A stretch of DNA of 64,000 bases from Labilibaculum sp. DW002 (GTDB taxonomy: Bacteria; Bacteroidota; Bacteroidia; Bacteroidales; Marinifilaceae), in the NCBI RefSeq assembly GCF_029029525.1, contig NZ_JAKJSC010000001.1:1896987-1960986 (forward strand). The letters run 5' to 3'. Both the position numbers and the translations under genes were made by a program. Below, one piece after another: positions 1 to 64,000 of the stretch (positions within the stretch are counted from its first letter, which is position 1; each line of letters starts with the position of its first letter). The notes beneath the pieces were generated by a model that searched no databases, had not been told where the DNA came from, and worked only from the letters and a program-made list of their open reading frames with translations.

Positions 1-251
1 GAGGAAATAAAAATCTACCGTCGCAATGGAATCAATATTTTGGAGACATAAAAGTTTCTTACGGATTGTGGTCTAAGAATGGAGGCGATTGCAAACAAGG
101 TGACAATCCTGATGAGATAAAAAAGAAAATAGCTTCTCAAAAAGAAAATATTTCTGGTGGCTTTATTTGGCTATACGATGACATCCAAAAATGTCAAGCT
201 TATGGCTCAACCAGTTCATATGCAAAAGCAATTAACGAAGGCTTGAAATAA
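1..251 (+). CDS. 3' end of an unidentified, probably secreted protein (possibly GH18-like)
   Basis: An open frame enters from the left edge (codons in phase with base 3) and stops at 249-251, giving about 82 visible residues with no start in the window. The tail contains GGFIWLYDDI followed by a short helix-like end (SYAKAINEGL). A hydrophobic strand of the type GGFIWLYDD near the C-terminus resembles the last strand of a glycoside-hydrolase-18-like TIM barrel, but this is only a resemblance. It converges on mutS2, with a shared hairpin between them. The TTG at 66 is not a credible start because the frame is open upstream of it. Confidence 0.5.
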   Translation, partial: GNKNLPSQWNQYFGDIKVSYGLWSKNGGDCKQGDNPDEIKKKIASQKENISGGFIWLYDDIQKCQAYGSTSSYAKAINEGLK

Positions 252-261
252 CATCAATAAA

Positions 262-295
262 AAAAAGGAAATCAGCATCGACTGATTTCCTTTTT
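262..295. terminator. Bidirectional intrinsic terminator between the leftmost gene and mutS2
   Basis: A-tract, GGAAATCAG, six-base loop, CTGATTTCC, T-tract. The stem is perfect and the A/T flanks extend it to 14 bp. It lies between two convergent stop codons (251 and 318), so it can serve both strands. Confidence 0.85.
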
Positions 296-317
296 CATTT
301 CTTATATTATTGTACTT

Positions 318-2825
318 TTATTCCATCGTTACTACTGTTATTCCTGCACCACCCATCTGAATTTTCTCATCACGAAAGTGTTGAACCAAATCAATAGTCT
401 GTAATTGTTCTCGAATCATCTGACGAAGAATTCCTCCTCCTGTTCCATGCAGAATACGAAACTCGCCAACATCGAGCATGATAATTTCATCGATATGATC
501 AATTACGACTTGAACAGCTTCTTCACCACGCATACCGCGCACATCCAAATCGGCTTTAAAACTCAATTTTCTTTTGGATATTTTCTCCTGAATTAAGGAT
601 GAAGTTTTATTATAGGTCTTTTCCTGTTTCTTAACTTGAGACTTGCTCACTTTTGTCAATCGTACCTTTTTAACGGAAGTAAGAATATTTCCGAAGGCAA
701 CTACTGCTGTTTTTGCATTAAGCTCTACCACCTCACCAACTGACGATTGTGTATCTAATTTCACAAAATCACCTTTTTCAATAACATCTGGATTAAATTT
801 CTTTTTAGCTTTTTCAATTGTTTTTGAATCGGTAGCAACAGGTTCTTTTGTCTCTGGTGTAGTTCTCTTTCCTCCTTTTTTTTCTCTCTCTTTTAGTTTC
901 TGTATTTTTCTATTTATGCGCTCCTCTTCTTTCAGCTCCTCTTTAGTTAGCTTAACCTTTACTTCTTCAAACTCTTTACGGATTTTTCGGGTTTTTTCTT
1001 TATCCGCTTTACTCTCTTTAATTTCACGAATGGTTCTCTCTATGGACTTATTCGCACTATTCAATAACTGAGCAGCTTCCTCTTTGGCTTTTTCAATGAT
1101 TTCTTTTCGAAGCTTACTGGCATCTTTCAATTCCTTATCGTACTGCTCCACCAAATCGTTCAACTTTTTATCGCTTTTCCTGATATTGTTACGTTTGGTT
1201 TCCCAGTATCGCTTATCACGCACAATATCACGCAAGTGTTTATCAAAGTTGATATGATCGCCACCAATAATATCGGTGGCCGATTTCAGGATTTCCTCTG
1301 GTAAACCAATTTTACGGGCGATCTCAAAAGCAAATGACGAACCTGGCTTACCTACCTGTAATTGGAATAAAGGTTGTAGCTTATGAGAATCGTATAACAT
1401 AGCACCATTCTCGATTCCTTCGGCCTCTGAAGCGTAGTGTTTCAAACCTGTATAGTGAGTCGTGATAACACCTCGTACTTGTTTTCTATTCAGCTTATCC
1501 AAAATCGATTCGGCAATGGCACCACCTACAGCAGGCTCGGTACCTGTACCAAACTCATCAATCATCATCAGGGTTTCAGCATTTGAGTATTTCAAGAAAT
1601 GCTTCATATTAATCAAATGCGAACTATAGGTACTCAAATCGTTCTCCATAGATTGCTCATCACCAATATCGATGAAAATATTATCGAAAATTCCCATCTT
1701 CGATTTCTCACCCATTGGAACCAATAAACCGCATTGGAACATGTATTGTAGCAAACCCATCGTTTGCAAACACACCGATTTACCACCGGCATTGGGTCCT
1801 GAAATAAGAACGATACGTTGCTTATCGTTTATTTCAATATTTAATGGAACTGCTTTTCTTCCTTCCCCCTTCAAGGTTAAATAAAGTAGAGGATGAACTG
1901 CATTTTCCCATAAAACTTTAGGCTCTTTACCCATTAGAGGCATTAGACCATTAACTTGAATCGCAAACTTTGCTTTGGCTCGAATAAAATCTATTTGAGC
2001 TAAGAATTCGTAGGCTAAAAACAAGTCGTTGACATAAGGACGGACTTGTTCAGTAAATTCACGAAGAACTCTAATTATCTCGCGACGCTCAGCATATTCC
2101 AATTCACGAATTTCGTTATTGGTTTCTACAATCTCAGCAGGTTCAATATAAGACGTCTTACCCGTTGCCGATTCATCATGAACAATACCTTTTATTTTTC
2201 GTTTGTGTGCCGATGGAATTGGAATAACAACTCTTCCATCACGAATAGAAAGTGCCACATCCTGTTCTACCCAACCTTCTTTTTGGGCAATACGTAACAT
2301 TCCTTGCATACGTTTCGAAATGGTCGATTGCTTCTGAATCAAGCTACTTCTAATATGTTGCAATTCTGGCGATGCATTGTCTTTCATCCGACCATGCTTG
2401 GTCAATATGGCATTTAACCTCTCAAAAATATAAGGGTACATTTTCACATTCCCCGTTAATCTCATAAGGTATGGGTAACTTCCCTCCTCTTTGTTCTTAA
2501 AAAAACGCAGAATAGCAGATATTGACTCTAAAGAACGTTTTAAATTGAATAATTCATCAAGTTCTAAATAAGTCCCGTCAATTCGAATTTTCTCTAAACT
2601 CTGACGTACATCAATAAAATGTCCCAAAGGAAAATTCTCTTCCTCAAGACAAATGGTTTTAAATTCATTGGTTTCGCTAACCCGGCGAGTAACACGCTTA
2701 AAGGATTCGGAAAACTTTAGCCCATCGACTAAATCTTTTCCTAATTGACTTAAACATTGTTTCTTTAGTAGTTCTCTAACCTTATCGAAGCGTATCTTCG
2801 TTTCAAAATTATCTGGATATATCAC
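318..2825 (-). CDS. mutS2: Endonuclease MutS2 (MutS2 family with C-terminal Smr domain)
   Basis: Protein of about 835 aa. MutS2 proteins bind branched DNA or stalled, collided ribosomes and act in recombination control or ribosome rescue rather than mismatch repair. Visible in order: a MutS-like core and clamp; Walker A GPNAGGKS near residue 342; Walker B MMIDEFGTGTEP near 422; a long charged coiled-coil stretch (about 500-650); and a C-terminal Smr nuclease domain with LDVRG (near 760) and HGTGGGILR (near 790). A longer frame starts at ATG 2906, but its first 27 residues are low-complexity. Family similarity begins at the GTG at 2825 (VIYPDNFETK), which I prefer. Length is normal for the family. 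Confidence 0.93.
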   Translation of the reverse strand: MIYPDNFETKIRFDKVRELLKKQCLSQLGKDLVDGLKFSESFKRVTRRVSETNEFKTICLEEENFPLGHFIDVRQSLEKIRIDGTYLELDELFNLKRSLESISAILRFFKNKEEGSYPYLMRLTGNVKMYPYIFERLNAILTKHGRMKDNASPELQHIRSSLIQKQSTISKRMQGMLRIAQKEGWVEQDVALSIRDGRVVIPIPSAHKRKIKGIVHDESATGKTSYIEPAEIVETNNEIRELEYAERREIIRVLREFTEQVRPYVNDLFLAYEFLAQIDFIRAKAKFAIQVNGLMPLMGKEPKVLWENAVHPLLYLTLKGEGRKAVPLNIEINDKQRIVLISGPNAGGKSVCLQTMGLLQYMFQCGLLVPMGEKSKMGIFDNIFIDIGDEQSMENDLSTYSSHLINMKHFLKYSNAETLMMIDEFGTGTEPAVGGAIAESILDKLNRKQVRGVITTHYTGLKHYASEAEGIENGAMLYDSHKLQPLFQLQVGKPGSSFAFEIARKIGLPEEILKSATDIIGGDHINFDKHLRDIVRDKRYWETKRNNIRKSDKKLNDLVEQYDKELKDASKLRKEIIEKAKEEAAQLLNSANKSIERTIREIKESKADKEKTRKIRKEFEEVKVKLTKEELKEEERINRKIQKLKEREKKGGKRTTPETKEPVATDSKTIEKAKKKFNPDVIEKGDFVKLDTQSSVGEVVELNAKTAVVAFGNILTSVKKVRLTKVSKSQVKKQEKTYNKTSSLIQEKISKRKLSFKADLDVRGMRGEEAVQVVIDHIDEIIMLDVGEFRILHGTGGGILRQMIREQLQTIDLVQHFRDEKIQMGGAGITVVTME

Positions 2826-2924
2826 GTGTGTCTGTACAATCTTAGTTATTTCTTCTGCAAAATTAACAAAAGAGCTTGAAGAGGCAAAAGTAAAGGAACA
2901 ACACATAGGTGTTATTCCTTTTTA

Positions 2925-3605
2925 TTATTTAATAACTTTGGAATTGCAATTTCTCTTTAGGTACTCTTCCGACTGTCCTATTCCAAACTTCACAGCTTCT
3001 TTCCAATCTTTGCAGGCGGCATCTTTTTCTCCCATCTTGTACAAGCAAATACCTCTGTTGGCATAGGCTGCACCATAATCAGGCTTTAGATTAAGGGCAT
3101 AGGTATAATCCAAAACAGCTGTACTAATCATCTTTTTTGCTAAACAGATATTAGCTCGATTAAAATAGTAACGATGTACCAAATGAAAATCTTCTCCATT
3201 TAATTTACTATAAGCAATTGCCATACTATATTCAGCCATCGCCCTCTTAGCCTCACCTTTCAAATTGTACATTTCTCCAATGTAATAACAAATTTCATCG
3301 TCTTGTTGAAATATTTTTTTCGATTTTTGAAGTATGGAAATAGCTGTATCAATTCGTGTTGAATCATTCATCCCTACACGATATAATTGCAGATATGAAT
3401 TCCGATTTGTAGAATCTAGAGCAATTGCTTGAATCAAAAGATTGAATCCTTCCCCGACATTATCAGTTTTAACTTTCTCAATGGCCTGATTTGTTAATAC
3501 AATCGCTTTATTTTTATCCGCAAGTGATACTTGATGTACTTCCTGAGCTGATACTCCCAATTTTGAAATCAGGAGAAAGAGAATAATAACTAATTTTAAT
3601 TTCAT
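2925..3605 (-). CDS. Secreted tetratricopeptide-repeat protein
   Basis: About 226 aa. It begins with a signal peptide (MKLKLVIILFLLISKLGVSAQ); the ATG 13 codons upstream (3644) would bury this signal, so 3605 is chosen. The mature part has at least three TPR-like helical pairs, clearest at the C-terminus (YGAAYANRGICLYKMGEKDAAC and the preceding ALNLKPD). TPR proteins are protein-interaction scaffolds; no enzymatic domain is seen. It is likely periplasmic and lies 19 bp upstream of the long-frame start of mutS2 on the same strand. The specific role is unknown. Confidence 0.75.
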   Translation of the reverse strand: MKLKLVIILFLLISKLGVSAQEVHQVSLADKNKAIVLTNQAIEKVKTDNVGEGFNLLIQAIALDSTNRNSYLQLYRVGMNDSTRIDTAISILQKSKKIFQQDDEICYYIGEMYNLKGEAKRAMAEYSMAIAYSKLNGEDFHLVHRYYFNRANICLAKKMISTAVLDYTYALNLKPDYGAAYANRGICLYKMGEKDAACKDWKEAVKFGIGQSEEYLKRNCNSKVIK

Positions 3606-3712
3606 TCTGTTTTCTTTTAGACAAAACACTCCCAACAATTGCAAAGAGAACTTGTTTTTGTTAGAAGTGTATTTTTAAATTTTACTGATGTATTAAATAG
3701 TAATCCCTCAAA

Positions 3713-4309
3713 TTACAAATACAATGAGAAGCCCACATTAAATGCAACACCACTCGAAATATTTCTAGGATCTCCATCCATATCCTCACTTGGGCGAAGA
3801 ATTGTAGATTGATAACCTAAACCTAAATCCAAAGCAATTTTATCATTTAGGAAAATAGCAACTCCACCACTTATTCCGTAAACAAAAGTTTTTAGCTTCG
3901 TCTCTTCTGAATCAGATACATCTTCCAACTTAAGCGATCCAATTCCAAAACCGCCATGTAAATAAGGTTTTACATTATTATCTCCAAAATAATATCTGGC
4001 AAATGGCATGAACGCAAAACTATTTGTTTTGAACTCATCATCATCTTCATCTTTTTCTGTTTGTAAGCTTACGGGTAACTGCAGGCCAACTGCAAATCGA
4101 TCCGCAACAAAATACCCAACTTGAGGAGCAAATTCAAATTTTGTTGATGAGCCAAGGTCACCATCTCCACCATCATTTTTCCATTTATTATTTACGGATG
4201 TAAAATTTAAATTTGAACTACCTCCAATTAATAATCTACCTTGCTCAGTTTGAGCAGATAAAAGTCCTACAAAGCAAAAAAATGCACAAAGAGTAAAAAT
4301 TAATTTCAT
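3713..4309 (-). CDS. Outer-membrane beta-barrel protein (OmpA/OMP_b-brl-like)
   Basis: 198 aa with a clear signal peptide (MKLIFTLCAFFCFVGLLSAQ). The rest alternates polar and hydrophobic residues in about eight strands, with glycine-rich turns and a terminal aromatic/hydrophobic strand (VAFNVGFSLYL), typical of small eight-stranded outer-membrane barrels. Loops are acidic (KDEDDDEF, SEDMDGD). No partner gene indicates a substrate, and no more specific function can be assigned. Confidence 0.75.
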   Translation of the reverse strand: MKLIFTLCAFFCFVGLLSAQTEQGRLLIGGSSNLNFTSVNNKWKNDGGDGDLGSSTKFEFAPQVGYFVADRFAVGLQLPVSLQTEKDEDDDEFKTNSFAFMPFARYYFGDNNVKPYLHGGFGIGSLKLEDVSDSEETKLKTFVYGISGGVAIFLNDKIALDLGLGYQSTILRPSEDMDGDPRNISSGVAFNVGFSLYL

Positions 4310-4386
4310 AGATTTCTTTTTGATGTATTTGGCCTACTCTTAAGATTTTCGGCAATCTCTTTTTTAAATATGTAAACTTAGATGTG

Positions 4387-5268
4387 TTAATTGTAATGTA
4401 CTCGACCACAACATTTCTTAAACTTCAAACCACTTCCGCAAGGACATGGACTATTTCTGCCAAAACTCTGCTTTGTCTTTTTTAAATTTCGGGTTTTCAT
4501 ATTTTGGTTAAAAACCTCGGTCATTATCTCATACAATTCAGGATGTGTTTCTGCAAACTGTTTAGGTTTCTCAAAAAAATATTCACTAGCTACTGCAAAA
4601 AACTCTGCTTTATTTGTTCCTCCATAAGGATTTATATCAGATCTTTCCTCATATATCTCATCAATCTTTTTATCTAAAAGATCGAACCATGGAATTGCAT
4701 ATTGCTTTTCTAAAAGTATAGAAGGCAAACCATCAATATTGCCATCCATCTTGTCTATTAAATGAACAAACTCGTGAACAGCCGTGTTTTTCTTATCTGA
4801 TTCGTTTGAAAAACCGTGCAGCAAGGCTGGTTTAGATAAGATCATCTTTCCTTCCATATACCCACTACCAACCATTCCTAAGATATTTGAGTCTGAAGTA
4901 GAAGTTTGAAATTTTTCGTTAAAATTACCTGGGTAAACTAATACCTCATCAAGGTTTGTATATTTCCACTCAGGGAATGCAAATACAGGGATAATTGCAC
5001 TAGACGCAACTAAAATTCGATCGGTTAAGTCAACATTGATATTAACACCAGTAACTCTGCAATTCAAAAGAAACTCCTGAATTTTAAATTCAAATCTTTT
5101 TTTCTCATCTGCAGACAATGCATTATAGAACACTACTTTTTCAACAAGTATGATTCGCCATTCTTTTTGGAAAGGTGACTTTGGCGTTTTCCATTTCTTT
5201 TTATTATTCCTCCTAAATAGAAACCACACAATAGCAATGACAATGGCTGAAAGAATTACAATATCCAT
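4387..5268 (-). CDS. mtfA: MtfA-family (M90) zinc peptidase with C-terminal SEC-C motif
   Basis: 293 aa. One N-terminal membrane segment (residues 2-18) is followed by basic residues, then a zincin-like catalytic domain with [12 protein letters not shown] near 163-175, matching the HExxH-plus-D signature of MtfA/M90 peptidases. The last 25 residues hold a SEC-C zinc motif ([13 protein letters not shown]). E. coli MtfA acts on the Mlc regulator. The SEC-C tail and the membrane anchor are not part of the E. coli protein, so the target here may differ. Family call is firm; the physiological substrate is unknown. Confidence 0.85.
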
Positions 5269-5303
5269 AATTTAAATTAACACAGTAAATAAATTCAATA
5301 GAT

Positions 5304-5323
5304 AAATGTAACACTTTACATTT
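5304..5323. promoter_or_regulatory. AT-rich inverted repeat upstream of mtfA
   Basis: AAATGTAA, four-base loop, TTACATTT, a perfect 8-bp repeat 36 bp upstream of the mtfA start codon. It could be an operator or a weak hairpin. Base composition makes chance occurrence plausible. Confidence 0.3.
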
Positions 5324-5503
5324 TTATGTTGGTTATCTCACATGTGTATTATGATTATATAGAAATAATCTAAGCTAATGAAAGTAAAGAATGTTTCACC
5401 CCATAAGTTAGTCCATAGTAGTCAAGTTTTAAAAATTATCCTTTATATTAGACTGATTTTCTAAAAAACAGAAAATGTAACTAACCGTAACCCTATTATT
5501 TTT

Positions 5504-7174
5504 ATGCATAGTATCAACGACTTTTTAGCCGGAATAGAACAATACCTTGGAGGAAGCCAATGGTTCACTCTTTTATTACTTGGAACCGGACTCTTCTTTA
5601 CTCTATATCTTAAATTTCCCCAAATTCGATTTTTCGGACACGCTTTAAAGGTGGTTCGTGGTAAATACGACAAGGCCGACGAAAAAGGAGATACATCACA
5701 TTTTCAAGCTTTAACTACTGCCCTTTCAGGAACTGTAGGAACAGGTAATATTGCTGGTGTAGCATTTGCAATTTATTTGGGTGGTCCAGCTGCCCTTTTC
5801 TGGATGCTCATGACGGCTATTTTAGGTATGACAACCAAGTTTGTAGAGGTTAGTCTCTCACATAAATATCGTGAAACAGATGAACAAGGCTTTATTTCCG
5901 GTGGTCCGATGTATTACATGAAAAACAAACTTAAAATGCCATGGTTAGCTGCATTTTTTGCTGCTATGACAATTGTTTCATCATTTGGGACAGGAAGTTT
6001 ACCACAAATCAATTCCATATCAAGTTCTTTACATTCAACTTTTGGTATTGAAAAAATGTTGAGTGGTGGAGTATTGGCAATTCTTCTAGCCATCGTTATT
6101 TTAGGTGGAATTAAGCGAATTGCCAAAGTAACTGAAAAATTGGTTCCAACCATGGCCATCATTTATTTTGTAGGTGCATTAGCTGTTATCTTTTACAATT
6201 ACGAAAATATCATACCCTCCTTTATATCCATTTTCACAAATGTATTTTCAGGTACTGCTGCTGTTGGTGGTTTTTTAGGTGCTGGCTTCTCTTATGCACT
6301 AACTAAAGGTGTTAATCGAGGTTTATTTAGTAATGAAGCTGGACAGGGATCAGCTCCTATTGCTCATGCTGCTGCCAGAACAGAAGAACCTGTATCAGAA
6401 GGTATGGTAGCCATCCTGGAGCCATTTATCGATACCATCATTATCTGTACACTTACAGGTTTAGTTATTCTTTCATCCGGTGTTTGGAACGAGAAACTTC
6501 CAAATCAATTCCAAACTACCGATATGAGTATAATGGCTGATGTCTATGATGATACCAATAAAGAAGACAGGAACGAGTTATATCAATTCTTAGGCAATCA
6601 GAAGAAGCTTCCTTTGTTCAATGGTGAGTTGAAGGTGAAAAATGGCAATATCGAGAATCAGGTAAGCATTATAAATGCACGATCAATTGCCGAAAATGTT
6701 TTGATCTACAATACTGACGGAGATTTATATTCTGGTAAAGTAAAAATTGAACTAGGGAAATTTACTTCAGAAAATGGAGCCTACTTTAAAGGAAATTCAC
6801 TTATGCACTCTGCACCTTTAACAGCTGAAGCCTTCACCAGAAGTTATCTAGGTGAATGGGGACGTTGGATTGTTTCCATCGGTTTATTGTTATTTGCATT
6901 TTCTACAGCAATCGCCTGGGCCTACTACGGAGGTCGTTCTGTCACCTATTTATTTGGAGCTAAAGGTGTATTACCTTATAGAATTATCTATTGCATCGGA
7001 TTCTTTATCGCATCATTTGCAGATACAACAATTATTTGGACATTATCAGGAATTACAATTGTGCTTATGGCATTGCCAAACTTAATTGGAATTTTAATGC
7101 TACACAAAGACATGAAAACGACCCTAAATACCTATTGGGATAAGTTCAAAAAGGAACATCCTGAAGAAGTGTAA
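5504..7174 (+). CDS. Sodium:alanine (AGCS) family amino acid symporter
   Basis: 556 aa polytopic inner-membrane protein. The AGCS signature region is present ([22 protein letters not shown], about residues 70-92), as is the later [16 protein letters not shown] block. It should import alanine, glycine or a similar amino acid with Na+. AGCS members are typically about 450-490 aa. The extra length here is a hydrophilic stretch at about residues 340-440 between two membrane segments, predicted to lie outside the membrane. It is followed by its own terminator and then by an AraC regulator on the same strand. Confidence 0.9.
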
Positions 7175-7190
7175 AGCATTATAAATTGTA

Positions 7191-7220
7191 AAAGAGGCTC
7201 TAAGGAGTCTCTTTTTTTTT
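7191..7220 (+). terminator. Intrinsic terminator of the AGCS symporter gene
   Basis: AAAGAGGCTC, loop TAAG, GAGTCTCTTT with one G-T wobble, then a run of Ts; it starts 17 bp after the stop codon. Confidence 0.85.
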
Positions 7221-7253
7221 GTACTTTACTTTTTACCTAAAAGTAAATGAAAC

Positions 7254-8093
7254 ATGAAACACATATACAAGAATGAGAGAAACGAATCTTTATTCTCACT
7301 AAGTACACTTCCTTGCACCGACAATGAACTTCTCTTAAAAGAAAATGAATATTATCGAATTCTTTGGCTAAAAAATGGAAAAGCCACAATTCGTGTAGAT
7401 GGTATTGATTATACAATTATTGAAAATCAAATTATTTTCCTGACACCTTTAAATAAAATACAAATTATCGATACGGAAGAGAACATGCTTGCTCTTATTT
7501 TTAATCGAGAATTCTATTGTATTCAGCAGCATGATCAAGAGGTATCTTGTTATGGCTATTTATTCTTTGGTTCCTCTGATGTACCAATTGTTAGCCTAAG
7601 TTCTGAAGAGCAAAATAGTTTTGATTTACTTTATCAAGTCATGCTTGAAGAATTTGAAAATCAAGATCAAATCCAGGGAGAAATGTTACAAGTTTTATTG
7701 AAAAGGTTTCTGATTAAATGCACACGTTTGGCACGAAAAAATCTTGAGAACCCTGAAATTAACCAAGACAAATTGGATCTCATTCGCCAATTTAATGTGT
7801 TGGTGGAAATGCATTTTAAAAACAAACACAAGGTTGCTGATTACGCCGATCTTTTAAATAAATCACCAAAAACCTTATCGAACCTATTTGGTGAATACAA
7901 TAGCAAAAGTCCTTTGCAGGTAATTCAAGAACGGATTGTACTAGAGGCCAAACGTCTCTTTCTTTATACCGATAAAAGTGCCAAGGAGATTGCCTTTGAA
8001 ATTGGCTTTGATGATGCAGCTCATTTCAGTCGCTTTTTTAAAAAATCGGTTGGAAAAAGCCCTAGCGAATTCAAAAAATCATCCATTATTTAG
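7254..8093 (+). CDS. AraC-family transcriptional regulator
   Basis: 279 aa. The N-terminal half is a cupin-like sensory domain (strand-rich, about residues 1-150). The C-terminal 100 residues form a double helix-turn-helix of the AraC/XylS type (YADLLNKSPKTLSNLF and the second motif KEIAFEIGFDDAAHFSRFFKK, ending with GKSPSEF). Such proteins usually activate a neighbouring gene in response to a small ligand. The nearest downstream gene is the AhpD-like protein at 8238, which may be its target; this is inference from position. Confidence 0.9.
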   Translation: MKHIYKNERNESLFSLSTLPCTDNELLLKENEYYRILWLKNGKATIRVDGIDYTIIENQIIFLTPLNKIQIIDTEENMLALIFNREFYCIQQHDQEVSCYGYLFFGSSDVPIVSLSSEEQNSFDLLYQVMLEEFENQDQIQGEMLQVLLKRFLIKCTRLARKNLENPEINQDKLDLIRQFNVLVEMHFKNKHKVADYADLLNKSPKTLSNLFGEYNSKSPLQVIQERIVLEAKRLFLYTDKSAKEIAFEIGFDDAAHFSRFFKKSVGKSPSEFKKSSII

Positions 8094-8118
8094 TACGAAG
8101 GGAAAAATCATCAAGTCG

Positions 8119-8150
8119 CGGGGAAGAATAGCCATTCTTACCCGTTTTTT
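8119..8150 (+). terminator. Intrinsic terminator after the AraC gene
   Basis: CGGG-G-AAGAAT, loop AGCC, ATTCTT-A-CCCG (one internal G-A mismatch), followed by six Ts. It separates the regulator transcript from the AhpD-like gene, which therefore needs its own promoter. Confidence 0.7.
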
Positions 8151-8237
8151 ATTGCTCCATCTTTGTAATGTCATTAGATCGAAAGACATATAATCGTTAA
8201 AAGATCAAAATATAAATCATTATAAAAATTAAAACAG

Positions 8238-8789
8238 ATGAGAACAATTTCAGTACCAACGAGAGAACAATTAGACGAAAAAGGACTACAAATTCTAGAC
8301 AAAGTAAAGGGACAATTGGGAATGATTCCAAATCTTTTTGCCACCATTGCATACTCTAGTGATACATTAGAAAGTTTCCTAAATTTTTCAAGTCAAGTAG
8401 GTAAAGGAAGTTTTTCAAACAAAGAATTGGAGACAATAAGGTTGGCTGTTTCTGAAGTGAACGAATGTCAATATTGTTTAGCGGCACATACGGCTATCGC
8501 TAAAATGAATGGCTTTACAGAAAATGAGACACTGCAGCTAAGAGATGGTAGTATTGATGATCCTAAATTGAGCGCTATAAGCAACTTAGCAGCTGAAATT
8601 TCCAGAAGCAATGGAAAGGCAAGTAATGAAGCTAAAGAAAACTTTTTTGCAGCTGGATTCAATGAAAAAGCACTTATTGATATTCTTGCAGTAGTGACTG
8701 AAATCACGTTTACTAATTATACCCACAACTTAACAGAGGTTCCGGTAGATTTCCCTACAGCAAAAGCTTTGGTGAAAAAAGCCGCTTAA
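8238..8789 (+). CDS. Carboxymuconolactone decarboxylase/AhpD-like family protein
   Basis: 183 aa. The all-helical CMD fold is indicated by the core motif E-x-x-x-x-C-x-x-C-x-x-x-H (EVNECQYCLAAHTA, near residues 74-86), the redox-active pair of AhpD-type alkylhydroperoxidases. The protein probably reduces peroxides or disulfides in the cytoplasm; a specific substrate is not evident. A single-gene transcription unit with its own terminator, downstream of an AraC regulator. Confidence 0.85.
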   Translation: MRTISVPTREQLDEKGLQILDKVKGQLGMIPNLFATIAYSSDTLESFLNFSSQVGKGSFSNKELETIRLAVSEVNECQYCLAAHTAIAKMNGFTENETLQLRDGSIDDPKLSAISNLAAEISRSNGKASNEAKENFFAAGFNEKALIDILAVVTEITFTNYTHNLTEVPVDFPTAKALVKKAA

Positions 8790-8822
8790 TATATCAATAC
8801 TATTCATTTTGCTTATAACAAG

Positions 8823-8853
8823 AGCTGTTTCAAAAAATTGAAGCAGCTTTTTT
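8823..8853 (+). terminator. Intrinsic terminator of the AhpD-like gene
   Basis: AGCTGTTTCAA, loop AAAA, TTGAAGCAGCT (one G-T wobble), then TTTTT. It overlaps the stop codon of the convergent pentapeptide gene by two bases. Confidence 0.85.
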
Positions 8854-9418
8854 ATTCAATTTCAATATCGAACTGACTTAGCAAACCAACTACTCCCGAA
8901 AGAGAAAACTTTGCCTTTTTTATTTTATTAACTTCTGGATTAATTAGATAATTAAAGGAACTTCTTAAATCAGCTTTTTCAATATTGGTATACTCAAAAA
9001 CTGTTCTACTTAAATCACAATTGTCAAAATTTGAGCCTGTTAAATCTGTTTCCGTAAAATCGACCTCCTGTAAATTACAATTTACAAATTGAGTCCCTTT
9101 CAATTTTAATTTATAAAAAGAAGCCAAATTAAGCTGACAATCCTGAAAGTTTACCGATAATAATAATTGATTACAATCCTGAAATCCAACACCAATCATC
9201 TTACAAAACTTAAATTCAGTGTCGCGAATAGCTGTGTAATTTAATTTAGCCAGACTTAAATCGCATTGTTCAAATTCACATTCAAGAAAAATATTCTCAG
9301 ACAAATCGCAATTCGCAAATGAACAATTCACAAAACGACAATTTTCATACTCTCCTTTTGGCAAGCCTTCTGCTGAATAATCTTTCTTTTCAATAACTTT
9401 ATCTTCTACGTATTCCAT
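8852..9418 (-). CDS. Pentapeptide-repeat protein (Qnr/MfpA-like fold)
   Basis: 188 aa built almost entirely of A(D/N)LxX-type pentapeptides (CRFVN CSFAN CDLSE NIFLE CEFEQ CDLSL and so on), which form a right-handed quadrilateral beta-helix. The closest well-known architecture is the Qnr group, which mimics DNA and protects gyrase from quinolones. The length is shorter than Qnr (about 218 aa), so a resistance role is not shown. It lies 5 bp downstream of the MutS-like gene and is probably co-transcribed with it. Function unassigned. Confidence 0.8.
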   Translation of the reverse strand: MEYVEDKVIEKKDYSAEGLPKGEYENCRFVNCSFANCDLSENIFLECEFEQCDLSLAKLNYTAIRDTEFKFCKMIGVGFQDCNQLLLSVNFQDCQLNLASFYKLKLKGTQFVNCNLQEVDFTETDLTGSNFDNCDLSRTVFEYTNIEKADLRSSFNYLINPEVNKIKKAKFSLSGVVGLLSQFDIEIE

Positions 9419-9423
9419 ATTAA

Positions 9424-10758
9424 TTAAATTGCATTCTCTAAAATCTCAGCTATTCCTTCTCTATTTACAATCGCTAAACCATGCCTTTCGCTAGAAATTC
9501 CTTCTTTTATTTGGTAGGTATTAACAGGAACATCCCCATCTAATCTTGACTCAAAATATTTAAGGTCAACACATTTTTCTGATTCTAACTCCTCTCCAAT
9601 CTCAGTAATATGACTAGAAATTAAGAATAGTGACTTCTTAGAATTTAAAAATCCTTTTGTTACCAATAAACCGGCATCACATGCGTCTTTCACATTGGTT
9701 CCTCGAAATAACTCATCAAAAATAATCAACAAATTCTTCTGTTCTTTAATCTGAGTTGCTATTTCTTTTACTCTCTTTACTTCACTGTAATAATGGCTAT
9801 ACCCAATTTCGATATCATCAGATAGATTAATCGTGGTAAATAAACCATTAAAAACACTTAGCGTACAATCTTTTGATGGAACAGGAAAACCTATATGTGC
9901 CAAATAAATAGTTAAAGCTACAGCTTTCAAAAAGGTTGATTTACCTGCCATATTAGGCCCTGTCAAAAAGCAAAGATTCTTGTTTTTTCCTAATTCGAAA
10001 TCGCACGGTACTGGCTTGGGTACAAAAGGATGAAAGAGTTGCTTTGCATTAAACTTCGGAGTTTCAGAATTTATAAATTTCGGGAAAGTAAAATCACCTT
10101 CTTGAGCAATCTTACCTACAGATAAATACGCATCTAATAAATATGTTTTCTTGATTACTTGCTTTAGTAACTCACTGTATTTATCCTTTAACAATGCGTC
10201 AAAATGATTAATCTGTCTGAAGGATATTTTTTCTTTCTCATTATTAAATAATGACTCGAAATCTTGATTTTTTTGAATGGCAATAACATCATCTCTAAGT
10301 CCAGCGAAAAATACTGGAAGTTTTTCTCCTTTGAATGATTCAATTAATAAACCCAAAAAGTTAAAATGCTCCTGAATATATTTTAATGCCTGTAAAGTTA
10401 AATAGTAACCATTTGTTGGCTTTAATTTATAAGAGATTTTATCAAACAATGCATCCAATAAATTATCTCTAAGAGAAGCCGTGTTTAGATTTAAATAATA
10501 TTCTATAATATCGAGCTTGTCATCGTTTAAACACAAATTAATTTCCTCTTCCAGTCTAAAAGAATACTTAATTGCATCTATTTGATCAACAATATCTTTA
10601 TAAGCATTAAAAGGAGAATCCATTAACTTATGCAAAGCAATTGAACCACCTCTAGTTTTTGTTTTATCAAAGTATCCGAAAATTGAAGTATCCTTACGAT
10701 ATTTTGGAAATATTTTTAAATCATTTAGCGTTTGTTCGTCTGTTTTAAATTTGAGCAT
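9424..10758 (-). CDS. MutS-like ATPase lacking the mismatch-recognition domain
   Basis: 444 aa. It carries the MutS clamp/lever region followed by the ABC-type ATPase: Walker A GPNMAGKST near residue 270, Walker B LLIIFDELFRGTN near 343, and the switch histidine region SSHITEI. MutS1 proteins are about 850 aa with N-terminal mismatch-binding domains; these are absent. It is therefore a short MutS paralogue of the type common in Bacteroidota, likely DNA-binding but of unknown job. The first gene of a two-gene unit with the pentapeptide protein. Confidence 0.85.
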   Translation of the reverse strand: MLKFKTDEQTLNDLKIFPKYRKDTSIFGYFDKTKTRGGSIALHKLMDSPFNAYKDIVDQIDAIKYSFRLEEEINLCLNDDKLDIIEYYLNLNTASLRDNLLDALFDKISYKLKPTNGYYLTLQALKYIQEHFNFLGLLIESFKGEKLPVFFAGLRDDVIAIQKNQDFESLFNNEKEKISFRQINHFDALLKDKYSELLKQVIKKTYLLDAYLSVGKIAQEGDFTFPKFINSETPKFNAKQLFHPFVPKPVPCDFELGKNKNLCFLTGPNMAGKSTFLKAVALTIYLAHIGFPVPSKDCTLSVFNGLFTTINLSDDIEIGYSHYYSEVKRVKEIATQIKEQKNLLIIFDELFRGTNVKDACDAGLLVTKGFLNSKKSLFLISSHITEIGEELESEKCVDLKYFESRLDGDVPVNTYQIKEGISSERHGLAIVNREGIAEILENAI

Positions 10759-10886
10759 ATCTAAAACTACACAAACTATTATAGAGAAACATCCTGAAAA
10801 ATAAAATTTTTATACTGATTAACCTTAATTAACAATAAAACTACATTTGAATTACTTTTTAATAATTCTTCAATGATCATTTTATT

Positions 10887-10964
10887 TCAATCCAAATAAA
10901 TCTCGCCTACACTATAGGTTATCGCGTTTCCAGCAAGTAATAATCTTCCTCCCTTATTTTGACC
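10887..10964 (-). pseudogene. Remnant of a second phzF 3' end
   Basis: Read on the minus strand, 25 codons encode a peptide ending LLLAGNAITYSVGEIYLD and a TGA stop, preceded by an in-frame TAA. The last 18 residues differ at one position from the C-terminus of the intact PhzF-family protein 0.9 kb away (VLLAGNAITYSVGEIYLD), and the DNA is also closely similar (10889-10958 against 11786-11855). No start or upstream domain exists, so this is the degraded end of a paralogue or a partial duplication. Confidence 0.75.
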
Positions 10965-10985
10965 TTACATTCTATTATAAAAAAA

Positions 10986-11013
10986 CAGCCTCAAAAAAAG
11001 AATTCTGAGGCTG
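10986..11013 (-). terminator. Intrinsic terminator of the DUF975-like gene
   Basis: CAGCCTCA, 12-base loop, TGAGGCTG; on the minus strand this is followed by TTTTTT. It lies 19 bp after the stop codon of the membrane protein gene. Confidence 0.8.
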
Positions 11014-11031
11014 CTTAATATAATAATAATC

Positions 11032-11634
11032 CTAGTTCTCTATTTCAGCAACAAGAGGAGTATCTTTAATATCTTCATAGAACTTAACGTAACTAACTTG
11101 CATGTAAGGAATCAACCATAAGAAACCTATTCCTAAAGTTAACATACATAGTAATGACCAAAGGAAAAATCTAACCATCATACAAAACATTTTCCATTTG
11201 TAACCATACATCATTGCTTTACTTTTATCAATCGCTTCCATCGCACCAATTGAAGGATTCTCTGCAAGAATAAAGAAACTCATTGAGTAGGAAATTGCAG
11301 CAATAATTCCAGGTATAATCAATAAAAGAGACCATAACAAAGTGAAAACCACCATCAATAAATAAGTTCCCAATGCTGTTCCAAAATTATTGAATCCTGA
11401 AAATAATTGATTTAACTCAGCTTCTTCATCACGAGAAATTGACAAAAAGAATACTGTTAAGCCTAACATTAATGGTCCAGTAATAATTAAACCTGCAATG
11501 GCTCCTGCAATAGGAATAAATTGTAAACTACCTACAATTAAAAGATAAACAACTGTTGTTCCAATAGCAACTCCCCATTTTCCGCTTAGAGATTCTCTAG
11601 CACTTCTCATTAGGGCTAAATTTTCGGTTTTCAT
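11032..11634 (-). CDS. DUF975-like integral membrane protein
   Basis: 200 aa with four to six hydrophobic segments (LLIVGSLQFIPIAGAIAGLII; the LLMVVFTLLWSLLLIIPGIIA region; FFLWSLLCMLTLGIGF). The pattern of an initial MRSARESLSGKWG and internal DKSKAMMYGYKWKMF matches the DUF975 family of multi-pass proteins. The frame is open to 11727, but the extra 31 residues lack conservation features; the ATG at 11634 gives the family N-terminus. No known function. It is flanked by an intact phzF and a phzF remnant, so the locus has been rearranged. Confidence 0.8.
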   Translation of the reverse strand: MKTENLALMRSARESLSGKWGVAIGTTVVYLLIVGSLQFIPIAGAIAGLIITGPLMLGLTVFFLSISRDEEAELNQLFSGFNNFGTALGTYLLMVVFTLLWSLLLIIPGIIAAISYSMSFFILAENPSIGAMEAIDKSKAMMYGYKWKMFCMMVRFFLWSLLCMLTLGIGFLWLIPYMQVSYVKFYEDIKDTPLVAEIEN

Positions 11635-11783
11635 AGTTTCTTTTTTTTTAATTATTTTATAATACAAGATGAACCTATTGCAAAACTCTTGCTCATTTAC
11701 ACCAACTAACAAACCTAATAAAAACAATCAAGCGAAACAAGATATAATTTACTTACTTGTTAAATAGTCTCACGAGATAAATA

Positions 11784-12572
11784 CTAGTCTAAATAAATCT
11801 CACCTACACTATAGGTTATTGCGTTTCCAGCAAGTAGTACTCTTTCCTCTTTATTCTCGCAAAATAAGATTCCTTGACGATCTGAAATCTGATGAGCAAG
11901 TAATTCCTTTTTCTTTAATCGTTTGCTCCAAAATGGTACCAAACTACAATGTGCCGAACCCGTTACTGGATCTTCGAATATAGTAGCTCCTGGCGTAAAA
12001 AAACGGGATACAAAATCAGCTTCCTCCCCAAGTGATGTGCATACAATCCCTCCATGCCCCAAATCGATTGCTTCCAACTTGTTCTTATCAGGATTTAGTG
12101 CCTTAACCTCCTCTTCGGATTTATAAACTAAAACATAGTCTCTAGCCAAAAACACTTCCTGTGGCTGCACATTTAAACTTGCTTTAATTATAGTTGGCAA
12201 TTCTGCTTTTTCGGGCATTCTTGAAGGAAAATCCAATACGTATCGATCCTCATCGAAGGTAACAGCTAATTCTCCACTGGCAGAGCTAAAGCATATCTTA
12301 TTTCCAGAATAATTCAAATGTTTTTTGATGACATGAGCAGAAGCAAGAGTAGCATGACCACACAAATCCATTTCGATTTCTGGTGTGAACCATCTAATGT
12401 GAAATCCATTATTAGTTTTTGTAAAAAATACCGTTTCGGCTAAATTATTCTCTTTTGTAATCTTCATTAACAAATCATCTGGCAGCCAATCTTCCAATGG
12501 AATTACGCAAGCGGGATTACCACCAAAAAGTTGATCTGTAAATGCATCAACATGATATTTAGTCAATTTCAT
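11784..12572 (-). CDS. PhzF-family isomerase/epimerase
   Basis: 262 aa, the usual length for PhzF-like proteins of the diaminopimelate-epimerase fold. Visible motifs: MKLTKYHVDAFT at the N-terminus; GGNPACVIPL; NNLAETVFF, whose Glu is the family's catalytic acid; CGHATLASAHV near 72-82; EDPVTGSAHCSL near 200. The substrate cannot be told; no phenazine genes are nearby, so this is a generic PhzF-like protein. A MazG-like gene lies just upstream (30 bp) and is probably co-transcribed. Confidence 0.88.
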   Translation of the reverse strand: MKLTKYHVDAFTDQLFGGNPACVIPLEDWLPDDLLMKITKENNLAETVFFTKTNNGFHIRWFTPEIEMDLCGHATLASAHVIKKHLNYSGNKICFSSASGELAVTFDEDRYVLDFPSRMPEKAELPTIIKASLNVQPQEVFLARDYVLVYKSEEEVKALNPDKNKLEAIDLGHGGIVCTSLGEEADFVSRFFTPGATIFEDPVTGSAHCSLVPFWSKRLKKKELLAHQISDRQGILFCENKEERVLLAGNAITYSVGEIYLD

Positions 12573-12602
12573 AGGGCCTATTTTTCAGCGTACGATTAGA
12601 TT

Positions 12603-12986
12603 TCAATTGTCATTTAAAATTTCCTCGATTTGAGGCTTTGAGTACAATTCGGATTTAATCACCTTACCATCTTCTCGATAAATAGCATTGCCATTTTCAT
12701 CTAATTTACTCATGTTACTACGGTGTACTTCCTTAAAAATATCGGGATACTTATCTTGCAAACCAAATTCGAGCACTGTTCCCATAACTACGTAATGAAT
12801 ATCAGCTAAAGCATCAGCAACCTCAATTAAATTTCCCGATTCCCATGCTGCCTTTAATTCATCAACTTCTTCTTGAATTATATTCTGCCTCAACTCACAT
12901 CTTTTTTTATTTGGTATAACAGGTTTCTTTTCCACATTTACCCCAAAGGCTGCGTGAAATTCGTTTACATTTTCTAAAGCTTTCAT
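12603..12986 (-). CDS. MazG-like/phosphoribosyl-ATP pyrophosphohydrolase-fold NTP pyrophosphohydrolase
   Basis: 127 aa all-alpha NTP pyrophosphatase. Metal-binding motifs are visible: EEVDEL near residue 40 and EVADALADIHYVV near 55-67. The C-terminal part (LDENGNAIYREDGKVIKS) is typical of the short MazG-like subgroup that dephosphorylates nucleotide triphosphates for housekeeping. Start taken at MKALENVNEFH (12986); an ATG four codons upstream (12998) is possible. Not histidine-operon HisE, as no his genes are near. Confidence 0.8.
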   Translation of the reverse strand: MKALENVNEFHAAFGVNVEKKPVIPNKKRCELRQNIIQEEVDELKAAWESGNLIEVADALADIHYVVMGTVLEFGLQDKYPDIFKEVHRSNMSKLDENGNAIYREDGKVIKSELYSKPQIEEILNDN

Positions 12987-13063
12987 ATTTGATATCAATC
13001 TATTTTACAAACTTAAATATCATGATTTCTTTTGTGAAAGCCGAAAAGAATGCACAAAAAAAA

Positions 13064-13084
13064 AGGCTACCATTAAGGCAGCCT
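13064..13084 (-). terminator. Intrinsic terminator of the Gcw_chp barrel gene
   Basis: AGGCTACC, loop ATTAA, GGCAGCCT with one mismatch; the minus-strand RNA ends in a long U-run. It starts 24 bp after the barrel gene's stop. Confidence 0.75.
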
Positions 13085-13107
13085 ATCAAATATATTTTAG
13101 TGGATCT

Positions 13108-13821
13108 TTATAGTGTTACCGCAAAAGTAAGGAACAAGCGCTCCGATACAGGATTTAAGGTAAGACCACCTCTAACTGGTAAAGAAAAAGAATCTGACAA
13201 TTTTATTTCATCGTAAGTTGTGATGCTGGCATTTACCAGATTGATTTTATCATCATACATACCATCAAAAGGAGTGAATCCCAACGCGTAGGCAAATTTT
13301 TTACCTCCAATAAAATTAGAATATCCCAATTCTACGTAAGTTGAATAACGTTGATCATTATTTGCATCACGATCGAACTCACCATAAAACAAAACAGAGG
13401 TCATAATCGAAATAGGAAATTTTTCACAACCTTTATATTTTGCTACAGCGTCAAAAAAGTGAACACTCTTATCGCTGTCAAAGTCGAAAAAATCTGAATT
13501 TTCAAAGTCAACATTAGGACAGTAAAAATCGTAAAGACTAAACTGAAATAAGGGTGTATTATAACTCACATAGAAATCGACTTCTTGATAAGATTCATCA
13601 AGTGCATATGATCCCCAGACACCAACTGTAAACCGTCCGGTTTGCAATTCGATTGTAGGCTCAATAGTTGGAGCTGTTCCACTATTAAAACCACGCCACA
13701 AGTGTCTACTCACAAGATCAATACTTGTATTAACGCTCGTTTTCGAAGGTAATTCGTCTGCTTTTACTCCCCCGCAGATTAGCAATAATCCTATCAAAAA
13801 GATAGATTTTAAAAACTTCAT
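13108..13821 (-). CDS. Gcw_chp/TorF-family putative porin
   Basis: 237 aa with a signal peptide (LKSIFLIGLLLICGGVKA). The mature protein starts with TSVNTSIDLVSRHLWRGF, the 'SRxLWRG' hallmark of the Gcw_chp outer-membrane family, and continues as alternating beta-strands with a hydrophobic final strand (RLFLTFAVTL). Presumably a porin-like outer-membrane barrel; the solute is unknown. A 20-bp perfect palindrome 175 bp upstream of the start may be its operator. Confidence 0.8.
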   Translation of the reverse strand: MKFLKSIFLIGLLLICGGVKADELPSKTSVNTSIDLVSRHLWRGFNSGTAPTIEPTIELQTGRFTVGVWGSYALDESYQEVDFYVSYNTPLFQFSLYDFYCPNVDFENSDFFDFDSDKSVHFFDAVAKYKGCEKFPISIMTSVLFYGEFDRDANNDQRYSTYVELGYSNFIGGKKFAYALGFTPFDGMYDDKINLVNASITTYDEIKLSDSFSLPVRGGLTLNPVSERLFLTFAVTL

Positions 13822-13995
13822 CAGTAAATTTATTAAGTGTTGTTGTTTGTCTGACGGAAGCTAATTTACGAATGCAAGATTAAACTGCTACTGTATGATT
13901 TTCACTTCCCCCTTGTTCAAAATCGCTGCAAAAATAGAAGAAAAAGAAGGTGCAAATCATGATAATTATCTTATTTCTGATCTGTTATAAAACAC

Positions 13996-14015
13996 AATCG
14001 ATAGCGCTATCGATT
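13996..14015. promoter_or_regulatory. 20-bp perfect palindrome, candidate dimeric regulator site
   Basis: AATCGATAGCGCTATCGATT is an exact palindrome with a central CG step, the form expected for a LacI-type or similar dimeric regulator. It is in the intergenic region upstream of the Gcw_chp barrel gene (start at 13821, minus strand) and downstream of the PspC gene. Confidence 0.45.
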
Positions 14016-14049
14016 ACCTGTTAATAATGAGCTAATTATCAAAAAAGAA

Positions 14050-14077
14050 AAGGGAAAAAGCACTCGCTTTTTCCCTT
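14050..14077 (-). terminator. Intrinsic terminator of the PspC gene
   Basis: AAGGGAAAAAGC, loop ACTC, GCTTTTTCCCTT, a perfect 12-bp stem followed on the minus strand by a U-rich tail. Confidence 0.85.
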
Positions 14078-14099
14078 CTATATTTAATTGAAATATTTA

Positions 14100-14288
14100 T
14101 TAATATTCATCAGGCATTACAAACCAAAGAATGATGTAAACCAATAATCCGGGAAAACCCGCACTAAATATTGAAAGCAATACATAGGCTATTCGGACAA
14201 TGCTTGTTTCCCATCCTAAATAATCTGCTATTCCTGCACATACACCAGCAATCATCTTATCTGATGATCTTCTTAATTTTCCTGCCAT
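14100..14288 (-). CDS. PspC-domain membrane protein
   Basis: 62 aa. It is made only of a PspC domain: basic start (KLRRSSDKMIAGVCAGIADYLG), then a long hydrophobic hairpin (AYVLLSIFSAGFPGLLVYIILWFVM) and the short PDEY end. Stand-alone PspC proteins sit in the inner membrane and relate to envelope-stress (phage shock) responses. There is no PspA or other psp gene here. It is co-directional with the small acidic protein 14 bp upstream. Confidence 0.88.
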   Translation of the reverse strand: MAGKLRRSSDKMIAGVCAGIADYLGWETSIVRIAYVLLSIFSAGFPGLLVYIILWFVMPDEY

Positions 14289-14302
14289 AATACTGTTTTT
14301 AA

Positions 14303-14557
14303 TTAATCATCAAATTCTTCGTCATAAAGATCTTCCTGACTCTCCAACTCATCATTGTAGAATGTCTCGGCCTCATCCATTAGATCTACAATCAGATTTT
14401 CATCTTCAGGAGCTTTATCTAACCAATGTACCGTCTGATTAGAAGTAAAATCCTCTACATCACATTCAATAATACACTTAGGAGAATGTGTGTGGATGAT
14501 AAAAAGAGTATCTGGTAACTCTTGTGAATTGTCTGCTAATAAAAACTTTGGGAGCAT
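14303..14557 (-). CDS. Small acidic hypothetical protein
   Basis: 84 aa. A hydrophobic N-terminal half (DTLFIIHTHSPKCIIEC) and a very acidic C-terminus (MDEAETFYNDELESQEDLYDEEFDD). No recognised domain and no signal peptide. It is 14 bp upstream of the PspC gene and probably in one transcript with it. Confidence 0.65.
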   Translation of the reverse strand: MLPKFLLADNSQELPDTLFIIHTHSPKCIIECDVEDFTSNQTVHWLDKAPEDENLIVDLMDEAETFYNDELESQEDLYDEEFDD

Positions 14558-14977
14558 AACTTATTTTTTAATTTCGATGTAAATATAGGAAGAGATTGAA
14601 TTCCAAGCAACAAAATTAGACTAACTATTTATAATTTAAGCATTTTTATCAATATGCCGTGCATCTTCAAGATCAGACAGCTCAATTTCAATCTCGTCGC
14701 TCATCATTTCATTTTGAATTTGGATCTACCTTAGTTAGGGAATTACAACTATTTTATCAGTTCTGCTTTCATTCCACTTTACTTATCAATCCTATAAATC
14801 AACTTCAAAAGGAGAGTGTATAAATAACAACCACACAAATCATAAACTTATAACACTGATAATGAACACCATTACAATCTAAATATGATTTTCTATGCAA
14901 ACGTTTCTTATAAATTAGAAAAAGACCCGCAGGTATTATTTTATTACTTTCTTGTTGGATTAGTCAGAATATCTTCC
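14558..14977. other. Non-coding stretch upstream of the sulfur operon
   Basis: About 420 bp of AT-rich DNA between the divergently transcribed small acidic gene and the sulfite-reduction operon. The only open frame noticed is a 23-codon minus-strand ORF (14636-14707, acidic, MMSDEIEIELSDLED...) with no supporting signal. Promoters for both directions must lie here. Confidence 0.5.
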
Positions 14978-14985
14978 TAAACTTG
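14955..14985 (+). promoter_or_regulatory. Candidate promoter of the sulfite-reduction operon leader
   Basis: TTG at 14955-14957, 20 bp spacer, then TAAACTTG at 14978-14985, one base off the Bacteroidota -7 consensus TAnnTTTG with its TTG -33 element. It would start transcription about 30 nt before the first leader ORF. Confidence 0.45.
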
Positions 14986-15020
14986 TATCAAATAAACAGA
15001 TCAAAATATCCGAATTAGCA

Positions 15021-15119
15021 ATGAGCAATTTCCTTCAAAATAACAAAATGACTATGTCTATGTGTACAACCTGTTGTATGTGTATGGAAAGTCGCGTTAT
15101 GCAAAAAGGAACAGCTTAA
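15021..15119 (+). CDS. Leader peptide 1, Cys/Met-rich, attenuator of the sulfite-reduction operon
   Basis: 32-codon ORF (ATG 15021, TAA 15117). Codons 14-22 read ATG TGT ACA ACC TGT TGT ATG TGT ATG (MCTTCCMCM): four Cys codons in seven and several Met codons. It is followed 33 nt later by an intrinsic terminator. Bases 15099-15109, inside its last codons, are perfectly complementary to the terminator's 5' arm. A ribosome stalled at the Cys codons would leave this segment free to act as antiterminator; one that reaches the stop would cover it. This is the trp-type attenuation design, here placed before siroheme and sulfite reductase genes. Translation itself is inferred. Starts at ATG 15048 or 15054 in the same frame are also possible. 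Confidence 0.8.
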   Translation: MSNFLQNNKMTMSMCTTCCMCMESRVMQKGTA

Positions 15120-15151
15120 TTGAAAAAAATTCGGTATCAGGATATTTTCAT

Positions 15152-15184
15152 AAGCCTTTTTGCATTAGCAGAAAGGCTTTTTTT
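15152..15184 (+). terminator. Attenuator terminator 1
   Basis: AAGCCTTTTTGC, loop ATTA, GCAGAAAGGCTT (12 bp, one T-G wobble), then seven Ts. Its 5' arm (15155-15165, CCTTTTTGCAT) can instead pair perfectly with 15099-15109 (ATGCAAAAAGG) in the leader ORF. Confidence 0.88.
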
Positions 15185-15248
15185 ATATCCAAAATAATGA
15201 TCTCGACAAGAAATGTAAACAGTACAAGAATCTATTTCTCTATAAAGG

Positions 15249-15332
15249 ATGAAAAGAAATTCAGACCATACAAAAAACAGATCCAACCTAGCATTATGTT
15301 GTTGTATGTGTATGTTAAGGTATCCACCCTAG
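15249..15332 (+). CDS. Leader peptide 2, Cys/Met-rich, second attenuator
   Basis: 27-codon ORF (ATG 15249, TAG 15330) preceded in frame by TAA. Codons 17-22 read TGT TGT TGT ATG TGT ATG (CCCMCM). It shares the exact 15-mer TGTTGTATGTGTATG with leader 1 (15300-15314 and 15072-15086), in the same relative frame. A terminator follows 38 nt after the stop. GCAGAAA (15332-15338), next to the stop, can pair with TTTCTGC of the terminator's 5' arm (15375-15381), a shorter antiterminator than in copy 1. It is located between terminator 1 and the DUF2061 gene. Confidence 0.75.
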   Translation: MKRNSDHTKNRSNLALCCCMCMLRYPP

Positions 15333-15370
15333 CAGAAATCGTTATGTACCTAAATGAACATTACATATCG

Positions 15371-15401
15371 AGTCTTTCTGCATTGCAGAAGGACTTTTTT
15401 T
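15371..15401 (+). terminator. Attenuator terminator 2
   Basis: AGTCTTTCTGC, loop ATT, GCAGAAGGACT (11 bp, one G-T wobble), then seven Ts ending 20 bp before the DUF2061 start codon. A terminator so close to a start codon makes sense only as a regulated one. Confidence 0.87.
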
Positions 15402-15421
15402 ATTCTTGTAAGTCAAGTGAA

Positions 15422-15652
15422 ATGAAAGAGAAGAATTACAGAAGCATCCTAAAAACCATATCCTGGAGAACGATAGGAACAATTGACACCATACTAATTT
15501 CCTACTTCGTTATTGGAGATTTAAAATGGGCCATGTCGATTGGCGGAGTTGAATTGTTTACGAAAATGGGACTCTATTTTGTTCATGAACGAACATGGAA
15601 TAAAATTCAGTTAGGCAAAGAAAAAGAGCATCCTATTGATTATCACATTTAA
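15422..15652 (+). CDS. DUF2061 small membrane protein
   Basis: 76 aa with two hydrophobic segments around RTIGTIDTILISYFVIGDLKWAMSIGGVELFTKMGLYFVHERTWNKI, the DUF2061 signature. DUF2061 proteins are often found with sulfate-assimilation genes and may have a membrane role there, but no function is established. The same frame is open back to 15062, but that extension runs through both attenuator terminators and reads the Cys codons out of frame, so ATG 15422 is taken. First structural gene of the operon; 11 bp to the next. Confidence 0.85.
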   Translation: MKEKNYRSILKTISWRTIGTIDTILISYFVIGDLKWAMSIGGVELFTKMGLYFVHERTWNKIQLGKEKEHPIDYHI

Positions 15653-15663
15653 AAAGCAAGATC

Positions 15664-16146
15664 ATGTCAAAACATAATAAACAATTTTTACCAATCGCCT
15701 TAGATATTACAGATAAGAAAATACTAATTATTGGTGGCGATGAAGACGCTTATAAAAAACTGAAAATATTACAGAGGAGTACAGATTTAATTGAAGTAAT
15801 CGCTCCTAAAATCATCGACTGGATAAAAAATGCAGGAGTGATTTTCCACGAGAAACAATACGATAAGAGCATTCTTAAAGATTACTTTTTAATATACAGT
15901 TGTGTTGAAGATCCTGCATTTGTGAGACAATTAATAAGAGATACAAAAGAAGCAGGCGTACTATTAAATGTTCACGATCAACCTAATTTGTGTGAATTTG
16001 TATCTCCTGCAATTTACAAGCAATCGAATGTCAGTATTGCTGTTAGCTCTAACGGTAAAGATGTTTACGAATCGATACGAGTTAGGAACCAATTGAAAGA
16101 TTACTTTGAAAATTATCAGCTTCAAAAACTACTAATTGCCAATTAA
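15664..16146 (+). CDS. Precorrin-2 dehydrogenase/sirohydrochlorin ferrochelatase-like (siroheme synthase)
   Basis: 160 aa. A Rossmann-like N-terminus (LPIALDITDKKILIIGGDEDAYKK) followed by the Met8p/CysG-N pattern: VLLNVHDQPNLCEFVSPAIY and VSIAVSSNGKDVY. It oxidises precorrin-2 to sirohydrochlorin with NAD+ and may insert Fe2+ to give siroheme, the cofactor of the sulfite reductase encoded downstream. It is shorter than the about 200 aa of typical members, ending soon after the dimerisation region, so the ferrochelatase part may be reduced. It abuts cysJ, with the stop and the next start 1 bp apart. Confidence 0.87.
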   Translation: MSKHNKQFLPIALDITDKKILIIGGDEDAYKKLKILQRSTDLIEVIAPKIIDWIKNAGVIFHEKQYDKSILKDYFLIYSCVEDPAFVRQLIRDTKEAGVLLNVHDQPNLCEFVSPAIYKQSNVSIAVSSNGKDVYESIRVRNQLKDYFENYQLQKLLIAN

Positions 16147-16147
16147 G

Positions 16148-17923
16148 ATGGGAAAAGAATATCAAATCAATCAAGAACAATTAGCTCAGCTTAATCAGCT
16201 GATTCAAAATTTATCTGCCGATCAGTTGGTATGGGTAAATGGATACATATCGGGAATCATTAATGGAAAAGATGATGCACTCTTGCTCCCCAAAATCTCT
16301 GTTCCAAAATCAGCGGAAAGCATAACAATTTTGTACGGGACACATACAGGACACAGCAAAGAAATAGGGCTCGATTTATACGATAAAGTGCTTGCCTTAG
16401 GTTTTAATGCAAAACTACAAGGTGTAGATGATTATAAGAAGAATGACTTGAAGAAAGAAAAGTATGTCTTCCTAATAATTAGTACTCATGGTGAAGGTGA
16501 TGCTCCAATTCAGGCAGAAGATTTTTACGAATATGTGCATGGCACAAGAGCGCCAAAACTACCAGATACCAAATATGCTGTACTTGCGTTGGGCGATAAA
16601 ACATACAAGAAATATTGCCAAACAGGTATCGATTTCGATCAACAGTTTACAAAATTGGGAGCACAAGCAATAATTCCTGTGCAAACGAGCGATGTAGCTT
16701 ACGAAGAAGTTGCAGAAAAATGGATCGAAACAATTCTGAATGAATTAAAAACTCTAGCTCCAGAAATAGCGAGCAGTCCGCAAAGCAAGTCGACTTCTGC
16801 TCCAAAAAAGAAATTTAACCGTTCAAATCCTTACTATGCTGAGGTTCTGGAAAAAGTAAGAATCACAACAAGCGATTCTGAAAAGGAAATTTATCATGTT
16901 GAAATCTCTTTAGAAGATTCTGGAATTGAATATCAGGCAGGTGATAGCATTGGTATTCTTCCTAATAACCCAATCGATTTGGTTGATTTACTAATAAATA
17001 AATTCGAAGATGATCCAGAGCGAATTGTAACAGTTGGCGAGAAAGAACTTAGCTTGTTTAGAGCCTTACAAAACAAACTGGAAATAACGGTTTTAAATCA
17101 GGAAGTACTGACAAAATACAATGCTCTTGTTCAGAATAAAGATCTGGAAGCACTGCTAAACAATGAAGACAAACTAGAAGAATATTTGTATGGCGCTGAT
17201 GCATATGATTTGCTGGAAGATTATCCTGGTGAAATTACAAGCGATCAATTCCTGTCGGTTCTTAGAGTTTTGTACGCTCGCCTCTACTCCATTTCATCTG
17301 GGCCTAGTGCTAATCCCGAAGAGGTTCACATCACCATTGCATCGGTAAGATATCAGCAAAAAAAGCGAGACCGTAAGGGTGCTTGTTCTTCTTATGTTAG
17401 CGATGAAATTAATGCAGGCGATCACATTCCTATTTACATCGATAAAAATGAAGCATTCCGTTTACCGGATGATGAAAATAAGCCTTTAATAATGGTTGGA
17501 GCAGGAACAGGTGTTGCTCCATACAGAAGTTTCTTACAAGAACGAGAACAAAATAGTGCGAAAGGAAAAAACTGGTTGTTCTTTGGTAATCAACGCTTCA
17601 AAAAAGATTTCTTGTATCAGGTTGAGTGGCAAAAATTCCTAAAAAAAGGCACACTACAAAAGCTAGATGTAGCTTTCTCAAGAGATCAGGAAGATAAGGA
17701 ATACGTTCAGCATCGATTGAAAGAAAATGGCAACGAAGTGTACCAATGGCTTGAAAATGGAGCTCATTTTTACATCTGCGGAGACAAGAAGTATATGGCG
17801 AAGGATGTTCAGGATACTCTGCTTGAGATTATTCAAAATGAAGGTGGCATAACACCCGATAAAGCAGAAGAATATTTGAAAAACCTGAAGAGAGAAAAGC
17901 GTTTGCTGCTTGATGTGTATTAG
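16148..17923 (+). CDS. cysJ: Sulfite reductase flavoprotein subunit (CysJ-like diflavin reductase)
   Basis: 591 aa. Order of domains: an N-terminal helical lead; a flavodoxin-like FMN domain (about 55-195, with TILYGTHTGHSKE and STHGEGDAP); a connecting/FAD domain (about 230-440, with RLYSISSGPS near 377 and KGACSSYVSD); and an NADPH domain (VGAGTGVAPYRSFLQERE near 450, YICGDKKYMAKDV), ending LLLDVY. It passes electrons from NADPH through FAD and FMN to CysI. ATG 16148 is chosen over an upstream in-frame TTG at 16136 that overlaps the previous gene. Confidence 0.93.
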   Translation: MGKEYQINQEQLAQLNQLIQNLSADQLVWVNGYISGIINGKDDALLLPKISVPKSAESITILYGTHTGHSKEIGLDLYDKVLALGFNAKLQGVDDYKKNDLKKEKYVFLIISTHGEGDAPIQAEDFYEYVHGTRAPKLPDTKYAVLALGDKTYKKYCQTGIDFDQQFTKLGAQAIIPVQTSDVAYEEVAEKWIETILNELKTLAPEIASSPQSKSTSAPKKKFNRSNPYYAEVLEKVRITTSDSEKEIYHVEISLEDSGIEYQAGDSIGILPNNPIDLVDLLINKFEDDPERIVTVGEKELSLFRALQNKLEITVLNQEVLTKYNALVQNKDLEALLNNEDKLEEYLYGADAYDLLEDYPGEITSDQFLSVLRVLYARLYSISSGPSANPEEVHITIASVRYQQKKRDRKGACSSYVSDEINAGDHIPIYIDKNEAFRLPDDENKPLIMVGAGTGVAPYRSFLQEREQNSAKGKNWLFFGNQRFKKDFLYQVEWQKFLKKGTLQKLDVAFSRDQEDKEYVQHRLKENGNEVYQWLENGAHFYICGDKKYMAKDVQDTLLEIIQNEGGITPDKAEEYLKNLKREKRLLLDVY

Positions 17924-18034
17924 ATAATTATGAGTTAAGAATTATAAATTATTAATTGAACAAGTTGTAAATACCAGTGAAACAGCTACGATAGTTTATT
18001 TATAAAAAACTTATCTCTCCTAAATCAAAAAACT

Positions 18035-19738
18035 ATGTCAGATAATATCAATTGGGCAGAATTGTCCGAAGTAGAAAAAATAAAAACCGACAGTAACTAT
18101 TTACGCGGTACACTTGAGGCCAGCCTTGCCGATCCCATTACAGATGCAATTGCAGTCGATGATCGTCAGGTATCTAAATTCCATGGCATTTATCAACAAT
18201 TCGATCGTGATAACGAACGAGAAAGAAAGAAGACCAAATTGGAACCTGATTACTCTTTTCTTATTCGAGTAAGAGTACCGGGAGGAGTTGTAAATGCACA
18301 ACAGTGGCTTCAAATCGATCAAATATCCGATGAATATGCCAATGGAACCATCAAATTAACAACGCGACAAGCATTTCAGTTTCATGGTGTTTTGAAAGGA
18401 AACTTGAAACCTAGTATTCAATCGATCAACAAAGCTTTATTGGATACCATTGCTGCTTGTGGAGACGTAAATAGAAACGTGATGGCAAGTCCACACCCAT
18501 ATGGCTCTGAGGTTTTCGATCAGGTGCAAGAATTGGCTGGGAAAGTTAGTGATCATTTAACGCCTAGAACACCGGCTTATTACGAAATCTGGCTCGACCA
18601 GAAAAAAGTTGCAGAAGGAAGCGCTGGTGAAGTGGAACCCTTATATGGTCCGGTGTATTTGCCACGAAAATTTAAGATTGGATTTACCACACCGCCTTTC
18701 AATGATACGGATGTATTCACGCAAGATTTAGGCTTCATCGCGATCGAAAATAATGGTGCACTTGAAGGATTTAATATTGTTGTAGGAGGAGGAATGGGAA
18801 CCACTTTTGGAGATACAGAAACTTATCCTCGATTAGGTAATGTTCTGGGTTTTGCTTCGGTAGAGAACACCGTAGATGTTGCGGAGAAAGTTGTTCTGTT
18901 GCAGAAAGAATTGGGCAATCGAAAAGTGAGAAAGAATGCCCGTTTAAAATATACGATTGATCGTATTGGAGTTGCTAAATTTAAAGAATTACTAAACGAA
19001 AAATTGGGCTACTCTTTGGAAGAAGAAAGAACCTACGCTCTAATTCGAAATGGTGATAAATTTGGATGGCAAAAAGCAAAAGATGGTTTATGGTATCTTG
19101 GTTTGTTTATAGAAGGTGGTAGAGTAAAAGATGTTGATCAGCTAAAGATTAAAACCGCTTTACAGGAAATTGCCGAATTAGGCATTTCTGATTTTAGATT
19201 AACAGGAAATCAAAATCTAGTACTTGGTAAGATTGAAGAAACAAACAAGAAAAAAATAAATCAAATCCTGAAAAAGCATAACCTATTACCACAGGCTATT
19301 TCGGGAACACGAGCGAATTCAATTGCCTGTGTCGCACTAAATACATGTAGTTTAGCTTTTGCTGAAGCTGAAAGATACCTTCCTATCTTAATCGATAAAA
19401 TTGATGAAAGCCTTCAGGAATTTGGTTTAACAAAAGATGAGATTGTGATTCGAATGACAGGCTGTGCCAATGGATGTGGAAGACCTTACGTTGCAGAGAT
19501 AGGTTTCATTGGAAAAGCCCCTGGAAGATACAACTTCTACTTAGGAGGTAATTTTAAAGGTACTCGTTTAAATAATCTGTATCGTGAAAACATAAACGAA
19601 GAAGAAATTCTTAGCGAACTACGTCCGATTTTAAAAGATTACGCCGAAAACAGAACCAAAGGAGAAGAGTTTGGCAATTTTGTTATCCGTAAAGAATATG
19701 TGAAAGAGATTGTGAATGCTAAAGATTTTAAGCATTAA
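18035..19738 (+). CDS. cysI: Sulfite reductase hemoprotein beta subunit (CysI)
   Basis: 567 aa. Siroheme-[4Fe-4S] sulfite reductase that reduces sulfite to sulfide with six electrons from CysJ. The two cluster/siroheme cysteine motifs are present: CVALNTC near residues 431-437 and TGCANGCGRP near 475-484. The N-terminal ferredoxin-like half-domain RQAFQFHGVLKGNLK and GDVNRNVMASPHP are also characteristic. Length matches NADPH-dependent assimilatory enzymes (about 570 aa). It is separated from cysJ by 111 bp of AT-rich spacer without a terminator, so the genes are probably one transcript. Confidence 0.95.
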   Translation: MSDNINWAELSEVEKIKTDSNYLRGTLEASLADPITDAIAVDDRQVSKFHGIYQQFDRDNERERKKTKLEPDYSFLIRVRVPGGVVNAQQWLQIDQISDEYANGTIKLTTRQAFQFHGVLKGNLKPSIQSINKALLDTIAACGDVNRNVMASPHPYGSEVFDQVQELAGKVSDHLTPRTPAYYEIWLDQKKVAEGSAGEVEPLYGPVYLPRKFKIGFTTPPFNDTDVFTQDLGFIAIENNGALEGFNIVVGGGMGTTFGDTETYPRLGNVLGFASVENTVDVAEKVVLLQKELGNRKVRKNARLKYTIDRIGVAKFKELLNEKLGYSLEEERTYALIRNGDKFGWQKAKDGLWYLGLFIEGGRVKDVDQLKIKTALQEIAELGISDFRLTGNQNLVLGKIEETNKKKINQILKKHNLLPQAISGTRANSIACVALNTCSLAFAEAERYLPILIDKIDESLQEFGLTKDEIVIRMTGCANGCGRPYVAEIGFIGKAPGRYNFYLGGNFKGTRLNNLYRENINEEEILSELRPILKDYAENRTKGEEFGNFVIRKEYVKEIVNAKDFKH

Positions 19739-19764
19739 ATCTAGGAAGGTCAAAAAATCAAAAA

Positions 19765-19870
19765 ACCCCTAAATCCCCTGAAGGGGACTTGGATTTACAG
19801 CACTCAAATTTAATTGCACTCCCTTTATCTTTTACATTGACCAAAAGTCCCCTTCTGGGGATTTAGGGGT
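19765..19870. repeat. REP-like long inverted repeat between cysI and cobA
   Basis: Two 26-bp arms, ACCCCTAAATCCCC... (19765-19790) and ...GGGGATTTAGGGGT (19845-19870), pair in 25 of 26 positions around a 54-bp loop. Each arm is itself a small hairpin (CCCCT-GA-AGGGG; CCCC-TTCT-GGGG). The motif 'CCCCTAAATCCCC' is typical of dispersed REP/BIME-like elements in Bacteroidota. It is GC-rich against the background and lies inside the operon. Confidence 0.8.
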
Positions 19871-19898
19871 AAAAAGAAAAGGACAAATACATACAAGT

Positions 19899-20717
19899 AT
19901 GAAAAAAGGAAAAATATGGATTGTTGGTGCCGGACCAGGTGCTGCTGATCTGCTCACAATAAAAGCTTTGCGAAGCATCCAAAACGCAGATGTGATTCTA
20001 TATGATGCATTGATAACTGATGAAGTACGAGAATTGTTTCCTGAAAAAGCTATCCTTATTAATGTGGGAAAGCGATCAGGCGATGGTAAAAATCCAGTAT
20101 CTCGACAAGAATACATTCACGATCAGCTATTGATGTATTACCTTTTGGGAAGTCAGGTGGTGCGTTTGAAATCGGGCGATCCGATGGTTTATGGCAGAGG
20201 TGTGGAAGAGATTCGATATTTATTGGAAATAGGATTGGATTTTGAATTGATTCCAGGAATTAGCGCTGCTATGGCTGCATCGAATGAGTTCTGGATTCCT
20301 CTTACCGAACGAGGAAAATCCTCTGGTATTCATTTTCACTCGGCAGTTAAAGTTGGTGGTGAAAAAAGCACTTTAAATGGCATCATCAAAGAAATTGAAA
20401 ATGACGATACCGTAGTAATTTACATGGGATTGGAACAGTTGAATGCGATGGCTCAAGAATTAAATCAAAAACTGAGCAAAGAGACAAATATCAATGTAGT
20501 TTCCAAAGTAAGTTACCAAGCCAGCGATGTACTTAGTGGCAACACTCGTTTTTTCTCAAAAATTAAAAAAGAGGATCTGCCTGAATCTCCCGCTGTAATT
20601 ATATTGGGTAATCATACGCAAATACCAGGAACGCAAAATGTGTTAGCAAAAGAGAAGTATCCAATTTCTATGAAAGTCAAAAACTTTATTAAACAACCAT
20701 TTCTTAATTTGTTTTAA
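19899..20717 (+). CDS. cobA: Uroporphyrinogen-III C-methyltransferase (SUMT)
   Basis: 272 aa. SAM-dependent methylation of uroporphyrinogen III to precorrin-2, the step just before the dehydrogenase encoded at 15664. Tetrapyrrole-methylase motifs: VGAGPGAADLLTIKAL (8-23), LKSGDPMVYGRGVEE (85-98), IPGISAAMAASNEFWIPLTERG (about 123-144), and the VVIYMGLEQL strand. Together with the dehydrogenase it supplies siroheme for CysI, so the cluster is self-sufficient in its cofactor. The last gene of the operon, with its own strong terminator. Confidence 0.92.
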   Translation: MKKGKIWIVGAGPGAADLLTIKALRSIQNADVILYDALITDEVRELFPEKAILINVGKRSGDGKNPVSRQEYIHDQLLMYYLLGSQVVRLKSGDPMVYGRGVEEIRYLLEIGLDFELIPGISAAMAASNEFWIPLTERGKSSGIHFHSAVKVGGEKSTLNGIIKEIENDDTVVIYMGLEQLNAMAQELNQKLSKETNINVVSKVSYQASDVLSGNTRFFSKIKKEDLPESPAVIILGNHTQIPGTQNVLAKEKYPISMKVKNFIKQPFLNLF

Positions 20718-20743
20718 ACGGATTATAAAACGAATTAATGAAG

Positions 20744-20773
20744 AGAGGTGCGGTAATTCGCACCTCTTTTTTT
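20744..20773 (+). terminator. Intrinsic terminator of the sulfite-reduction operon
   Basis: AGAGGTGCG, loop GTAATT, CGCACCTCT followed by a T-run; 26 bp after the cobA stop. Confidence 0.9.
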
Positions 20774-20911
20774 ATGCCAATGCAACACTTTATATTCGCT
20801 AATCGTCTTTACCTCAGATTAACAATCTACTTTTTTTATTTGAGCTGTAACTTAATTCTTACTAACGGCGTCTTATTTATAGATTAACATTTTCACTAAT
20901 ATAATATACAC

Positions 20912-21637
20912 ATGAAAAAATTCATTCAAAAAACTAGCTTCCTAATTGTAGCCCTTGCATTTTTGCTATCCGGTAGTGTAAATGCACAATTCTGGGGCGA
21001 AAAAGGGAATGGTAATGTCCAAAAACAAGATCGTGAAATAAGATCCTTCTCAGTAATATCGGCTAGTAGTGGCCTAGATGTATATGTCGTTCAAGGTGAC
21101 AAAGAATCATTGACCGTTGAAGCGGACGAGAATTTAATGGAACACATTATTACTCGTGTAAAAGGTGATGAACTAATTCTTAAAGTTGATGGCAATATTC
21201 GCAGAGCTACAAAAATGAGTGTTTACGTAACGCTCGTTAATGTGCACGAAATTAATGTGTCGAGCGGTGCCGATTTGGAAACCAGAGGTCTTATTAACGC
21301 AAGTAATTTAGACATTAGCGTGAGCAGTGGTGCCGACGCAAAAATGGAAATTAATGCAAAAGAATTAAGCTGTAGCGTAAGCTCTGGAGCTGATGCAAGA
21401 TTGCAAGGAAAAGCAGATTATTTTGCTGGAAAAGCAAGCAGTGGTAGCGATCTTAGAGCAAAAGAATTAATCGCAAAAACATGCAAGGCGAAAGCCTCAA
21501 GTGGTGGTGACGTTAGCGTTTATGCATCGGAAGCTATTGAAGCTCATGCCAGTTCTGGTGGTGATGTTAGCTATTACGGAAATCCTGAAAAAGTAAATGT
21601 AAGTGACTCAAGCGGTGGAGATGTTAATCGTCGTTAG
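20912..21637 (+). CDS. Secreted GIN-domain (DUF2807) protein
   Basis: 241 aa with a signal peptide (TSFLIVALAFLLSGSVNAQ). The mature part is a DUF2807/'head GIN domain' with regularly spaced SSG(A/G)D motifs: VSSGADLE, VSSGADAK, VSSGADAR, ASSGSDLR, ASSGGDVS, ASSGGDVS and DSSGGDVN. The roughly 20-residue period suggests a right-handed parallel beta-helix with one Ser-Ser-Gly-x-Asp turn per coil. Such proteins are abundant and functionally unassigned in Bacteroidota; they may bind surface polymers. Single gene with a terminator. Confidence 0.87.
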   Translation: MKKFIQKTSFLIVALAFLLSGSVNAQFWGEKGNGNVQKQDREIRSFSVISASSGLDVYVVQGDKESLTVEADENLMEHIITRVKGDELILKVDGNIRRATKMSVYVTLVNVHEINVSSGADLETRGLINASNLDISVSSGADAKMEINAKELSCSVSSGADARLQGKADYFAGKASSGSDLRAKELIAKTCKAKASSGGDVSVYASEAIEAHASSGGDVSYYGNPEKVNVSDSSGGDVNRR

Positions 21638-21642
21638 AGCTA

Positions 21643-21679
21643 CAAAGAGGCATTTCCTATTGGGAAATGCCTCTTTTCT
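21643..21679 (+). terminator. Intrinsic terminator of the GIN-domain gene
   Basis: AAAGAGGCATTTCC, five-base loop, GGAAATGCCTCTTT, then T-rich sequence; it starts 5 bp after the stop codon. Confidence 0.88.
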
Positions 21680-21682
21680 TTT

Positions 21683-22140
21683 GTTTTTTGTCTGTGCTCC
21701 TTTGTGTTTTTCGTGGTCAAATCTTTATTAAGAATCCACTTTATTTTGTTGTCTTCAAGCCAGACAGGCTGTTCTTTTGTCATTACCACAAAAGAACCAA
21801 AAAGTCTAGGCCACATCTCTTCGCTACCCATTACGACTCAAAGTCTAAACAGAATAATATTCACTCGTTCCTCACTCATGGGATTCTGTTCTTAACGTCT
21901 TTTTCACCTATGGGTCCCAGCGTCGAGCTGAATGCCAGAGCCAGTTCCATCTAAATTGAATTACTTGAAAAGAAACTCAAGTTTTTAATTAAACCCCTTT
22001 ATTATCTAATTTTTTGTCTGTGCTCCTTCGTATTCTCCGTGGTCAAAACCTTTTATGAATGACATTCTTCTGGCAAGTATCTTCTTTTACTATTTTTTCT
22101 CACCACAGAGAGGACTGAATTACACTGAGGTGAAACCGCA
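21683..22140. repeat. Non-coding dispersed-repeat region
   Basis: About 460 bp without a credible gene. Two imperfect direct repeats (21683-21720 and 22010-22047, TTTTTTGTCTGTGCTCCTT...CGTGGTCAAA, 34 of 38 identical) frame a segment with a small hairpin TTCTTTTGT/ACAAAAGAA (21771-21795). The segments CTCCTTTGTGTTTTTCGTGG, ACAAAAGAACCAAAAAGTC and ACCACAGAGAGG look like intergenic repeat families seen across Bacteroidota genomes (from memory). Short frames across it are shadows. Confidence 0.55.
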
Positions 22141-22145
22141 CAGTT

Positions 22146-22382
22146 TTACTTCTTTTTTCTCTTCTCTTCCACTTGTTTCATGTAGTCAGCCAAACCATCA
22201 AATGGCATGTAAGTTTTAGGCACTCCTAATTTTGCTGACGGATCGTTCGCTGCTAAATCTACTTTCTTACTACAATTAGGGCAACTTACCGTATGATGGT
22301 TGGTGATCTCCAATATATTTACAATGATTTCGCCCTTGCAATGTGGGCAATCAACAATTACTTCCTGATCGTTAAATTCCAT
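22146..22382 (-). CDS. Small zinc-ribbon protein
   Basis: 78 aa. Two CxxC knuckles (CPHC near residue 12 and CPNC near 34), 22 residues apart, form a rubredoxin-like zinc ribbon. The C-terminus is basic (QVEEKRKKK). It could bind nucleic acid or another protein; no family name is recognised. A stand-alone gene, with a tandem repeat array upstream of it. Confidence 0.7.
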   Translation of the reverse strand: MEFNDQEVIVDCPHCKGEIIVNILEITNHHTVSCPNCSKKVDLAANDPSAKLGVPKTYMPFDGLADYMKQVEEKRKKK

Positions 22383-22559
22383 AGCTTTTATTATTTATTC
22401 TTGATTCACAAAAATATCAGAAATAATTCACATTTTCCGCAGTATTTAATAATTAGCCGAGTTCACTTATAAAATTACTGTGTAAGCATCACTCACAAAG
22501 TTTGAACTACTTTATCGTTGGACACAAAGGCTATTCTACAAGCTAGAATATTACAAATA

Positions 22560-22772
22560 CTTGTGAATTGTTGCTGCCGTAAGCAGGAAGCTTTCACAGC
22601 CTTGTGAATTGTTGCTGCCGTAAGCAGGAAGCTTTCACAGCCTTGTGAATTGTTGCCGCCATAGGCAGGAAGCTTTCACAGCCTTGTGAATTGTTACCGC
22701 CATAGGCAGGAAGCTTTCACAGCCTTGTGGATTGTTGCTGCCATGAGCAGGAAGCTTTCACAAACTTGTGGT
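22560..22772. repeat. Tandem array of five 41-bp repeats
   Basis: Units at 22560-22600, 22601-22641, 22642-22682, 22683-22723 and 22724-22764, then a truncated sixth start (CTTGTGG). Each begins CTTGTG(A/G)ATTGTT and ends AAGCTTTCACA. Within a unit TGTGAA pairs with TTTCACA, and the middle forms a second stem (CTGC/GCAG or GCC/GGC). No spacers separate the units, so it is not a CRISPR. It lies between the tex 3' end and the zinc-ribbon gene start. Confidence 0.9.
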
Positions 22773-22842
22773 GATAAACTATCATTGGATTGAAAATTTC
22801 ACAAAATCAACTAAATTTCGATCAACCTGTAAATATGAAAAA

Positions 22843-22873
22843 TCCCAGTAAAATTAGTTTTACCAGGACTATT
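22843..22873 (-). terminator. Intrinsic terminator of tex
   Basis: On the minus strand: TCCTGGTAAAA, loop CTAA, TTTTACTGGGA (two G-U pairs in RNA), then TTTTT. It lies 20 bp after the tex stop codon. Confidence 0.8.
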
Positions 22874-22892
22874 CAATATTCTTAACAGCAAT

Positions 22893-25026
22893 CTACTGCT
22901 CAACATCTTTCATCGATAGTTGAATTCTTTTTCTTACGACATCAACCTCAGTAACTTTTACATTTACATGCTGATGTAATTGTACCACATCGGCAGGGTT
23001 TGATACAAAACGATTAGCCAATTGTGAAATATGCACAAGACCATCTTGCTTAACACCTACATCAACGAAGGCTCCAAAGTTAGTGATATTGGTAACAATA
23101 CCAGGTAATTCCATCCCAACTTCCAACTGATCAATCTTATAAATTCCTTCTTTAAATTGAAATACCTTAATAATTTGACGCGGATCACGTCCTGGTTTCT
23201 CCAACTCCTCCATAATATCTTTTAGGGTTGGCAATCCCACCTCTGCACTTACATATTTATTCAGATCCAATTGCTTTCGCAATTCATTATCGGCAATTAA
23301 ATCGGCTACCGAACACTTTAAATCCTTCGCCATTTGCTTTACAATGCCATACGCTTCAGGGTGAACAGCTGAGTTATCTAGTGGATTCTTAGCATTTTGA
23401 ATTCTTAAGAATCCAGCACATTGCTCATAGGCCTTTGCTCCCATTCGCTTTACTTTCATTAATTGCTTACGTGACGTAAAAGCTCCTTCTTCTGCCCGAT
23501 AATCAACAATATTTTGGGCTAATTGTGGTCCTAATCCAGACACATAAGTCAGCAGATGCTTACTTGCCGTATTCAAATTAACTCCAACCTTGTTGACACA
23601 AGATTCCACAACCTGATCGAGACTTTGTTGTAAAAGATTCTGATCTACATCGTGCTGATATTGCCCAACTCCAATGGACTTCGGTTCAATTTTCACCAAT
23701 TCGGCAAGTGGATCCATCAATCGACGACCAATAGATACAGCTCCACGAACCGTTACATCATATTCCGGAAATTCTTCTCTTGCAACCTTTGATGCTGAGT
23801 AAATTGAAGCACCTGCTTCACTTACCACAAATACCTGAACCTTTCTATCGTAATGCAAGTTGGTTACAAAACGTTCCGTTTCTCGTCCTGCGGTTCCGTT
23901 CCCTACTGCAATGGCCTCGATATTATAAGTCTCAACCATATTAGTGAGCTTCTTAGCAGCCATCTTCCCCTGATTTTGTGGGGCATGAGGATATATCGTT
24001 TCGTTATGCAACAAGTTACCTTGCGCATCTAAACAAACAACTTTACATCCCGTTCTAAATCCAGGATCGATAGCCAAAACACGTTTCTGTCCAAGAGGAG
24101 AAGAAAGTAACAATTGTCGTAGATTCTCCGCAAATACACGAATTGCTTCTATGTCGGCAGCTTCTTTTGAACTTTTAGCAAACTCTGTCTCAATAGACGG
24201 ATTTAGTAAACGCTTATAAGCATCTTTTCCAGCCAATTCAACTTGTTTCGAAGAATCTGTTTGTCCTTTTACAAAAATTCGATCCAAACGATCTAAAACC
24301 TCATCCTCATCAGGTGCAATACTAACACGCAAAATTCCTTCGGCCTCTCCTCTTCGTAAAGCCAATATTCTATGAGAAGCTACTCTTTTCAAAGATTCTT
24401 CTGAATCAAAATAATCTTTGAATTTTGCTCCTTCCTCTTCTTTGCCTTTTATCAACTTTCGATCGAATAACTGCTTGGCGCTGAAAAATGCTACGCACCG
24501 AATTTCTGGCTACTTCATTCTCATTTACCCATTCGGCAATTATATCGCGAGCACCCTGCAGAGCTTCCTCTTCGTTTGGTACTTCGTCCGATAAAAATTG
24601 AGCTGCTCTGCCTTCCACATCGCGTTCAGCTTGCTTCATTAGAATTTTAGCCAGAGGCTCTAAACCTTTCTCCCTGGCTTTTACGGCTCTGGTTTTACGC
24701 TTAAGTTTGTATGGCAGGTATATATCTTCTAGCTGATTAAGCTGGGTGCAAGCCTTAAGCTTTGCAAGCAATTCATCAGTCATTTTATCTTGCTTATCAA
24801 TCGCTTCAATAATGCTTTCTCTTCGCTTATCCAGCTCTTTCAACCGAGCCAATTCATCTTTTATATTTCCAATTTGTACCTCATCTAAACTTCCGGTACG
24901 CTCTTTTCTATAGCGCGCAATAAAAGGTAAAGTTGCCCCTTCGTTTAGCAATTCTACGGTGTTTTCAACTTGAGAAACCTGCAATTGCAAGCTTTTCGTA
25001 ATGTATTCTATATATTTTTTCATCAT
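22893..25026 (-). pseudogene. tex: tex, S1 RNA-binding transcription accessory protein, split by a frameshift
   Basis: Two overlapping minus-strand frames make one Tex protein of about 710 aa. The N-terminal piece (25026 to 24406, 206 aa) runs normally to AVIRSKV and then into a frameshifted tail. The C-terminal piece (from about 24455 down to 22893) resumes as KGKEEEGAKFKDYFD. The break coincides with an A-run (GAT AAA AGG on the coding strand; plus-strand TTTT at 24447-24450). One A fewer would give a continuous KVDKGKEEEG. Domains: Tex N-terminal helices, YqgF nuclease-like fold (VLAIDPGFRTGCKVV), helix-hairpin-helix, and S1 (GAFVDVGVKQDGLVHISQ). Either a real mutation or a one-base sequence error. 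Confidence 0.85.
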
Positions 25027-25039
25027 TTAAAGAACAATT

Positions 25040-25537
25040 CTAATGAAGTAAATTTATTTTTCTTAATTCCACTTCTTCCTCAGGATCAAGCCTCCCTCTT
25101 GGGGTTAAACCAATCATCATTGTATAATATTGAATGGTTCTTTCATCAATTTTGTAATTGCAAATATGTCTGATCTTTTGAAAGTTATTAATTTTTTTAT
25201 TCCAAATAACACAATGAATCGTTGGATCTATCTTAGATATAACAATACAAAATTGTACAATCTTTCCTTTTCCTACTTCATCCTTTTTTATGTAGTCTAC
25301 AACAACTGATTCAAAGTAAATTTTCCTATTAATTTTATAAAAATATTTAAAGGTCCTAGAATCACTTTTAGATCCTCCCGATCGATGGCTATCATAAAAT
25401 GTCGCAACAGTAATTAACCTTTCAGAAGAATTTAAATATTTGTTCCATTTGTTCATTCGCAATCCAAGCCACACAACAAATACGAGTAATAAAACTCCTA
25501 ACAAAGAGTACTGAATCTCTTTTTTACTCAATTGCAT
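25040..25537 (-). CDS. Membrane-anchored hypothetical protein
   Basis: 165 aa. One N-terminal membrane segment (SLLGVLLLVFVVWLGLRM), then a mixed alpha/beta soluble domain of no recognised family, with few cysteines and a charged C-terminus (DPEEEVELRKIN). It lies 13 bp upstream of tex on the same strand and could be co-transcribed. Confidence 0.6.
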   Translation of the reverse strand: MQLSKKEIQYSLLGVLLLVFVVWLGLRMNKWNKYLNSSERLITVATFYDSHRSGGSKSDSRTFKYFYKINRKIYFESVVVDYIKKDEVGKGKIVQFCIVISKIDPTIHCVIWNKKINNFQKIRHICNYKIDERTIQYYTMMIGLTPRGRLDPEEEVELRKINLLH

Positions 25538-25600
25538 AAAATGATTTGTATAACTTTAAATAGATTACTCAATTAAGAAATACTCGTTATAATTCTTAAT

Positions 25601-26806
25601 TTATAACTTATAATTCTTACAATATCGCTCGAATTCATTCACAGAACGCTCCACACAATCTTCTAACGAAAGTCCGTTAAAATAATTGCCGCACAGGTAA
25701 ATCCCTTCTTGTTCCGATAAATCTTGAATCTCCTGGATTCTTTCTTTGTGTCCTAAAGTGAGTAAAGGTAATTTGTGTGTTGCCTCAATTGTATCTCCAA
25801 CTTCAGCTTTCTCTATTCCCAAAAGTTCCGACATGAATTGCTCTTGTTCCTCATTCGAGATTTTACCATCTTCAAAATGGAAAGCAAAGCCTCTTGATTC
25901 GTTGTGTGACAATACATCACGCGTAACCATTGAAAAACAAGGTCCTTGCAATGGGATCACAAAAGAAACGGGTTCAAAATTCACCTTCTCTTTTGCCAAT
26001 ACATTTCCTCTTGATATAATATTCTGGGTAGGGAACTCTGTTAGTCGCTCAGATAGTTTTGGATTGATTTCGGAAACCATACTGGCAACCAACTCCGGAG
26101 AAACCGCAAAGGCAATGTCTTTAGCGGTAAACAACTCGCCTCCTTCGGTCGTAACACTTACTTCCTTTTCCTTTTTAATAGAAACAACAGTCTGCTTTGT
26201 TAAAACCTTAATATTTTCTGATTCAGCTAATCGTTCCATGAAGCTTTGCATTCCCTTTTTCAGGATAAAGCTTTTAGGATGTTCTTTGCTTTTGGTATTT
26301 CGTTTTTTCAGGAAGTATTCAGCGGTAAAATTATCGGCATTTTGAACAATTACTGCACTAAACATACGCGTAAAGAGCTTGTCGTAATTTTTCTTACCAA
26401 CAATTTTCGAAAAATATTCTTTTACCGTTTTGCCATCTCGTTTAGAGAAAAACAAATTGGGAACAGAAGTTAGCAATTCAAATTTCCCAATCTTCGAAAA
26501 AATCTTTTCGTGTTGATCTGTAAACACTTTCATCCCCACTTTCTCACGAGCTACAATATCTGATTCCAATCCATTCGACTGCAATAGTTGAATTAGATTG
26601 GCATAAGTAGCATAAAATGTATGTGCTCCCATCTCTACCCAAAAATCATTGTTTGCATGATAATGCGTATTAAGACAACCACCTACTTTTTCTTTGCTTT
26701 CAAGTACAAGTACTTTCTTGCCAGATTTGGCTATTTTATTTGCCAGTGTTAAACCGCTGATTCCAGCGCCAACAACAATCATGTCGTAAGTATTAGAATG
26801 GGGCAT
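25601..26806 (-). CDS. FAD-dependent protoporphyrinogen oxidase-like amine oxidase
   Basis: 401 aa. N-terminal FAD-binding Rossmann motif (IVVGAGISGLTLANKIAKSGKKVLVLESKEKVGG, residues 10-43) and the C-terminal FAD-contact region (EGIYLCGNYFNGLSLEDCVERS). Substrate-domain features such as KTVKEYFSKIVG and FTRMFSAV resemble the HemY-type protoporphyrinogen/coproporphyrinogen oxidase group, which would place it in heme synthesis. No other heme gene is adjacent, so the substrate is not certain. Confidence 0.8.
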   Translation of the reverse strand: MPHSNTYDMIVVGAGISGLTLANKIAKSGKKVLVLESKEKVGGCLNTHYHANNDFWVEMGAHTFYATYANLIQLLQSNGLESDIVAREKVGMKVFTDQHEKIFSKIGKFELLTSVPNLFFSKRDGKTVKEYFSKIVGKKNYDKLFTRMFSAVIVQNADNFTAEYFLKKRNTKSKEHPKSFILKKGMQSFMERLAESENIKVLTKQTVVSIKKEKEVSVTTEGGELFTAKDIAFAVSPELVASMVSEINPKLSERLTEFPTQNIISRGNVLAKEKVNFEPVSFVIPLQGPCFSMVTRDVLSHNESRGFAFHFEDGKISNEEQEQFMSELLGIEKAEVGDTIEATHKLPLLTLGHKERIQEIQDLSEQEGIYLCGNYFNGLSLEDCVERSVNEFERYCKNYKL

Positions 26807-26826
26807 GCGTGGGTTTGTTTAGGTTT

Positions 26827-28032
26827 CTATTTCTTTTTGAAATTCTTTTTCTTTACAAACTTCCTCTTCCCAGTTGGTCTGCTTTTCGGATTGTATTCCG
26901 GCGCTTCACCCAATTCTGCTGGTACAGGAATTTTATATACTTCAGATTCTATTAAATCTTCAATTTTCTTAAAATCGATCTGATCTTTTGGCGTAATAAA
27001 CGTTAAGGCAACACCTTCAGTCTCTGCTCTGGCTGTTCTACCAACTCTGTGTACGTAATCTTCCGCATCGCGTGGTACATCAAAGTTAATTACCAAATCA
27101 ATCGAGTCGATATCAATACCACGGGCAATAATGTCGGTAGCGACCAAAATCTGATGTTTTCTATTTTTGAAATCACGAAGAACTTCCTCACGCTCATTCT
27201 GTTCCAAATCAGATTGTATTCCCGCTGCTTTAAATTTATGCTTTTTTAAATCTTTGGTAATTGCTTTTACATTCAACTTGGTAGAAGAAAAAATAATAAC
27301 ACTTTTGATATCCTTTTCTGCTAACAAATTAATAATTAAAGGAATCTTTTGTTCTGGATACACCATGTATGCTGCTTGCAATACTCCTGCCGCAGGTTTC
27401 GAAATCGCAATATTAATACTTTCAGGATCATTCATCATGGTTCCTGCCAGCTTACGAATATTTGATGGCATGGTAGCCGAGAACATTAAATTCTGACGTT
27501 CTTTTGGCAGGTGATTAACGATTTGCATTAAATCTTCATAAAATCCCATATCCAACATTCTGTCCGCCTCATCTAAAATAAGATGCTTTAATTTAGTCGT
27601 ATTTACATAGCCTAAATTCAGGTGAGAAATCATTCGTCCTGGAGTAGCAATTACCACATCAGCACCTTCAATTAATCCCTTTTTCTGCTGATCCCAAACA
27701 GAGGAATCACCTCCACCGTAAACCGAAAGAGAAGTAATCGATACAAAATATCCAAAGCCTTCCATTTGCTGATCAATTTGCATGGCAAGTTCTCTAGTTG
27801 GAACTAAAATTAAGGTACTAAAACCATCAATTTTATTCTTTTGTATTTTATCCATTACTGGTAACAAGTAGGCCGCGGTTTTACCCGTTCCTGTTTGTGC
27901 GCAGCAAATCAAATCCTTATCTGCAATTATTTGAGGTATAGCAAGTTCCTGAACTGGAGAAGGAGTTTCAAATCCCATGGCATTAAGCCCATCCATTAAT
28001 TCAGGAGTAAAGTTAAATTCAGAAAACTTCAA
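26827..28032 (-). CDS. DEAD-box ATP-dependent RNA helicase (RhlE-like)
   Basis: 401 aa. All DEAD-box motifs are visible: Q motif with upstream Phe (FNFTPELMDGLNAMGFETPSPVQ), AQTGTGKT, PTRELA, TPGR, DEADRMLDMGF, SAT, and the C-terminal RGIDIDSIDLVINFDVP and HRVGRTAR. The basic tail (RPTGKRKFVKKKNFKKK) probably binds RNA. Likely a ribosome assembly or cold-shock RNA chaperone. Alone, 20 bp upstream of the oxidase gene. Confidence 0.93.
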   Translation of the reverse strand: MKFSEFNFTPELMDGLNAMGFETPSPVQELAIPQIIADKDLICCAQTGTGKTAAYLLPVMDKIQKNKIDGFSTLILVPTRELAMQIDQQMEGFGYFVSITSLSVYGGGDSSVWDQQKKGLIEGADVVIATPGRMISHLNLGYVNTTKLKHLILDEADRMLDMGFYEDLMQIVNHLPKERQNLMFSATMPSNIRKLAGTMMNDPESINIAISKPAAGVLQAAYMVYPEQKIPLIINLLAEKDIKSVIIFSSTKLNVKAITKDLKKHKFKAAGIQSDLEQNEREEVLRDFKNRKHQILVATDIIARGIDIDSIDLVINFDVPRDAEDYVHRVGRTARAETEGVALTFITPKDQIDFKKIEDLIESEVYKIPVPAELGEAPEYNPKSRPTGKRKFVKKKNFKKK

Positions 28033-28155
28033 TTTTTTTCGATTTAGTTATTCATTATTCGGCTTTCCTTACTGAAAACCAACTAAATATCAAGCAAATG
28101 GGAAGATACAAAAAAGTGCTGATTCTTTGCCGATTCCCACATAAAAATATCATTC

Positions 28156-29343
28156 CTATTCTACGTACAATACCAGTCCCTTAAGGTAATCCCCTTCAGG
28201 ATGGAAAATATTCACAGGATGATCAGCAGGTTGATTTAGTTGGTGTAAAATACGAACACGACGTCCTGCATTTGCAGCAGCTATAAAAACAGCTTTTCTA
28301 AAATCCTCTTTACTAACAGCTTGCGAGCAAGAGAAAGTAAACATGATTCCACCCTTTTTTATAGCTTGGAAACCTTTTAGATTTAATCGTTTATACCCCT
28401 TAAGTGCATTTGACAAGACTTTCTTGTGCTTTGCAAAAGCAGGAGGATCCAGAACAATTAAATCGTATTTCTGATCAGAATCATCTAGATATTTAAACGC
28501 ATCAGTCGCAAATGCTTCGTGTCTTTTATCACCAGGGAAGTTTAACTCAACATTTTCGTTTGTTACCTCAATAGCTCTTGCTGAAGCATCTACTGAATGA
28601 ACCAAATTGGCTCCGCCTCGCATGGCATAAAATGAAAAACCACCTGTATAACAAAACATATTCAATACAGATCGTCCTTTTGAATAACGTTCCAATAAAG
28701 ATCTGTTTTCACGTTGGTCGATAAAGAAACCCGTTTTTTGTCCTTCTAGCCAGTCTACCTTAAATTTCAAGCCATTTTCTATAGCAGTAAAATCTTTAGT
28801 CTCTCCTAATAGGTATTCGTTAGTTGGCTCTATTCCTGATTTAAATGGAATCGTTCCTTCCGATTTATCGTAAACTGCAATCAAGTCATCACCTAAAACT
28901 TCTTTTAGAGCTTCAGCAATTTCACCACGATGCAGATACATTCCCACTGAGTGAGCTTGAATAACTGCCGTTCCAGCATAATAATCGACAATTAAACCTG
29001 GCAAGCTATCTCCTTCACCATGTACTAATCGACACACATTATTGTTTGCAACACCATACAAGCCTATTGCTTTTCTCATGTTGCATGCAGATTCGAATTT
29101 ATTTTTCCAAAAATCAAGATTGATTTCTATTTCTTCAAAAGAAATAATTCGTACAACAATTGAACCAATTGCGATGTGTCCAATCGCTAAAAATTCTTCT
29201 TTTGCAGTATAAACCGATACCAAATCTCCTTCTTCTAAACCTTCATCAACGCGAGCAACAGCTCCGGAAAATACCCAAGGATGAAAACGCTTAATCGAGT
29301 TCTCTTTCCCTTGCTTCAGGATTACTTTTGGATAATTTATCAT
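28156..29343 (-). CDS. rlmI: Class I SAM-dependent rRNA methyltransferase (RlmI-like)
   Basis: 395 aa. An N-terminal PUA domain (PKVILKQGKENSIKRFHPWVFSGAV, about 5-75) is followed by a Rossmann methyltransferase with motif I VLNMFCYTGGFSFYA and the catalytic-region motif LIVLDPPAFAKHKK. RlmI methylates C1962 of 23S rRNA. The frame is open to 29439, but the PUA domain begins at MINYPKVILK, giving the start at 29343. Length matches the family. Confidence 0.88.
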   Translation of the reverse strand: MINYPKVILKQGKENSIKRFHPWVFSGAVARVDEGLEEGDLVSVYTAKEEFLAIGHIAIGSIVVRIISFEEIEINLDFWKNKFESACNMRKAIGLYGVANNNVCRLVHGEGDSLPGLIVDYYAGTAVIQAHSVGMYLHRGEIAEALKEVLGDDLIAVYDKSEGTIPFKSGIEPTNEYLLGETKDFTAIENGLKFKVDWLEGQKTGFFIDQRENRSLLERYSKGRSVLNMFCYTGGFSFYAMRGGANLVHSVDASARAIEVTNENVELNFPGDKRHEAFATDAFKYLDDSDQKYDLIVLDPPAFAKHKKVLSNALKGYKRLNLKGFQAIKKGGIMFTFSCSQAVSKEDFRKAVFIAAANAGRRVRILHQLNQPADHPVNIFHPEGDYLKGLVLYVE

Positions 29344-29480
29344 TTTGGAAATTTCTTTTCTGATTGATTGAATAAAATCCCGACAAAAAAGACTTCTGTC
29401 GTGCAGATTTAATTCATTAATTAACATCTCACTCGGCAATGTTTCCGAATGTGAATTTTATTATGGCAACTCGTAGTTTA

Positions 29481-30065
29481 TTACTTTAAAGAAGCCTTTA
29501 ACTTTTCAAATATTTTTAAAGAGACCCATGCATCAGTTGCCGCATATCTCAATTGACCACAGCTCAATTCTTCAGCTTCCCAATTGGATACTTGCTGACG
29601 CTTCGAAATTCTAATTCTTAAAACAATTGCAGCCAATTTCTTAAGTGAAAAATTTTCTATCCCAAAACTTGATACATACTGTTGAAGTTCTAAGAAAGAA
29701 TTACCATCAAAATCTGTGATATCCTGTAAACCTCGAATATCATCTTTAATAGCTGCACCAACTTTTATGATTTCAGGATCGGCCAATAAATCAACTAATT
29801 GCTGAGGCAATCCAATTCTATTAATTCTAAAAAGAAAAGTTCTAGAATTTGCAGCTAGTTGCAGCAAAGCAACATCATTTACTCTTCCTTTTTTAAATGA
29901 CGGTCGAGTTTCAGTATCAAATCCAAGAATTGGATATTGTTTCAGGTAGTCAACAGCCTCTTGAAGCTCCTCTCCCTGATCAACCAAAATAATTTCACCT
30001 TCGAAAGCTTCTAATGGGAGGTCGTTTATTTCTTCTTTTGTAATTGATTTCTGAAATGATAACAT
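29481..30065 (-). CDS. DEDDy 3'-5' exonuclease (RNase D/WRN-exo-like)
   Basis: 194 aa, a single exonuclease domain. Exo I FDTETRPSF, Exo II GAAIKDDIRGLQ and Exo III LRYAATDAWVSLKIF, with the final Y giving the DEDDy subtype. Related to 3'-5' exonuclease domain-containing protein 2. It lacks an HRDC domain, so it is not canonical RNase D. Lies between RlmI and DUF5063 genes, same strand. Confidence 0.88.
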   Translation of the reverse strand: MLSFQKSITKEEINDLPLEAFEGEIILVDQGEELQEAVDYLKQYPILGFDTETRPSFKKGRVNDVALLQLAANSRTFLFRINRIGLPQQLVDLLADPEIIKVGAAIKDDIRGLQDITDFDGNSFLELQQYVSSFGIENFSLKKLAAIVLRIRISKRQQVSNWEAEELSCGQLRYAATDAWVSLKIFEKLKASLK

Positions 30066-30111
30066 CTATACTCTTTTTCTGAGGGAAACATGAATTTATT
30101 TCCCTAGTCTA

Positions 30112-30735
30112 CTAGTCTTCTCCCCACTCTTTTTTTCGCTGCGAAAAAATAGAGTTACTTAAGTCAATCTCATCTAAATTTGAGGCATCAGATGGATCAA
30201 TATCTTCATCAAAATTTTCTTGTCTTGCGACCAAATTATGAATTGTACGCAACGAATTTACTAAATTTTGTCCCCAATTCTGGTAGAAATTATTATTTAG
30301 ATCCCATAGAGCTTCATTCATTACATCCATGTTTCCAATTCTGTACGAGGTAAGGAAATCTTTAAGATCCTGGTAAATATCAGCAAAATTCTCAGAAATA
30401 GAAGCTACTACAGGTGTTTCACTGTACTCCATATCTTGCTCGAAAACTTCTAAATATTGATCGTGGGCTCCCATTTTTGTTTGCACTGATGAATGGATAA
30501 ATTCCCAATCTGCTTCAGCTACAAACTTCTCAACCTCTTCTTCTAATTCACTTTCATTTTTGGGCAATAAACATGCCTTTAAATAAATCAGAGGTAATAG
30601 TTTCTGTGCCGTTTCAACAAACTCTATTTTTGAAACTTTCGCACAGGTTTCTAATAACAAACAAAACTCATTTGCTACGGTAACAAACTCAATAACATTT
30701 TTCGAATAAACGACATGATCAAACTTCTCTTCCAT
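30112..30735 (-). CDS. DUF5063 family protein
   Basis: 207 aa, cytoplasmic and helical, strongly acidic (for example REGION EENEDIDPSDASNLDEID near the C-terminus). The pattern SKNVIEFVTVANEFCLLLE and WDLNNNFYQNWGQNLVNSLRTIHNL is that of DUF5063, found next to the exonuclease gene in many Bacteroidota. Function unknown; probably co-transcribed with the exonuclease 46 bp downstream. Confidence 0.8.
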   Translation of the reverse strand: MEEKFDHVVYSKNVIEFVTVANEFCLLLETCAKVSKIEFVETAQKLLPLIYLKACLLPKNESELEEEVEKFVAEADWEFIHSSVQTKMGAHDQYLEVFEQDMEYSETPVVASISENFADIYQDLKDFLTSYRIGNMDVMNEALWDLNNNFYQNWGQNLVNSLRTIHNLVARQENFDEDIDPSDASNLDEIDLSNSIFSQRKKEWGED

Positions 30736-30835
30736 CTTCTATTTTTACTGTCCAAATGCAAAAATAACAAGATTTTACAAATATTTGGCAGAATAACAAG
30801 ATACTACTGCGCACAAACTGTAAAATAAAAGCTAT

Positions 30836-32743
30836 TTATAGAGAAAGTAAACGAATCTTATTGCCATCTAATGACTCTATTTCTTCATTATCTTTTAGAA
30901 ATCGAATCACTTCTAATACTCTTTCCTCAGAATGTGTCGATTTCTCAATTAGCCTCGTTACGCTTACGATCTCCGTCCCAAGAATAGAAATAATTTCTTC
31001 ATAAATCTCCTTATACTCGGCCTTTGTCAGACCTTTTTCTTCGGCCTCCTTACAAATGTCACAGAAACCACATTTAGGAGCATTTCCTTGCCCAAAATAC
31101 TCCAATAAAAATTTAGAACGACAAGTTGTTTTTGTCTCTGCATAATTAATTACTGAATTAATTTTCAAAGACAAATTATCTTTCCTTTCCTGATAAACCT
31201 CTTTTGTTAATTTGATAAAATTAAGCGGTAAGCGTTCTTGTGTATAAATAAGGTAAGGTGTTTTCTTTCGCGGAATGTATTGAATCACCTTATATTTGGA
31301 AAGCTCTTTAAGATAATTCGCAATTACTTCTTTCTTGGTATTCGATCTTTTTGCAAGCAAATCAATATTTAAAGGAACAAAATCAGTAAATAAACCGGTA
31401 TATGATCGAAGAAGCATCTTAATGAATGCATCAAAATCTTTATTGCTTACTTGAAACTTGTACAAATCATCTCTTTCAACCTGAAAATGAATTCTTGATT
31501 CATGCTCCAAATCATCTGTTAATTCAAGATAGCCTGCTCTTTGTAAAATCTTAAGACTATTGAATGCTTGCAACACATTGTACTTAAAATTCTGACAGAA
31601 CAGGCCCAAATCAAAATCAAAAACAGAATCTCGTCCTGCTCCTTCAGCTACTTGCAAAAAATTCCCAACCGATTGATAGACTCTTTTCACCAAATCTGGT
31701 TCTGGAAAAGTCGTAGAAATTCGTTTTAACAATTTCACCTTATCCGGATTTGAATAAAGCATCACGGCATAGGCACGTTTTCCATCGCGACCTGCTCGAC
31801 CAGCTTCCTGAAAATAGGCTTCAAGTGTATCCGGCAAATCAAGATGAACTACCGTTCGAACATCTGATTTGTCAATTCCCATACCAAAAGCATTTGTAGC
31901 TACCATAACCTGCACAACACCGTCACGCCATCTTTCCTGCCTCATATCTTTTACGGCATTATCAAGACCTGCGTGATAAAACTCGGCTTTAATTCCGTTT
32001 GTTTTCAGAAACTCAGACAGCTCTTTGCATTTTTTTCTGCTTCGAACATATACAACAGAACTTCCTTTTTGTTTGGTTAAGATCTTTAGTAGGTAGCGTC
32101 TTTTGTCTTCTATTTCGCGAACCAAATACACTAAATTTTCCCTTTCGAAACTTTTTCTAAAAACATTTTTCTTTGCAAAACCCAAACGATCCTGAATATC
32201 ATCAACAACTTCGGGCGTCGCTGTAGCGGTTAAAGCAAGAACAGGAACTTGAGGCAACAATTCCCGAAGTTGGATAATCTTTAAATAAGAGGGACGAAAA
32301 TCGTATCCCCATTGAGAGATACAGTGTGACTCATCGATAGCAATTAAGCAAACATTCATTTGCTTCAATTTCTTCTGAAAAACATCCGATCGAATTCGTT
32401 CTGGAGAAATGTATAGGAATTTAATCCCGCCAAATAAACATTTATCTAAGATTATTTCAATCTCTCGAGCATACAAGCCAGAATACAAAAGTTCAGCTTT
32501 AATGCCTTTTTCTTTCAAGTTTAAAACCTGATCCTTCATTAAAGCGATTAAGGGAGAAACCACAATACAAAGTCCATCCATAGCCAATGTTGGCACCTGA
32601 AAAGTCAAAGATTTACCTCCACCTGTAGGCATCAATCCAAGCGTATCTTTCCCATCCGCTACCGATTTGATAATCTCATCCTGTAAAGGTCTAAAACCTT
32701 CATATCCCCAATATTCCTTAAGAATCTTATTAAATCGATCCAT
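30836..32743 (-). CDS. recQ: ATP-dependent DNA helicase RecQ
   Basis: 635 aa. Helicase motifs: 0 (GFRPLQDEII), I (LMPTGGGKSLTFQ), II (IDESHCISQWGYDFR), III (LTATAT), VI (QEAGRAGRDGK). The RQC zinc-binding cysteines are present (CRSKFLLEYFG..CGFCDIC). There is no evident C-terminal HRDC domain; the protein ends shortly after the winged helix with a short HTH-like tail (SVTRLIEKSTHSEERVLEVIRFLKD). RecQ unwinds recombination intermediates with 3'-5' polarity. Confidence 0.93.
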   Translation of the reverse strand: MDRFNKILKEYWGYEGFRPLQDEIIKSVADGKDTLGLMPTGGGKSLTFQVPTLAMDGLCIVVSPLIALMKDQVLNLKEKGIKAELLYSGLYAREIEIILDKCLFGGIKFLYISPERIRSDVFQKKLKQMNVCLIAIDESHCISQWGYDFRPSYLKIIQLRELLPQVPVLALTATATPEVVDDIQDRLGFAKKNVFRKSFERENLVYLVREIEDKRRYLLKILTKQKGSSVVYVRSRKKCKELSEFLKTNGIKAEFYHAGLDNAVKDMRQERWRDGVVQVMVATNAFGMGIDKSDVRTVVHLDLPDTLEAYFQEAGRAGRDGKRAYAVMLYSNPDKVKLLKRISTTFPEPDLVKRVYQSVGNFLQVAEGAGRDSVFDFDLGLFCQNFKYNVLQAFNSLKILQRAGYLELTDDLEHESRIHFQVERDDLYKFQVSNKDFDAFIKMLLRSYTGLFTDFVPLNIDLLAKRSNTKKEVIANYLKELSKYKVIQYIPRKKTPYLIYTQERLPLNFIKLTKEVYQERKDNLSLKINSVINYAETKTTCRSKFLLEYFGQGNAPKCGFCDICKEAEEKGLTKAEYKEIYEEIISILGTEIVSVTRLIEKSTHSEERVLEVIRFLKDNEEIESLDGNKIRLLSL

Positions 32744-33082
32744 CCAACTGAATTACACTCATTTTGAACTAAATTAACTCCATAATAAATTAAAAAAACT
32801 AATTAAAAATAGTAACTTTTAGATAGAATCAGCGATTTAACACTTTTTAGAATTCTGAACAATATCCGTTCCACTATTTTTTGTAATTTCGTCTGCAATT
32901 TAAAGCTAAAATCATTGTATAATATCATTTGTATCAGATAAATTAATTCTGAAGATTTAATTTTTTCTGCTTACATTAAAGTAATGCACAATGTATAATT
33001 GCATCTGAGATTTCAAGCTGGTCGGCGAACTGCGCAGGCTGCTATTTTTTTCGTGTTTCAATGAATAATTTAAATTCGTTAA
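32744..33082. other. Divergent promoter region between recQ and the PPIase gene
   Basis: About 340 bp, AT-rich, with no credible ORF. A short GC-richer patch (about 33015-33045, GCTGGTCGGCGAACTGCGCA) lies 40 bp upstream of the PPIase start. I could not fold it into a convincing hairpin. The region must contain start sites for both genes. Confidence 0.4.
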
Positions 33083-34720
33083 ATGAGAAGAGTATTATTT
33101 TATCTATTGATATTTACTTGTTGCCAATCGGCAAGCTTTGGACAAAGTAATCCGAAGGATACTCTTTTTACAATTAATGATACTGTCTATTCATCAGAAG
33201 CGTTTTTAAACTTTTGCAAAAACGAACAATTAGCAGATACAAACATCTATCGATTAACAACAAAGGAAAAGTTAGATCAATTTATTCTATTCCATCTAAA
33301 AGTAAAAGCCGCCGAAAAAAACAATATCAACAAACGAGAGGAAGTACTAAGAGATTTGCAAATCTACTCAGACATTGCTTTCCATTCTTTTCTGTATCCG
33401 ACAACAATTACCGAAGAGCAAATTATTGAGGCGCATGAACGGATTCAACATTATATAAAGGTAAGACACATTTTAGTAAAAATACACGGGCATGCATCCC
33501 CTAAAGACACCCTTGCTGCCTATACAGAAGCTAAGAAAATTCAAAAATATCTTGTAAAAGGTAAATCATTCGGGAAAATAGCTCAAAAACATTCTGATGA
33601 TCAATCGGTAAAAAGAAACAATGGCGAAATTGGATATTTTACAGCATTCGATATGGATTATTCTTTTGAATCTGCTGCTTACAAGCTAAACTTGCATGAA
33701 TACTCAAACCCAATTAGAACACAGTTTGGTTATCACATCATACAGGTAATGGATAAAATCCCAAATCCTGGCAGCGTAAAAATCAGACACATATTACTTG
33801 AGTACAACAAACGGAATCACCTTCAAATAAAACAGCAAATCGATTCGATTCATGCTATACTCAAAAAGGAAAATCAATTTGAAAAATTAGCTGAAAAACA
33901 CTCCTCTGACAAAAGGTCAGCAAATTTAGGCGGTGTACTACCCTGGTTTGGCTTGTTTGAAACGCATCCGGAAATTGAAAGAGCTGCCTTTAAATTAAAA
34001 GAAAAGAATGAAATTTCGAATCCTGTAAAAACAGAATTTGGCTATCATATATTGCAATTAATAGATCGTAAAGATTATTCATCGTTAGAGGAATGCAGAG
34101 AAGAAATTAGTCGATTAATTTCGCAGGATAGTCGATCAAAAACTAGCTCAGGTGAACTTCTATCAAAAATTAAGAAGGAATATCAGTTTAAAGAAAATAG
34201 AGAATTACTCTCTAACTTCTACTCTATTTTAGATTATGCTTATGCTGATTTATGGCAGCCTTTATTTACCATTGGAGGGATTGAATATTCGCAAGAAGAT
34301 TTTGCAGCTTACTTAAGCCAACAGGCATCAAAAGATATTTATGAAAATTTCATAGAATACATTAACCGAGTTTACGATAATTTCTCAAACAATAGTATCT
34401 TAGCCTTTTACAAAAAACAGTTGCTTGAGAACAATTCTGCCTTGAAAAATCGGATTCAGAATTACAAAAATAAAATACTGGTAAAGAACATTACGAAACA
34501 AAAGGTTTGGTTACCTGCGACTAATAGCCAATTCAATTTGCTGAAATATTATCACGAGAACCGAAGCAAATACGATAAAAATGTCGATTTCGAGAGCATA
34601 AAATTTAAAGTAGTTGCTGACTACAAAGCGTATTTAAATGCAATTTGGGAAGAAAAATTGCGTTCTGAATACAAAATTAAAATATCACAGTCGACATTTA
34701 ACAAAATTGCAGAAAAATAA
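33083..34720 (+). CDS. Periplasmic peptidyl-prolyl isomerase with two PpiC (parvulin) domains
   Basis: 545 aa with a signal peptide (RVLFYLLIFTCCQSASFGQ). Two parvulin domains follow one another: VRHILVKIHGHASPKDT (about 130-235) and KIRHILLEYNKRNHLQI (about 235-340), each ending in the FGYHI(I/L)Q signature. The rest is helical, with a chaperone-like C-terminus. It resembles SurA-type chaperones that escort outer-membrane proteins. First of three such proteins in a row, with the next start 1 bp after its stop. Confidence 0.88.
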   Translation: MRRVLFYLLIFTCCQSASFGQSNPKDTLFTINDTVYSSEAFLNFCKNEQLADTNIYRLTTKEKLDQFILFHLKVKAAEKNNINKREEVLRDLQIYSDIAFHSFLYPTTITEEQIIEAHERIQHYIKVRHILVKIHGHASPKDTLAAYTEAKKIQKYLVKGKSFGKIAQKHSDDQSVKRNNGEIGYFTAFDMDYSFESAAYKLNLHEYSNPIRTQFGYHIIQVMDKIPNPGSVKIRHILLEYNKRNHLQIKQQIDSIHAILKKENQFEKLAEKHSSDKRSANLGGVLPWFGLFETHPEIERAAFKLKEKNEISNPVKTEFGYHILQLIDRKDYSSLEECREEISRLISQDSRSKTSSGELLSKIKKEYQFKENRELLSNFYSILDYAYADLWQPLFTIGGIEYSQEDFAAYLSQQASKDIYENFIEYINRVYDNFSNNSILAFYKKQLLENNSALKNRIQNYKNKILVKNITKQKVWLPATNSQFNLLKYYHENRSKYDKNVDFESIKFKVVADYKAYLNAIWEEKLRSEYKIKISQSTFNKIAEK

Positions 34721-34721
34721 G

Positions 34722-35564
34722 ATGACTAAATATTCGCTACTATTATTATTCACAGTACTATTTTATTCTTGCGAAACGAATAAAACTAAAAACGACAAAC
34801 CTGTTGCAAAAGTAAAGGATAAAATCTTATACCTGAGCTCTATTCAAGAGGCAATACCTAATGAAACCAACAAAGAAGACAGTACTCTGATTGCCGAAAA
34901 TTACATTCATCAATGGATTAAAAAACAGCTTATTATTTCTAGAGCTGAACTAAATTTAACGGAAAGCGACAAAGATGTAAGCAAAATGGTTGAAGATTAC
35001 CGCTCATCCTTAATTATTCACAAATATCAACAACAGTTAATCGAACAAAAAATTGATACACTAGTTAGTCAGTTTGATATTGATAATTATTACAAAGATT
35101 ATGCTGCCAACTTCACACTAAACAGAAACATTATCAAGGCATTATACATTAAAGTTCCCATTCCAGTTCCAAACCTTAAGGACATCCAAAAACTGTATAA
35201 ATCGGAAAAAGATGAAGATTGGGATAAATTAGAAGACTACTGTTTTCAAAATGCCACAAAATTTGATAATTTTAGCGAGCAATGGATTTATGCCCAAGAG
35301 CTTTTAAATATGCTTCCAAGCAAGATAAATAATGAAGAGAGATTCTTAAAAACGAGAAAACACTATGAAATTAGTGATTCAACTCATCATTATTTTGTTA
35401 AAATTCAAAAATATGAGCTTAAAAACAATTTAGCTCCTTTACCATTTGTTAAGGAAGACATTAAGAAAATATTAATAAACAAACGAAAAATTCAGTTTAT
35501 TAAAAATATGGAGGAAAGCATTTTCAGAGATGCCGAATCAAAAAACAAATTCAAAATTTACTAA
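34722..35564 (+). CDS. Lipoprotein, SurA-N-like putative chaperone
   Basis: 280 aa. A lipobox signal (LLLFTVLFYSCETNK) predicts lipidation at Cys. The rest is helical, similar in plan to the N-terminal part of SurA/PpiC proteins (an initial beta-strand VAKVKDKILYLSSIQEAIP, then LIAENYIHQWIKKQLIISRAE), but I see no parvulin domain. It lies between two PPIase genes, so it likely serves the same envelope pathway. The start at 34722 is preferred to 34638, which overlaps the upstream gene by 83 bp. Confidence 0.75.
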   Translation: MTKYSLLLLFTVLFYSCETNKTKNDKPVAKVKDKILYLSSIQEAIPNETNKEDSTLIAENYIHQWIKKQLIISRAELNLTESDKDVSKMVEDYRSSLIIHKYQQQLIEQKIDTLVSQFDIDNYYKDYAANFTLNRNIIKALYIKVPIPVPNLKDIQKLYKSEKDEDWDKLEDYCFQNATKFDNFSEQWIYAQELLNMLPSKINNEERFLKTRKHYEISDSTHHYFVKIQKYELKNNLAPLPFVKEDIKKILINKRKIQFIKNMEESIFRDAESKNKFKIY

Positions 35565-35574
35565 ACTTTCACAT

Positions 35575-36927
35575 ATGCATTACATTTTCAAAAAATTTAA
35601 TACCCTCTTGATCATGGTTGTGATTGGTGCTTTCTCTGCCAATGCCCAAGATAACATGGTAGATAAAGTTATTGCCGTTGTTGGAAATCAAGTGGTTCTT
35701 AAATCGGATGTAGAAAATAGATTTTTAAGCTTACAAAATCAAGGATATACTTCTGGAAGCGTAGATTTAAAATCAGAGATTTTTGAAGACCTTTTGATTG
35801 AAAAACTGATGATTGCTCAAGCACAAGTTGATAGTATTGAAGTTACAGAGCAGGAAGTTGAAAACGATCTTCAACGTAAGATTGAGATGTACATTCAGCA
35901 AGTTGGTTCTAAAGAGAAACTGGAGCAATATTTTGGTAAAACCATGCTTGAAATGAAAAACGATCTTCGCGATGATACTCGCGACGAGCGTATCAAAGAA
36001 AAAATGCAAGCTGAGATAACAAAGAACATCCGCATTACTCCAGCTGAAGTTCGAGAATTTTACAATACAATACCAACTGATAGTTTACCTATTATACCTG
36101 GCGAAGTACAAGTTCAACAAATTGTAAAAAATCCAAAAATTTCAGATAATGAGAAGGATCGTATTAGAGAGAAACTAAGAAGCTATCGTGATCGTATTAT
36201 GAAAGGTGAAAGTTTTGCAACACTTGCTGTACTTTATTCTGAAGATCCAGGTAGTTCTCAACGTGGTGGAGAACTTGGTTTCACACCCAGAGCTAATCTA
36301 GTTCCTGAATTTGCGAATGAAGCTTTTAACTTGAAGCCTGGCAAGATCTCTAAAATTGTTGAGTCTGAATATGGTTTCCATATCATTCAACTTATCGATC
36401 GTAAAGGTGAGAGAATTAACGTGCGTCATATTCTTCTTAAGCCACGTATCTTGCAAACTGACAGAACAGAAGCAACTAATATCTTAGATAGTATTGCAGA
36501 TAATATTCGAAATGAGAAAATCAAATTCGAAGAAGCAGCATTCTATTATTCAGATGACAAGGATACTAAAAATAACGGTGGTTTAATGGTGAATCCATAC
36601 ACAGGAACGTCTGAATTTGAAAAAGACAATTTACCTCCTGCTATTGCCAAACAAATTAACACCTTAAAAGTTAATGAGATTTCTGCCGCTTTTCTTGACA
36701 ATTCTCAAGGTAAAGAGTTATATAAAATTATTAAGATAAAGTCGGAAACGAAATCGCACAAAGCGAACTTGAGCGATGACTGGAGCCAGTTTGAGAACAT
36801 GCTAACCAATAAGAAACAGCAAAAAATTCTAAACAAATGGATCTCATCGCGACAAAAGAGTACTTACGTTCATATCGACGACTCTTATAAAAACGGTAAA
36901 TTTAGATTTAAAGGCTGGTTAAAATAA
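35575..36927 (+). CDS. SurA-like periplasmic peptidyl-prolyl isomerase
   Basis: 450 aa. Signal peptide (LLIMVVIGAFSANAQ), SurA N-terminal domain (VDKVIAVVGNQVVLKSDVENRF), then two PpiC domains: VQVQQIVKNPK to FGFHIIQLIDR, and NVRHILLKPRIL onward. SurA acts as chaperone and isomerase for outer-membrane barrels. The start was set at MHYIFKKFN (35575); a frame beginning at 35530 overlaps the lipoprotein gene. Followed by a hairpin at 36949. Confidence 0.9.
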   Translation: MHYIFKKFNTLLIMVVIGAFSANAQDNMVDKVIAVVGNQVVLKSDVENRFLSLQNQGYTSGSVDLKSEIFEDLLIEKLMIAQAQVDSIEVTEQEVENDLQRKIEMYIQQVGSKEKLEQYFGKTMLEMKNDLRDDTRDERIKEKMQAEITKNIRITPAEVREFYNTIPTDSLPIIPGEVQVQQIVKNPKISDNEKDRIREKLRSYRDRIMKGESFATLAVLYSEDPGSSQRGGELGFTPRANLVPEFANEAFNLKPGKISKIVESEYGFHIIQLIDRKGERINVRHILLKPRILQTDRTEATNILDSIADNIRNEKIKFEEAAFYYSDDKDTKNNGGLMVNPYTGTSEFEKDNLPPAIAKQINTLKVNEISAAFLDNSQGKELYKIIKIKSETKSHKANLSDDWSQFENMLTNKKQQKILNKWISSRQKSTYVHIDDSYKNGKFRFKGWLK

Positions 36928-36948
36928 ACGAAATACCAATATATTTTT

Positions 36949-36979
36949 CAGACACAGCCAATGCTGTGTCTGATTTATT
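36949..36979 (+). terminator. Probable terminator after the SurA-like gene
   Basis: CAGACACAGC, loop CAAT, GCTGTGTCTG, a perfect 10-bp stem, followed by ATTTATT rather than an unbroken T-run; it may terminate only partly. Confidence 0.65.
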
Positions 36980-37005
36980 AAAGGCAATAACTAATACCAA
37001 ATCTG

Positions 37006-37971
37006 ATGAATTTTAAAACTGAAGTAGAAGCTGCAAATGCTTTGCAAGCAGATTACCAACAATTAACTGCTGAAATCAGAAAGAAGATATTTGGTCAGGA
37101 TGACATCATTAAAAAAGTGCTGATTTCCATTTTTAGCAATGGACATTGCTTACTTGTTGGTGTTCCTGGATTGGCTAAAACACTTCTTGTGAACACCATA
37201 TCTCAGGTTCTTGATTTAAAATATCAGCGGATTCAATTCACACCAGATTTAATGCCTTCGGATATTATTGGAACTGAAATTTTAAACAACGATAGAAAAT
37301 TCAATTTTATTAAAGGCCCTTTGTTTGCAAACATTCTTCTTGCTGATGAAATAAACCGTACGCCGCCAAAAACGCAATCGGCATTACTTGAGGCAATGCA
37401 AGAAAAAATGGTAACGGTAAATGGCAAAAGCTACCAAATAGAGAAGCCTTTTTTCGTATTGGCAACGCAAAACCCAATCGAACAAGAAGGTACTTATCCG
37501 CTACCTGAAGCTCAGCTTGACCGTTTCATGTTTAGTATCTATTTAGATTATCCAAAACTTGAAGATGAACTGACCATTGTTGAGAACACAACTTCTGGCA
37601 AAGAAATTGCTCTAGAAAAAATAATATCAGCAGATAAAATTCTTTATTATCAGAAATTAATTGAAAAAGTACCAATTAATAGAAGCGTATTGGAATATGC
37701 TGTAAACCTGGCTGCCAAAACAAGGCCAAACACAGAACATGCACATCCAATGGCAAATGATTACATCAATTGGGGAGCTGGACCAAGAGCATCACAATAT
37801 TTGGTAATTGGGGCAAAAACTAACGCTCTGCTGTCGGGAAAATATTCACCAGATATCGAAGATGTTAAAGAAGTTGCTGTTTCCATACTTAGACATCGAA
37901 TTATGAAGAATTACAAAGCTGAGGCTGCAGGAATCAGTATTGAAGACATCATTACAGAACTTTTAAAGTAA
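37006..37971 (+). CDS. MoxR-family AAA+ ATPase
   Basis: 321 aa. Walker A GVPGLAKT near residue 53, Walker B ILLADEINRTPPKTQSALLEAMQE near 112, sensor region LATQNPIEQEGTYPLPEAQLDRFMF, and the arginine-finger region. MoxR proteins are chaperone-like ATPases that usually assist a von Willebrand-factor-A partner. No such partner is visible here; instead the gene sits between the SurA-like gene and the OstA-like gene, suggesting an envelope assembly role. Confidence 0.92.
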   Translation: MNFKTEVEAANALQADYQQLTAEIRKKIFGQDDIIKKVLISIFSNGHCLLVGVPGLAKTLLVNTISQVLDLKYQRIQFTPDLMPSDIIGTEILNNDRKFNFIKGPLFANILLADEINRTPPKTQSALLEAMQEKMVTVNGKSYQIEKPFFVLATQNPIEQEGTYPLPEAQLDRFMFSIYLDYPKLEDELTIVENTTSGKEIALEKIISADKILYYQKLIEKVPINRSVLEYAVNLAAKTRPNTEHAHPMANDYINWGAGPRASQYLVIGAKTNALLSGKYSPDIEDVKEVAVSILRHRIMKNYKAEAAGISIEDIITELLK

Positions 37972-37978
37972 AAATATA

Positions 37979-39556
37979 ATGCTTAGTAAAGCTAACAAGT
38001 ACATATTAATTATTCTCACAAGCCTTTTGTGCTTGGCTTACACATCTACTTTGGCTCAAAAGAAGTCGAAAGTAGATATTAAAAACTCGGACATAGTCAA
38101 GTTTGTTAGAAACACCGATCCTGTACTTAACAAATTTCTTGGTAATGTTTTCATTACTCACGGAGATATTAAAATGTATTGCGATAGTGCCTACCAGTAT
38201 GAAAAAGAAAATAGCTTGGAAGCTTTTGGCAAGGTACACATCATTAATGCTGACACCGTTCACATCTACGGTGATTACTTGAAGTATTATGGCAACCGAA
38301 AATATGCAGAGTTGAGAAATAATGTGAAACTGGAAAATAAGTCGGTTACCGTTACAACACAATTTCTTGATTTTGATATGAATGAAAGTGTTGGTTACTA
38401 CTTTAATGGCGGCCAAATTATTGATTCGACCAATGTTCTAAACAGTGAAATTGGCAGGTATTATACCAAAGATGAATTGTTATTCTTTAAGGATAGCGTT
38501 AAGGTTCATACTGAAGATTACGACTTATTCTCAGACACTTTAAAATACAATACCGTTAGTAAAACTGCCTTTATTTTAGGCCCAACTGATATTGTAGGTG
38601 AAAAAGAAACTTTGTATTCTGAAGATGGATGGTACAATACATCAACTAATATTTCTCAATTCTTAAAAAACACAGAACTAAACAGCAAATCGTATCAGAT
38701 TAAAGGAGATAGCATCTACTTAGATCGAAACAACGAATTGGCTAGAATTTTTGATCATGTAGAATTGCGAGATACGATCAATAATATTATTCTTAAAGGA
38801 AATTACTTAGAGACTTTTAAAAGTACTGAGGAAGCCTTAATGACCGATTCTGCAGTGTTTATTCAAGTTACAGAACAAGATTCCTTATTTTTGCATGCAG
38901 ATAGTTTACGCCTTGACAAAGACACATCTAATTTTGAAAGAATAAAAGCCTTTCATCGCGTGAAGTTTTTTAGACCGGACTTGCAAGGTAAATGTGATTC
39001 TCTGGTTTATACTATGCAAGATTCGACCATTCGCCTTTTTAACAATCCTGTTTTATGGGCACAGGGAAATCAAATAGTTGCGGATACAATTGGTATTGAA
39101 ACTAAAAATGAAGCCATTAGATACTTGCACTTTCGTGGATCATCATTTCTTTGCTCTAAGGAAGACACGACCTTTTACAATCAAATAAAAGGCAAAAACA
39201 TGCTTGGACATGTGAAAGATAATAAGTTGTATAAACTTGACATCAGTGGGAATGGAGAGACATTGTACTATCCTATGGATAAAGGAATAATAATGGGAAT
39301 GAATACTGCTAAAAGTAGCAATATCAGCATAAGAATAAAAGAGAATAAGATTGATCAGATCATCTTTATCAAAAAGCCAGACGGCAATATGTATCCCCTC
39401 TTCCAAGTTGAGAAGGAAATGTTATATCTAAAAGAATTCCAATGGCTAGAATCAGATCAGCCCAAAAGAAAAGAGGATATTTTTATTTGGGATAAAAAAC
39501 TTTTAGAAATAAGTGAGCCTGAACTAAAACCAGAACTATTACGTGAAATAGAATAA
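37979..39556 (+). CDS. OstA-like (LptA/OstA N-terminal domain) envelope protein
   Basis: 525 aa with a signal peptide (LIILTSLLCLAYTSTLA). The mature part is a long run of beta-jellyroll repeats of the OstA/LptA type (FLGNVFITHGDIKMYCDSAYQY, YLKYYGNRKYAELRNNVKL, repeated patterns with hydrophobic-polar alternation). Such repeats form the lipopolysaccharide-carrying channel of the Lpt bridge. No C-terminal LptD barrel is present, so it resembles a long, LptA-like periplasmic bridge protein. Only 7 bp after moxR. Confidence 0.85.
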   Translation: MLSKANKYILIILTSLLCLAYTSTLAQKKSKVDIKNSDIVKFVRNTDPVLNKFLGNVFITHGDIKMYCDSAYQYEKENSLEAFGKVHIINADTVHIYGDYLKYYGNRKYAELRNNVKLENKSVTVTTQFLDFDMNESVGYYFNGGQIIDSTNVLNSEIGRYYTKDELLFFKDSVKVHTEDYDLFSDTLKYNTVSKTAFILGPTDIVGEKETLYSEDGWYNTSTNISQFLKNTELNSKSYQIKGDSIYLDRNNELARIFDHVELRDTINNIILKGNYLETFKSTEEALMTDSAVFIQVTEQDSLFLHADSLRLDKDTSNFERIKAFHRVKFFRPDLQGKCDSLVYTMQDSTIRLFNNPVLWAQGNQIVADTIGIETKNEAIRYLHFRGSSFLCSKEDTTFYNQIKGKNMLGHVKDNKLYKLDISGNGETLYYPMDKGIIMGMNTAKSSNISIRIKENKIDQIIFIKKPDGNMYPLFQVEKEMLYLKEFQWLESDQPKRKEDIFIWDKKLLEISEPELKPELLREIE

Positions 39557-39616
39557 TTTCATTAAAAATACTTATACCATTAAGCTGGTATAGGAGCTCA
39601 AAGAAATTTGAAGCAT

Positions 39617-39655
39617 AAAAAATGGGGTTTTATACAAAACCCCATTTTTTTTTTT
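39617..39655. terminator. Bidirectional terminator between the OstA and DUF2795 genes
   Basis: AAAAAATGGGGTTTT, loop ATAC, AAAACCCCATTTTTT plus further Ts, a perfect 15-bp stem with poly-A and poly-T flanks; it serves both convergent genes. Confidence 0.92.
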
Positions 39656-39875
39656 AATATTCGTCTTCGTTGAATAGAAAATCTCCTTTGCTTGGATAAT
39701 CGGGCCAAATATCTTCAATACTCTCATACACATCACCCTCGTCCTCGATTTCTTGCAAATTTTCGATCACCTCTAATGGCGCTCCCGAACGAATTGCGTA
39801 ATCAATTAATTCATCTTTTGATGCTGGCCATGGTGCATCTTCTAGCTTCGTAGCTAATTCTAGAGTCCAATACAT
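39654..39875 (-). CDS. DUF2795 family protein
   Basis: 73 aa, acidic, cytoplasmic. The start MYWTLELATKLEDAPWPASKDELIDYAIRSGAP is the DUF2795 pattern, followed by LEVIENLQEIEDEGDVYESIEDIWPDYP. The frame is open to 39947, but those extra residues overlap the neighbouring gene and the family begins at 39875. Function unknown. 53 bp downstream of the adenosyltransferase gene. Confidence 0.82.
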   Translation of the reverse strand: MYWTLELATKLEDAPWPASKDELIDYAIRSGAPLEVIENLQEIEDEGDVYESIEDIWPDYPSKGDFLFNEDEY

Positions 39876-39928
39876 AGTCTTATTTTTGCTTTTTTTACAG
39901 TTTGCGAATATAATTTTTTTTTCTGAAT

Positions 39929-40489
39929 CTACAAGTCCGGCATCCATTTAATTTCATCCTTGCCCAAATCTGTCAGTACTTTACGCGAAAGAATGAATAA
40001 ATAGTCTGATAGTCTATTTATATATTTCAATAATAATGGATTAACATCTACTTCTGCAGCTAATTGATTAGCTCTTCTTTCTGCTCTACGACAAACCGTA
40101 CGAGCGATATGACAATAGCCATTAAGAGGATCTCCCCCAGGTAAAACGAAGTTATTTAATTCTGGCAAGGATTCATCCATTCGATCCATCTCCTTCTCTA
40201 ACAACAGAATATCACTTTCTTCTATAATTAACTTCTCTTTCAGATCAGATTTAGTATCATCTGTGGCTAAACGTGAACCAATAAGAAATAGTTTATTTTG
40301 AATCATAAGTAAAATATCGCTTGATTTTTTCTCTATTTCGTGTGAACGAATCAAACCAATATATGAATTCAATTCATCAACTGTCCCATAGGCTTCGAGA
40401 CGAAGATGATGCTTAGGAACTCGAGTACCACCAATTAATCCAGTGGTTCCGGAATCTCCCGTTTTTGTATATACTTTGAACTTTGTCAT
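39929..40489 (-). CDS. Cob(I)yrinic acid a,c-diamide adenosyltransferase (PduO type)
   Basis: 186 aa. ATP:cob(I)alamin adenosyltransferase that makes adenosylcobalamin. The family signatures are clear: YTKTGDSGTTGLIGG (7-21), VPKHHLRLEAYGTVDELNSYIGL, and the C-terminal ARTVCRRAERRANQL and INRLSDYLFILSRK. PduO-type enzymes are trimeric helical bundles of this length. No B12 biosynthesis genes are adjacent. Confidence 0.93.
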   Translation of the reverse strand: MTKFKVYTKTGDSGTTGLIGGTRVPKHHLRLEAYGTVDELNSYIGLIRSHEIEKKSSDILLMIQNKLFLIGSRLATDDTKSDLKEKLIIEESDILLLEKEMDRMDESLPELNNFVLPGGDPLNGYCHIARTVCRRAERRANQLAAEVDVNPLLLKYINRLSDYLFILSRKVLTDLGKDEIKWMPDL

Positions 40490-40843
40490 CTTTAATTTTA
40501 TTTAGCTTCTATTCAACCATTCACTTTTTCGTCAAATATCAACGCTACTACAAAGATAAAATTTCGCTGAACTTTTACAATAGCTAAAAAGGATACTTTC
40601 ATGCATAATTTCGTTAAATCGAATTTCCTTCATTTATCAAAAAACCTACTAAAATAAACCCAAACCAAAAGAGATCAATTTAACCGGTTTCATCTTTTCA
40701 GCTCACAAGCCAACTTTAGGCTTTCATTTCTTTTTAAAAATTGTTTTTCAATCTACTTTTGTTTGTACTTTTATGATTTAAATAATTTTTCAATAAGCTA
40801 AATCTAAAATTTAGCATTGCCATTATAGAATAGAACAAAATCC
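40490..40843. other. Divergent promoter region between the adenosyltransferase and recG
   Basis: About 350 bp, AT-rich, without an ORF worth naming. TACTTTTG at 40754-40761 fits the Bacteroidota -7 box (TAnnTTTG) and lies 83 bp upstream of recG, but no well-placed -33 TTG is seen. Several short Met-initiated frames here are shadows. Confidence 0.4.
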
Positions 40844-42949
40844 ATGTCTGAATTAGCTGGACTCGACATAAAATTTTTAGCTGGTGTTGGCCCCAAAAGA
40901 GCCACCATCCTGAACAAGGAATTATCAATTTATAGTTACGAAGATTTACTATATCATTTTCCTTTTAAATATATTGATAGAACTAAATTCTATGCAATTA
41001 GTGAAATCCACTCCAAATTACCCTACATACAGGTACGAGGAGAAATCACAAGCATCGAAACCGTAGGCGAAAAAAGACAACAAAGACTAGTTGCCCAATT
41101 TACCGATGGAAAAAATGTATTGGAATTGGTATGGTTTAAAGGCATTAAGTATATTAAAGCTAGCCTCAAACCAAATACAGAATACATTGTTTTTGGTAAG
41201 CCATCTGAGTTCAATCGGAAAATAAATGTTGTTCATCCTGAACTTGAAGAGAGTGCAAGTAAAAATGACAAATTAAATGCCTCTTTACAAGCTTTTTATC
41301 TTACTACTGAAAGGATGAAAAGCAGTTTTCTTAACTCGAAAGCAATACACAAACTTCAAGAAAATGCGCTTAAGTCATTAAATGGCAAAATACCGGAGAC
41401 ACTTCCTGCTTATTTAGTAAAACACTTAGGTTTAATCAATTTACATGATGCTCTTTTTCAAATTCATTTCCCTGAGAATTCTGAAGTTTTAAAAAAGGCA
41501 CAATACAGATTAAAATTCGAAGAACTTTTTTACATTCAGCTGAATATTCTGAAAAAGAAGATGAAGCGTAAAATTCTTTATCAGGGACACCAGTTTATTA
41601 AAATTGGAGAATATTTCAATGCCTTTTACAATAACAATCTTCCGTTTGAATTGACCAATGCACAAAAGCGCGTATTAAAAGAAATTCGAAAAGAGGTTGG
41701 TCTTGGAAAGCAAATGAATCGTTTGCTTCAAGGAGATGTAGGGAGTGGAAAAACCCTTGTTGGACTAATGAGTATGCTTATGGCTCTTGACAACGGATGC
41801 CAAGCTTGTTTGATGGCTCCAACGGAAATTCTGGCAACCCAACATCTTGAAACCATTTGTGAGTTTTTAGAAGGCTTAAATATTAAAGTTGCCCTTCTAA
41901 CAGGATCAACCAAACAAAAAGACAGAAGAGTAATTCACGAGCAACTTAAAAGTGGCGAATTGCAAATTTTGATCGGAACACATGCCTTATTAGAAGATAT
42001 TGTACAGTTTAAAAACCTGGGCTTCGTTATTATTGATGAGCAACATCGATTTGGCGTAGCACAACGAGCTAAACTATGGGCTAAAAATCCAATCCCACCG
42101 CATATTTTAGTTATGACCGCTACTCCTATTCCTAGAACATTAGCGATGACGCTTTATGGTGATTTGGAGGTATCTGTTATCGATGAACTTCCACCAGGAC
42201 GTAAACCCATTCAAACTGTTCACTATTTTGAGAACAAGCGACAAGAGGTTTACAAATTCATGAAAAAACAAATCGATTTGGGACGTCAGATCTATTTGGT
42301 TTATCCTATGATTAAGGAATCAGAAAAAATGGATTTCAAAAACCTTGAAGAAGGCTATGAATCTGTAGCCAGTTTCTTTCCACCTGAGAAGTATGGAATC
42401 AGTATGGTTCATGGCAAAATGAAACCTGCAGAAAAAGACACTGAAATGCAACGTTTTGCCAGAGGAGAAACCCAGATAATGGTAGCAACTACCGTTATTG
42501 AAGTTGGTGTTAATGTTCCTAATGCCTCTGTCATGATTATTGAAAGTACCAATAGATTCGGCCTATCTCAACTCCATCAGCTTAGAGGGCGTGTTGGTCG
42601 TGGTGCCGATCAGTCATACTGTATTCTCATGTCAGATTATAAGCTTTCCAACGAATCGAAAAAACGGATTGAGACCATGGTCAGAACCAACGATGGTTTC
42701 GAAATTGCTGAAGTTGATTTGAAACTAAGAGGACCTGGAGATATTGAAGGAACGCAACAAAGTGGAATTGCATATGATCTAAAAATAGCCAATTTGGCAA
42801 AAGATGGACAAGTACTGCAATATGCACGTGATATTGCTCAAAGTATACTCGACAAAGATCCATTACTCGAAAAAGAAATCAATCATACACTTGCAAAACA
42901 AGTCAAACGTCTAAGTAAAGCTCAATTCAACTGGAGTGTAATCAGTTAA
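40844..42949 (+). CDS. recG: ATP-dependent DNA helicase RecG
   Basis: 701 aa. An N-terminal wedge/OB domain (LPYIQVRGEITSIETVG; AQFTDGKNVLELVWFKGIKY), then the helicase: motif I LLQGDVGSGKTLVGL (near 293), II VIIDEQHRFG (near 393), III MTATPIPRTLAMTLYGD, V/VI VATTVIEVGVNVPNAS and QLHQLRGRVGRG. RecG remodels stalled replication forks and Holliday junctions. Length is normal for the family. Confidence 0.95.
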   Translation: MSELAGLDIKFLAGVGPKRATILNKELSIYSYEDLLYHFPFKYIDRTKFYAISEIHSKLPYIQVRGEITSIETVGEKRQQRLVAQFTDGKNVLELVWFKGIKYIKASLKPNTEYIVFGKPSEFNRKINVVHPELEESASKNDKLNASLQAFYLTTERMKSSFLNSKAIHKLQENALKSLNGKIPETLPAYLVKHLGLINLHDALFQIHFPENSEVLKKAQYRLKFEELFYIQLNILKKKMKRKILYQGHQFIKIGEYFNAFYNNNLPFELTNAQKRVLKEIRKEVGLGKQMNRLLQGDVGSGKTLVGLMSMLMALDNGCQACLMAPTEILATQHLETICEFLEGLNIKVALLTGSTKQKDRRVIHEQLKSGELQILIGTHALLEDIVQFKNLGFVIIDEQHRFGVAQRAKLWAKNPIPPHILVMTATPIPRTLAMTLYGDLEVSVIDELPPGRKPIQTVHYFENKRQEVYKFMKKQIDLGRQIYLVYPMIKESEKMDFKNLEEGYESVASFFPPEKYGISMVHGKMKPAEKDTEMQRFARGETQIMVATTVIEVGVNVPNASVMIIESTNRFGLSQLHQLRGRVGRGADQSYCILMSDYKLSNESKKRIETMVRTNDGFEIAEVDLKLRGPGDIEGTQQSGIAYDLKIANLAKDGQVLQYARDIAQSILDKDPLLEKEINHTLAKQVKRLSKAQFNWSVIS

Positions 42950-43099
42950 ACCTAATCGTCATTCAATAATCCCCAATAAAATCTGTTCATTTGACAGAAA
43001 ACAATATCTTTATTATCAAATTACCAAACAATACTGATAAAGTAGGGTAACAAAGCCTATTTTCGGTTCTATTCTAACATTAACTATTCTATTATATCT

Positions 43100-44494
43100 A
43101 TGAAAAAATCACTAAAACTATCAATTCTATTTGCGCTAAGCATCTTTTTGTTCGCAACAAGTACTTCTGCACAAAACGATTACCCTGTTTTTGGTTTCGA
43201 TAATTCTTTCACTAATCTTAGCAATCCAGACTCTATTAGTTCATTTACAGGTGCATTTGCTTTCGCCCAAATTGGAGGTGAAAATTACGCAGGTGTTCGT
43301 TTTCAACCCGATTTGAGTTTTGGAAAAGTTGGAATTGGTCTGGATGTACCTTTATACTTTAATCTGGACAATGGAGATCTATACACAGATGAATTTAAAA
43401 ATGGATCAGGAATTCTTCGTTTGATTAGCTATTTACGCTATGGTAGAAAGAAAAAAGACCCTGTTTACCTAAAATTAGGACAACTTAAAGGAGAAGCAAT
43501 TGGTTATGGTAGTTTAGTAAACAACTACAGCAACTCTCCTAGTTACGAGAAAAGAAAAGTAGGTTTTGCTTACGATATCAGAATAAAAAAGATTTTCGGT
43601 ATTGAAGGAATGTACAGTGATTTCAACAGTAAATCATTCAACCTTTTTGCCGTTCGTCCTTATGTTCGTCCTTTTGGAGCCAGTGGAATTCCAGTAATTA
43701 AAACCCTTGATTTTGGTTTTACCTACATTACTGATAAAGATCAAACGGATCGATTTGACGAAAACAGTGGGAAAAATGAATTCCTATCTGATGGTATCGA
43801 AGCTTATGGACTGGACATGGGAATTCTATTGATCAACTCTAACTTTATTAACCTTACGGGATATGCTCACTACAGCAGGTTAAGAAAAGTAAAATCAGAC
43901 TCGTTAGTAGCATTTCATCAATTGGTCCCTCCCACTCAAGGATACGGAGCTGGTAAAGGAACAGGTATTGGTTTAAATGCGAATATGAATGTTATTGGCA
44001 ATTTGTTCAAACTGAATTCTCGTATTGAACGCTTATGGTACACCGACAACTATATGCCTCAATTTTTTGATGCTATTTATGAAGTAAATAAAGATGCCAA
44101 AATTGCAACTTTAGGTGATGTAAAAAGCCAAGAAGGCATTTATGGATCCGTAACTGCATCTATTTTAGATAAAATAATGGTAGGTGGTAATTTACTCTTA
44201 CCAGATCATGTGAGTGAAGAATCTCCAGCAACAGTTCAGTTAAACTTGCGAACTCAAGATTTATTCGACAAAATTATCATTGAAGGGTATTATACAAAAG
44301 GAAACCTAACAAAAATGAGTGACACATTTACATTTGATGAAAACTCATTGGCTGTAATGAGATTTGCTTATAAAATTAGTCCAATATTAGTAACGGGTAT
44401 TGATTACCGATGGTCTTGGACAGAGCAGGAAAATGGATCTTACAAGGCTGACAATACAGTAATGCCTTACATGGCTTTAAGATTTCAATTCTAA
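43100..44494 (+). CDS. Outer-membrane protein of unknown family
   Basis: 464 aa. Signal peptide (LSILFALSIFLFATSTSAQ). The mature part has alternating strands rich in aromatic residues and Gly/Asn turns, ending with a strand that terminates in Phe (MPYMALRFQF), the mark of outer-membrane barrels. No recognised family. Single gene, convergent with the VirK-family gene and separated from it by a perfect palindromic terminator. Confidence 0.72.
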   Translation: MKKSLKLSILFALSIFLFATSTSAQNDYPVFGFDNSFTNLSNPDSISSFTGAFAFAQIGGENYAGVRFQPDLSFGKVGIGLDVPLYFNLDNGDLYTDEFKNGSGILRLISYLRYGRKKKDPVYLKLGQLKGEAIGYGSLVNNYSNSPSYEKRKVGFAYDIRIKKIFGIEGMYSDFNSKSFNLFAVRPYVRPFGASGIPVIKTLDFGFTYITDKDQTDRFDENSGKNEFLSDGIEAYGLDMGILLINSNFINLTGYAHYSRLRKVKSDSLVAFHQLVPPTQGYGAGKGTGIGLNANMNVIGNLFKLNSRIERLWYTDNYMPQFFDAIYEVNKDAKIATLGDVKSQEGIYGSVTASILDKIMVGGNLLLPDHVSEESPATVQLNLRTQDLFDKIIIEGYYTKGNLTKMSDTFTFDENSLAVMRFAYKISPILVTGIDYRWSWTEQENGSYKADNTVMPYMALRFQF

Positions 44495-44512
44495 ATAAAA
44501 CACAAACACATA

Positions 44513-44546
44513 AAGAAAGCGCAATCCAATTGGATTGCGCTTTCTT
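44513..44546. terminator. Perfect 34-bp palindromic bidirectional terminator
   Basis: AAGAAAGCGCAATCC, AATT centre, GGATTGCGCTTTCTT, exact over 34 bp, between two convergent genes. Confidence 0.9.
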
Positions 44547-44563
44547 ATTTTATATGATTTTTT

Positions 44564-45034
44564 TTAGTCTACAGCAAAAAAATGAGCTGCTCCTACTTCT
44601 CCTTTGTTTATTTCAGTAAAGAAATTTTCAGTCATTGTTTCTTCATGAGTAACCGAATCAACATAGTTCGCGGTAATCTTTACTTTCCCAGTCTCCTTTA
44701 TTTTTATTTTAACGTAATTGTACACGTAACCTTTCCCTTTAGGGTTAGCAATCATTTTTGCGGTAGAGCAAACAACAAATGCTTCTTTATTTCGAATTGA
44801 CATTTTTGCGAAATACTCCCATGTATCAATTTTCATTCCACCAATAGCATCCACACTTTCCTCTTCAATTTCGTTATCACTAATCAACTGGCAATCCTTA
44901 TAATAAAATACTGCCTTTACTGTTTTTCCTTCTTTTAAAGCATCCATCACTTGATCAAAAGATTCTAATTTTTGAGTTTTAGCCATCAACATGGCAGGCA
45001 GAAGCAGAAATGCTAGTAATAAAAATTTCTTCAT
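44564..45034 (-). CDS. VirK-family secreted protein
   Basis: 156 aa. Signal peptide (LLLAFLLLPAMLMA). The mature part matches the VirK family pattern: QKLESFDQVMDALKEGKTVKAVFYYKDCQL, with the following VDAIGGMKIDTWEYF. Despite the name, the biological role of VirK-family proteins outside Agrobacterium is not known. A monocistronic gene. Confidence 0.65.
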   Translation of the reverse strand: MKKFLLLAFLLLPAMLMAKTQKLESFDQVMDALKEGKTVKAVFYYKDCQLISDNEIEEESVDAIGGMKIDTWEYFAKMSIRNKEAFVVCSTAKMIANPKGKGYVYNYVKIKIKETGKVKITANYVDSVTHEETMTENFFTEINKGEVGAAHFFAVD

Positions 45035-45547
45035 AAGTCTGTTATTTTTAATTGAAGCATTAAATTAATAATCTTTATCATTAGATCTAAATTTATATCA
45101 TAATTATTTTAATTGCTAAGAAGACGCTCCTTCCTTCATTTTCGCGAATAAGTTTTTAGAATCCTCTTTTGTAAATATCCTAGGGAGATCTCAATGGATA
45201 ATTACAATTCCTAAAGATTTATTTACACTCAATCTAAATTAACACGATTGCAAAAAGGACTTAAAATACCGATTTTTTTCCATAATCGCCCAAACTAACT
45301 GTAATCAACAGAGATAGAAGTAAAATTGTAATCTCTAGTTTACAAAAGTAGGGAAGTCCCTCTATTTAAACACACTATAAATTGACTTTTGCAGAATAGA
45401 ATGTGTCCTAAAGTATTATTTTTGTTGCGATGTGTTAAATAACACCCTGATTTTAGCATACTGATTAGATGATGGTTAATACAAAAACACCACCAATTCA
45501 GACAGCTATTTTCAACTTGAAAAAAGTAACTAAAAGGGAAACAAGAA
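45035..45547. other. Intergenic region upstream of the rnf operon
   Basis: About 510 bp without a credible gene. TATTTTTG at 45417-45424 fits the Bacteroidota -7 box and lies 124 bp upstream of the first gene; the nearest TTG upstream (45389-45391) is farther than usual. A short minus-strand frame here is Cys-rich noise. Sites for the promoter(s) of the rnf operon and of the divergent VirK-family gene must be here. Confidence 0.4.
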
Positions 45548-45976
45548 ATGCAAGATCCCAAAAAGATTGATCACGAGGGGACAATCCTTGAAATAAAGGA
45601 TGGGAAGATTAGTGTTGGTATCGTAAACGTATCAGCTTGTTCGGGTTGTCATGCAAAAGGAGCATGTACCATGTCCGATATGAAAGAGAAGTCAATCGAT
45701 GTTATTGATTACAGCAACAAATTTGAGGTAGGTGAAAAAGTTAACTTAAGCTACAGGGAATCTTTAGGCTGGTTAGCCATGTTTCTAGCTTATGTATTGC
45801 CTTTTATTATAGTGCTAATTACACTTTTCGTTGCGACAGCAATAACAGAAAACGAATTAATCAGTGGATTATCAGCCTTAGCTATTTTAATCCCTTATTA
45901 CATTATACTAACCTTTTTTAAAGATCGACTTAAGAAAACGTTTTCGTTCACAATACACAAAATTGTAAATATTTAA
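45548..45976 (+). CDS. rseC: RseC/MucC-family redox regulator
   Basis: 142 aa. N-terminal cytoplasmic domain with a cysteine cluster (SACSGCHAKGAC, C-x2-C-x5-C, about 30-40) then two membrane segments (AMFLAYVLPFIIVLITLFVATA and SALAILIPYYIILTFF). RseC proteins are found next to rnf genes and help reduce SoxR or assist the Rnf complex. It starts the operon 4 bp before rnfB, which fits. Confidence 0.9.
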   Translation: MQDPKKIDHEGTILEIKDGKISVGIVNVSACSGCHAKGACTMSDMKEKSIDVIDYSNKFEVGEKVNLSYRESLGWLAMFLAYVLPFIIVLITLFVATAITENELISGLSALAILIPYYIILTFFKDRLKKTFSFTIHKIVNI

Positions 45977-45980
45977 AACA

Positions 45981-46946
45981 ATGAACATTATAGTAATTAC
46001 TATTCTTGCTTTGTGTGCTATTGGGGTTGCCGCGGCAATCATCCTTTACTTTGTAGCACAAAAATTCAAAGTGTATGAAGATCCTCGAATTGACGAGGTA
46101 GAAGAAGCATTACCTGCTGCCAACTGTGGTGGTTGTGGTTACCCAGGATGTAGAGGTTTCGCTGAAGCATTAGTTAAAGCTGATGATATTTCGAACTTTA
46201 ACTGTCCTGTTGGTGGAGCTGCAGTCATGTCACATGTAGGAGGTATTTTAGGACACGATGTAAAAGCTGCAGACCCAACTGTTGCTGTCATTCGCTGTAA
46301 TGGAACATGCGACAACCGTCCTAAAACAAATATTTACGATGGAGCAACATCTTGTACTATTGCAGCATCTCTTTATTCTGGAGACACGGGTTGTCAACAT
46401 GGATGTTTAGGATTAGGCGAATGTGTTGATGCTTGTAATTTCGATGCCATGTATATGGATAAGGAAACAGGTTTACCTGTAATTATTGAAGACAAGTGTG
46501 TATCATGTGGCGCTTGTGTTAAAGCCTGTCCAAACAGCATTATAGAACTTAGAAAGAAAGGTCCTAAAAGTCGTCGTATTTTTGTTTCCTGTGTAAACAA
46601 AGACAAAGGTGGTGTCGCTAAGAAAGCTTGTTCTGTAGCTTGTATTGGTTGTGGTAAATGTGTGAAAGAATGTCCATTCGACGCTATTACACTTGAAAAT
46701 AACCTGGCATATATCGATTACAACAAGTGTAAGTTATGTCGCAAATGTGTTATTGTTTGCCCAACCAATGCGATTCACGAGTTGAATTTCCCACCTCGTA
46801 AAGAAAAGCCAGCTACTAAACCTACTGCTGCAACTGTAAAACCTGTTGCTGCACCAAAAGCTGAGGCAAAAACAGAGGAAGCTCCAAAAGCTAAGCCTGA
46901 GCCAAAAGCAAAAGAAGCTAAAGACGGAACATCTGATAACAAATAA
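45981..46946 (+). CDS. rnfB: Rnf complex subunit B (ferredoxin-like, RnfB)
   Basis: 321 aa. An N-terminal membrane anchor (VITILALCAIGVAAAIILYFVAQKF), the Fe4 domain (AANCGGCGYPGCRGFAEAL), then several ferredoxin motifs of the CxxCxxCxxxC type (for example CVSCGACVKACP, CIGCGKCVKECP, CKLCRKCVIVCP). The C-terminus is a Lys/Pro/Ala-rich tail from about residue 275 (KPATKPTAATVKP), longer than in gammaproteobacterial RnfB. RnfB accepts electrons from ferredoxin at the cytoplasmic face. Confidence 0.95.
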   Translation: MNIIVITILALCAIGVAAAIILYFVAQKFKVYEDPRIDEVEEALPAANCGGCGYPGCRGFAEALVKADDISNFNCPVGGAAVMSHVGGILGHDVKAADPTVAVIRCNGTCDNRPKTNIYDGATSCTIAASLYSGDTGCQHGCLGLGECVDACNFDAMYMDKETGLPVIIEDKCVSCGACVKACPNSIIELRKKGPKSRRIFVSCVNKDKGGVAKKACSVACIGCGKCVKECPFDAITLENNLAYIDYNKCKLCRKCVIVCPTNAIHELNFPPRKEKPATKPTAATVKPVAAPKAEAKTEEAPKAKPEPKAKEAKDGTSDNK

Positions 46947-46948
46947 AT

Positions 46949-46954
46949 AGGAGG
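46949..46954 (+). promoter_or_regulatory. Shine-Dalgarno sequence deciding the GTG start of rnfC
   Basis: AGGAGG, 7 bp before GTG 46962. SD-like sites are scarce in this genome's other genes, so this and a similar AAGGAGG before rnfA (50572-50578) stand out and support the start. Confidence 0.8.
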
Positions 46955-46961
46955 ACAATCA

Positions 46962-48290
46962 GTGTTAAAAACATTTTCAATAGGGGGTATTCATCCGGAA
47001 GAAAATAAACTTTCTGCTCAAAGCGCAATCCAGGAATTGCCAATCCCTAAAATAGCAACTATTCCAATTGCTCAACATATTGGAGCTCCTGCTAAAGCAA
47101 TCGTTAAAAAAGGCGATGAAGTAAAAGTAGGTCAAGTTATAGCTCAATCGTCAGGTTTTGTTTCTGCCAACATTCACTCTTCGGTATCGGGAACGGTATT
47201 TAAGGTTGATGATGTAATGGATGCAACTGGTTTCCGCCGTACGTCTATTATCATTAAAGTTGATGGTGATGAGTGGTTAGAACATATCGACAGAAGTGAA
47301 GATCTTGTAACAGAAATAACTCAGACTAAGGAAGAAATCATCAAACGTGTTGGAGATGCAGGTATCGTTGGACTTGGTGGTGCGACCTTCCCTGCTCATG
47401 TGAAACTTTCAGTTCCTCCTGGTAAAACTGCCGAGGTACTTGTGATCAATGCGGTTGAGTGTGAGCCCTACCTAACTTCTGATCATAGAGTGATGCTTGA
47501 AAAAGCAGATGAAATTATGGTGGGAATTGAAATTCTAATGAAAGCTCTTGAGGTTAAAAAAGCAATTATCGGTATTGAGAACAACAAACCAGATGCTATT
47601 GCCCACATGACTCAGGTAGCAACTAAATATTCAGGAATCGAAGTTTGCCCTTTAAAGACACAGTACCCTCAAGGTGGTGAGAAACAATTGATTTCTGCTA
47701 CAATGAAACGTGAAGTTCCTTCCGGAGCACTTCCAATTGAAGTTGGAGCTGTTGTGCAGAACGTAGGAACTGCCTTTGCTGTTTATGAAGCAATTCAAAA
47801 AAATAAACCTTTGTTCGAGCGTGTAGCGACTATCACTGGTAAATCATTAAAGAATCCTTCGAACTGGAAATTCAGAGTGGGTACACCTGTTAGCGACATC
47901 ATTGAAGCAGCTGGAGGACTACCAGAAGATACAGCCAAGATTGTTGGTGGTGGTCCAATGATGGGTAAAGCTCTTGTAAGTGTTGATGTGCCTTTAACAA
48001 AAGGTAGCTCTGGTTTACTTTTATTAGCTGAAGAAGAAACCGCTCGTAAAGCAACCAAGGCCTGTATTCGTTGTGGTAAATGTGTTTCAGTTTGTCCTAT
48101 GGGATTAGAGCCATATTTATTAATGGTATTAGCTGATAAAAAAGAATACGAGAGGCTTGAAAACGATGCTGTAATGGATTGTATCGAGTGTGGTTCTTGT
48201 AGTTTTACATGTCCTGCAACCCGACCTCTTTTGGATTATATTCGATTGGGTAAAGGTAAAGTTGGTCAAATTATGAGAGCTAGGAAATAA
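46962..48290 (+). CDS. rnfC: Rnf complex subunit C (NADH-binding, RnfC)
   Basis: 442 aa from a GTG start with AGGAGG upstream. Order: barrel-sandwich/biotinyl-like N-terminus (GAPAKAIVKKGDEVKVGQVIAQSSGFVSANIHSSVSGTV), the NADH/FMN-binding Rossmann-type domain (GGATFPAHVKLSVPP and the GGEKQLISA loop), the SLBB-like region, and two [4Fe-4S] motifs (CIRCGKCVSVCP, CIECGSCSFTCP). RnfC passes electrons to or from NAD(H). It is followed by a 95-bp gap that is unusually wide for this operon. Confidence 0.95.
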   Translation: MLKTFSIGGIHPEENKLSAQSAIQELPIPKIATIPIAQHIGAPAKAIVKKGDEVKVGQVIAQSSGFVSANIHSSVSGTVFKVDDVMDATGFRRTSIIIKVDGDEWLEHIDRSEDLVTEITQTKEEIIKRVGDAGIVGLGGATFPAHVKLSVPPGKTAEVLVINAVECEPYLTSDHRVMLEKADEIMVGIEILMKALEVKKAIIGIENNKPDAIAHMTQVATKYSGIEVCPLKTQYPQGGEKQLISATMKREVPSGALPIEVGAVVQNVGTAFAVYEAIQKNKPLFERVATITGKSLKNPSNWKFRVGTPVSDIIEAAGGLPEDTAKIVGGGPMMGKALVSVDVPLTKGSSGLLLLAEEETARKATKACIRCGKCVSVCPMGLEPYLLMVLADKKEYERLENDAVMDCIECGSCSFTCPATRPLLDYIRLGKGKVGQIMRARK

Positions 48291-48322
48291 AAATTACGAA
48301 TGACAAATTAGAAATTACGAAT
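48291..48322. repeat. AT-rich direct repeat in the rnfC-rnfD gap
   Basis: AAATTACGAAT occurs at 48291-48301 and 48312-48322. The AATTACGAATT type motif looks like a dispersed intergenic repeat; similar AT-rich stretches lie at 17930-17960 and 25585-25620. It makes the only long gap (95 bp) in an otherwise tight operon. Confidence 0.55.
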
Positions 48323-48385
48323 TGAGATTAACTCTTTTTTAATTTCCACATTCACTCATTTACAAATTAACTAATCACTATAAAT

Positions 48386-49381
48386 ATGAACACCAAAGTA
48401 CTTGTCGCACCATCGCCACACATACACAGTGGAGATTCCATACAGAAAAACATGTATGGTGTGGTTTTCGCGATGCTTCCGGCTCTTCTGTTATCTTTCT
48501 ATTACTTTGGTTTGGGTTCCATTATTGTTACCCTTACTGCCGTTGCATCATGTTATTTTTTCGAATTCTTAATTCAAAAATATTTACTAAAAGTAGAACC
48601 AACTATTAAGGATGGTTCAGCTTTAATTACCGGTATACTCTTGGCCTTTAATATGCCAGCCAACCTTCCAATTTGGATCATTATAATTGGAGCCTTGGTT
48701 GCTATTGGTATCGGTAAATTAACCTTCGGGGGATTAGGAAACAATGTTTTCAATCCGGCACTTGTGGGTCGTGTTTTTCTTCTTATCTCCTTCCCTGTTC
48801 AAATGACGTCTTGGCCTAAAGCTTTAGGTTTCCAAACTTCATATCTTGATGCAGAGACCGGAGCAACACCACTTGCTATTATAAAAGAAGGCTTAAACAA
48901 AGGCGATTCTCTAACCGATTTAATGGCTCAACTTCCATCCAATATGGATATGTTCCTTGGAAACATGGGCGGCTCATTGGGAGAAGTTGCCGGAGCAGCT
49001 CTGGTTCTTGGTTTACTTTACATGTTGGTTAAGAAAATTATCACATGGCATATTCCGGTATCAATTATTGGAACAGTTGTGGTATTCTCTGGCATACTTA
49101 ATATGGCTAGCCCGGAAGCTTATGCAGGTCCTGCTTTCCATATTCTAACTGGTGGTTTATTATTGGGAGCTATTTTCATGGCAACCGACTATGTTACTTC
49201 ACCAATGTCGAATAAAGGCATGTTGATCTACGGTATTGGAATTGGTATTCTCTCCGTTGTTATTCGTGTATTCGGAGCTTATCCTGAAGGTGTGTCATTC
49301 GCTATTCTAATTATGAATGCATTTGTACCACTTATTAATGTGTATGTTAAACCTAAGCGTTTCGGCGAAAAAAGGAAATAA
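48386..49381 (+). CDS. rnfD: Rnf complex subunit D (membrane, RnfD)
   Basis: 331 aa with about nine membrane segments. Starts with the usual VAPSPHIHSGDSI. The covalent FMN site is visible (ETGATPLAI, the Thr of the SGATPL-type motif), and the second half has the TTG/TDY motif ATDYVTSPMSNKG. RnfD carries a membrane flavin and is part of the ion-translocation path. Ends 2 bp before rnfG. Confidence 0.95.
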   Translation: MNTKVLVAPSPHIHSGDSIQKNMYGVVFAMLPALLLSFYYFGLGSIIVTLTAVASCYFFEFLIQKYLLKVEPTIKDGSALITGILLAFNMPANLPIWIIIIGALVAIGIGKLTFGGLGNNVFNPALVGRVFLLISFPVQMTSWPKALGFQTSYLDAETGATPLAIIKEGLNKGDSLTDLMAQLPSNMDMFLGNMGGSLGEVAGAALVLGLLYMLVKKIITWHIPVSIIGTVVVFSGILNMASPEAYAGPAFHILTGGLLLGAIFMATDYVTSPMSNKGMLIYGIGIGILSVVIRVFGAYPEGVSFAILIMNAFVPLINVYVKPKRFGEKRK

Positions 49382-49383
49382 TC

Positions 49384-49989
49384 ATGGCTGGTAAAAAAGA
49401 ATCTACATTTATAAATATGGTTCTGGTGTTATTTATTGTAACACTAGTGGCATCAGCTGCTTTGGGAGGCCTTTACGAGCTTACCAAAGAACCGATTGCA
49501 GCAGCAAAGCTGGCAAAAAAACTAAAAGCTATTAAGGAAGTTGTTCCTGAATTTGACAACAACCCAAGCGACGAAATGTATTCAGTTGATATGCCTACAG
49601 GTGATAAACTTGAATTCTATCCTGCTAAAAAGGGAAATAAATTGGTTGGTACAGCAGTAAAAACCTTCACAACAAACGGCTTTTCCGGATATATCTGGGT
49701 TATGGTTGGTTTCAAACCAGATGGTACTATTAACAACTATTCAGTTTTGGAGCATAAAGAAACTCCTGGCTTGGGAACAAAAATGGCCGACTGGTTTAAA
49801 AACCCAGCAAAAGAAAAAGCTAGTATCCTAGGTAAAAATCCAGCTACATCACCATTCGTGGTTAGCAAAGATAATCCTAAAGGAATCGATGCAATTACGG
49901 CAGCAACTATCAGCTCAAGAGCTTTTCTTGAAGCTGTACAAACTGCATACAACGAGTACTCAAAACAAATGAAAGGGGGAACCAAGTAA
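49384..49989 (+). CDS. rnfG: Rnf complex subunit G (covalent FMN, RnfG)
   Basis: 201 aa. An N-terminal membrane anchor (FINMVLVLFIVTLVASAALGGLYELTKEP), then the periplasmic FMN-binding domain with the FMN threonine in GIDAITAATISSRA (about 168-181). FMN is attached by a phosphoester bond. The stop overlaps rnfE's start by 1 bp. Confidence 0.95.
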   Translation: MAGKKESTFINMVLVLFIVTLVASAALGGLYELTKEPIAAAKLAKKLKAIKEVVPEFDNNPSDEMYSVDMPTGDKLEFYPAKKGNKLVGTAVKTFTTNGFSGYIWVMVGFKPDGTINNYSVLEHKETPGLGTKMADWFKNPAKEKASILGKNPATSPFVVSKDNPKGIDAITAATISSRAFLEAVQTAYNEYSKQMKGGTK

Positions 49990-50573
49990 TGACGAATAAA
50001 GAAAATTTCTTAAAAGGTTTTTTTAGAGAAAATGCCGTTTTTACTCTTTTATTGGGTATGTGTCCTGCACTAGGGGTAACTTCTTCGGCAATAAATGGTT
50101 TAGGAATGGGCTTAGCCACAACCTTTGTACTAATTATGTCGAACGTGTTTATTTCGATCTTTAGTTCTTTTATTCCTGACAAGGTTAAAATTCCTTCATT
50201 TATTGTGATTATTGCAGCCTTCGTAACTATGGTTGATTTGATTATGGCCGGATATGCTCCTGCTTTGCATGAGCAATTGGGTGTATTTATTCCACTGATT
50301 GTTGTAAACTGTCTTGTTCTAGGTCGTGCAGAAGCTTTTGCCTCTAAGAATCAAATATTTCCTTCAATTATTGATGGTGTAAGCATGGGACTTGGTTTCT
50401 CAATGGCTCTTACTATGCTAGGAGCAGTTCGAGAACTTTTTGGTGCCGGTAAAATGTTTGGTATTACCATTTTTAGCGAAAATTACGGTATGTTGATTTT
50501 TGTTCTCGCACCCGGAGCATTTATTGCCCTTGGTTACTTAATCGCATTTATTAACAAACTGAGAAAAGCTTAA
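49989..50573 (+). CDS. rnfE: Rnf complex subunit E (membrane, RnfE)
   Basis: 194 aa, six predicted membrane segments. The motif [21 protein letters not shown] and [18 protein letters not shown] are the conserved RnfE/RnfA-family pieces, with cysteines that in the Rnf/NQR family bind an intramembrane [2Fe-2S] centre together with RnfA. Follows rnfG with an ATG overlapping its stop. Confidence 0.95.
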
Positions 50574-50584
50574 GGAGGAAAATT

Positions 50585-51157
50585 ATGGAATTTATTGTAA
50601 TTATTATATCAGCCATATTCGTTAATAACGTTGTATTGGCACAATTCCTTGGAATTTGTCCTTTCCTTGGTGTATCTAAAAAAGTATCTACTGCTGTAGG
50701 TATGACAGGAGCCGTAACCTTTGTTATGATTCTTGCGACTATTGTAACCTACTTGATTCAAAAATATATCTTAGATGCCTTTGGAATCGGTTTTATGCAA
50801 ACCATCTCTTTTATTTTGGTTATTGCATCACTTGTTCAGTTAGTAGAGATTATGCTGAAAAAAGTAAGTCCACCCTTATATCAAGCCCTAGGTGTATTCT
50901 TACCTTTGATTACAACAAACTGTGCCATTCTTGGTGTGGCTATTATGACCATTCAAAAGGATTACAACTTACTTGAGGCAGTCGTATTCTCAGGAGCTTC
51001 AGCAATTGGATTTGGATTAGCTTTAGTGCTATTTGCAGGACTTCGCGAACACTTGGATTTAGTTGATCTTCCAAAAGGAATGAAAGGCGCTCCGGCAGCT
51101 CTTGTAGTAGCTGGTCTATTAGCAATGGCATTTATGGGATTCTCAGGAATCGTTTAA
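50585..51157 (+). CDS. rnfA: Rnf complex subunit A (membrane, RnfA)
   Basis: 190 aa, six membrane segments, paralogous to RnfE. It has [28 protein letters not shown] and [14 protein letters not shown], with the conserved Cys of each. Strong SD (AAGGAGG at 50572-50578) before the ATG. Last gene of the order B-C-D-G-E-A, the standard Rnf set; the complex couples ferredoxin:NAD+ oxidoreduction to Na+ or H+ transport. Confidence 0.95.
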
Positions 51158-51181
51158 CAAAAAACAATTCAATATATTATC

Positions 51182-51210
51182 AAGGCAGCTCTGTTAGAGC
51201 TGCCTTTTTT
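51182..51210 (+). terminator. Intrinsic terminator of the rnf operon
   Basis: AAGGCAGCTCT, loop GTT, AGAGCTGCCTT followed by TTTT; perfect 11-bp stem 24 bp after the rnfA stop. Confidence 0.92.
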
Positions 51211-51357
51211 ATTGCCATTTTTTCTCTATACATTGACTATTATAAGCCCTTTGTCAAATTTTTTGTGAAAATCCACAATAATAATTAACTTACAATCAAA
51301 TGTGATCTAAACCGATCATTTCAACCACTAAGTTACACTTAAACCTGTTACGATTTC

Positions 51358-54183
51358 ATGTTAAATAGAATGAGATTCCGCACGAGAGTGCTTTCCGGTT
51401 TTGGCTTAATTCTACTGTTTACGGTATCATTTGTTGTCCTCTCTATTTTTCAAGTAAAAAGCCTTCGCAACGAGTCCGAATTCATTTATACACACACCTA
51501 TAAGGTTAGTAATAGCGTACGAGACATCAACACGCACATCCAAACCATGGAAAGTTCCATGAAGGATATTCTCTTGGCTAAAACACAAGAAGAGTTCGAT
51601 CAAGCAATCGATACAATCAATTTTTACCACCTAAAGGTCATGACCCAGTTCGATACTGTATTCAATCGATTCCTTGGCGATAAACGTGATGTTGGAATTG
51701 CATACCATACTTTTATTGAATGGGAAGAACTTCGAAATCAGATTATTGATTTAAAAGTTAGTGGCAAGGAACTTAGCGCTAAAAAAATGGTTGATGGTGT
51801 TGCGGCTGTTCATCTCAACAAACTAAAGGAAAAAACTAAGGTAATGACAGATTTTGCAGAGAACAAAGCAAATCTGATCTACAGAGAAGCTACCGAAACA
51901 CATACCTATACGCTATACCTTTTTATTGCCATTTCGATATTAATTGTTCTGGCTAGTATTTTTATCACTTACGTGATATCAGAAAGCATAGCTCGTCCAA
52001 TTAAAAAATTCATTTTAAAAGCTCAGGCAATTTATCAAGGCAATACATCAATTCGTCGTATAAGTGAAGAACAACTATTGGATCATTCCATGACGGAACT
52101 AACCCAAACTTATACGAAACTTCAAACGGAAATAAAAGAAAGAGAAAAGGGAGAAGAAACAATTCGAACTCAATATCAAGAAATTCATGAGTATTCTGAA
52201 AAGCTAAGACTATTTAATGAAAAGTTAGAGGAAAGGGTTAATGAAAGAACTACAGCTCTAGCCGAAAGCGAAGAAAAATATCGTAACCTGATTAACGGTA
52301 GTACCGATATTATTCTGGTAAATGAATATATGGGAGATGGAACTTCTAAATTAATTGAAGCAAATGATACCGCTTGTGTTCTTCTTGGTTATTCTCGTGA
52401 AGAATTGTTCAACTTGTCTTTAACCAACTTTATTGAAGACCTACCCAAAGATCATATTGTTGATTCTATTAAAAGATTGACCAGAGAAAAGCAATTTACG
52501 CATGAGCAAGTATTTGTTTCCAAGTACGGTAAAAAAACACCAATGGAAACGGTAAGTCAACTCGTTACACTTCATGGAAAACATGTGATCTTATCTACGT
52601 CGCGAGATATTACGGAGCGTAAACATGCACAACAAGCGATTGTAAAAAGTGAACGACGCTTGAAGAAAATGATTCACAAGTCTCCTCTACCGATTGTTAT
52701 TACTGATGAAAAACAAAATATTGAATATTTCAATGATAAATTTGTTGAACTATTTGGATACACCATGCAGGATGTTAAAACTTCCGATGACTGGTACAAA
52801 TCTTGTTTCCCGATTAAAGAATACCGTGAAGAGGTAATGACAAAATGGAAAAATGCTATCGCTGAGGCAATAAAGAATCAAACTGATATCGAAAAGCAAG
52901 AGTTCCATATGACGATAAAAAATGGAAATATTCGTCATTGTGAATTTTTCATGGTTCCTTTTGACACTTCATCGATGATTATCATTAATGATATATCAGA
53001 TATTATTTCGACACAAGGAGAGTTGGTTAATGCAAAGAATAAGGCGGAAGAAAGTGATCGTCTTAAATCTGCTTTCTTGGCTAATATGTCGCATGAAATT
53101 AGAACTCCAATGAATGGTATTATTGGTTTTGCAGACATGCTTCGCAGACCAGGAAAAACGCCAGAACAGCATGAAACCTATATCGATATCATTTACAAGA
53201 GTTCAAACCAACTTCTTAAAATCATAAATGATATTCTTGATATTTCGAAGTTAGATGCTGGACAAACTTTTATTAAAGAATCGGAATGCTCTCTAAATAT
53301 AATATTAGATGATCTACACGCTCAATATTCAAAAGAGAACAGTACTGATGATGAAATAGAATTCACCCTTACGAAGTCGCTATCGGACGAAGAGGCGTAT
53401 GTAATTACAGAGGATCGTAAATTGCGTCAGGTAATTTCCAATCTGCTTAGCAATGCCTTCAAATTTACATCTTCTGGATACATTGATTTTGGTTATCATT
53501 TAGTAGATGAGAATTTCTTAGAGTTTTTCGTAAAAGACACAGGTATCGGAATTCCGAAAGAAAAACAGGAAATTATTTTTGAACGATTCCGCCAAGTAGA
53601 AGAAACTTTTACCAGAAAATATGGAGGAACAGGACTTGGCTTAGCAATATCTAAAGGTTTTGTAGAGTTAATGGGTGGACAAATTAGAATGGAAACGATG
53701 GAAGATAAGGGGACGACTTTCTATTTTACGGTACCTTACAATCCTGTAGAAGCTCAAAATGTAAGTATTATCAAACCAAAAAAAAGTGGTTATAAATGGG
53801 ATGATAAACTTATTCTTGTTGTTGAAGATGATGAAACCAATTTCAAATACATAGAAGCAGCTCTAAAACCAACTAAAGTAAAAATATTACATACAATATC
53901 TGGAAATAAAGCCATTGAATTAAGCCTTAGAAACCCAACTATTAATTTGGTATTAATGGATTTAAGATTACCTGATATTAATGGATTAGAAGCAACTCAA
54001 TCCATCAAGAAAATGAGAGATAACCTCCCAATTATTGCACAAACAGCTAATGCTTTTAGAGAGGATCGTAACCGAAGTATCGAAGCTGGATGTGATGATT
54101 TTATAGCGAAGCCATTTGAAGAAAACAATTTACTGGCAACGATTAATAAATATCTTAAAAAAGATAAAAAGGCAATTCTTTAA
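51358..54183 (+). CDS. Hybrid sensor histidine kinase with two PAS domains and a receiver
   Basis: 941 aa. Order: membrane segment (LSGFGLILLFTVSFVVLSIF, 12-32), periplasmic helical sensor (35-180), second membrane segment (LYLFIAISILIVLASIFITYVI), HAMP/coiled coil (205-310), PAS 1 (315-425), PAS 2 (440-550), HisKA with His in MSHEIRTPMNG near 576, HATPase (N box VISNLLSNAFKFT, G2 YGGTGLGLAISKG), and a C-terminal REC (VVEDDETNF; Asp in LVLMDLRLPDING near 866; Lys in AKPFEENN). No dedicated partner gene. Its last codon overlaps the convergent cyclase. Confidence 0.94.
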   Translation: MLNRMRFRTRVLSGFGLILLFTVSFVVLSIFQVKSLRNESEFIYTHTYKVSNSVRDINTHIQTMESSMKDILLAKTQEEFDQAIDTINFYHLKVMTQFDTVFNRFLGDKRDVGIAYHTFIEWEELRNQIIDLKVSGKELSAKKMVDGVAAVHLNKLKEKTKVMTDFAENKANLIYREATETHTYTLYLFIAISILIVLASIFITYVISESIARPIKKFILKAQAIYQGNTSIRRISEEQLLDHSMTELTQTYTKLQTEIKEREKGEETIRTQYQEIHEYSEKLRLFNEKLEERVNERTTALAESEEKYRNLINGSTDIILVNEYMGDGTSKLIEANDTACVLLGYSREELFNLSLTNFIEDLPKDHIVDSIKRLTREKQFTHEQVFVSKYGKKTPMETVSQLVTLHGKHVILSTSRDITERKHAQQAIVKSERRLKKMIHKSPLPIVITDEKQNIEYFNDKFVELFGYTMQDVKTSDDWYKSCFPIKEYREEVMTKWKNAIAEAIKNQTDIEKQEFHMTIKNGNIRHCEFFMVPFDTSSMIIINDISDIISTQGELVNAKNKAEESDRLKSAFLANMSHEIRTPMNGIIGFADMLRRPGKTPEQHETYIDIIYKSSNQLLKIINDILDISKLDAGQTFIKESECSLNIILDDLHAQYSKENSTDDEIEFTLTKSLSDEEAYVITEDRKLRQVISNLLSNAFKFTSSGYIDFGYHLVDENFLEFFVKDTGIGIPKEKQEIIFERFRQVEETFTRKYGGTGLGLAISKGFVELMGGQIRMETMEDKGTTFYFTVPYNPVEAQNVSIIKPKKSGYKWDDKLILVVEDDETNFKYIEAALKPTKVKILHTISGNKAIELSLRNPTINLVLMDLRLPDINGLEATQSIKKMRDNLPIIAQTANAFREDRNRSIEAGCDDFIAKPFEENNLLATINKYLKKDKKAIL

Positions 54184-55259
54184 TTCAATACGAAAGTGTA
54201 TAATTCTGTGGTTGTTTCCTTTCCTGTAAGTAGAACTTCACCAAGATATCTGCAACCTATTCCTTGAGAATATTCACCATTAAGTTGATTAAACAAGTTC
54301 CCTGAAACAAGCAATCGAGACTGGTATGAGTTGCAAAGTCCTTGAATTCTTGCCGCAGTATTAATTGCATCGCCATGATAAGCTATTTCGGATTTTAATT
54401 CCCCTACTTGTGCAACCATAACCTTACCAGAATGAACACCTGCTTTAAAAATAGGTACCATACCATAGTTTTTCTGATAATATTCTTTTTTCTTTTCGAG
54501 TACTTCCATAAAATCGTAGACAACTTGTAAGCATCTAGATTTCCCAAGGCCATTCTTCATCTTCCAAGTTAGCACCACCTCATCACCTACATACTGGTAA
54601 ATTTCAGCTTTATTTTTTGTGACTGCACTTGAAATATCTTTAAAACAATCCTGTATCAACCTGCTATATTTAAAATGACCTAATTTTTCGGCATAATAGG
54701 TAGATGATTTTAAATCCATAAAAAGAAAGATTCGCTCCTCTTCCTTAGGCTTGTAATATTTACCTAAAAGAAATTTTAGCAGTATCCCTTTTCCAAATTT
54801 TCGATCTACATCATAAAATATTTCAATAAGTGTTCCGATAATAAAGAAATAGACCAGAATAGTATAAAATAATTGTGAATTATAAAGTTGCGATAAGCCT
54901 GTAAAAGCAACTGGCATATCTTCTATAATTAATATATCAGCTAAATGAAACCTAATATACATTAGTAAATAAGCACTACAAATATTAGTAAAAAGCGAAA
55001 TGACAACAGCAAGAAAATAAGTTGGAATCTGAGACCGAATGTATTGTACAAACTTATAAATCCCTCCCCAAACAATGCCTGAAATTATTCCAGACAACAA
55101 AATATTTTGAAAGGATTGAATCCGAAAAACAGAAAACATACCATCTTCATCAACCTGAAAAACAACAAGAAAAAAGAAGGCAACAATCCAGGTAAGCGTT
55201 ATAGTTAAAAAGTACGCACCAATCGATTTTATGTAATTCTTAATACTACTATTCATCAC
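54180..55259 (-). CDS. Membrane-bound class III adenylate/guanylate cyclase
   Basis: 359 aa. An N-terminal multi-pass membrane region (about four to five segments, 10-180) and a C-terminal class III cyclase domain: RIFLFMDLKSSTYYAEKLGH with the first metal Asp, YQYVGDEVVLTWK with the second, and KAGVHSGKVMVAQVG, AYHGDAINTAARIQGLC. Whether cAMP or cGMP is made cannot be read from these motifs with confidence. Its stop codon overlaps the convergent kinase gene's stop, without any terminator between them. Confidence 0.87.
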   Translation of the reverse strand: MMNSSIKNYIKSIGAYFLTITLTWIVAFFFLVVFQVDEDGMFSVFRIQSFQNILLSGIISGIVWGGIYKFVQYIRSQIPTYFLAVVISLFTNICSAYLLMYIRFHLADILIIEDMPVAFTGLSQLYNSQLFYTILVYFFIIGTLIEIFYDVDRKFGKGILLKFLLGKYYKPKEEERIFLFMDLKSSTYYAEKLGHFKYSRLIQDCFKDISSAVTKNKAEIYQYVGDEVVLTWKMKNGLGKSRCLQVVYDFMEVLEKKKEYYQKNYGMVPIFKAGVHSGKVMVAQVGELKSEIAYHGDAINTAARIQGLCNSYQSRLLVSGNLFNQLNGEYSQGIGCRYLGEVLLTGKETTTELYTFVLN

Positions 55260-55325
55260 AATTCAAAAATTGTACTAACCATTAATTTCGTGCAGTAAGC
55301 CTATTCTTTACATAGTGGTATATAA

Positions 55326-55394
55326 AGAAATGACCAAGCCAAAAATTGATGCACCATCATCAATCCCATCCTACTGGCCGACTCGGTCATTTCT
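55326..55394 (-). ncRNA. Nested stem-loop downstream of the efflux operon (terminator or small structured RNA)
   Basis: Outer stem AGAAATGACC (55326-55335) pairs with GGTCATTTCT (55385-55394). Inside, GCCA (55338-55341) pairs with TGGC (55375-55378), and the innermost hairpin is TTGATG, CACCAT, CATCAA (55346-55363). It lies just past the stop of the last efflux gene (minus strand) and is followed on that strand by a TTTCTTTATA tail. Confidence 0.4.
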
Positions 55395-55401
55395 ACCACT
55401 A

Positions 55402-56769
55402 TTATATTTTCAATTCACCAATCGCTTTTAAGAAACTTACTTCTCTCAGCTTGTAATTGATCTTTGAATCAATTAATTCGCTATGTGCACGTTGCCAAAA
55501 GGCTTGAGCATCGAGTAATTCTGTTGTATTGGCTAATCCCTCGTAGTAGGAGTTCTTTGTTAAAGCAACATTTTCATTTGCTTGCTCCATTGCAATCTTT
55601 GCCAATTCAATTTGCTGAAATGCTTCTTGCAAAGTAAAATACGACTGTTGAACTTGTAATGAAACCAAATCTCTCGTGCGCGCCATTTCAAGTTCTTTTT
55701 GCTTACTTCGATAGCGAGCAGAAGCAACTTTATGCTTGCGTTCTTGCCAATGAAAAACTGGTACAGATAGCTTTGCCTGCACTGCTAATATCTTCGACGA
55801 ACCAATTAGTTCTTCAATTTTACTTGTGTAAGAATACGAAGCTCCCACTCCCAACTGAGGCAAATAATCTGCCTGCGTATTCTTCACTTGCTTTTGTGAT
55901 ATTTCAACTTGCTTGCTTAACATTAATAACTCAGGCCTTTGTTGCAAAGCTTTTTGCTTATAATCAGCATCAATAGACGATTGATTAACCACAATTGCAG
56001 TATCTGTTGCAATAATTTCTGCGGATAAGTCTTTTCCAATTACCTGGCACAAAGACATTTTCGAAAGAACCGTTAAATTCTCTACTCGAAACAAATTTAA
56101 TTTTGCCTGATTTAGTTGCACCTGAGCTTTTAACAACTCATTCTTTGTTGTGATCTCTAAATCAAAAGCATTTTGAAGATCTTGTACCAATGCCGACAAC
56201 ATCTTCACATATTTTCCTGTTAAAATTCTCTTTTCGTTAATAGATACTAAGTTCCAATAAGCTTGGTCGGTTTCCATTAAAACATCAGAAGATTGCAATT
56301 GCTTATTGAATACTGAAATCTCAGATCCAATTTTCGACATTTCGTAAGAAGTTCTGATTTTCCCTCCCATATAAATTGGCTGCGTAAGTGTTAAATTGGC
56401 AGAGAAATAATCTACATTTCCCATTTCGAGGTTAAAACCAGGAAAATAAACATCGCTAAGACCACTATAATTACCTGCCTCCGCATCGGCTAAACTATTC
56501 GCAGTTGGTAAAAAAGAACCAGGTAAACTTAAATCAGTGATATCATGATAATAGTTATAAGATCCACTAGCCGATAGGTTCGGCAAGAAATGAGTATAAG
56601 CAAATCTCATGGTCGATTTACTCTCAGAAATCATTTCATCTGCAATCTTAATTTTCTGATTGTATTCCAATGCCAAGGCGCGACTTTCGCGAAGTGACAA
56701 TTTTTCTTGAGCTTTTCCCTGAACAACAATCAGGGAAAAGATCAAAAGAAAGTATATTTTATTCTTCAT
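55402..56769 (-). CDS. TolC-family outer-membrane efflux channel
   Basis: 455 aa. Signal peptide (IYFLLIFSLIVVQGKAQ), then the two OEP repeats of helix-rich barrel/tunnel structure: LSLRESRALALEYNQKIKIADEM and the second ALQQRPELLMLSKQVEISQKQVKNTQADYLPQLGVGASY. The start is set at MKNKIYFLL (56769), since 56826 lies inside the upstream RND gene. Outer-membrane exit duct of the RND pump encoded upstream, 10 bp away. Confidence 0.9.
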   Translation of the reverse strand: MKNKIYFLLIFSLIVVQGKAQEKLSLRESRALALEYNQKIKIADEMISESKSTMRFAYTHFLPNLSASGSYNYYHDITDLSLPGSFLPTANSLADAEAGNYSGLSDVYFPGFNLEMGNVDYFSANLTLTQPIYMGGKIRTSYEMSKIGSEISVFNKQLQSSDVLMETDQAYWNLVSINEKRILTGKYVKMLSALVQDLQNAFDLEITTKNELLKAQVQLNQAKLNLFRVENLTVLSKMSLCQVIGKDLSAEIIATDTAIVVNQSSIDADYKQKALQQRPELLMLSKQVEISQKQVKNTQADYLPQLGVGASYSYTSKIEELIGSSKILAVQAKLSVPVFHWQERKHKVASARYRSKQKELEMARTRDLVSLQVQQSYFTLQEAFQQIELAKIAMEQANENVALTKNSYYEGLANTTELLDAQAFWQRAHSELIDSKINYKLREVSFLKAIGELKI

Positions 56770-56779
56770 TTTTACTTGC

Positions 56780-59700
56780 TTATAAATCCATAACATTTTT
56801 AGTAGACAACCTGTAAAAAATTGCATACAGAACTGGAACTACAATTAAAGTTATTATGGAACCAATTAGTAATCCAAACATGATTGCAACCGCCATTCCG
56901 CCGAATAATTCATCGCTGATTAAAGGAATCATTCCTAAAATTGTAGTAAACGAAGCCATAATAACTGGACGCATTCTTGAAACCGCAGAATCAATTACAG
57001 CTAACAGTACATCTTTACCTTCCTTTATTTCAACATTAATTTGATCGAGCAGAACAACAGCATTTTTAATCATCATTCCCATTAATCCAAGCGTACCAAG
57101 TACTGGCATGAATCCAAAAGGCTTTCCTGTTATTAATAAGCCATAACTGATACCAATAAATGCAAGCGGTAGAATTGACAAAATGATAATTGGCTGGCGG
57201 AAATTATTAAACAACATCATGATAATAATAACCATCAATAGAAATGCTAAAGGCAAGAATTTATTAATGTTATTATTCGCATCTACACTATCCTTATGCT
57301 CTCCTAACCATTCAAAATCATAACCTGCTGGCAACTGAATTGCTTCGATTTTTTCTTGCAGATTTTTAAAAGTATCTGGAGCATTATAACCAGGTGCTGG
57401 ATCACATTGTGCTTTAATGGCTCTTCTGCGATCGTAACGTATGATCATAGGATCCTCAAAATCAATATTTATATCTGAAACAACCTGACGTAAAGGAATA
57501 CTATGAGCAACTTGACCCCAAACTGGAGTATTTTCTAATGCTTCGATGTAATTATCTTTATTGGCTTTTGTTTTCAAAACAATTGGCAACATGTCATCTG
57601 CCTGATGGAATAATCCTATTGGCAAACCATCAGTAGCACATGCCAAGGCATTTGAAACATCCGATCGTGAAATATTGGTTAATCGAGATTGAGATTGTGA
57701 AAACTGCGGGTTCCAAACTTTAACCTTGTTTTTCCAATTATTCGTTACTTTAATTGCACTTGGTTCGTCAAGCATAATTTTCTCAGCCTTTTCTGATAGA
57801 TCTCGCAATACTTCAGGATCTGGACCCGAAAACTTTGCTTCAACCATATACTCAGCAAAAATTGGCGAATAATATTTCACCCTGCAACGTGCCCAAGCGT
57901 AATTTTCGTTCAGGTATTGTTGCAAGTCTTTTCCAAATCTTTTAGTGGTATCATAATCCTTTGTATCAACAATTAATTCACCATAACTGCTCTTATTGTT
58001 GGTAAAAGGCCTTACCAGAGTATATCTTGCAGGTGTAGCTCCCAAACTGGTTGTCACACTCATAACATCCTCTTGTTTAAGCAAATATTCCTCAAGCTCA
58101 CTTAATTCTTTTTCAACTGTAGTTATATCAGTACCATCCGGCAAGAAATATTCCACAATAAACTGATTGTAAGCCAAGTTTGGCATAAACAATTGTTTCA
58201 CATTTTTAAATGCAAAAACAGAGGATGCAAAAACCAAAACTGTAAGTACAATTATAAGCGTTTTATGACGTAAGGAGAATTTTACGAAATGACGAAATTT
58301 CTGATAAAACTTACCTGAGTATGGATCTGAATTATCATTTTCATCCTTTGAATACTTCTTTCCTTTTAAAAATAAATCGCAAAAATAAGGTGTCTGTGTC
58401 AATGCCAATAACCAGCTAATAAATAAGGAAACAGCAATAACAATAAACAAACTAGCACAAAATTCCCCTGTTGCATCTGGTGAAAGATAAATAGGTAGAA
58501 ATGCTAAAACTGCAACTAATGTTGCTCCCAGAAGTGGCATGGTTGTTTGCTTCGAAGTTTTTGTCAATGCCTCCTGACGACGGACTCCCTTTTTTAAATC
58601 AATCAAAATGCCGTCTGCTATTACAATTGCATTATCAACAAGCATCCCCATGGCGACAATAATGGCACCAAGGCTAACTCTTTGTAAAGCAATATCAAAA
58701 CTCAACATGACAATAAAAGTTGCCAATATGGTAAATATCAAACCACTACCAATCAAAAGACCTGTTCGGAAGCCCATGGCGAATAAAAGAACAATTACTA
58801 CAATCAGTACTGACTCAATTAGATTGATCATAAATACTTCAATTGCCGAACTTACTCTTTCTGGCTGATAAAAAACTTTATTAATGTTTATTCCTACTGG
58901 AATGTTAGACTTTAAAGCATCAATTTTACCTTGTACAGCCTCTCCTAACTCAATTACATTCCCACCTTTTTCCATCGCAATAGCCAAACCTATTGCTGGA
59001 ATTTGATTATATTTCATCTTGTTAGTATAAGGAGTCATATAATCCTTCTTTATACTAGCTATGTCTTTAAGAAATACTGAAGTTTCACCTCTACCCGACA
59101 CCAAAATATTTTTTAGGTCTGCCAATTCATGAAAACTTCCTTCGGATGCAATACGAACTCTATTACTACCGACTTTAAAGGTTCCTGGATCTACAATTTT
59201 ATTTTGACTATTCAGAATTTCGATGACCTTGTATGGATGAATACCTAAATAAGCCATTTTCTCTTGCGACAATTCAATATTTACACAAGCTCTTTGCTCT
59301 CCAAATAAATTGATTCTCTTTACTCCATCAACAAGTAAAAGTTCTCTCTTCATATAACGAGCATAATCCTGTATCTCGTCGCTACCAAATCCATCTCCGC
59401 TTAGTGCTAGAAAAATACCATACACATCACCAAAATCATCCACAACCATTGGATGCGATGCACCCTGAGGTAAATAAACACTTATATCGTTTACCTTACG
59501 ACGTAAAACATCCCAAACTTGTTGTAATTCACTTGTTACAACCGAAGGCTTAATATTAACTGTAATCTCTGAATATCCTGCTAAAGATCTTGATTCAATA
59601 AAATCAATATTATCCATTGCCTGAATAGCAGTTTCCAAAATATCAGTTACCCTCAATTCAACCTCATGAGGTGAAGCGCCAGGGTAGCTCGTCATAACCA

Positions 59701-59836
59701 CGGCCTGCTTTACGCTAATTTCAGCATCTTCAAGCTTCGACATTTTTGAAAATGCAATAGCGCCTCCAAAGACAATTGCTATTAAAACAAATAACAATAC
59801 TTTCCGCTGATTTAATACAGCTTCCGTAAAACTCAT
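56780..59836 (-). CDS. RND-family (AcrB/HAE1-type) multidrug efflux pump
   Basis: 1018 aa, the usual RND length with twelve membrane segments and two large periplasmic loops. The inner-membrane core has AMGMLVDNAIVIADGI (TM4, Asp as proton relay) and VLGTLGLMGMMIKNAVVLLDQINVEI (TM10). N-terminus LNQRKVLLFVLIAIVFGGAIAFSKMSKLEDAEI. AGGAGG at 59843-59848 (complement) precedes the start by 6 bp, and the gene overlaps the MFP gene by 4 bp (ATGA). A proton-driven exporter of lipophilic drugs or toxins. Confidence 0.95.
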   Translation of the reverse strand: MSFTEAVLNQRKVLLFVLIAIVFGGAIAFSKMSKLEDAEISVKQAVVMTSYPGASPHEVELRVTDILETAIQAMDNIDFIESRSLAGYSEITVNIKPSVVTSELQQVWDVLRRKVNDISVYLPQGASHPMVVDDFGDVYGIFLALSGDGFGSDEIQDYARYMKRELLLVDGVKRINLFGEQRACVNIELSQEKMAYLGIHPYKVIEILNSQNKIVDPGTFKVGSNRVRIASEGSFHELADLKNILVSGRGETSVFLKDIASIKKDYMTPYTNKMKYNQIPAIGLAIAMEKGGNVIELGEAVQGKIDALKSNIPVGININKVFYQPERVSSAIEVFMINLIESVLIVVIVLLFAMGFRTGLLIGSGLIFTILATFIVMLSFDIALQRVSLGAIIVAMGMLVDNAIVIADGILIDLKKGVRRQEALTKTSKQTTMPLLGATLVAVLAFLPIYLSPDATGEFCASLFIVIAVSLFISWLLALTQTPYFCDLFLKGKKYSKDENDNSDPYSGKFYQKFRHFVKFSLRHKTLIIVLTVLVFASSVFAFKNVKQLFMPNLAYNQFIVEYFLPDGTDITTVEKELSELEEYLLKQEDVMSVTTSLGATPARYTLVRPFTNNKSSYGELIVDTKDYDTTKRFGKDLQQYLNENYAWARCRVKYYSPIFAEYMVEAKFSGPDPEVLRDLSEKAEKIMLDEPSAIKVTNNWKNKVKVWNPQFSQSQSRLTNISRSDVSNALACATDGLPIGLFHQADDMLPIVLKTKANKDNYIEALENTPVWGQVAHSIPLRQVVSDINIDFEDPMIIRYDRRRAIKAQCDPAPGYNAPDTFKNLQEKIEAIQLPAGYDFEWLGEHKDSVDANNNINKFLPLAFLLMVIIIMMLFNNFRQPIIILSILPLAFIGISYGLLITGKPFGFMPVLGTLGLMGMMIKNAVVLLDQINVEIKEGKDVLLAVIDSAVSRMRPVIMASFTTILGMIPLISDELFGGMAVAIMFGLLIGSIITLIVVPVLYAIFYRLSTKNVMDL

Positions 59837-60912
59837 AATTGCCCTCCTATGTTCGAATTAGCTTTCTTGCTTAACATCTTTACCTTTTGACCTTCTATTA
59901 AGCTATGAACTCCTGCAGAAACTATTATATCCCCAATTTCAACACCACTTTCAATATTAATCATGCCCTTAGAGTCAAAATCTTTTAAGCTAACCGTTTT
60001 ACCTTTCACACATTTGTTTGCTTCATCGTAAATCCACACGTAAGACTTTCCTTTTTTATTAAAAACAGATTCTACAGGAACCTTACACATCGAACTCTTC
60101 GTTGTTTCAAGGTTTGTTTTAATACTTGCAACCATACCAGGCACCACTTGAAATCCCTGACGATCAACTTTTAATCTCATTCTAAAGAAGTTATCACCAT
60201 TCGGTTTTTGCTCAATTTCAATAAGTTTCAAATTAAAATCAACACCAGGAAAACTTTCAAATCTTCCCGTAAATCCAGAAAACGTTTTGTATTGTAAAAA
60301 ATCATTCTCACTTAAAGAAACAGCAATCTCTAAATTGTTTAGATCAAGAAGTGATACAATAGGTTGCCCTGCACCAACTTTCTCATAATTTTCGGCATAC
60401 ATTGCTTGCACATAACCCGAAAACGGCGCATATATTTTAGTATCCTTTAGTGCATTTTCAGCAGCTTCCTTTTGTGCTTTAGCCAATTTAAAGCCTGCTT
60501 GTATTTGATCATAAACGCTTTTTGAAGTACTCTTCTTCTCGTACAAAGCAGTATATCTTTCCGCTTGCAATTTTGCATTCTCGAACTGAGCATTTGCCGC
60601 TTCCAATTGCACTAAATAATCACGCTCATTTATAGCTGCAATCAACTCCCCTTTTTTCACAAACTTTCCTTGATCTACATTTAAATTCACCAAAGGGCCT
60701 GCAATTTGGAATGCGATTTTCACCTCTCTTGATTCCTTCACCAAGCCTGTAAATACCTTAACAGATGAACTGCCATTGTTGTTTCCAACCCTAAAAACTT
60801 TTACTGGTTGAACAATGGCAACATGTTCTTTTGGGCTGTTCTTACATCCAAATAAACTTGCGGTAACCAATACCACTAGAATTAACATTCTTGTTTTTGT
60901 TATTTTTCTCAT
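59833..60912 (-). CDS. RND efflux periplasmic adaptor (membrane-fusion protein), lipoprotein
   Basis: 359 aa. A lipobox (LILVVLVTASLFGCKNS), then an adaptor fold: lipoyl/barrel-sandwich half (LNVDQGKFVKKGELIAAINERDY), a coiled-coil hairpin (LEAANAQFENAKLQAERYTALYEKKS), and the second lipoyl half (KDTKIYAPFSGYVQAMYAENYEKVGAGQPI), followed by the beta-barrel and membrane-proximal domains. The start is MRKITKTRM (60912); longer starts up to 60987 would extend beyond the lipoprotein signal. Confidence 0.92.
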   Translation of the reverse strand: MRKITKTRMLILVVLVTASLFGCKNSPKEHVAIVQPVKVFRVGNNNGSSSVKVFTGLVKESREVKIAFQIAGPLVNLNVDQGKFVKKGELIAAINERDYLVQLEAANAQFENAKLQAERYTALYEKKSTSKSVYDQIQAGFKLAKAQKEAAENALKDTKIYAPFSGYVQAMYAENYEKVGAGQPIVSLLDLNNLEIAVSLSENDFLQYKTFSGFTGRFESFPGVDFNLKLIEIEQKPNGDNFFRMRLKVDRQGFQVVPGMVASIKTNLETTKSSMCKVPVESVFNKKGKSYVWIYDEANKCVKGKTVSLKDFDSKGMINIESGVEIGDIIVSAGVHSLIEGQKVKMLSKKANSNIGGQL

Positions 60913-61046
60913 TGTGATCTTTTTTGAACTCTTACGGTTCATTTGGTTCATTTTATTCAAAAAAATAAGTGAAGTATAAGACTTCATTTTACTACATCAT
61001 CCTAAATCCAACAAATACGTCCTTTTTCAATACGGATTAAAAATAC

Positions 61047-61634
61047 TTATAAAGGTATTCCTATACCTCTAAACACAGATATAAATGCTGCACGCATTCG
61101 TCTAATTATTTCTTCATTAGAATAATCACTTCTAACGTAAAATTCATTTAAAGCTTCTAAAGCTTCCAAAATGTAATCAACTTCAATATCAGTTCTAATT
61201 AGCTTTTTATCTTGCCATGTCTTAAATCGATGTTGTATGTTTACAATCATTTCATTGTAGTTACTTTCTACATCCTTTTCAATTAATGGATATTCTTTAT
61301 AGATCTGATTGATCAGAATCTTCTGGCTTTCTATAGCGTAATCAAAATATTTATCTAAAAATTGTTTTGTGGCAATTACTGGGTCATCATGCTTCATCAT
61401 CGGATCCAAAACGGCAACAATATTAATCCTGAAAATTTCAAGTGCTATTTCTGTAACCAAATCCTCTTTTGAACCAATTATTTTATAAAGCGTAGCTTTT
61501 GCCAAACCACATTCACGAGCCAGCTCAACCATATTCAATCCGCGAAGACCAAACTTCAACATCATATCCATAGCAATCTTGGTTACTTTCTCTTGAATTT
61601 CTGCTTTATCTGATTTTGCCATAACTGAACTCAT
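61047..61634 (-). CDS. TetR-family transcriptional regulator of the efflux operon
   Basis: 195 aa. N-terminal helix-turn-helix of TetR type (FGLRGLNMVELARECGLAKATLYKIIGSKEDLVTEIA, about 30-66) and an all-helical ligand-binding C-terminal domain. Located first, 134 bp upstream of the MFP gene on the same strand, so it likely represses MFP-RND-TolC and possibly itself, the common arrangement for efflux pumps. An in-frame ATG at 61622 is an equally possible start. Confidence 0.88.
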   Translation of the reverse strand: MSSVMAKSDKAEIQEKVTKIAMDMMLKFGLRGLNMVELARECGLAKATLYKIIGSKEDLVTEIALEIFRINIVAVLDPMMKHDDPVIATKQFLDKYFDYAIESQKILINQIYKEYPLIEKDVESNYNEMIVNIQHRFKTWQDKKLIRTDIEVDYILEALEALNEFYVRSDYSNEEIIRRMRAAFISVFRGIGIPL

Positions 61635-61714
61635 TTAGTATTTTCAGTACAAAAGTAATCAAAAATCACTTTCTCACAAACCTATTAATGAAATTTAACG
61701 ATTTCTCTAAAAAA

Positions 61715-63070
61715 TTAAAATTGAATCGTAAACTGTGTGTAAACCAATGGTTCGGACTTAAAGGATAAAGTACCTCCGTGTAGATTTATTAATTGCCTTG
61801 AAAGACTAAGTCCAATTCCAGTTCCATTTTTTTTAGTTGTAAAAAAAGGAACGAACACCTCTGACTGATATTCTTTATTAATTCCACAACCATTATCTTC
61901 AAGTTCAATAAAATGCTGATTCTTGTTGTTCGTGTCTATTCGCACTTCAATTCTTTTTTCCGCTTGAAACGCTAACGCTTGAATTGAATTCTTCATCAAA
62001 TTAATAAAAATTTGATCTATCATACTTGGGTCCGCATGAACTAAAATATCATTCTTGGGATAAGTAAATGTCAATTCAATATTCTCTTTAATTAGATCGT
62101 CTTTCAACAATTTTAGCAAATTCTCAATTTTATTAACCAAGTTTACCTTTTTAAATACAGGTGCTGGAAGTAAGGTTAAATCTCTAAATTGTTCAACAAA
62201 TTTGACAATCCCAGCCATTCTTTCTTCTATTATATCTAAGCCTTCTACAGTATCTTCAATTACTTCTTTGTTAATTTTCGACTGACTAATGTGTTCGCCA
62301 CTATCTTGGTCGGTATACATTTCAACTAATGTAGAAATTGAAGATTTAACCGGACTTACAGAGTTCATTATTTCGTGCGTTAATACTCGAATCAATTTTT
62401 GCCAAGAATCCAATTCCTTTTCATCCAGTTCATTTTTAATATTCTGGAAAGAGATTAATTTAATATTTTGGTCTGTCATTTTCAGATTACTTGCCTTCAC
62501 AGATAACTGTATCAATTCATGATTCCGAGACAAGGACAATAATTTCTGTTCAGATGGTTCTAACTTCATTATATACTCCGACAATCCAAGCTGAATTCGA
62601 TCCAAGTCATTGATATGACTTAAGTGAGTTTTATTAAATAATTCTTTAGCTGCTCTATTAAAAAGAGTCACTTTACCATCAGAATCGTAAGAAAGTAATC
62701 CTACTCCAACATGTTCAACTAAAACTTTAAAGTATTGATTCTGATTTTCGTTTTCTATTTTAATCTTACTGATATCACTGTTTACCAAATCCAATTGTTC
62801 GTACAATTCAGGGTAATCTACATTTTTTCGAGAATTGAATCGAACTGAGGTATCATTATTCCGTATCGAAGTAAAAAAAATTTCAAGATCATAGTTCAAG
62901 CGATTTAATTTCCTGATTAAAAAAAATGTCTGTACAATTAATGCTAGTATTAAATTCGATACCAATAATACGTCATCATATTTAAACCAGAAAAAAGCTA
63001 GTAAAAGACAATTAATTAAAATTCCAATCACTCGAATAATTACCGTCGTATATAATTTTCTATAGATCAT
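61715..63070 (-). CDS. NtrY-like sensor histidine kinase
   Basis: 451 aa. Two adjacent membrane segments at the N-terminus (about 10-50), a short PAS-like domain (VLVEHVGVGLLSYDSDGKVTLFNRAAKELF), HisKA with His in LTHEIMNSVSPVKSS, and HATPase motifs (FINLMKNSIQALAF, DNGCGINKE, FFTTKKNGTGIGLSLS). The NtrB/NtrY type usually partners a sigma-54 regulator, and one lies 9 bp upstream. The operon may control envelope or efflux genes next to it; the target is unknown. Confidence 0.9.
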   Translation of the reverse strand: MIYRKLYTTVIIRVIGILINCLLLAFFWFKYDDVLLVSNLILALIVQTFFLIRKLNRLNYDLEIFFTSIRNNDTSVRFNSRKNVDYPELYEQLDLVNSDISKIKIENENQNQYFKVLVEHVGVGLLSYDSDGKVTLFNRAAKELFNKTHLSHINDLDRIQLGLSEYIMKLEPSEQKLLSLSRNHELIQLSVKASNLKMTDQNIKLISFQNIKNELDEKELDSWQKLIRVLTHEIMNSVSPVKSSISTLVEMYTDQDSGEHISQSKINKEVIEDTVEGLDIIEERMAGIVKFVEQFRDLTLLPAPVFKKVNLVNKIENLLKLLKDDLIKENIELTFTYPKNDILVHADPSMIDQIFINLMKNSIQALAFQAEKRIEVRIDTNNKNQHFIELEDNGCGINKEYQSEVFVPFFTTKKNGTGIGLSLSRQLINLHGGTLSFKSEPLVYTQFTIQF

Positions 63071-63079
63071 ACTAAAGGT

Positions 63080-64000
63080 TTACAGGATATTATATTTTTC
63101 AATTTTTCTATACAGCGTTTGCCTTCCAATATTCAGTTCACGCGCCACATTACTAATGTTTCCTTTATGCCTTTTTAAAGCACTATAGATTAGAATTTTT
63201 TCACCTTCTTCAAGGCTGATCGGTTTTTCACTTAAATCAATGGTAACATCACTTTCCTCCAACTGAAAATCAGCAGCCTCAAAGCTTGACTTATCAGCCA
63301 AAATAATAGCTCTTTCCATACAATGTTTTAATTCACGAATATTACCTGGCCATGAATAATTTAACAACTTGTCTTTGGCTGTTTTGCTTAAGCCGGTGTA
63401 ATTCTTACCATACTTATCTGCATATTTTTTTAAATAATGAACTGCAATTAATAAAATATCATTCCCTCTTTCTCGCAGTGGAGGCATATTAATAACTACT
63501 GTGTTAATCCGATACAATAAATCTTCTCTAAAGGCTCCTTCCTGAACTAATTTTAAGATCTCTGCATTTGTTGCAGATATTAGTCTCATATCGACATTCT
63601 CCTCCTTATTTGAACCAAGAGAAATTACGATCCTATTTTGCAAGACTGATAGTAATTTAGCTTGCATCGCTTGAGACAGGTTCCCAATTTCATCTAAAAA
63701 TATCGTACCTCCAGAAGCTGCTTGAAATCGCCCTATTCGATCCTCTTTTGCATCGGTAAAAGATCCTTTTACGTGCCCGAACAATTCACTTTCAAAAATC
63801 GATTCACTTAAAGCTCCCAAGTCTACGTTCATAAAAACTTGATCTTTTCTTTCTGACTGATTATGTATTTCTCTTGCTACAATTTCCTTACCAGTACCGT
63901 TTTCACCAAGAATTAAAACATTTGCTTCGGTTATAGCGACCTTATTTATAAGTTCATAAACATTTTTAATTGCCTTCGACTCCCCAATCATTTTAATTGC
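63080..64000 (-). CDS. NtrC-type sigma-54-dependent response regulator (5' end outside window)
   Basis: 307 visible residues; the frame is open past 64000, so the N-terminal receiver domain should lie beyond the window. The AAA+ central domain shows Walker A GENGTGKE, the sigma-54 loop GSFTDA in place of canonical GAFTGA, Walker B GGTIFLDEIGNLS, and the R-finger region LLYRINTVVINMPPLRER. The C-terminal Fis-type HTH is NISNVARELNIGRQTLYRKIEKY. Activates sigma-54 promoters when phosphorylated by the kinase encoded 9 bp downstream. Confidence 0.93.
   Translation of the reverse strand, partial: AIKMIGESKAIKNVYELINKVAITEANVLILGENGTGKEIVAREIHNQSERKDQVFMNVDLGALSESIFESELFGHVKGSFTDAKEDRIGRFQAASGGTIFLDEIGNLSQAMQAKLLSVLQNRIVISLGSNKEENVDMRLISATNAEILKLVQEGAFREDLLYRINTVVINMPPLRERGNDILLIAVHYLKKYADKYGKNYTGLSKTAKDKLLNYSWPGNIRELKHCMERAIILADKSSFEAADFQLEESDVTIDLSEKPISLEEGEKILIYSALKRHKGNISNVARELNIGRQTLYRKIEKYNIL

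Follow-up and report, generated by a model that had tools for sequence, protein, structure and literature searches.

Bacteroidota are major bacteria of the gut, soil and sea, and little is known, as far as we are aware, about how they adjust sulfate reduction to the amount of cysteine they need. In the 5.4-Mb genome of Labilibaculum sp. DW002, a short, cysteine-rich open reading frame (ORF) and an intrinsic terminator lie upstream of sulfite-reduction genes, which raises the question of what these elements do there. We analyzed a stretch of 64,000 nucleotides around this site, here called the window (contig NZ_JAKJSC010000001.1, positions 1,896,987 to 1,960,986 of the forward strand), and give coordinates as positions of the window unless another locus is named.

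These elements lie in the 5' leader of a DUF2061-cysG-cysJ-cysI-cobA operon on the plus strand. The first gene (15422..15652) encodes a small membrane protein with a DUF2061 domain (PF09834, E 7.3e-22) and is followed by a gene for a siroheme synthase N-terminal domain (CysG N-term; 15664..16146; PF13241, with TIGR01470 above cut-off). Next are a sulfite reductase flavoprotein with flavodoxin, FAD-binding and NAD-binding domains, presumably CysJ (16136..17923), and the NADPH sulfite reductase hemoprotein CysI (18035..19738; NF010029 above cut-off, TIGR02041 0.15 bits below it). The last is a tetrapyrrole methylase (19899..20717; PF00590) that is probably a uroporphyrinogen-III C-methyltransferase. 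These domain and family-model matches bear out an earlier sequence-only reading of the window, which had assigned the genes to siroheme synthesis and sulfite reduction, and the function is the one expected behind a cysteine-pathway attenuator. At two other loci, L110 and L111, the operon is likewise opened by an ORF near the size of the DUF2061 gene (78 and 87 codons).

Leader ORF 1 (15021..15119, plus strand) translates to MSNFLQNNKMTMSMCTTCCMCMESRVMQKGTA followed by a stop and is conserved in relatives. It holds the run Cys-Thr-Thr-Cys-Cys-Met-Cys-Met (15063..15086), with Cys codons starting at 15063, 15072, 15075 and 15081, and the Cys run lies 11 codons ahead of the stop codon. Intrinsic terminator 1 follows at 15152..15184 (-16.9 kcal/mol), in which 15152-15163 pairs with 15168-15179 (12 pairs, loop of 4) before a series of Ts. 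Within the last codons of the ORF, an antiterminator 5' segment (ATGCAAAAAGG, 15099..15109) forms 11 bp with 15155-15165, and its score reaches p=0.005, the floor for 200 shuffles of the sequence from the last Cys codon to the terminator. The sequence-only reading had proposed this ORF with its Cys codons, the terminator and the 11-bp pairing, all of which were recovered. The region from 14300 to 16200 holds two terminator-like sites, terminator 1 among them, compared with an average of 0.6 in shuffles.

A second complete unit, absent from that reading, sits between this feature and the first gene, also on the plus strand. Leader ORF 2 (15249..15332; MKRNSDHTKNRSNLALCCCMCMLRYPP followed by a stop) is likewise conserved in relatives and carries the run Cys-Cys-Cys-Met-Cys-Met (15297..15314). 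Its antiterminator 5' segment, GCAGAAA (15332..15338; p=0.025), begins with the last base of the ORF 2 stop codon and pairs with 15375-15381; the pairing comprises 7 bp in the window and 5-8 in relatives. Terminator 2 (15370..15401, -16.3 kcal/mol) is formed by 15370-15381 with 15385-15396 and then Ts. A 15-mer, TGTTGTATGTGTATG, occurs in both units, at 15072 and 15300, and two matches to its degenerate form with one mismatch allowed were obtained in 0/100 shuffles of the window.

Upstream of leader ORF 1 we found a candidate promoter-like block (14952..14985, plus strand) with a TTG element and TAAACTTG. It resembles what we take to be the -33 and -7 (TAnnTTTG) elements of Bacteroidota and matches this consensus only if mismatches are allowed. 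In an alignment of 10 family sequences the block was well conserved, and no conserved promoter-like block was seen between leader units 1 and 2. The ORF list contains no plus-strand ORF of at least 100 amino acids from 9000 to leader ORF 1. Terminators 1 and 2 thus do not end an upstream gene of that size, and both look like premature terminators of the sulfite-reduction operon. None of the Rfam 15 families (T-box, SAM, Bacteroid-trp, Flavo-1, PyrR and others) matched the window at gathering threshold; PyrR (33.8 bits versus 54 required) and L10-leader, which also scored below its gathering threshold, were rejected as identities.

We read this leader region as two probable trp-type attenuators in series that sense charged tRNA-Cys and probably tRNA-Met, and give this reading, which draws on sequence comparison and folding models, a probability of about 0.9. 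The trp-type attenuation suggested earlier for the first unit is supported by the ORFs, their codon runs, the terminators, mutually exclusive pairings, conservation, compensatory changes, geometry and recurrence ahead of cysteine and sulfur genes in Bacteroidia. RNA polymerase would start near 14990, and a ribosome would translate leader ORF 1 behind it. With an ample supply of charged tRNA-Cys (and probably tRNA-Met), the ribosome would reach the stop codon and cover the antiterminator, the terminator would form, and transcription would end. A ribosome waiting at the Cys/Met run would leave 15099-15109 free to take the terminator 5' arm, and the polymerase would continue to the second, similarly built unit (ORF 15249-15332) and have to pass that one too before reaching the genes. 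In this scheme, we infer the transcription start, translation, stalling on uncharged tRNA, the direction of the response and the serial use of both units on one transcript. Predicted folds of the nascent RNA formed the antiterminator when the ribosome was stalled on leader 1 (-18.0 kcal/mol) or leader 2 (-14.5 kcal/mol) and in neither leader when it stood at the stop codon, while the complete transcript was predicted to fold the terminator. A protector hairpin was predicted in leader 1, not in leader 2.

Both units are retained among close relatives. CysI of the window type is present in 15/56 family genomes, and all 14 that have DNA upstream of cysI carry both leader-terminator units; the fifteenth (G032), with a contig that breaks off 179 bases ahead of cysI, lies outside this count. 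The family leader peptides vary outside the Cys codons, and indels of 3 and 6 bases preserve the frame. Variant runs include CCCVCM in G033 and G034, CCCMCI in G037 and CCMCW in M. caeruleilacunae. In another family, the Prolixibacteraceae, a single leader precedes the same genes in 4/4 records, these being the ones among 80 loci kept from a named-record search, and the peptides differ, with Cys/Met runs such as CTAMCMCCMC, CMMCMCC, CMVCMC and MMCMC. Conservation of the Cys codons had been suggested as a check, and they were indeed kept amid peptide change, with both synonymous codons in use (TGT 187, TGC 90 in the catalogue described below), which indicates that the amino acid is kept and not one DNA word.

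An alignment of 17 sequences (15 distinct) was used to evaluate the pairing. Paired cells amounted to 89.1% for the antiterminator (slid controls 38-60%) and 96.1% for the terminator (slid controls 40-69%). In the Prolixibacteraceae, all four of them, two antiterminator positions and their partners in the terminator arm went from A-U to G-C together, and at one of these positions the terminator 3' arm is compensated too; the four rows are related, and few events may underlie the changes. For the antiterminator, the count of paired cells, the count of cells with change on both sides and the covariation score each exceeded 500/500 shuffles. The covariation that the sequence-only reading had called for was thus found in part: both stems keep pairing through A-U/G-C changes, but the number of antiterminator pairs with two-sided change was no better than in shuffles, 274/500 of which reach it.

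The contig of the window bears another sulfite-reduction operon, L218, at a distance of ~0.26 Mb. It consists of genes for a Sir-type reductase, a uroporphyrinogen methyltransferase, a 202-aa protein that we took for a CysG N-terminal protein, CysH and CysC, and then CysD. Because the 691-aa reductase scores below the cut-off of each named model, we call it putatively NirA/Sir-like. Two Cys/Met leaders in series precede the operon, one ending in NNCCCCMYIPIDKG and a stop and the other containing MMCCICCMCCCMRII, with a terminator behind each; the antiterminator of the first is not significant (p=0.47). Just upstream of both lies a SAM riboswitch aptamer (L218:6179-6282, minus strand, 70.4 bits), and this second operon has three sulfur-related RNA sensors consecutively, the aptamer plus the two leaders. 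The aptamer showed no terminator of its own ahead of the first leader. At L288:4164-4267 a SAM aptamer (57.8 bits) likewise lies just upstream of the two leaders of this operon type; the gathering score for both aptamers is 44.4.

The L218-type reductase occurs in 2/56 family genomes. The window's genome (G000) and G028, which belongs to another genus, share it at 99% identity, and it is absent from G050, of the same species as G000. This identity across genera together with the absence within the species makes a recent horizontal transfer of the operon along with its leaders (L218 / L287 and L288) likely, and the leaders seem to move with their operon.

With the L218 reductase as query, relatives were found in 94/396 sampled genomes of the class, and the upstream DNA was scanned in 90 of these (G413, G491, G572 and G658 were left out; regions L290, L309, L313, L348 and L375 are cut by contig ends). 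A strict scan called short ORFs that have at least three identical residues within 10 codons and a terminator behind them, and a relaxed rule asked for at least two Cys and three Cys plus Met. Cysteine ranked first of the 20 amino acids in the strict scan, with matches in 34/90 genomes on the sense strand and 1/90 on the antisense strand. Under the relaxed rule, leaders were present in 40/90 Bacteroidia genomes in sense and 2/90 in antisense orientation, represented 16/24 families and occurred twice or more in 12/90 genomes. Other residues in the strict scan gave sense and antisense matches in 23 and 0 (Met), 22 and 6 (Leu), 18 and 0 (Asn), 10 and 1 (Thr) and 10 and 0 (Val) genomes. Their terminators were mostly shared with a catalogued Cys/Met leader (Met 31/32, Leu 27/29, Asn 19/20, Thr 12/12, Val 13/13), which indicates that these matches largely re-detect those leaders through a different residue or reading frame. 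Trp gave 0/0, His 1/1 and Pro 1, and Asp, Glu, Gln and Gly gave 0. The immediate upstream regions of 50/90 Sir genomes, including 12/12 of family f173 and 8/8 of f131, showed no leader.

Further targets are cysC (L239, L253), cysE-cysK (L094) and a PF01053 gene with two leaders in G588. G588 belongs to another family and carries three Cys/Met leaders (L094, L084, L406): a single one ahead of cysE-cysK plus other cys genes, and a tandem pair ahead of the PF01053 gene. It has Met-rich runs, e.g., CCMMMMCMC. Among 10 other class genomes with a window-type CysI, G588 was the only one with credible leaders; the weak candidates L088, L089, L092 and L096, which came from a looser listing of NADPH-CysI outside the family, were dropped. 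In eight cysS control loci we found no credible leader, with one poor match more than 1 kb upstream in L397, and in 12 cysK-type and 23 PF01053 control loci leaders were confined to those of G588, plus one poor match in L420. A survey of CysD, whose gene is present in 235/396 genomes, covered 40 regions of 39 genomes and yielded leaders in L218, L225 (weak), L239 and L253. In 30 additional loci taken with flanks of 1.5 kb (L187-L216), the strict scan had a single poor match (L200) and the relaxed rule none. Among the 80 named records, no leader was judged credible in Paludibacter, Hymenobacter, Rhodocytophaga or non-Bacteroidota; the L123 region offers just 72 bases of upstream DNA. Scattered strict-scan matches elsewhere had poor antiterminators or lay inside long ORFs and were dropped as chance. 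When 36 further leader loci were compared with Rfam, only SAM (L218, L288) and tRNA (L301, L333) matches were obtained, none of which overlap the leaders. Altogether, the Cys/Met leader switch is probably a widespread means of Bacteroidota to turn on sulfur assimilation when cysteine is short.

For geometry and folding, 71 leaders in 55 loci were catalogued without a filter on pairing. The catalogue includes a selection of 11 cysJI loci, and because long ORFs were masked, the second leader is missing at some loci; some members are weak (e.g., L305, L316, L376), and related leaders are not independent. Measured from the first nucleotide of the final Cys codon, the best antiterminator starts a median of 17 nt downstream (10th-90th percentile, 10-23). 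It reached p<0.05 versus shuffled spacers in 47/71 leaders, or 35/54 without similar peptides, and was not significant singly in 24/71. Folds were modeled with the ribosome in place and the terminator 3' arm not yet made, and an antiterminator was scored when five or more bases of the arm paired upstream. For a ribosome placed on the last Cys codon, 68/71 nascent RNAs were predicted to form it (mean 9.3; shuffled spacers 5.8), and for one at the stop codon 14/71 (mean 2.2), so the alternation proposed for the first unit, free at a Cys stall and covered at the stop, is reproduced by the model across the catalogue. Shifting the ribosome codon by codon (footprint edge +12) left the predicted pairing in place up to the last Cys codon and then in 66, 54, 42 and 27 of the 71 leaders at +1 to +4, half of the antiterminator pairing being lost 3-4 codons beyond the last Cys. 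Without any ribosome, 61/71 nascent RNAs were still predicted to form the antiterminator. A general trp-like protector hairpin is therefore not evident, and untranslated leaders may read through.

The codon runs also bear on what is sensed. In codon windows picked by Cys alone (n=52), Met made up 16.9% of the other residues versus 2.0% when every sense frame of that DNA was counted. If the mechanism holds, it is nearly certain that Cys is a sensed residue and probable that Met is one as well. The 102 loci scanned for tRNA genes (91 Sir and 11 others) contain two, both tRNA-Cys (GCA) and both located between a Cys/Met leader and the reductase, on the operon strand, in genomes of family f156. 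One (L333:338-410, minus strand) starts 11 nt behind the leader terminator; the other (L301:3613-3684, minus strand) lies just before the reductase gene and ~0.9 kb behind the leader. Their location links the L333 and L301 transcripts, with which they are presumably co-transcribed, to Cys charging. The placement of tRNA-Cys downstream of a Cys attenuator, seen in two genomes, hints at joint control of the supply of the amino acid and that of its tRNA.

Such peptides might instead act as the sensor themselves, the Cys/Met-rich nascent chain binding a thiophilic metal such as copper or reacting with a redox signal, and thereby stalling the ribosome. Cu(I) is typically bound by Cys and Met in combination; in Bordetella, an upstream ORF that senses copper and has a CXXXCC motif has reportedly been described; and the run CCMCM is kept exactly or nearly within the family of the window. 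Across the class, however, the order and spacing of Cys and Met are free (CCCC, CCMMC, MCMCC, CCMMMMCMC, MMCMC). Moreover, the 17-nt median distance between Cys codons and antiterminator is what a stall in the ribosomal A site would give, and the genes behind the leaders belong to sulfate assimilation and Cys/Met metabolism and include tRNA-Cys twice. We consider peptide sensing improbable on these grounds and continue to read the runs as sensors of tRNA charging.

Translation of the ORFs could also work by another route, through Rho access, mRNA decay or reinitiation at the first gene, with the hairpins only limiting background readthrough. Actinobacteria have cysteine leaders that lack terminators, for which Rho has been proposed (PMC1262725). 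In the leaders studied here, by contrast, a terminator and an antiterminator are both present and mutually exclusive, their pairing is kept in relatives, and the terminators begin a median of 31 nt behind the leader stop codon. In the window, the sequence from 9000 to leader ORF 1 also holds no plus-strand ORF of at least 100 amino acids whose transcript would need ending. This makes such a route very unlikely, and premature termination governed by the leader ribosome remains our preferred reading.

The short sequence words were of little use as probes. The exact 15-mer is found in 25/295 sampled genomes of the order, and among these only the window's own copies lie within a leader. The 15-mer was therefore abandoned as a probe for distant relatives. 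The pattern TGYTGYWKBTGY, tried as a regulon finder on both strands of the genome of the window, had 295 matches and was thus too unspecific for listing a regulon. In favor of a chance proximity of Cys-rich short ORFs and unrelated terminators, one may cite that the 15-mer by itself occurs in 24/294 other order genomes (25 places) with no credible leader adjoining, and that 3 of the 17 family genomes carrying the 15-mer lack cysI (G012, G015 and G026; in the last, it lies inside a 207-aa ORF ending at a strong terminator). Chance is nevertheless a negligible explanation given the excess of sense over antisense leaders, their repeated occurrence both within one genome, in two operons, and across two-thirds of the families, and the control loci, where 0/8 cysS loci had a credible leader and cysK-type and PF01053 loci had them only in G588.

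A broader proposal is possible, though we would sooner doubt than assert it: that sulfur-amino-acid attenuators throughout the class read both Cys and Met charging, often in stacks, with a SAM riboswitch ahead of them in one operon and tRNA-Cys among the genes they control in two genomes, and that sulfate assimilation proceeds only if the serial RNA sensors agree. If true, a cascaded RNA logic device would be the main cysteine regulator in these lineages, replacing a dedicated transcription factor. The leaders would offer a direct, testable answer on how sulfate reduction is fitted to cysteine demand as well as a signature for finding regulated operons. Two serial attenuators for the same amino acids are unusual, and stacking may buy a steeper response, a lower leak or separate Cys and Met thresholds.

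The principle of attenuation is already known, and the Cys/Met class in Bacteroidota is apparently new, as we found none in print among open papers. Among the open-literature matches listed, no cysteine attenuator in Bacteroidota was recognized, although a 2010 survey (Lopatovskaya and others) might include one, and the mixed Cys/Met sensor, its breadth and its recurrent stacking in separate operons had no precedent there. Leader-peptide attenuation itself is textbook knowledge from the ribosome-mediated trp- and his-type attenuators of Proteobacteria, and the Bacteroid-trp RNA is a trp attenuator by nature. The tandem attenuators of Salmonella mgtCBR are said to answer two different signals.

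Tandem attenuators have been reported for Salmonella mgtCBR (PMC3641672); unlike there, other genes are involved here, and the two units have codon runs of one kind. Bacteroid-trp RNA (RF01692; PMC2864571) is likewise a cis-regulatory RNA of Bacteroidetes, but it concerns another amino acid and has no gathering-score match in the window. In Flavobacterium psychrophilum, also of Bacteroidota, clues to leader peptides before amino-acid operons were inferred from mapped transcripts; the conserved 5' elements listed in the passage on these clues include pheA and hisG but no cysteine case, and one may be in the supplementary tables (PMC9723704). Mycobacterium and Propionibacterium have leader peptides with Cys codons before their cys operons, as does Bifidobacterium before cbs (PMC1262725). 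Like the leaders here, they have Cys runs before sulfur genes; their runs lie near the stop codon, as do those of some leaders here (L289, L253), but in leader 1 of the window the distance is 11 codons. In contrast to the Bacteroidota leaders, which have terminators, no terminator hairpin was found for them. Similar in build is the uORFC-8-2 motif of Rhodobacterales, an upstream ORF with two tandem Cys codons and a terminator with a U-run, for which charged tRNA-Cys is implicated (PMC8632094). It is reported only before cysS, whereas the targets here are sulfite reductase, cysC, cysE-cysK and a PF01053 gene, and credible leaders before cysS number 0/8. With the trp- and his-type attenuators of Proteobacteria, finally, the leaders share an ORF rich in codons for the product of the pathway, an antiterminator past the stall site and a terminator before the first gene; they differ in that they respond, on our reading, to two amino acids, often come as two serial units, mostly have no evident protector hairpin and belong to Bacteroidota.
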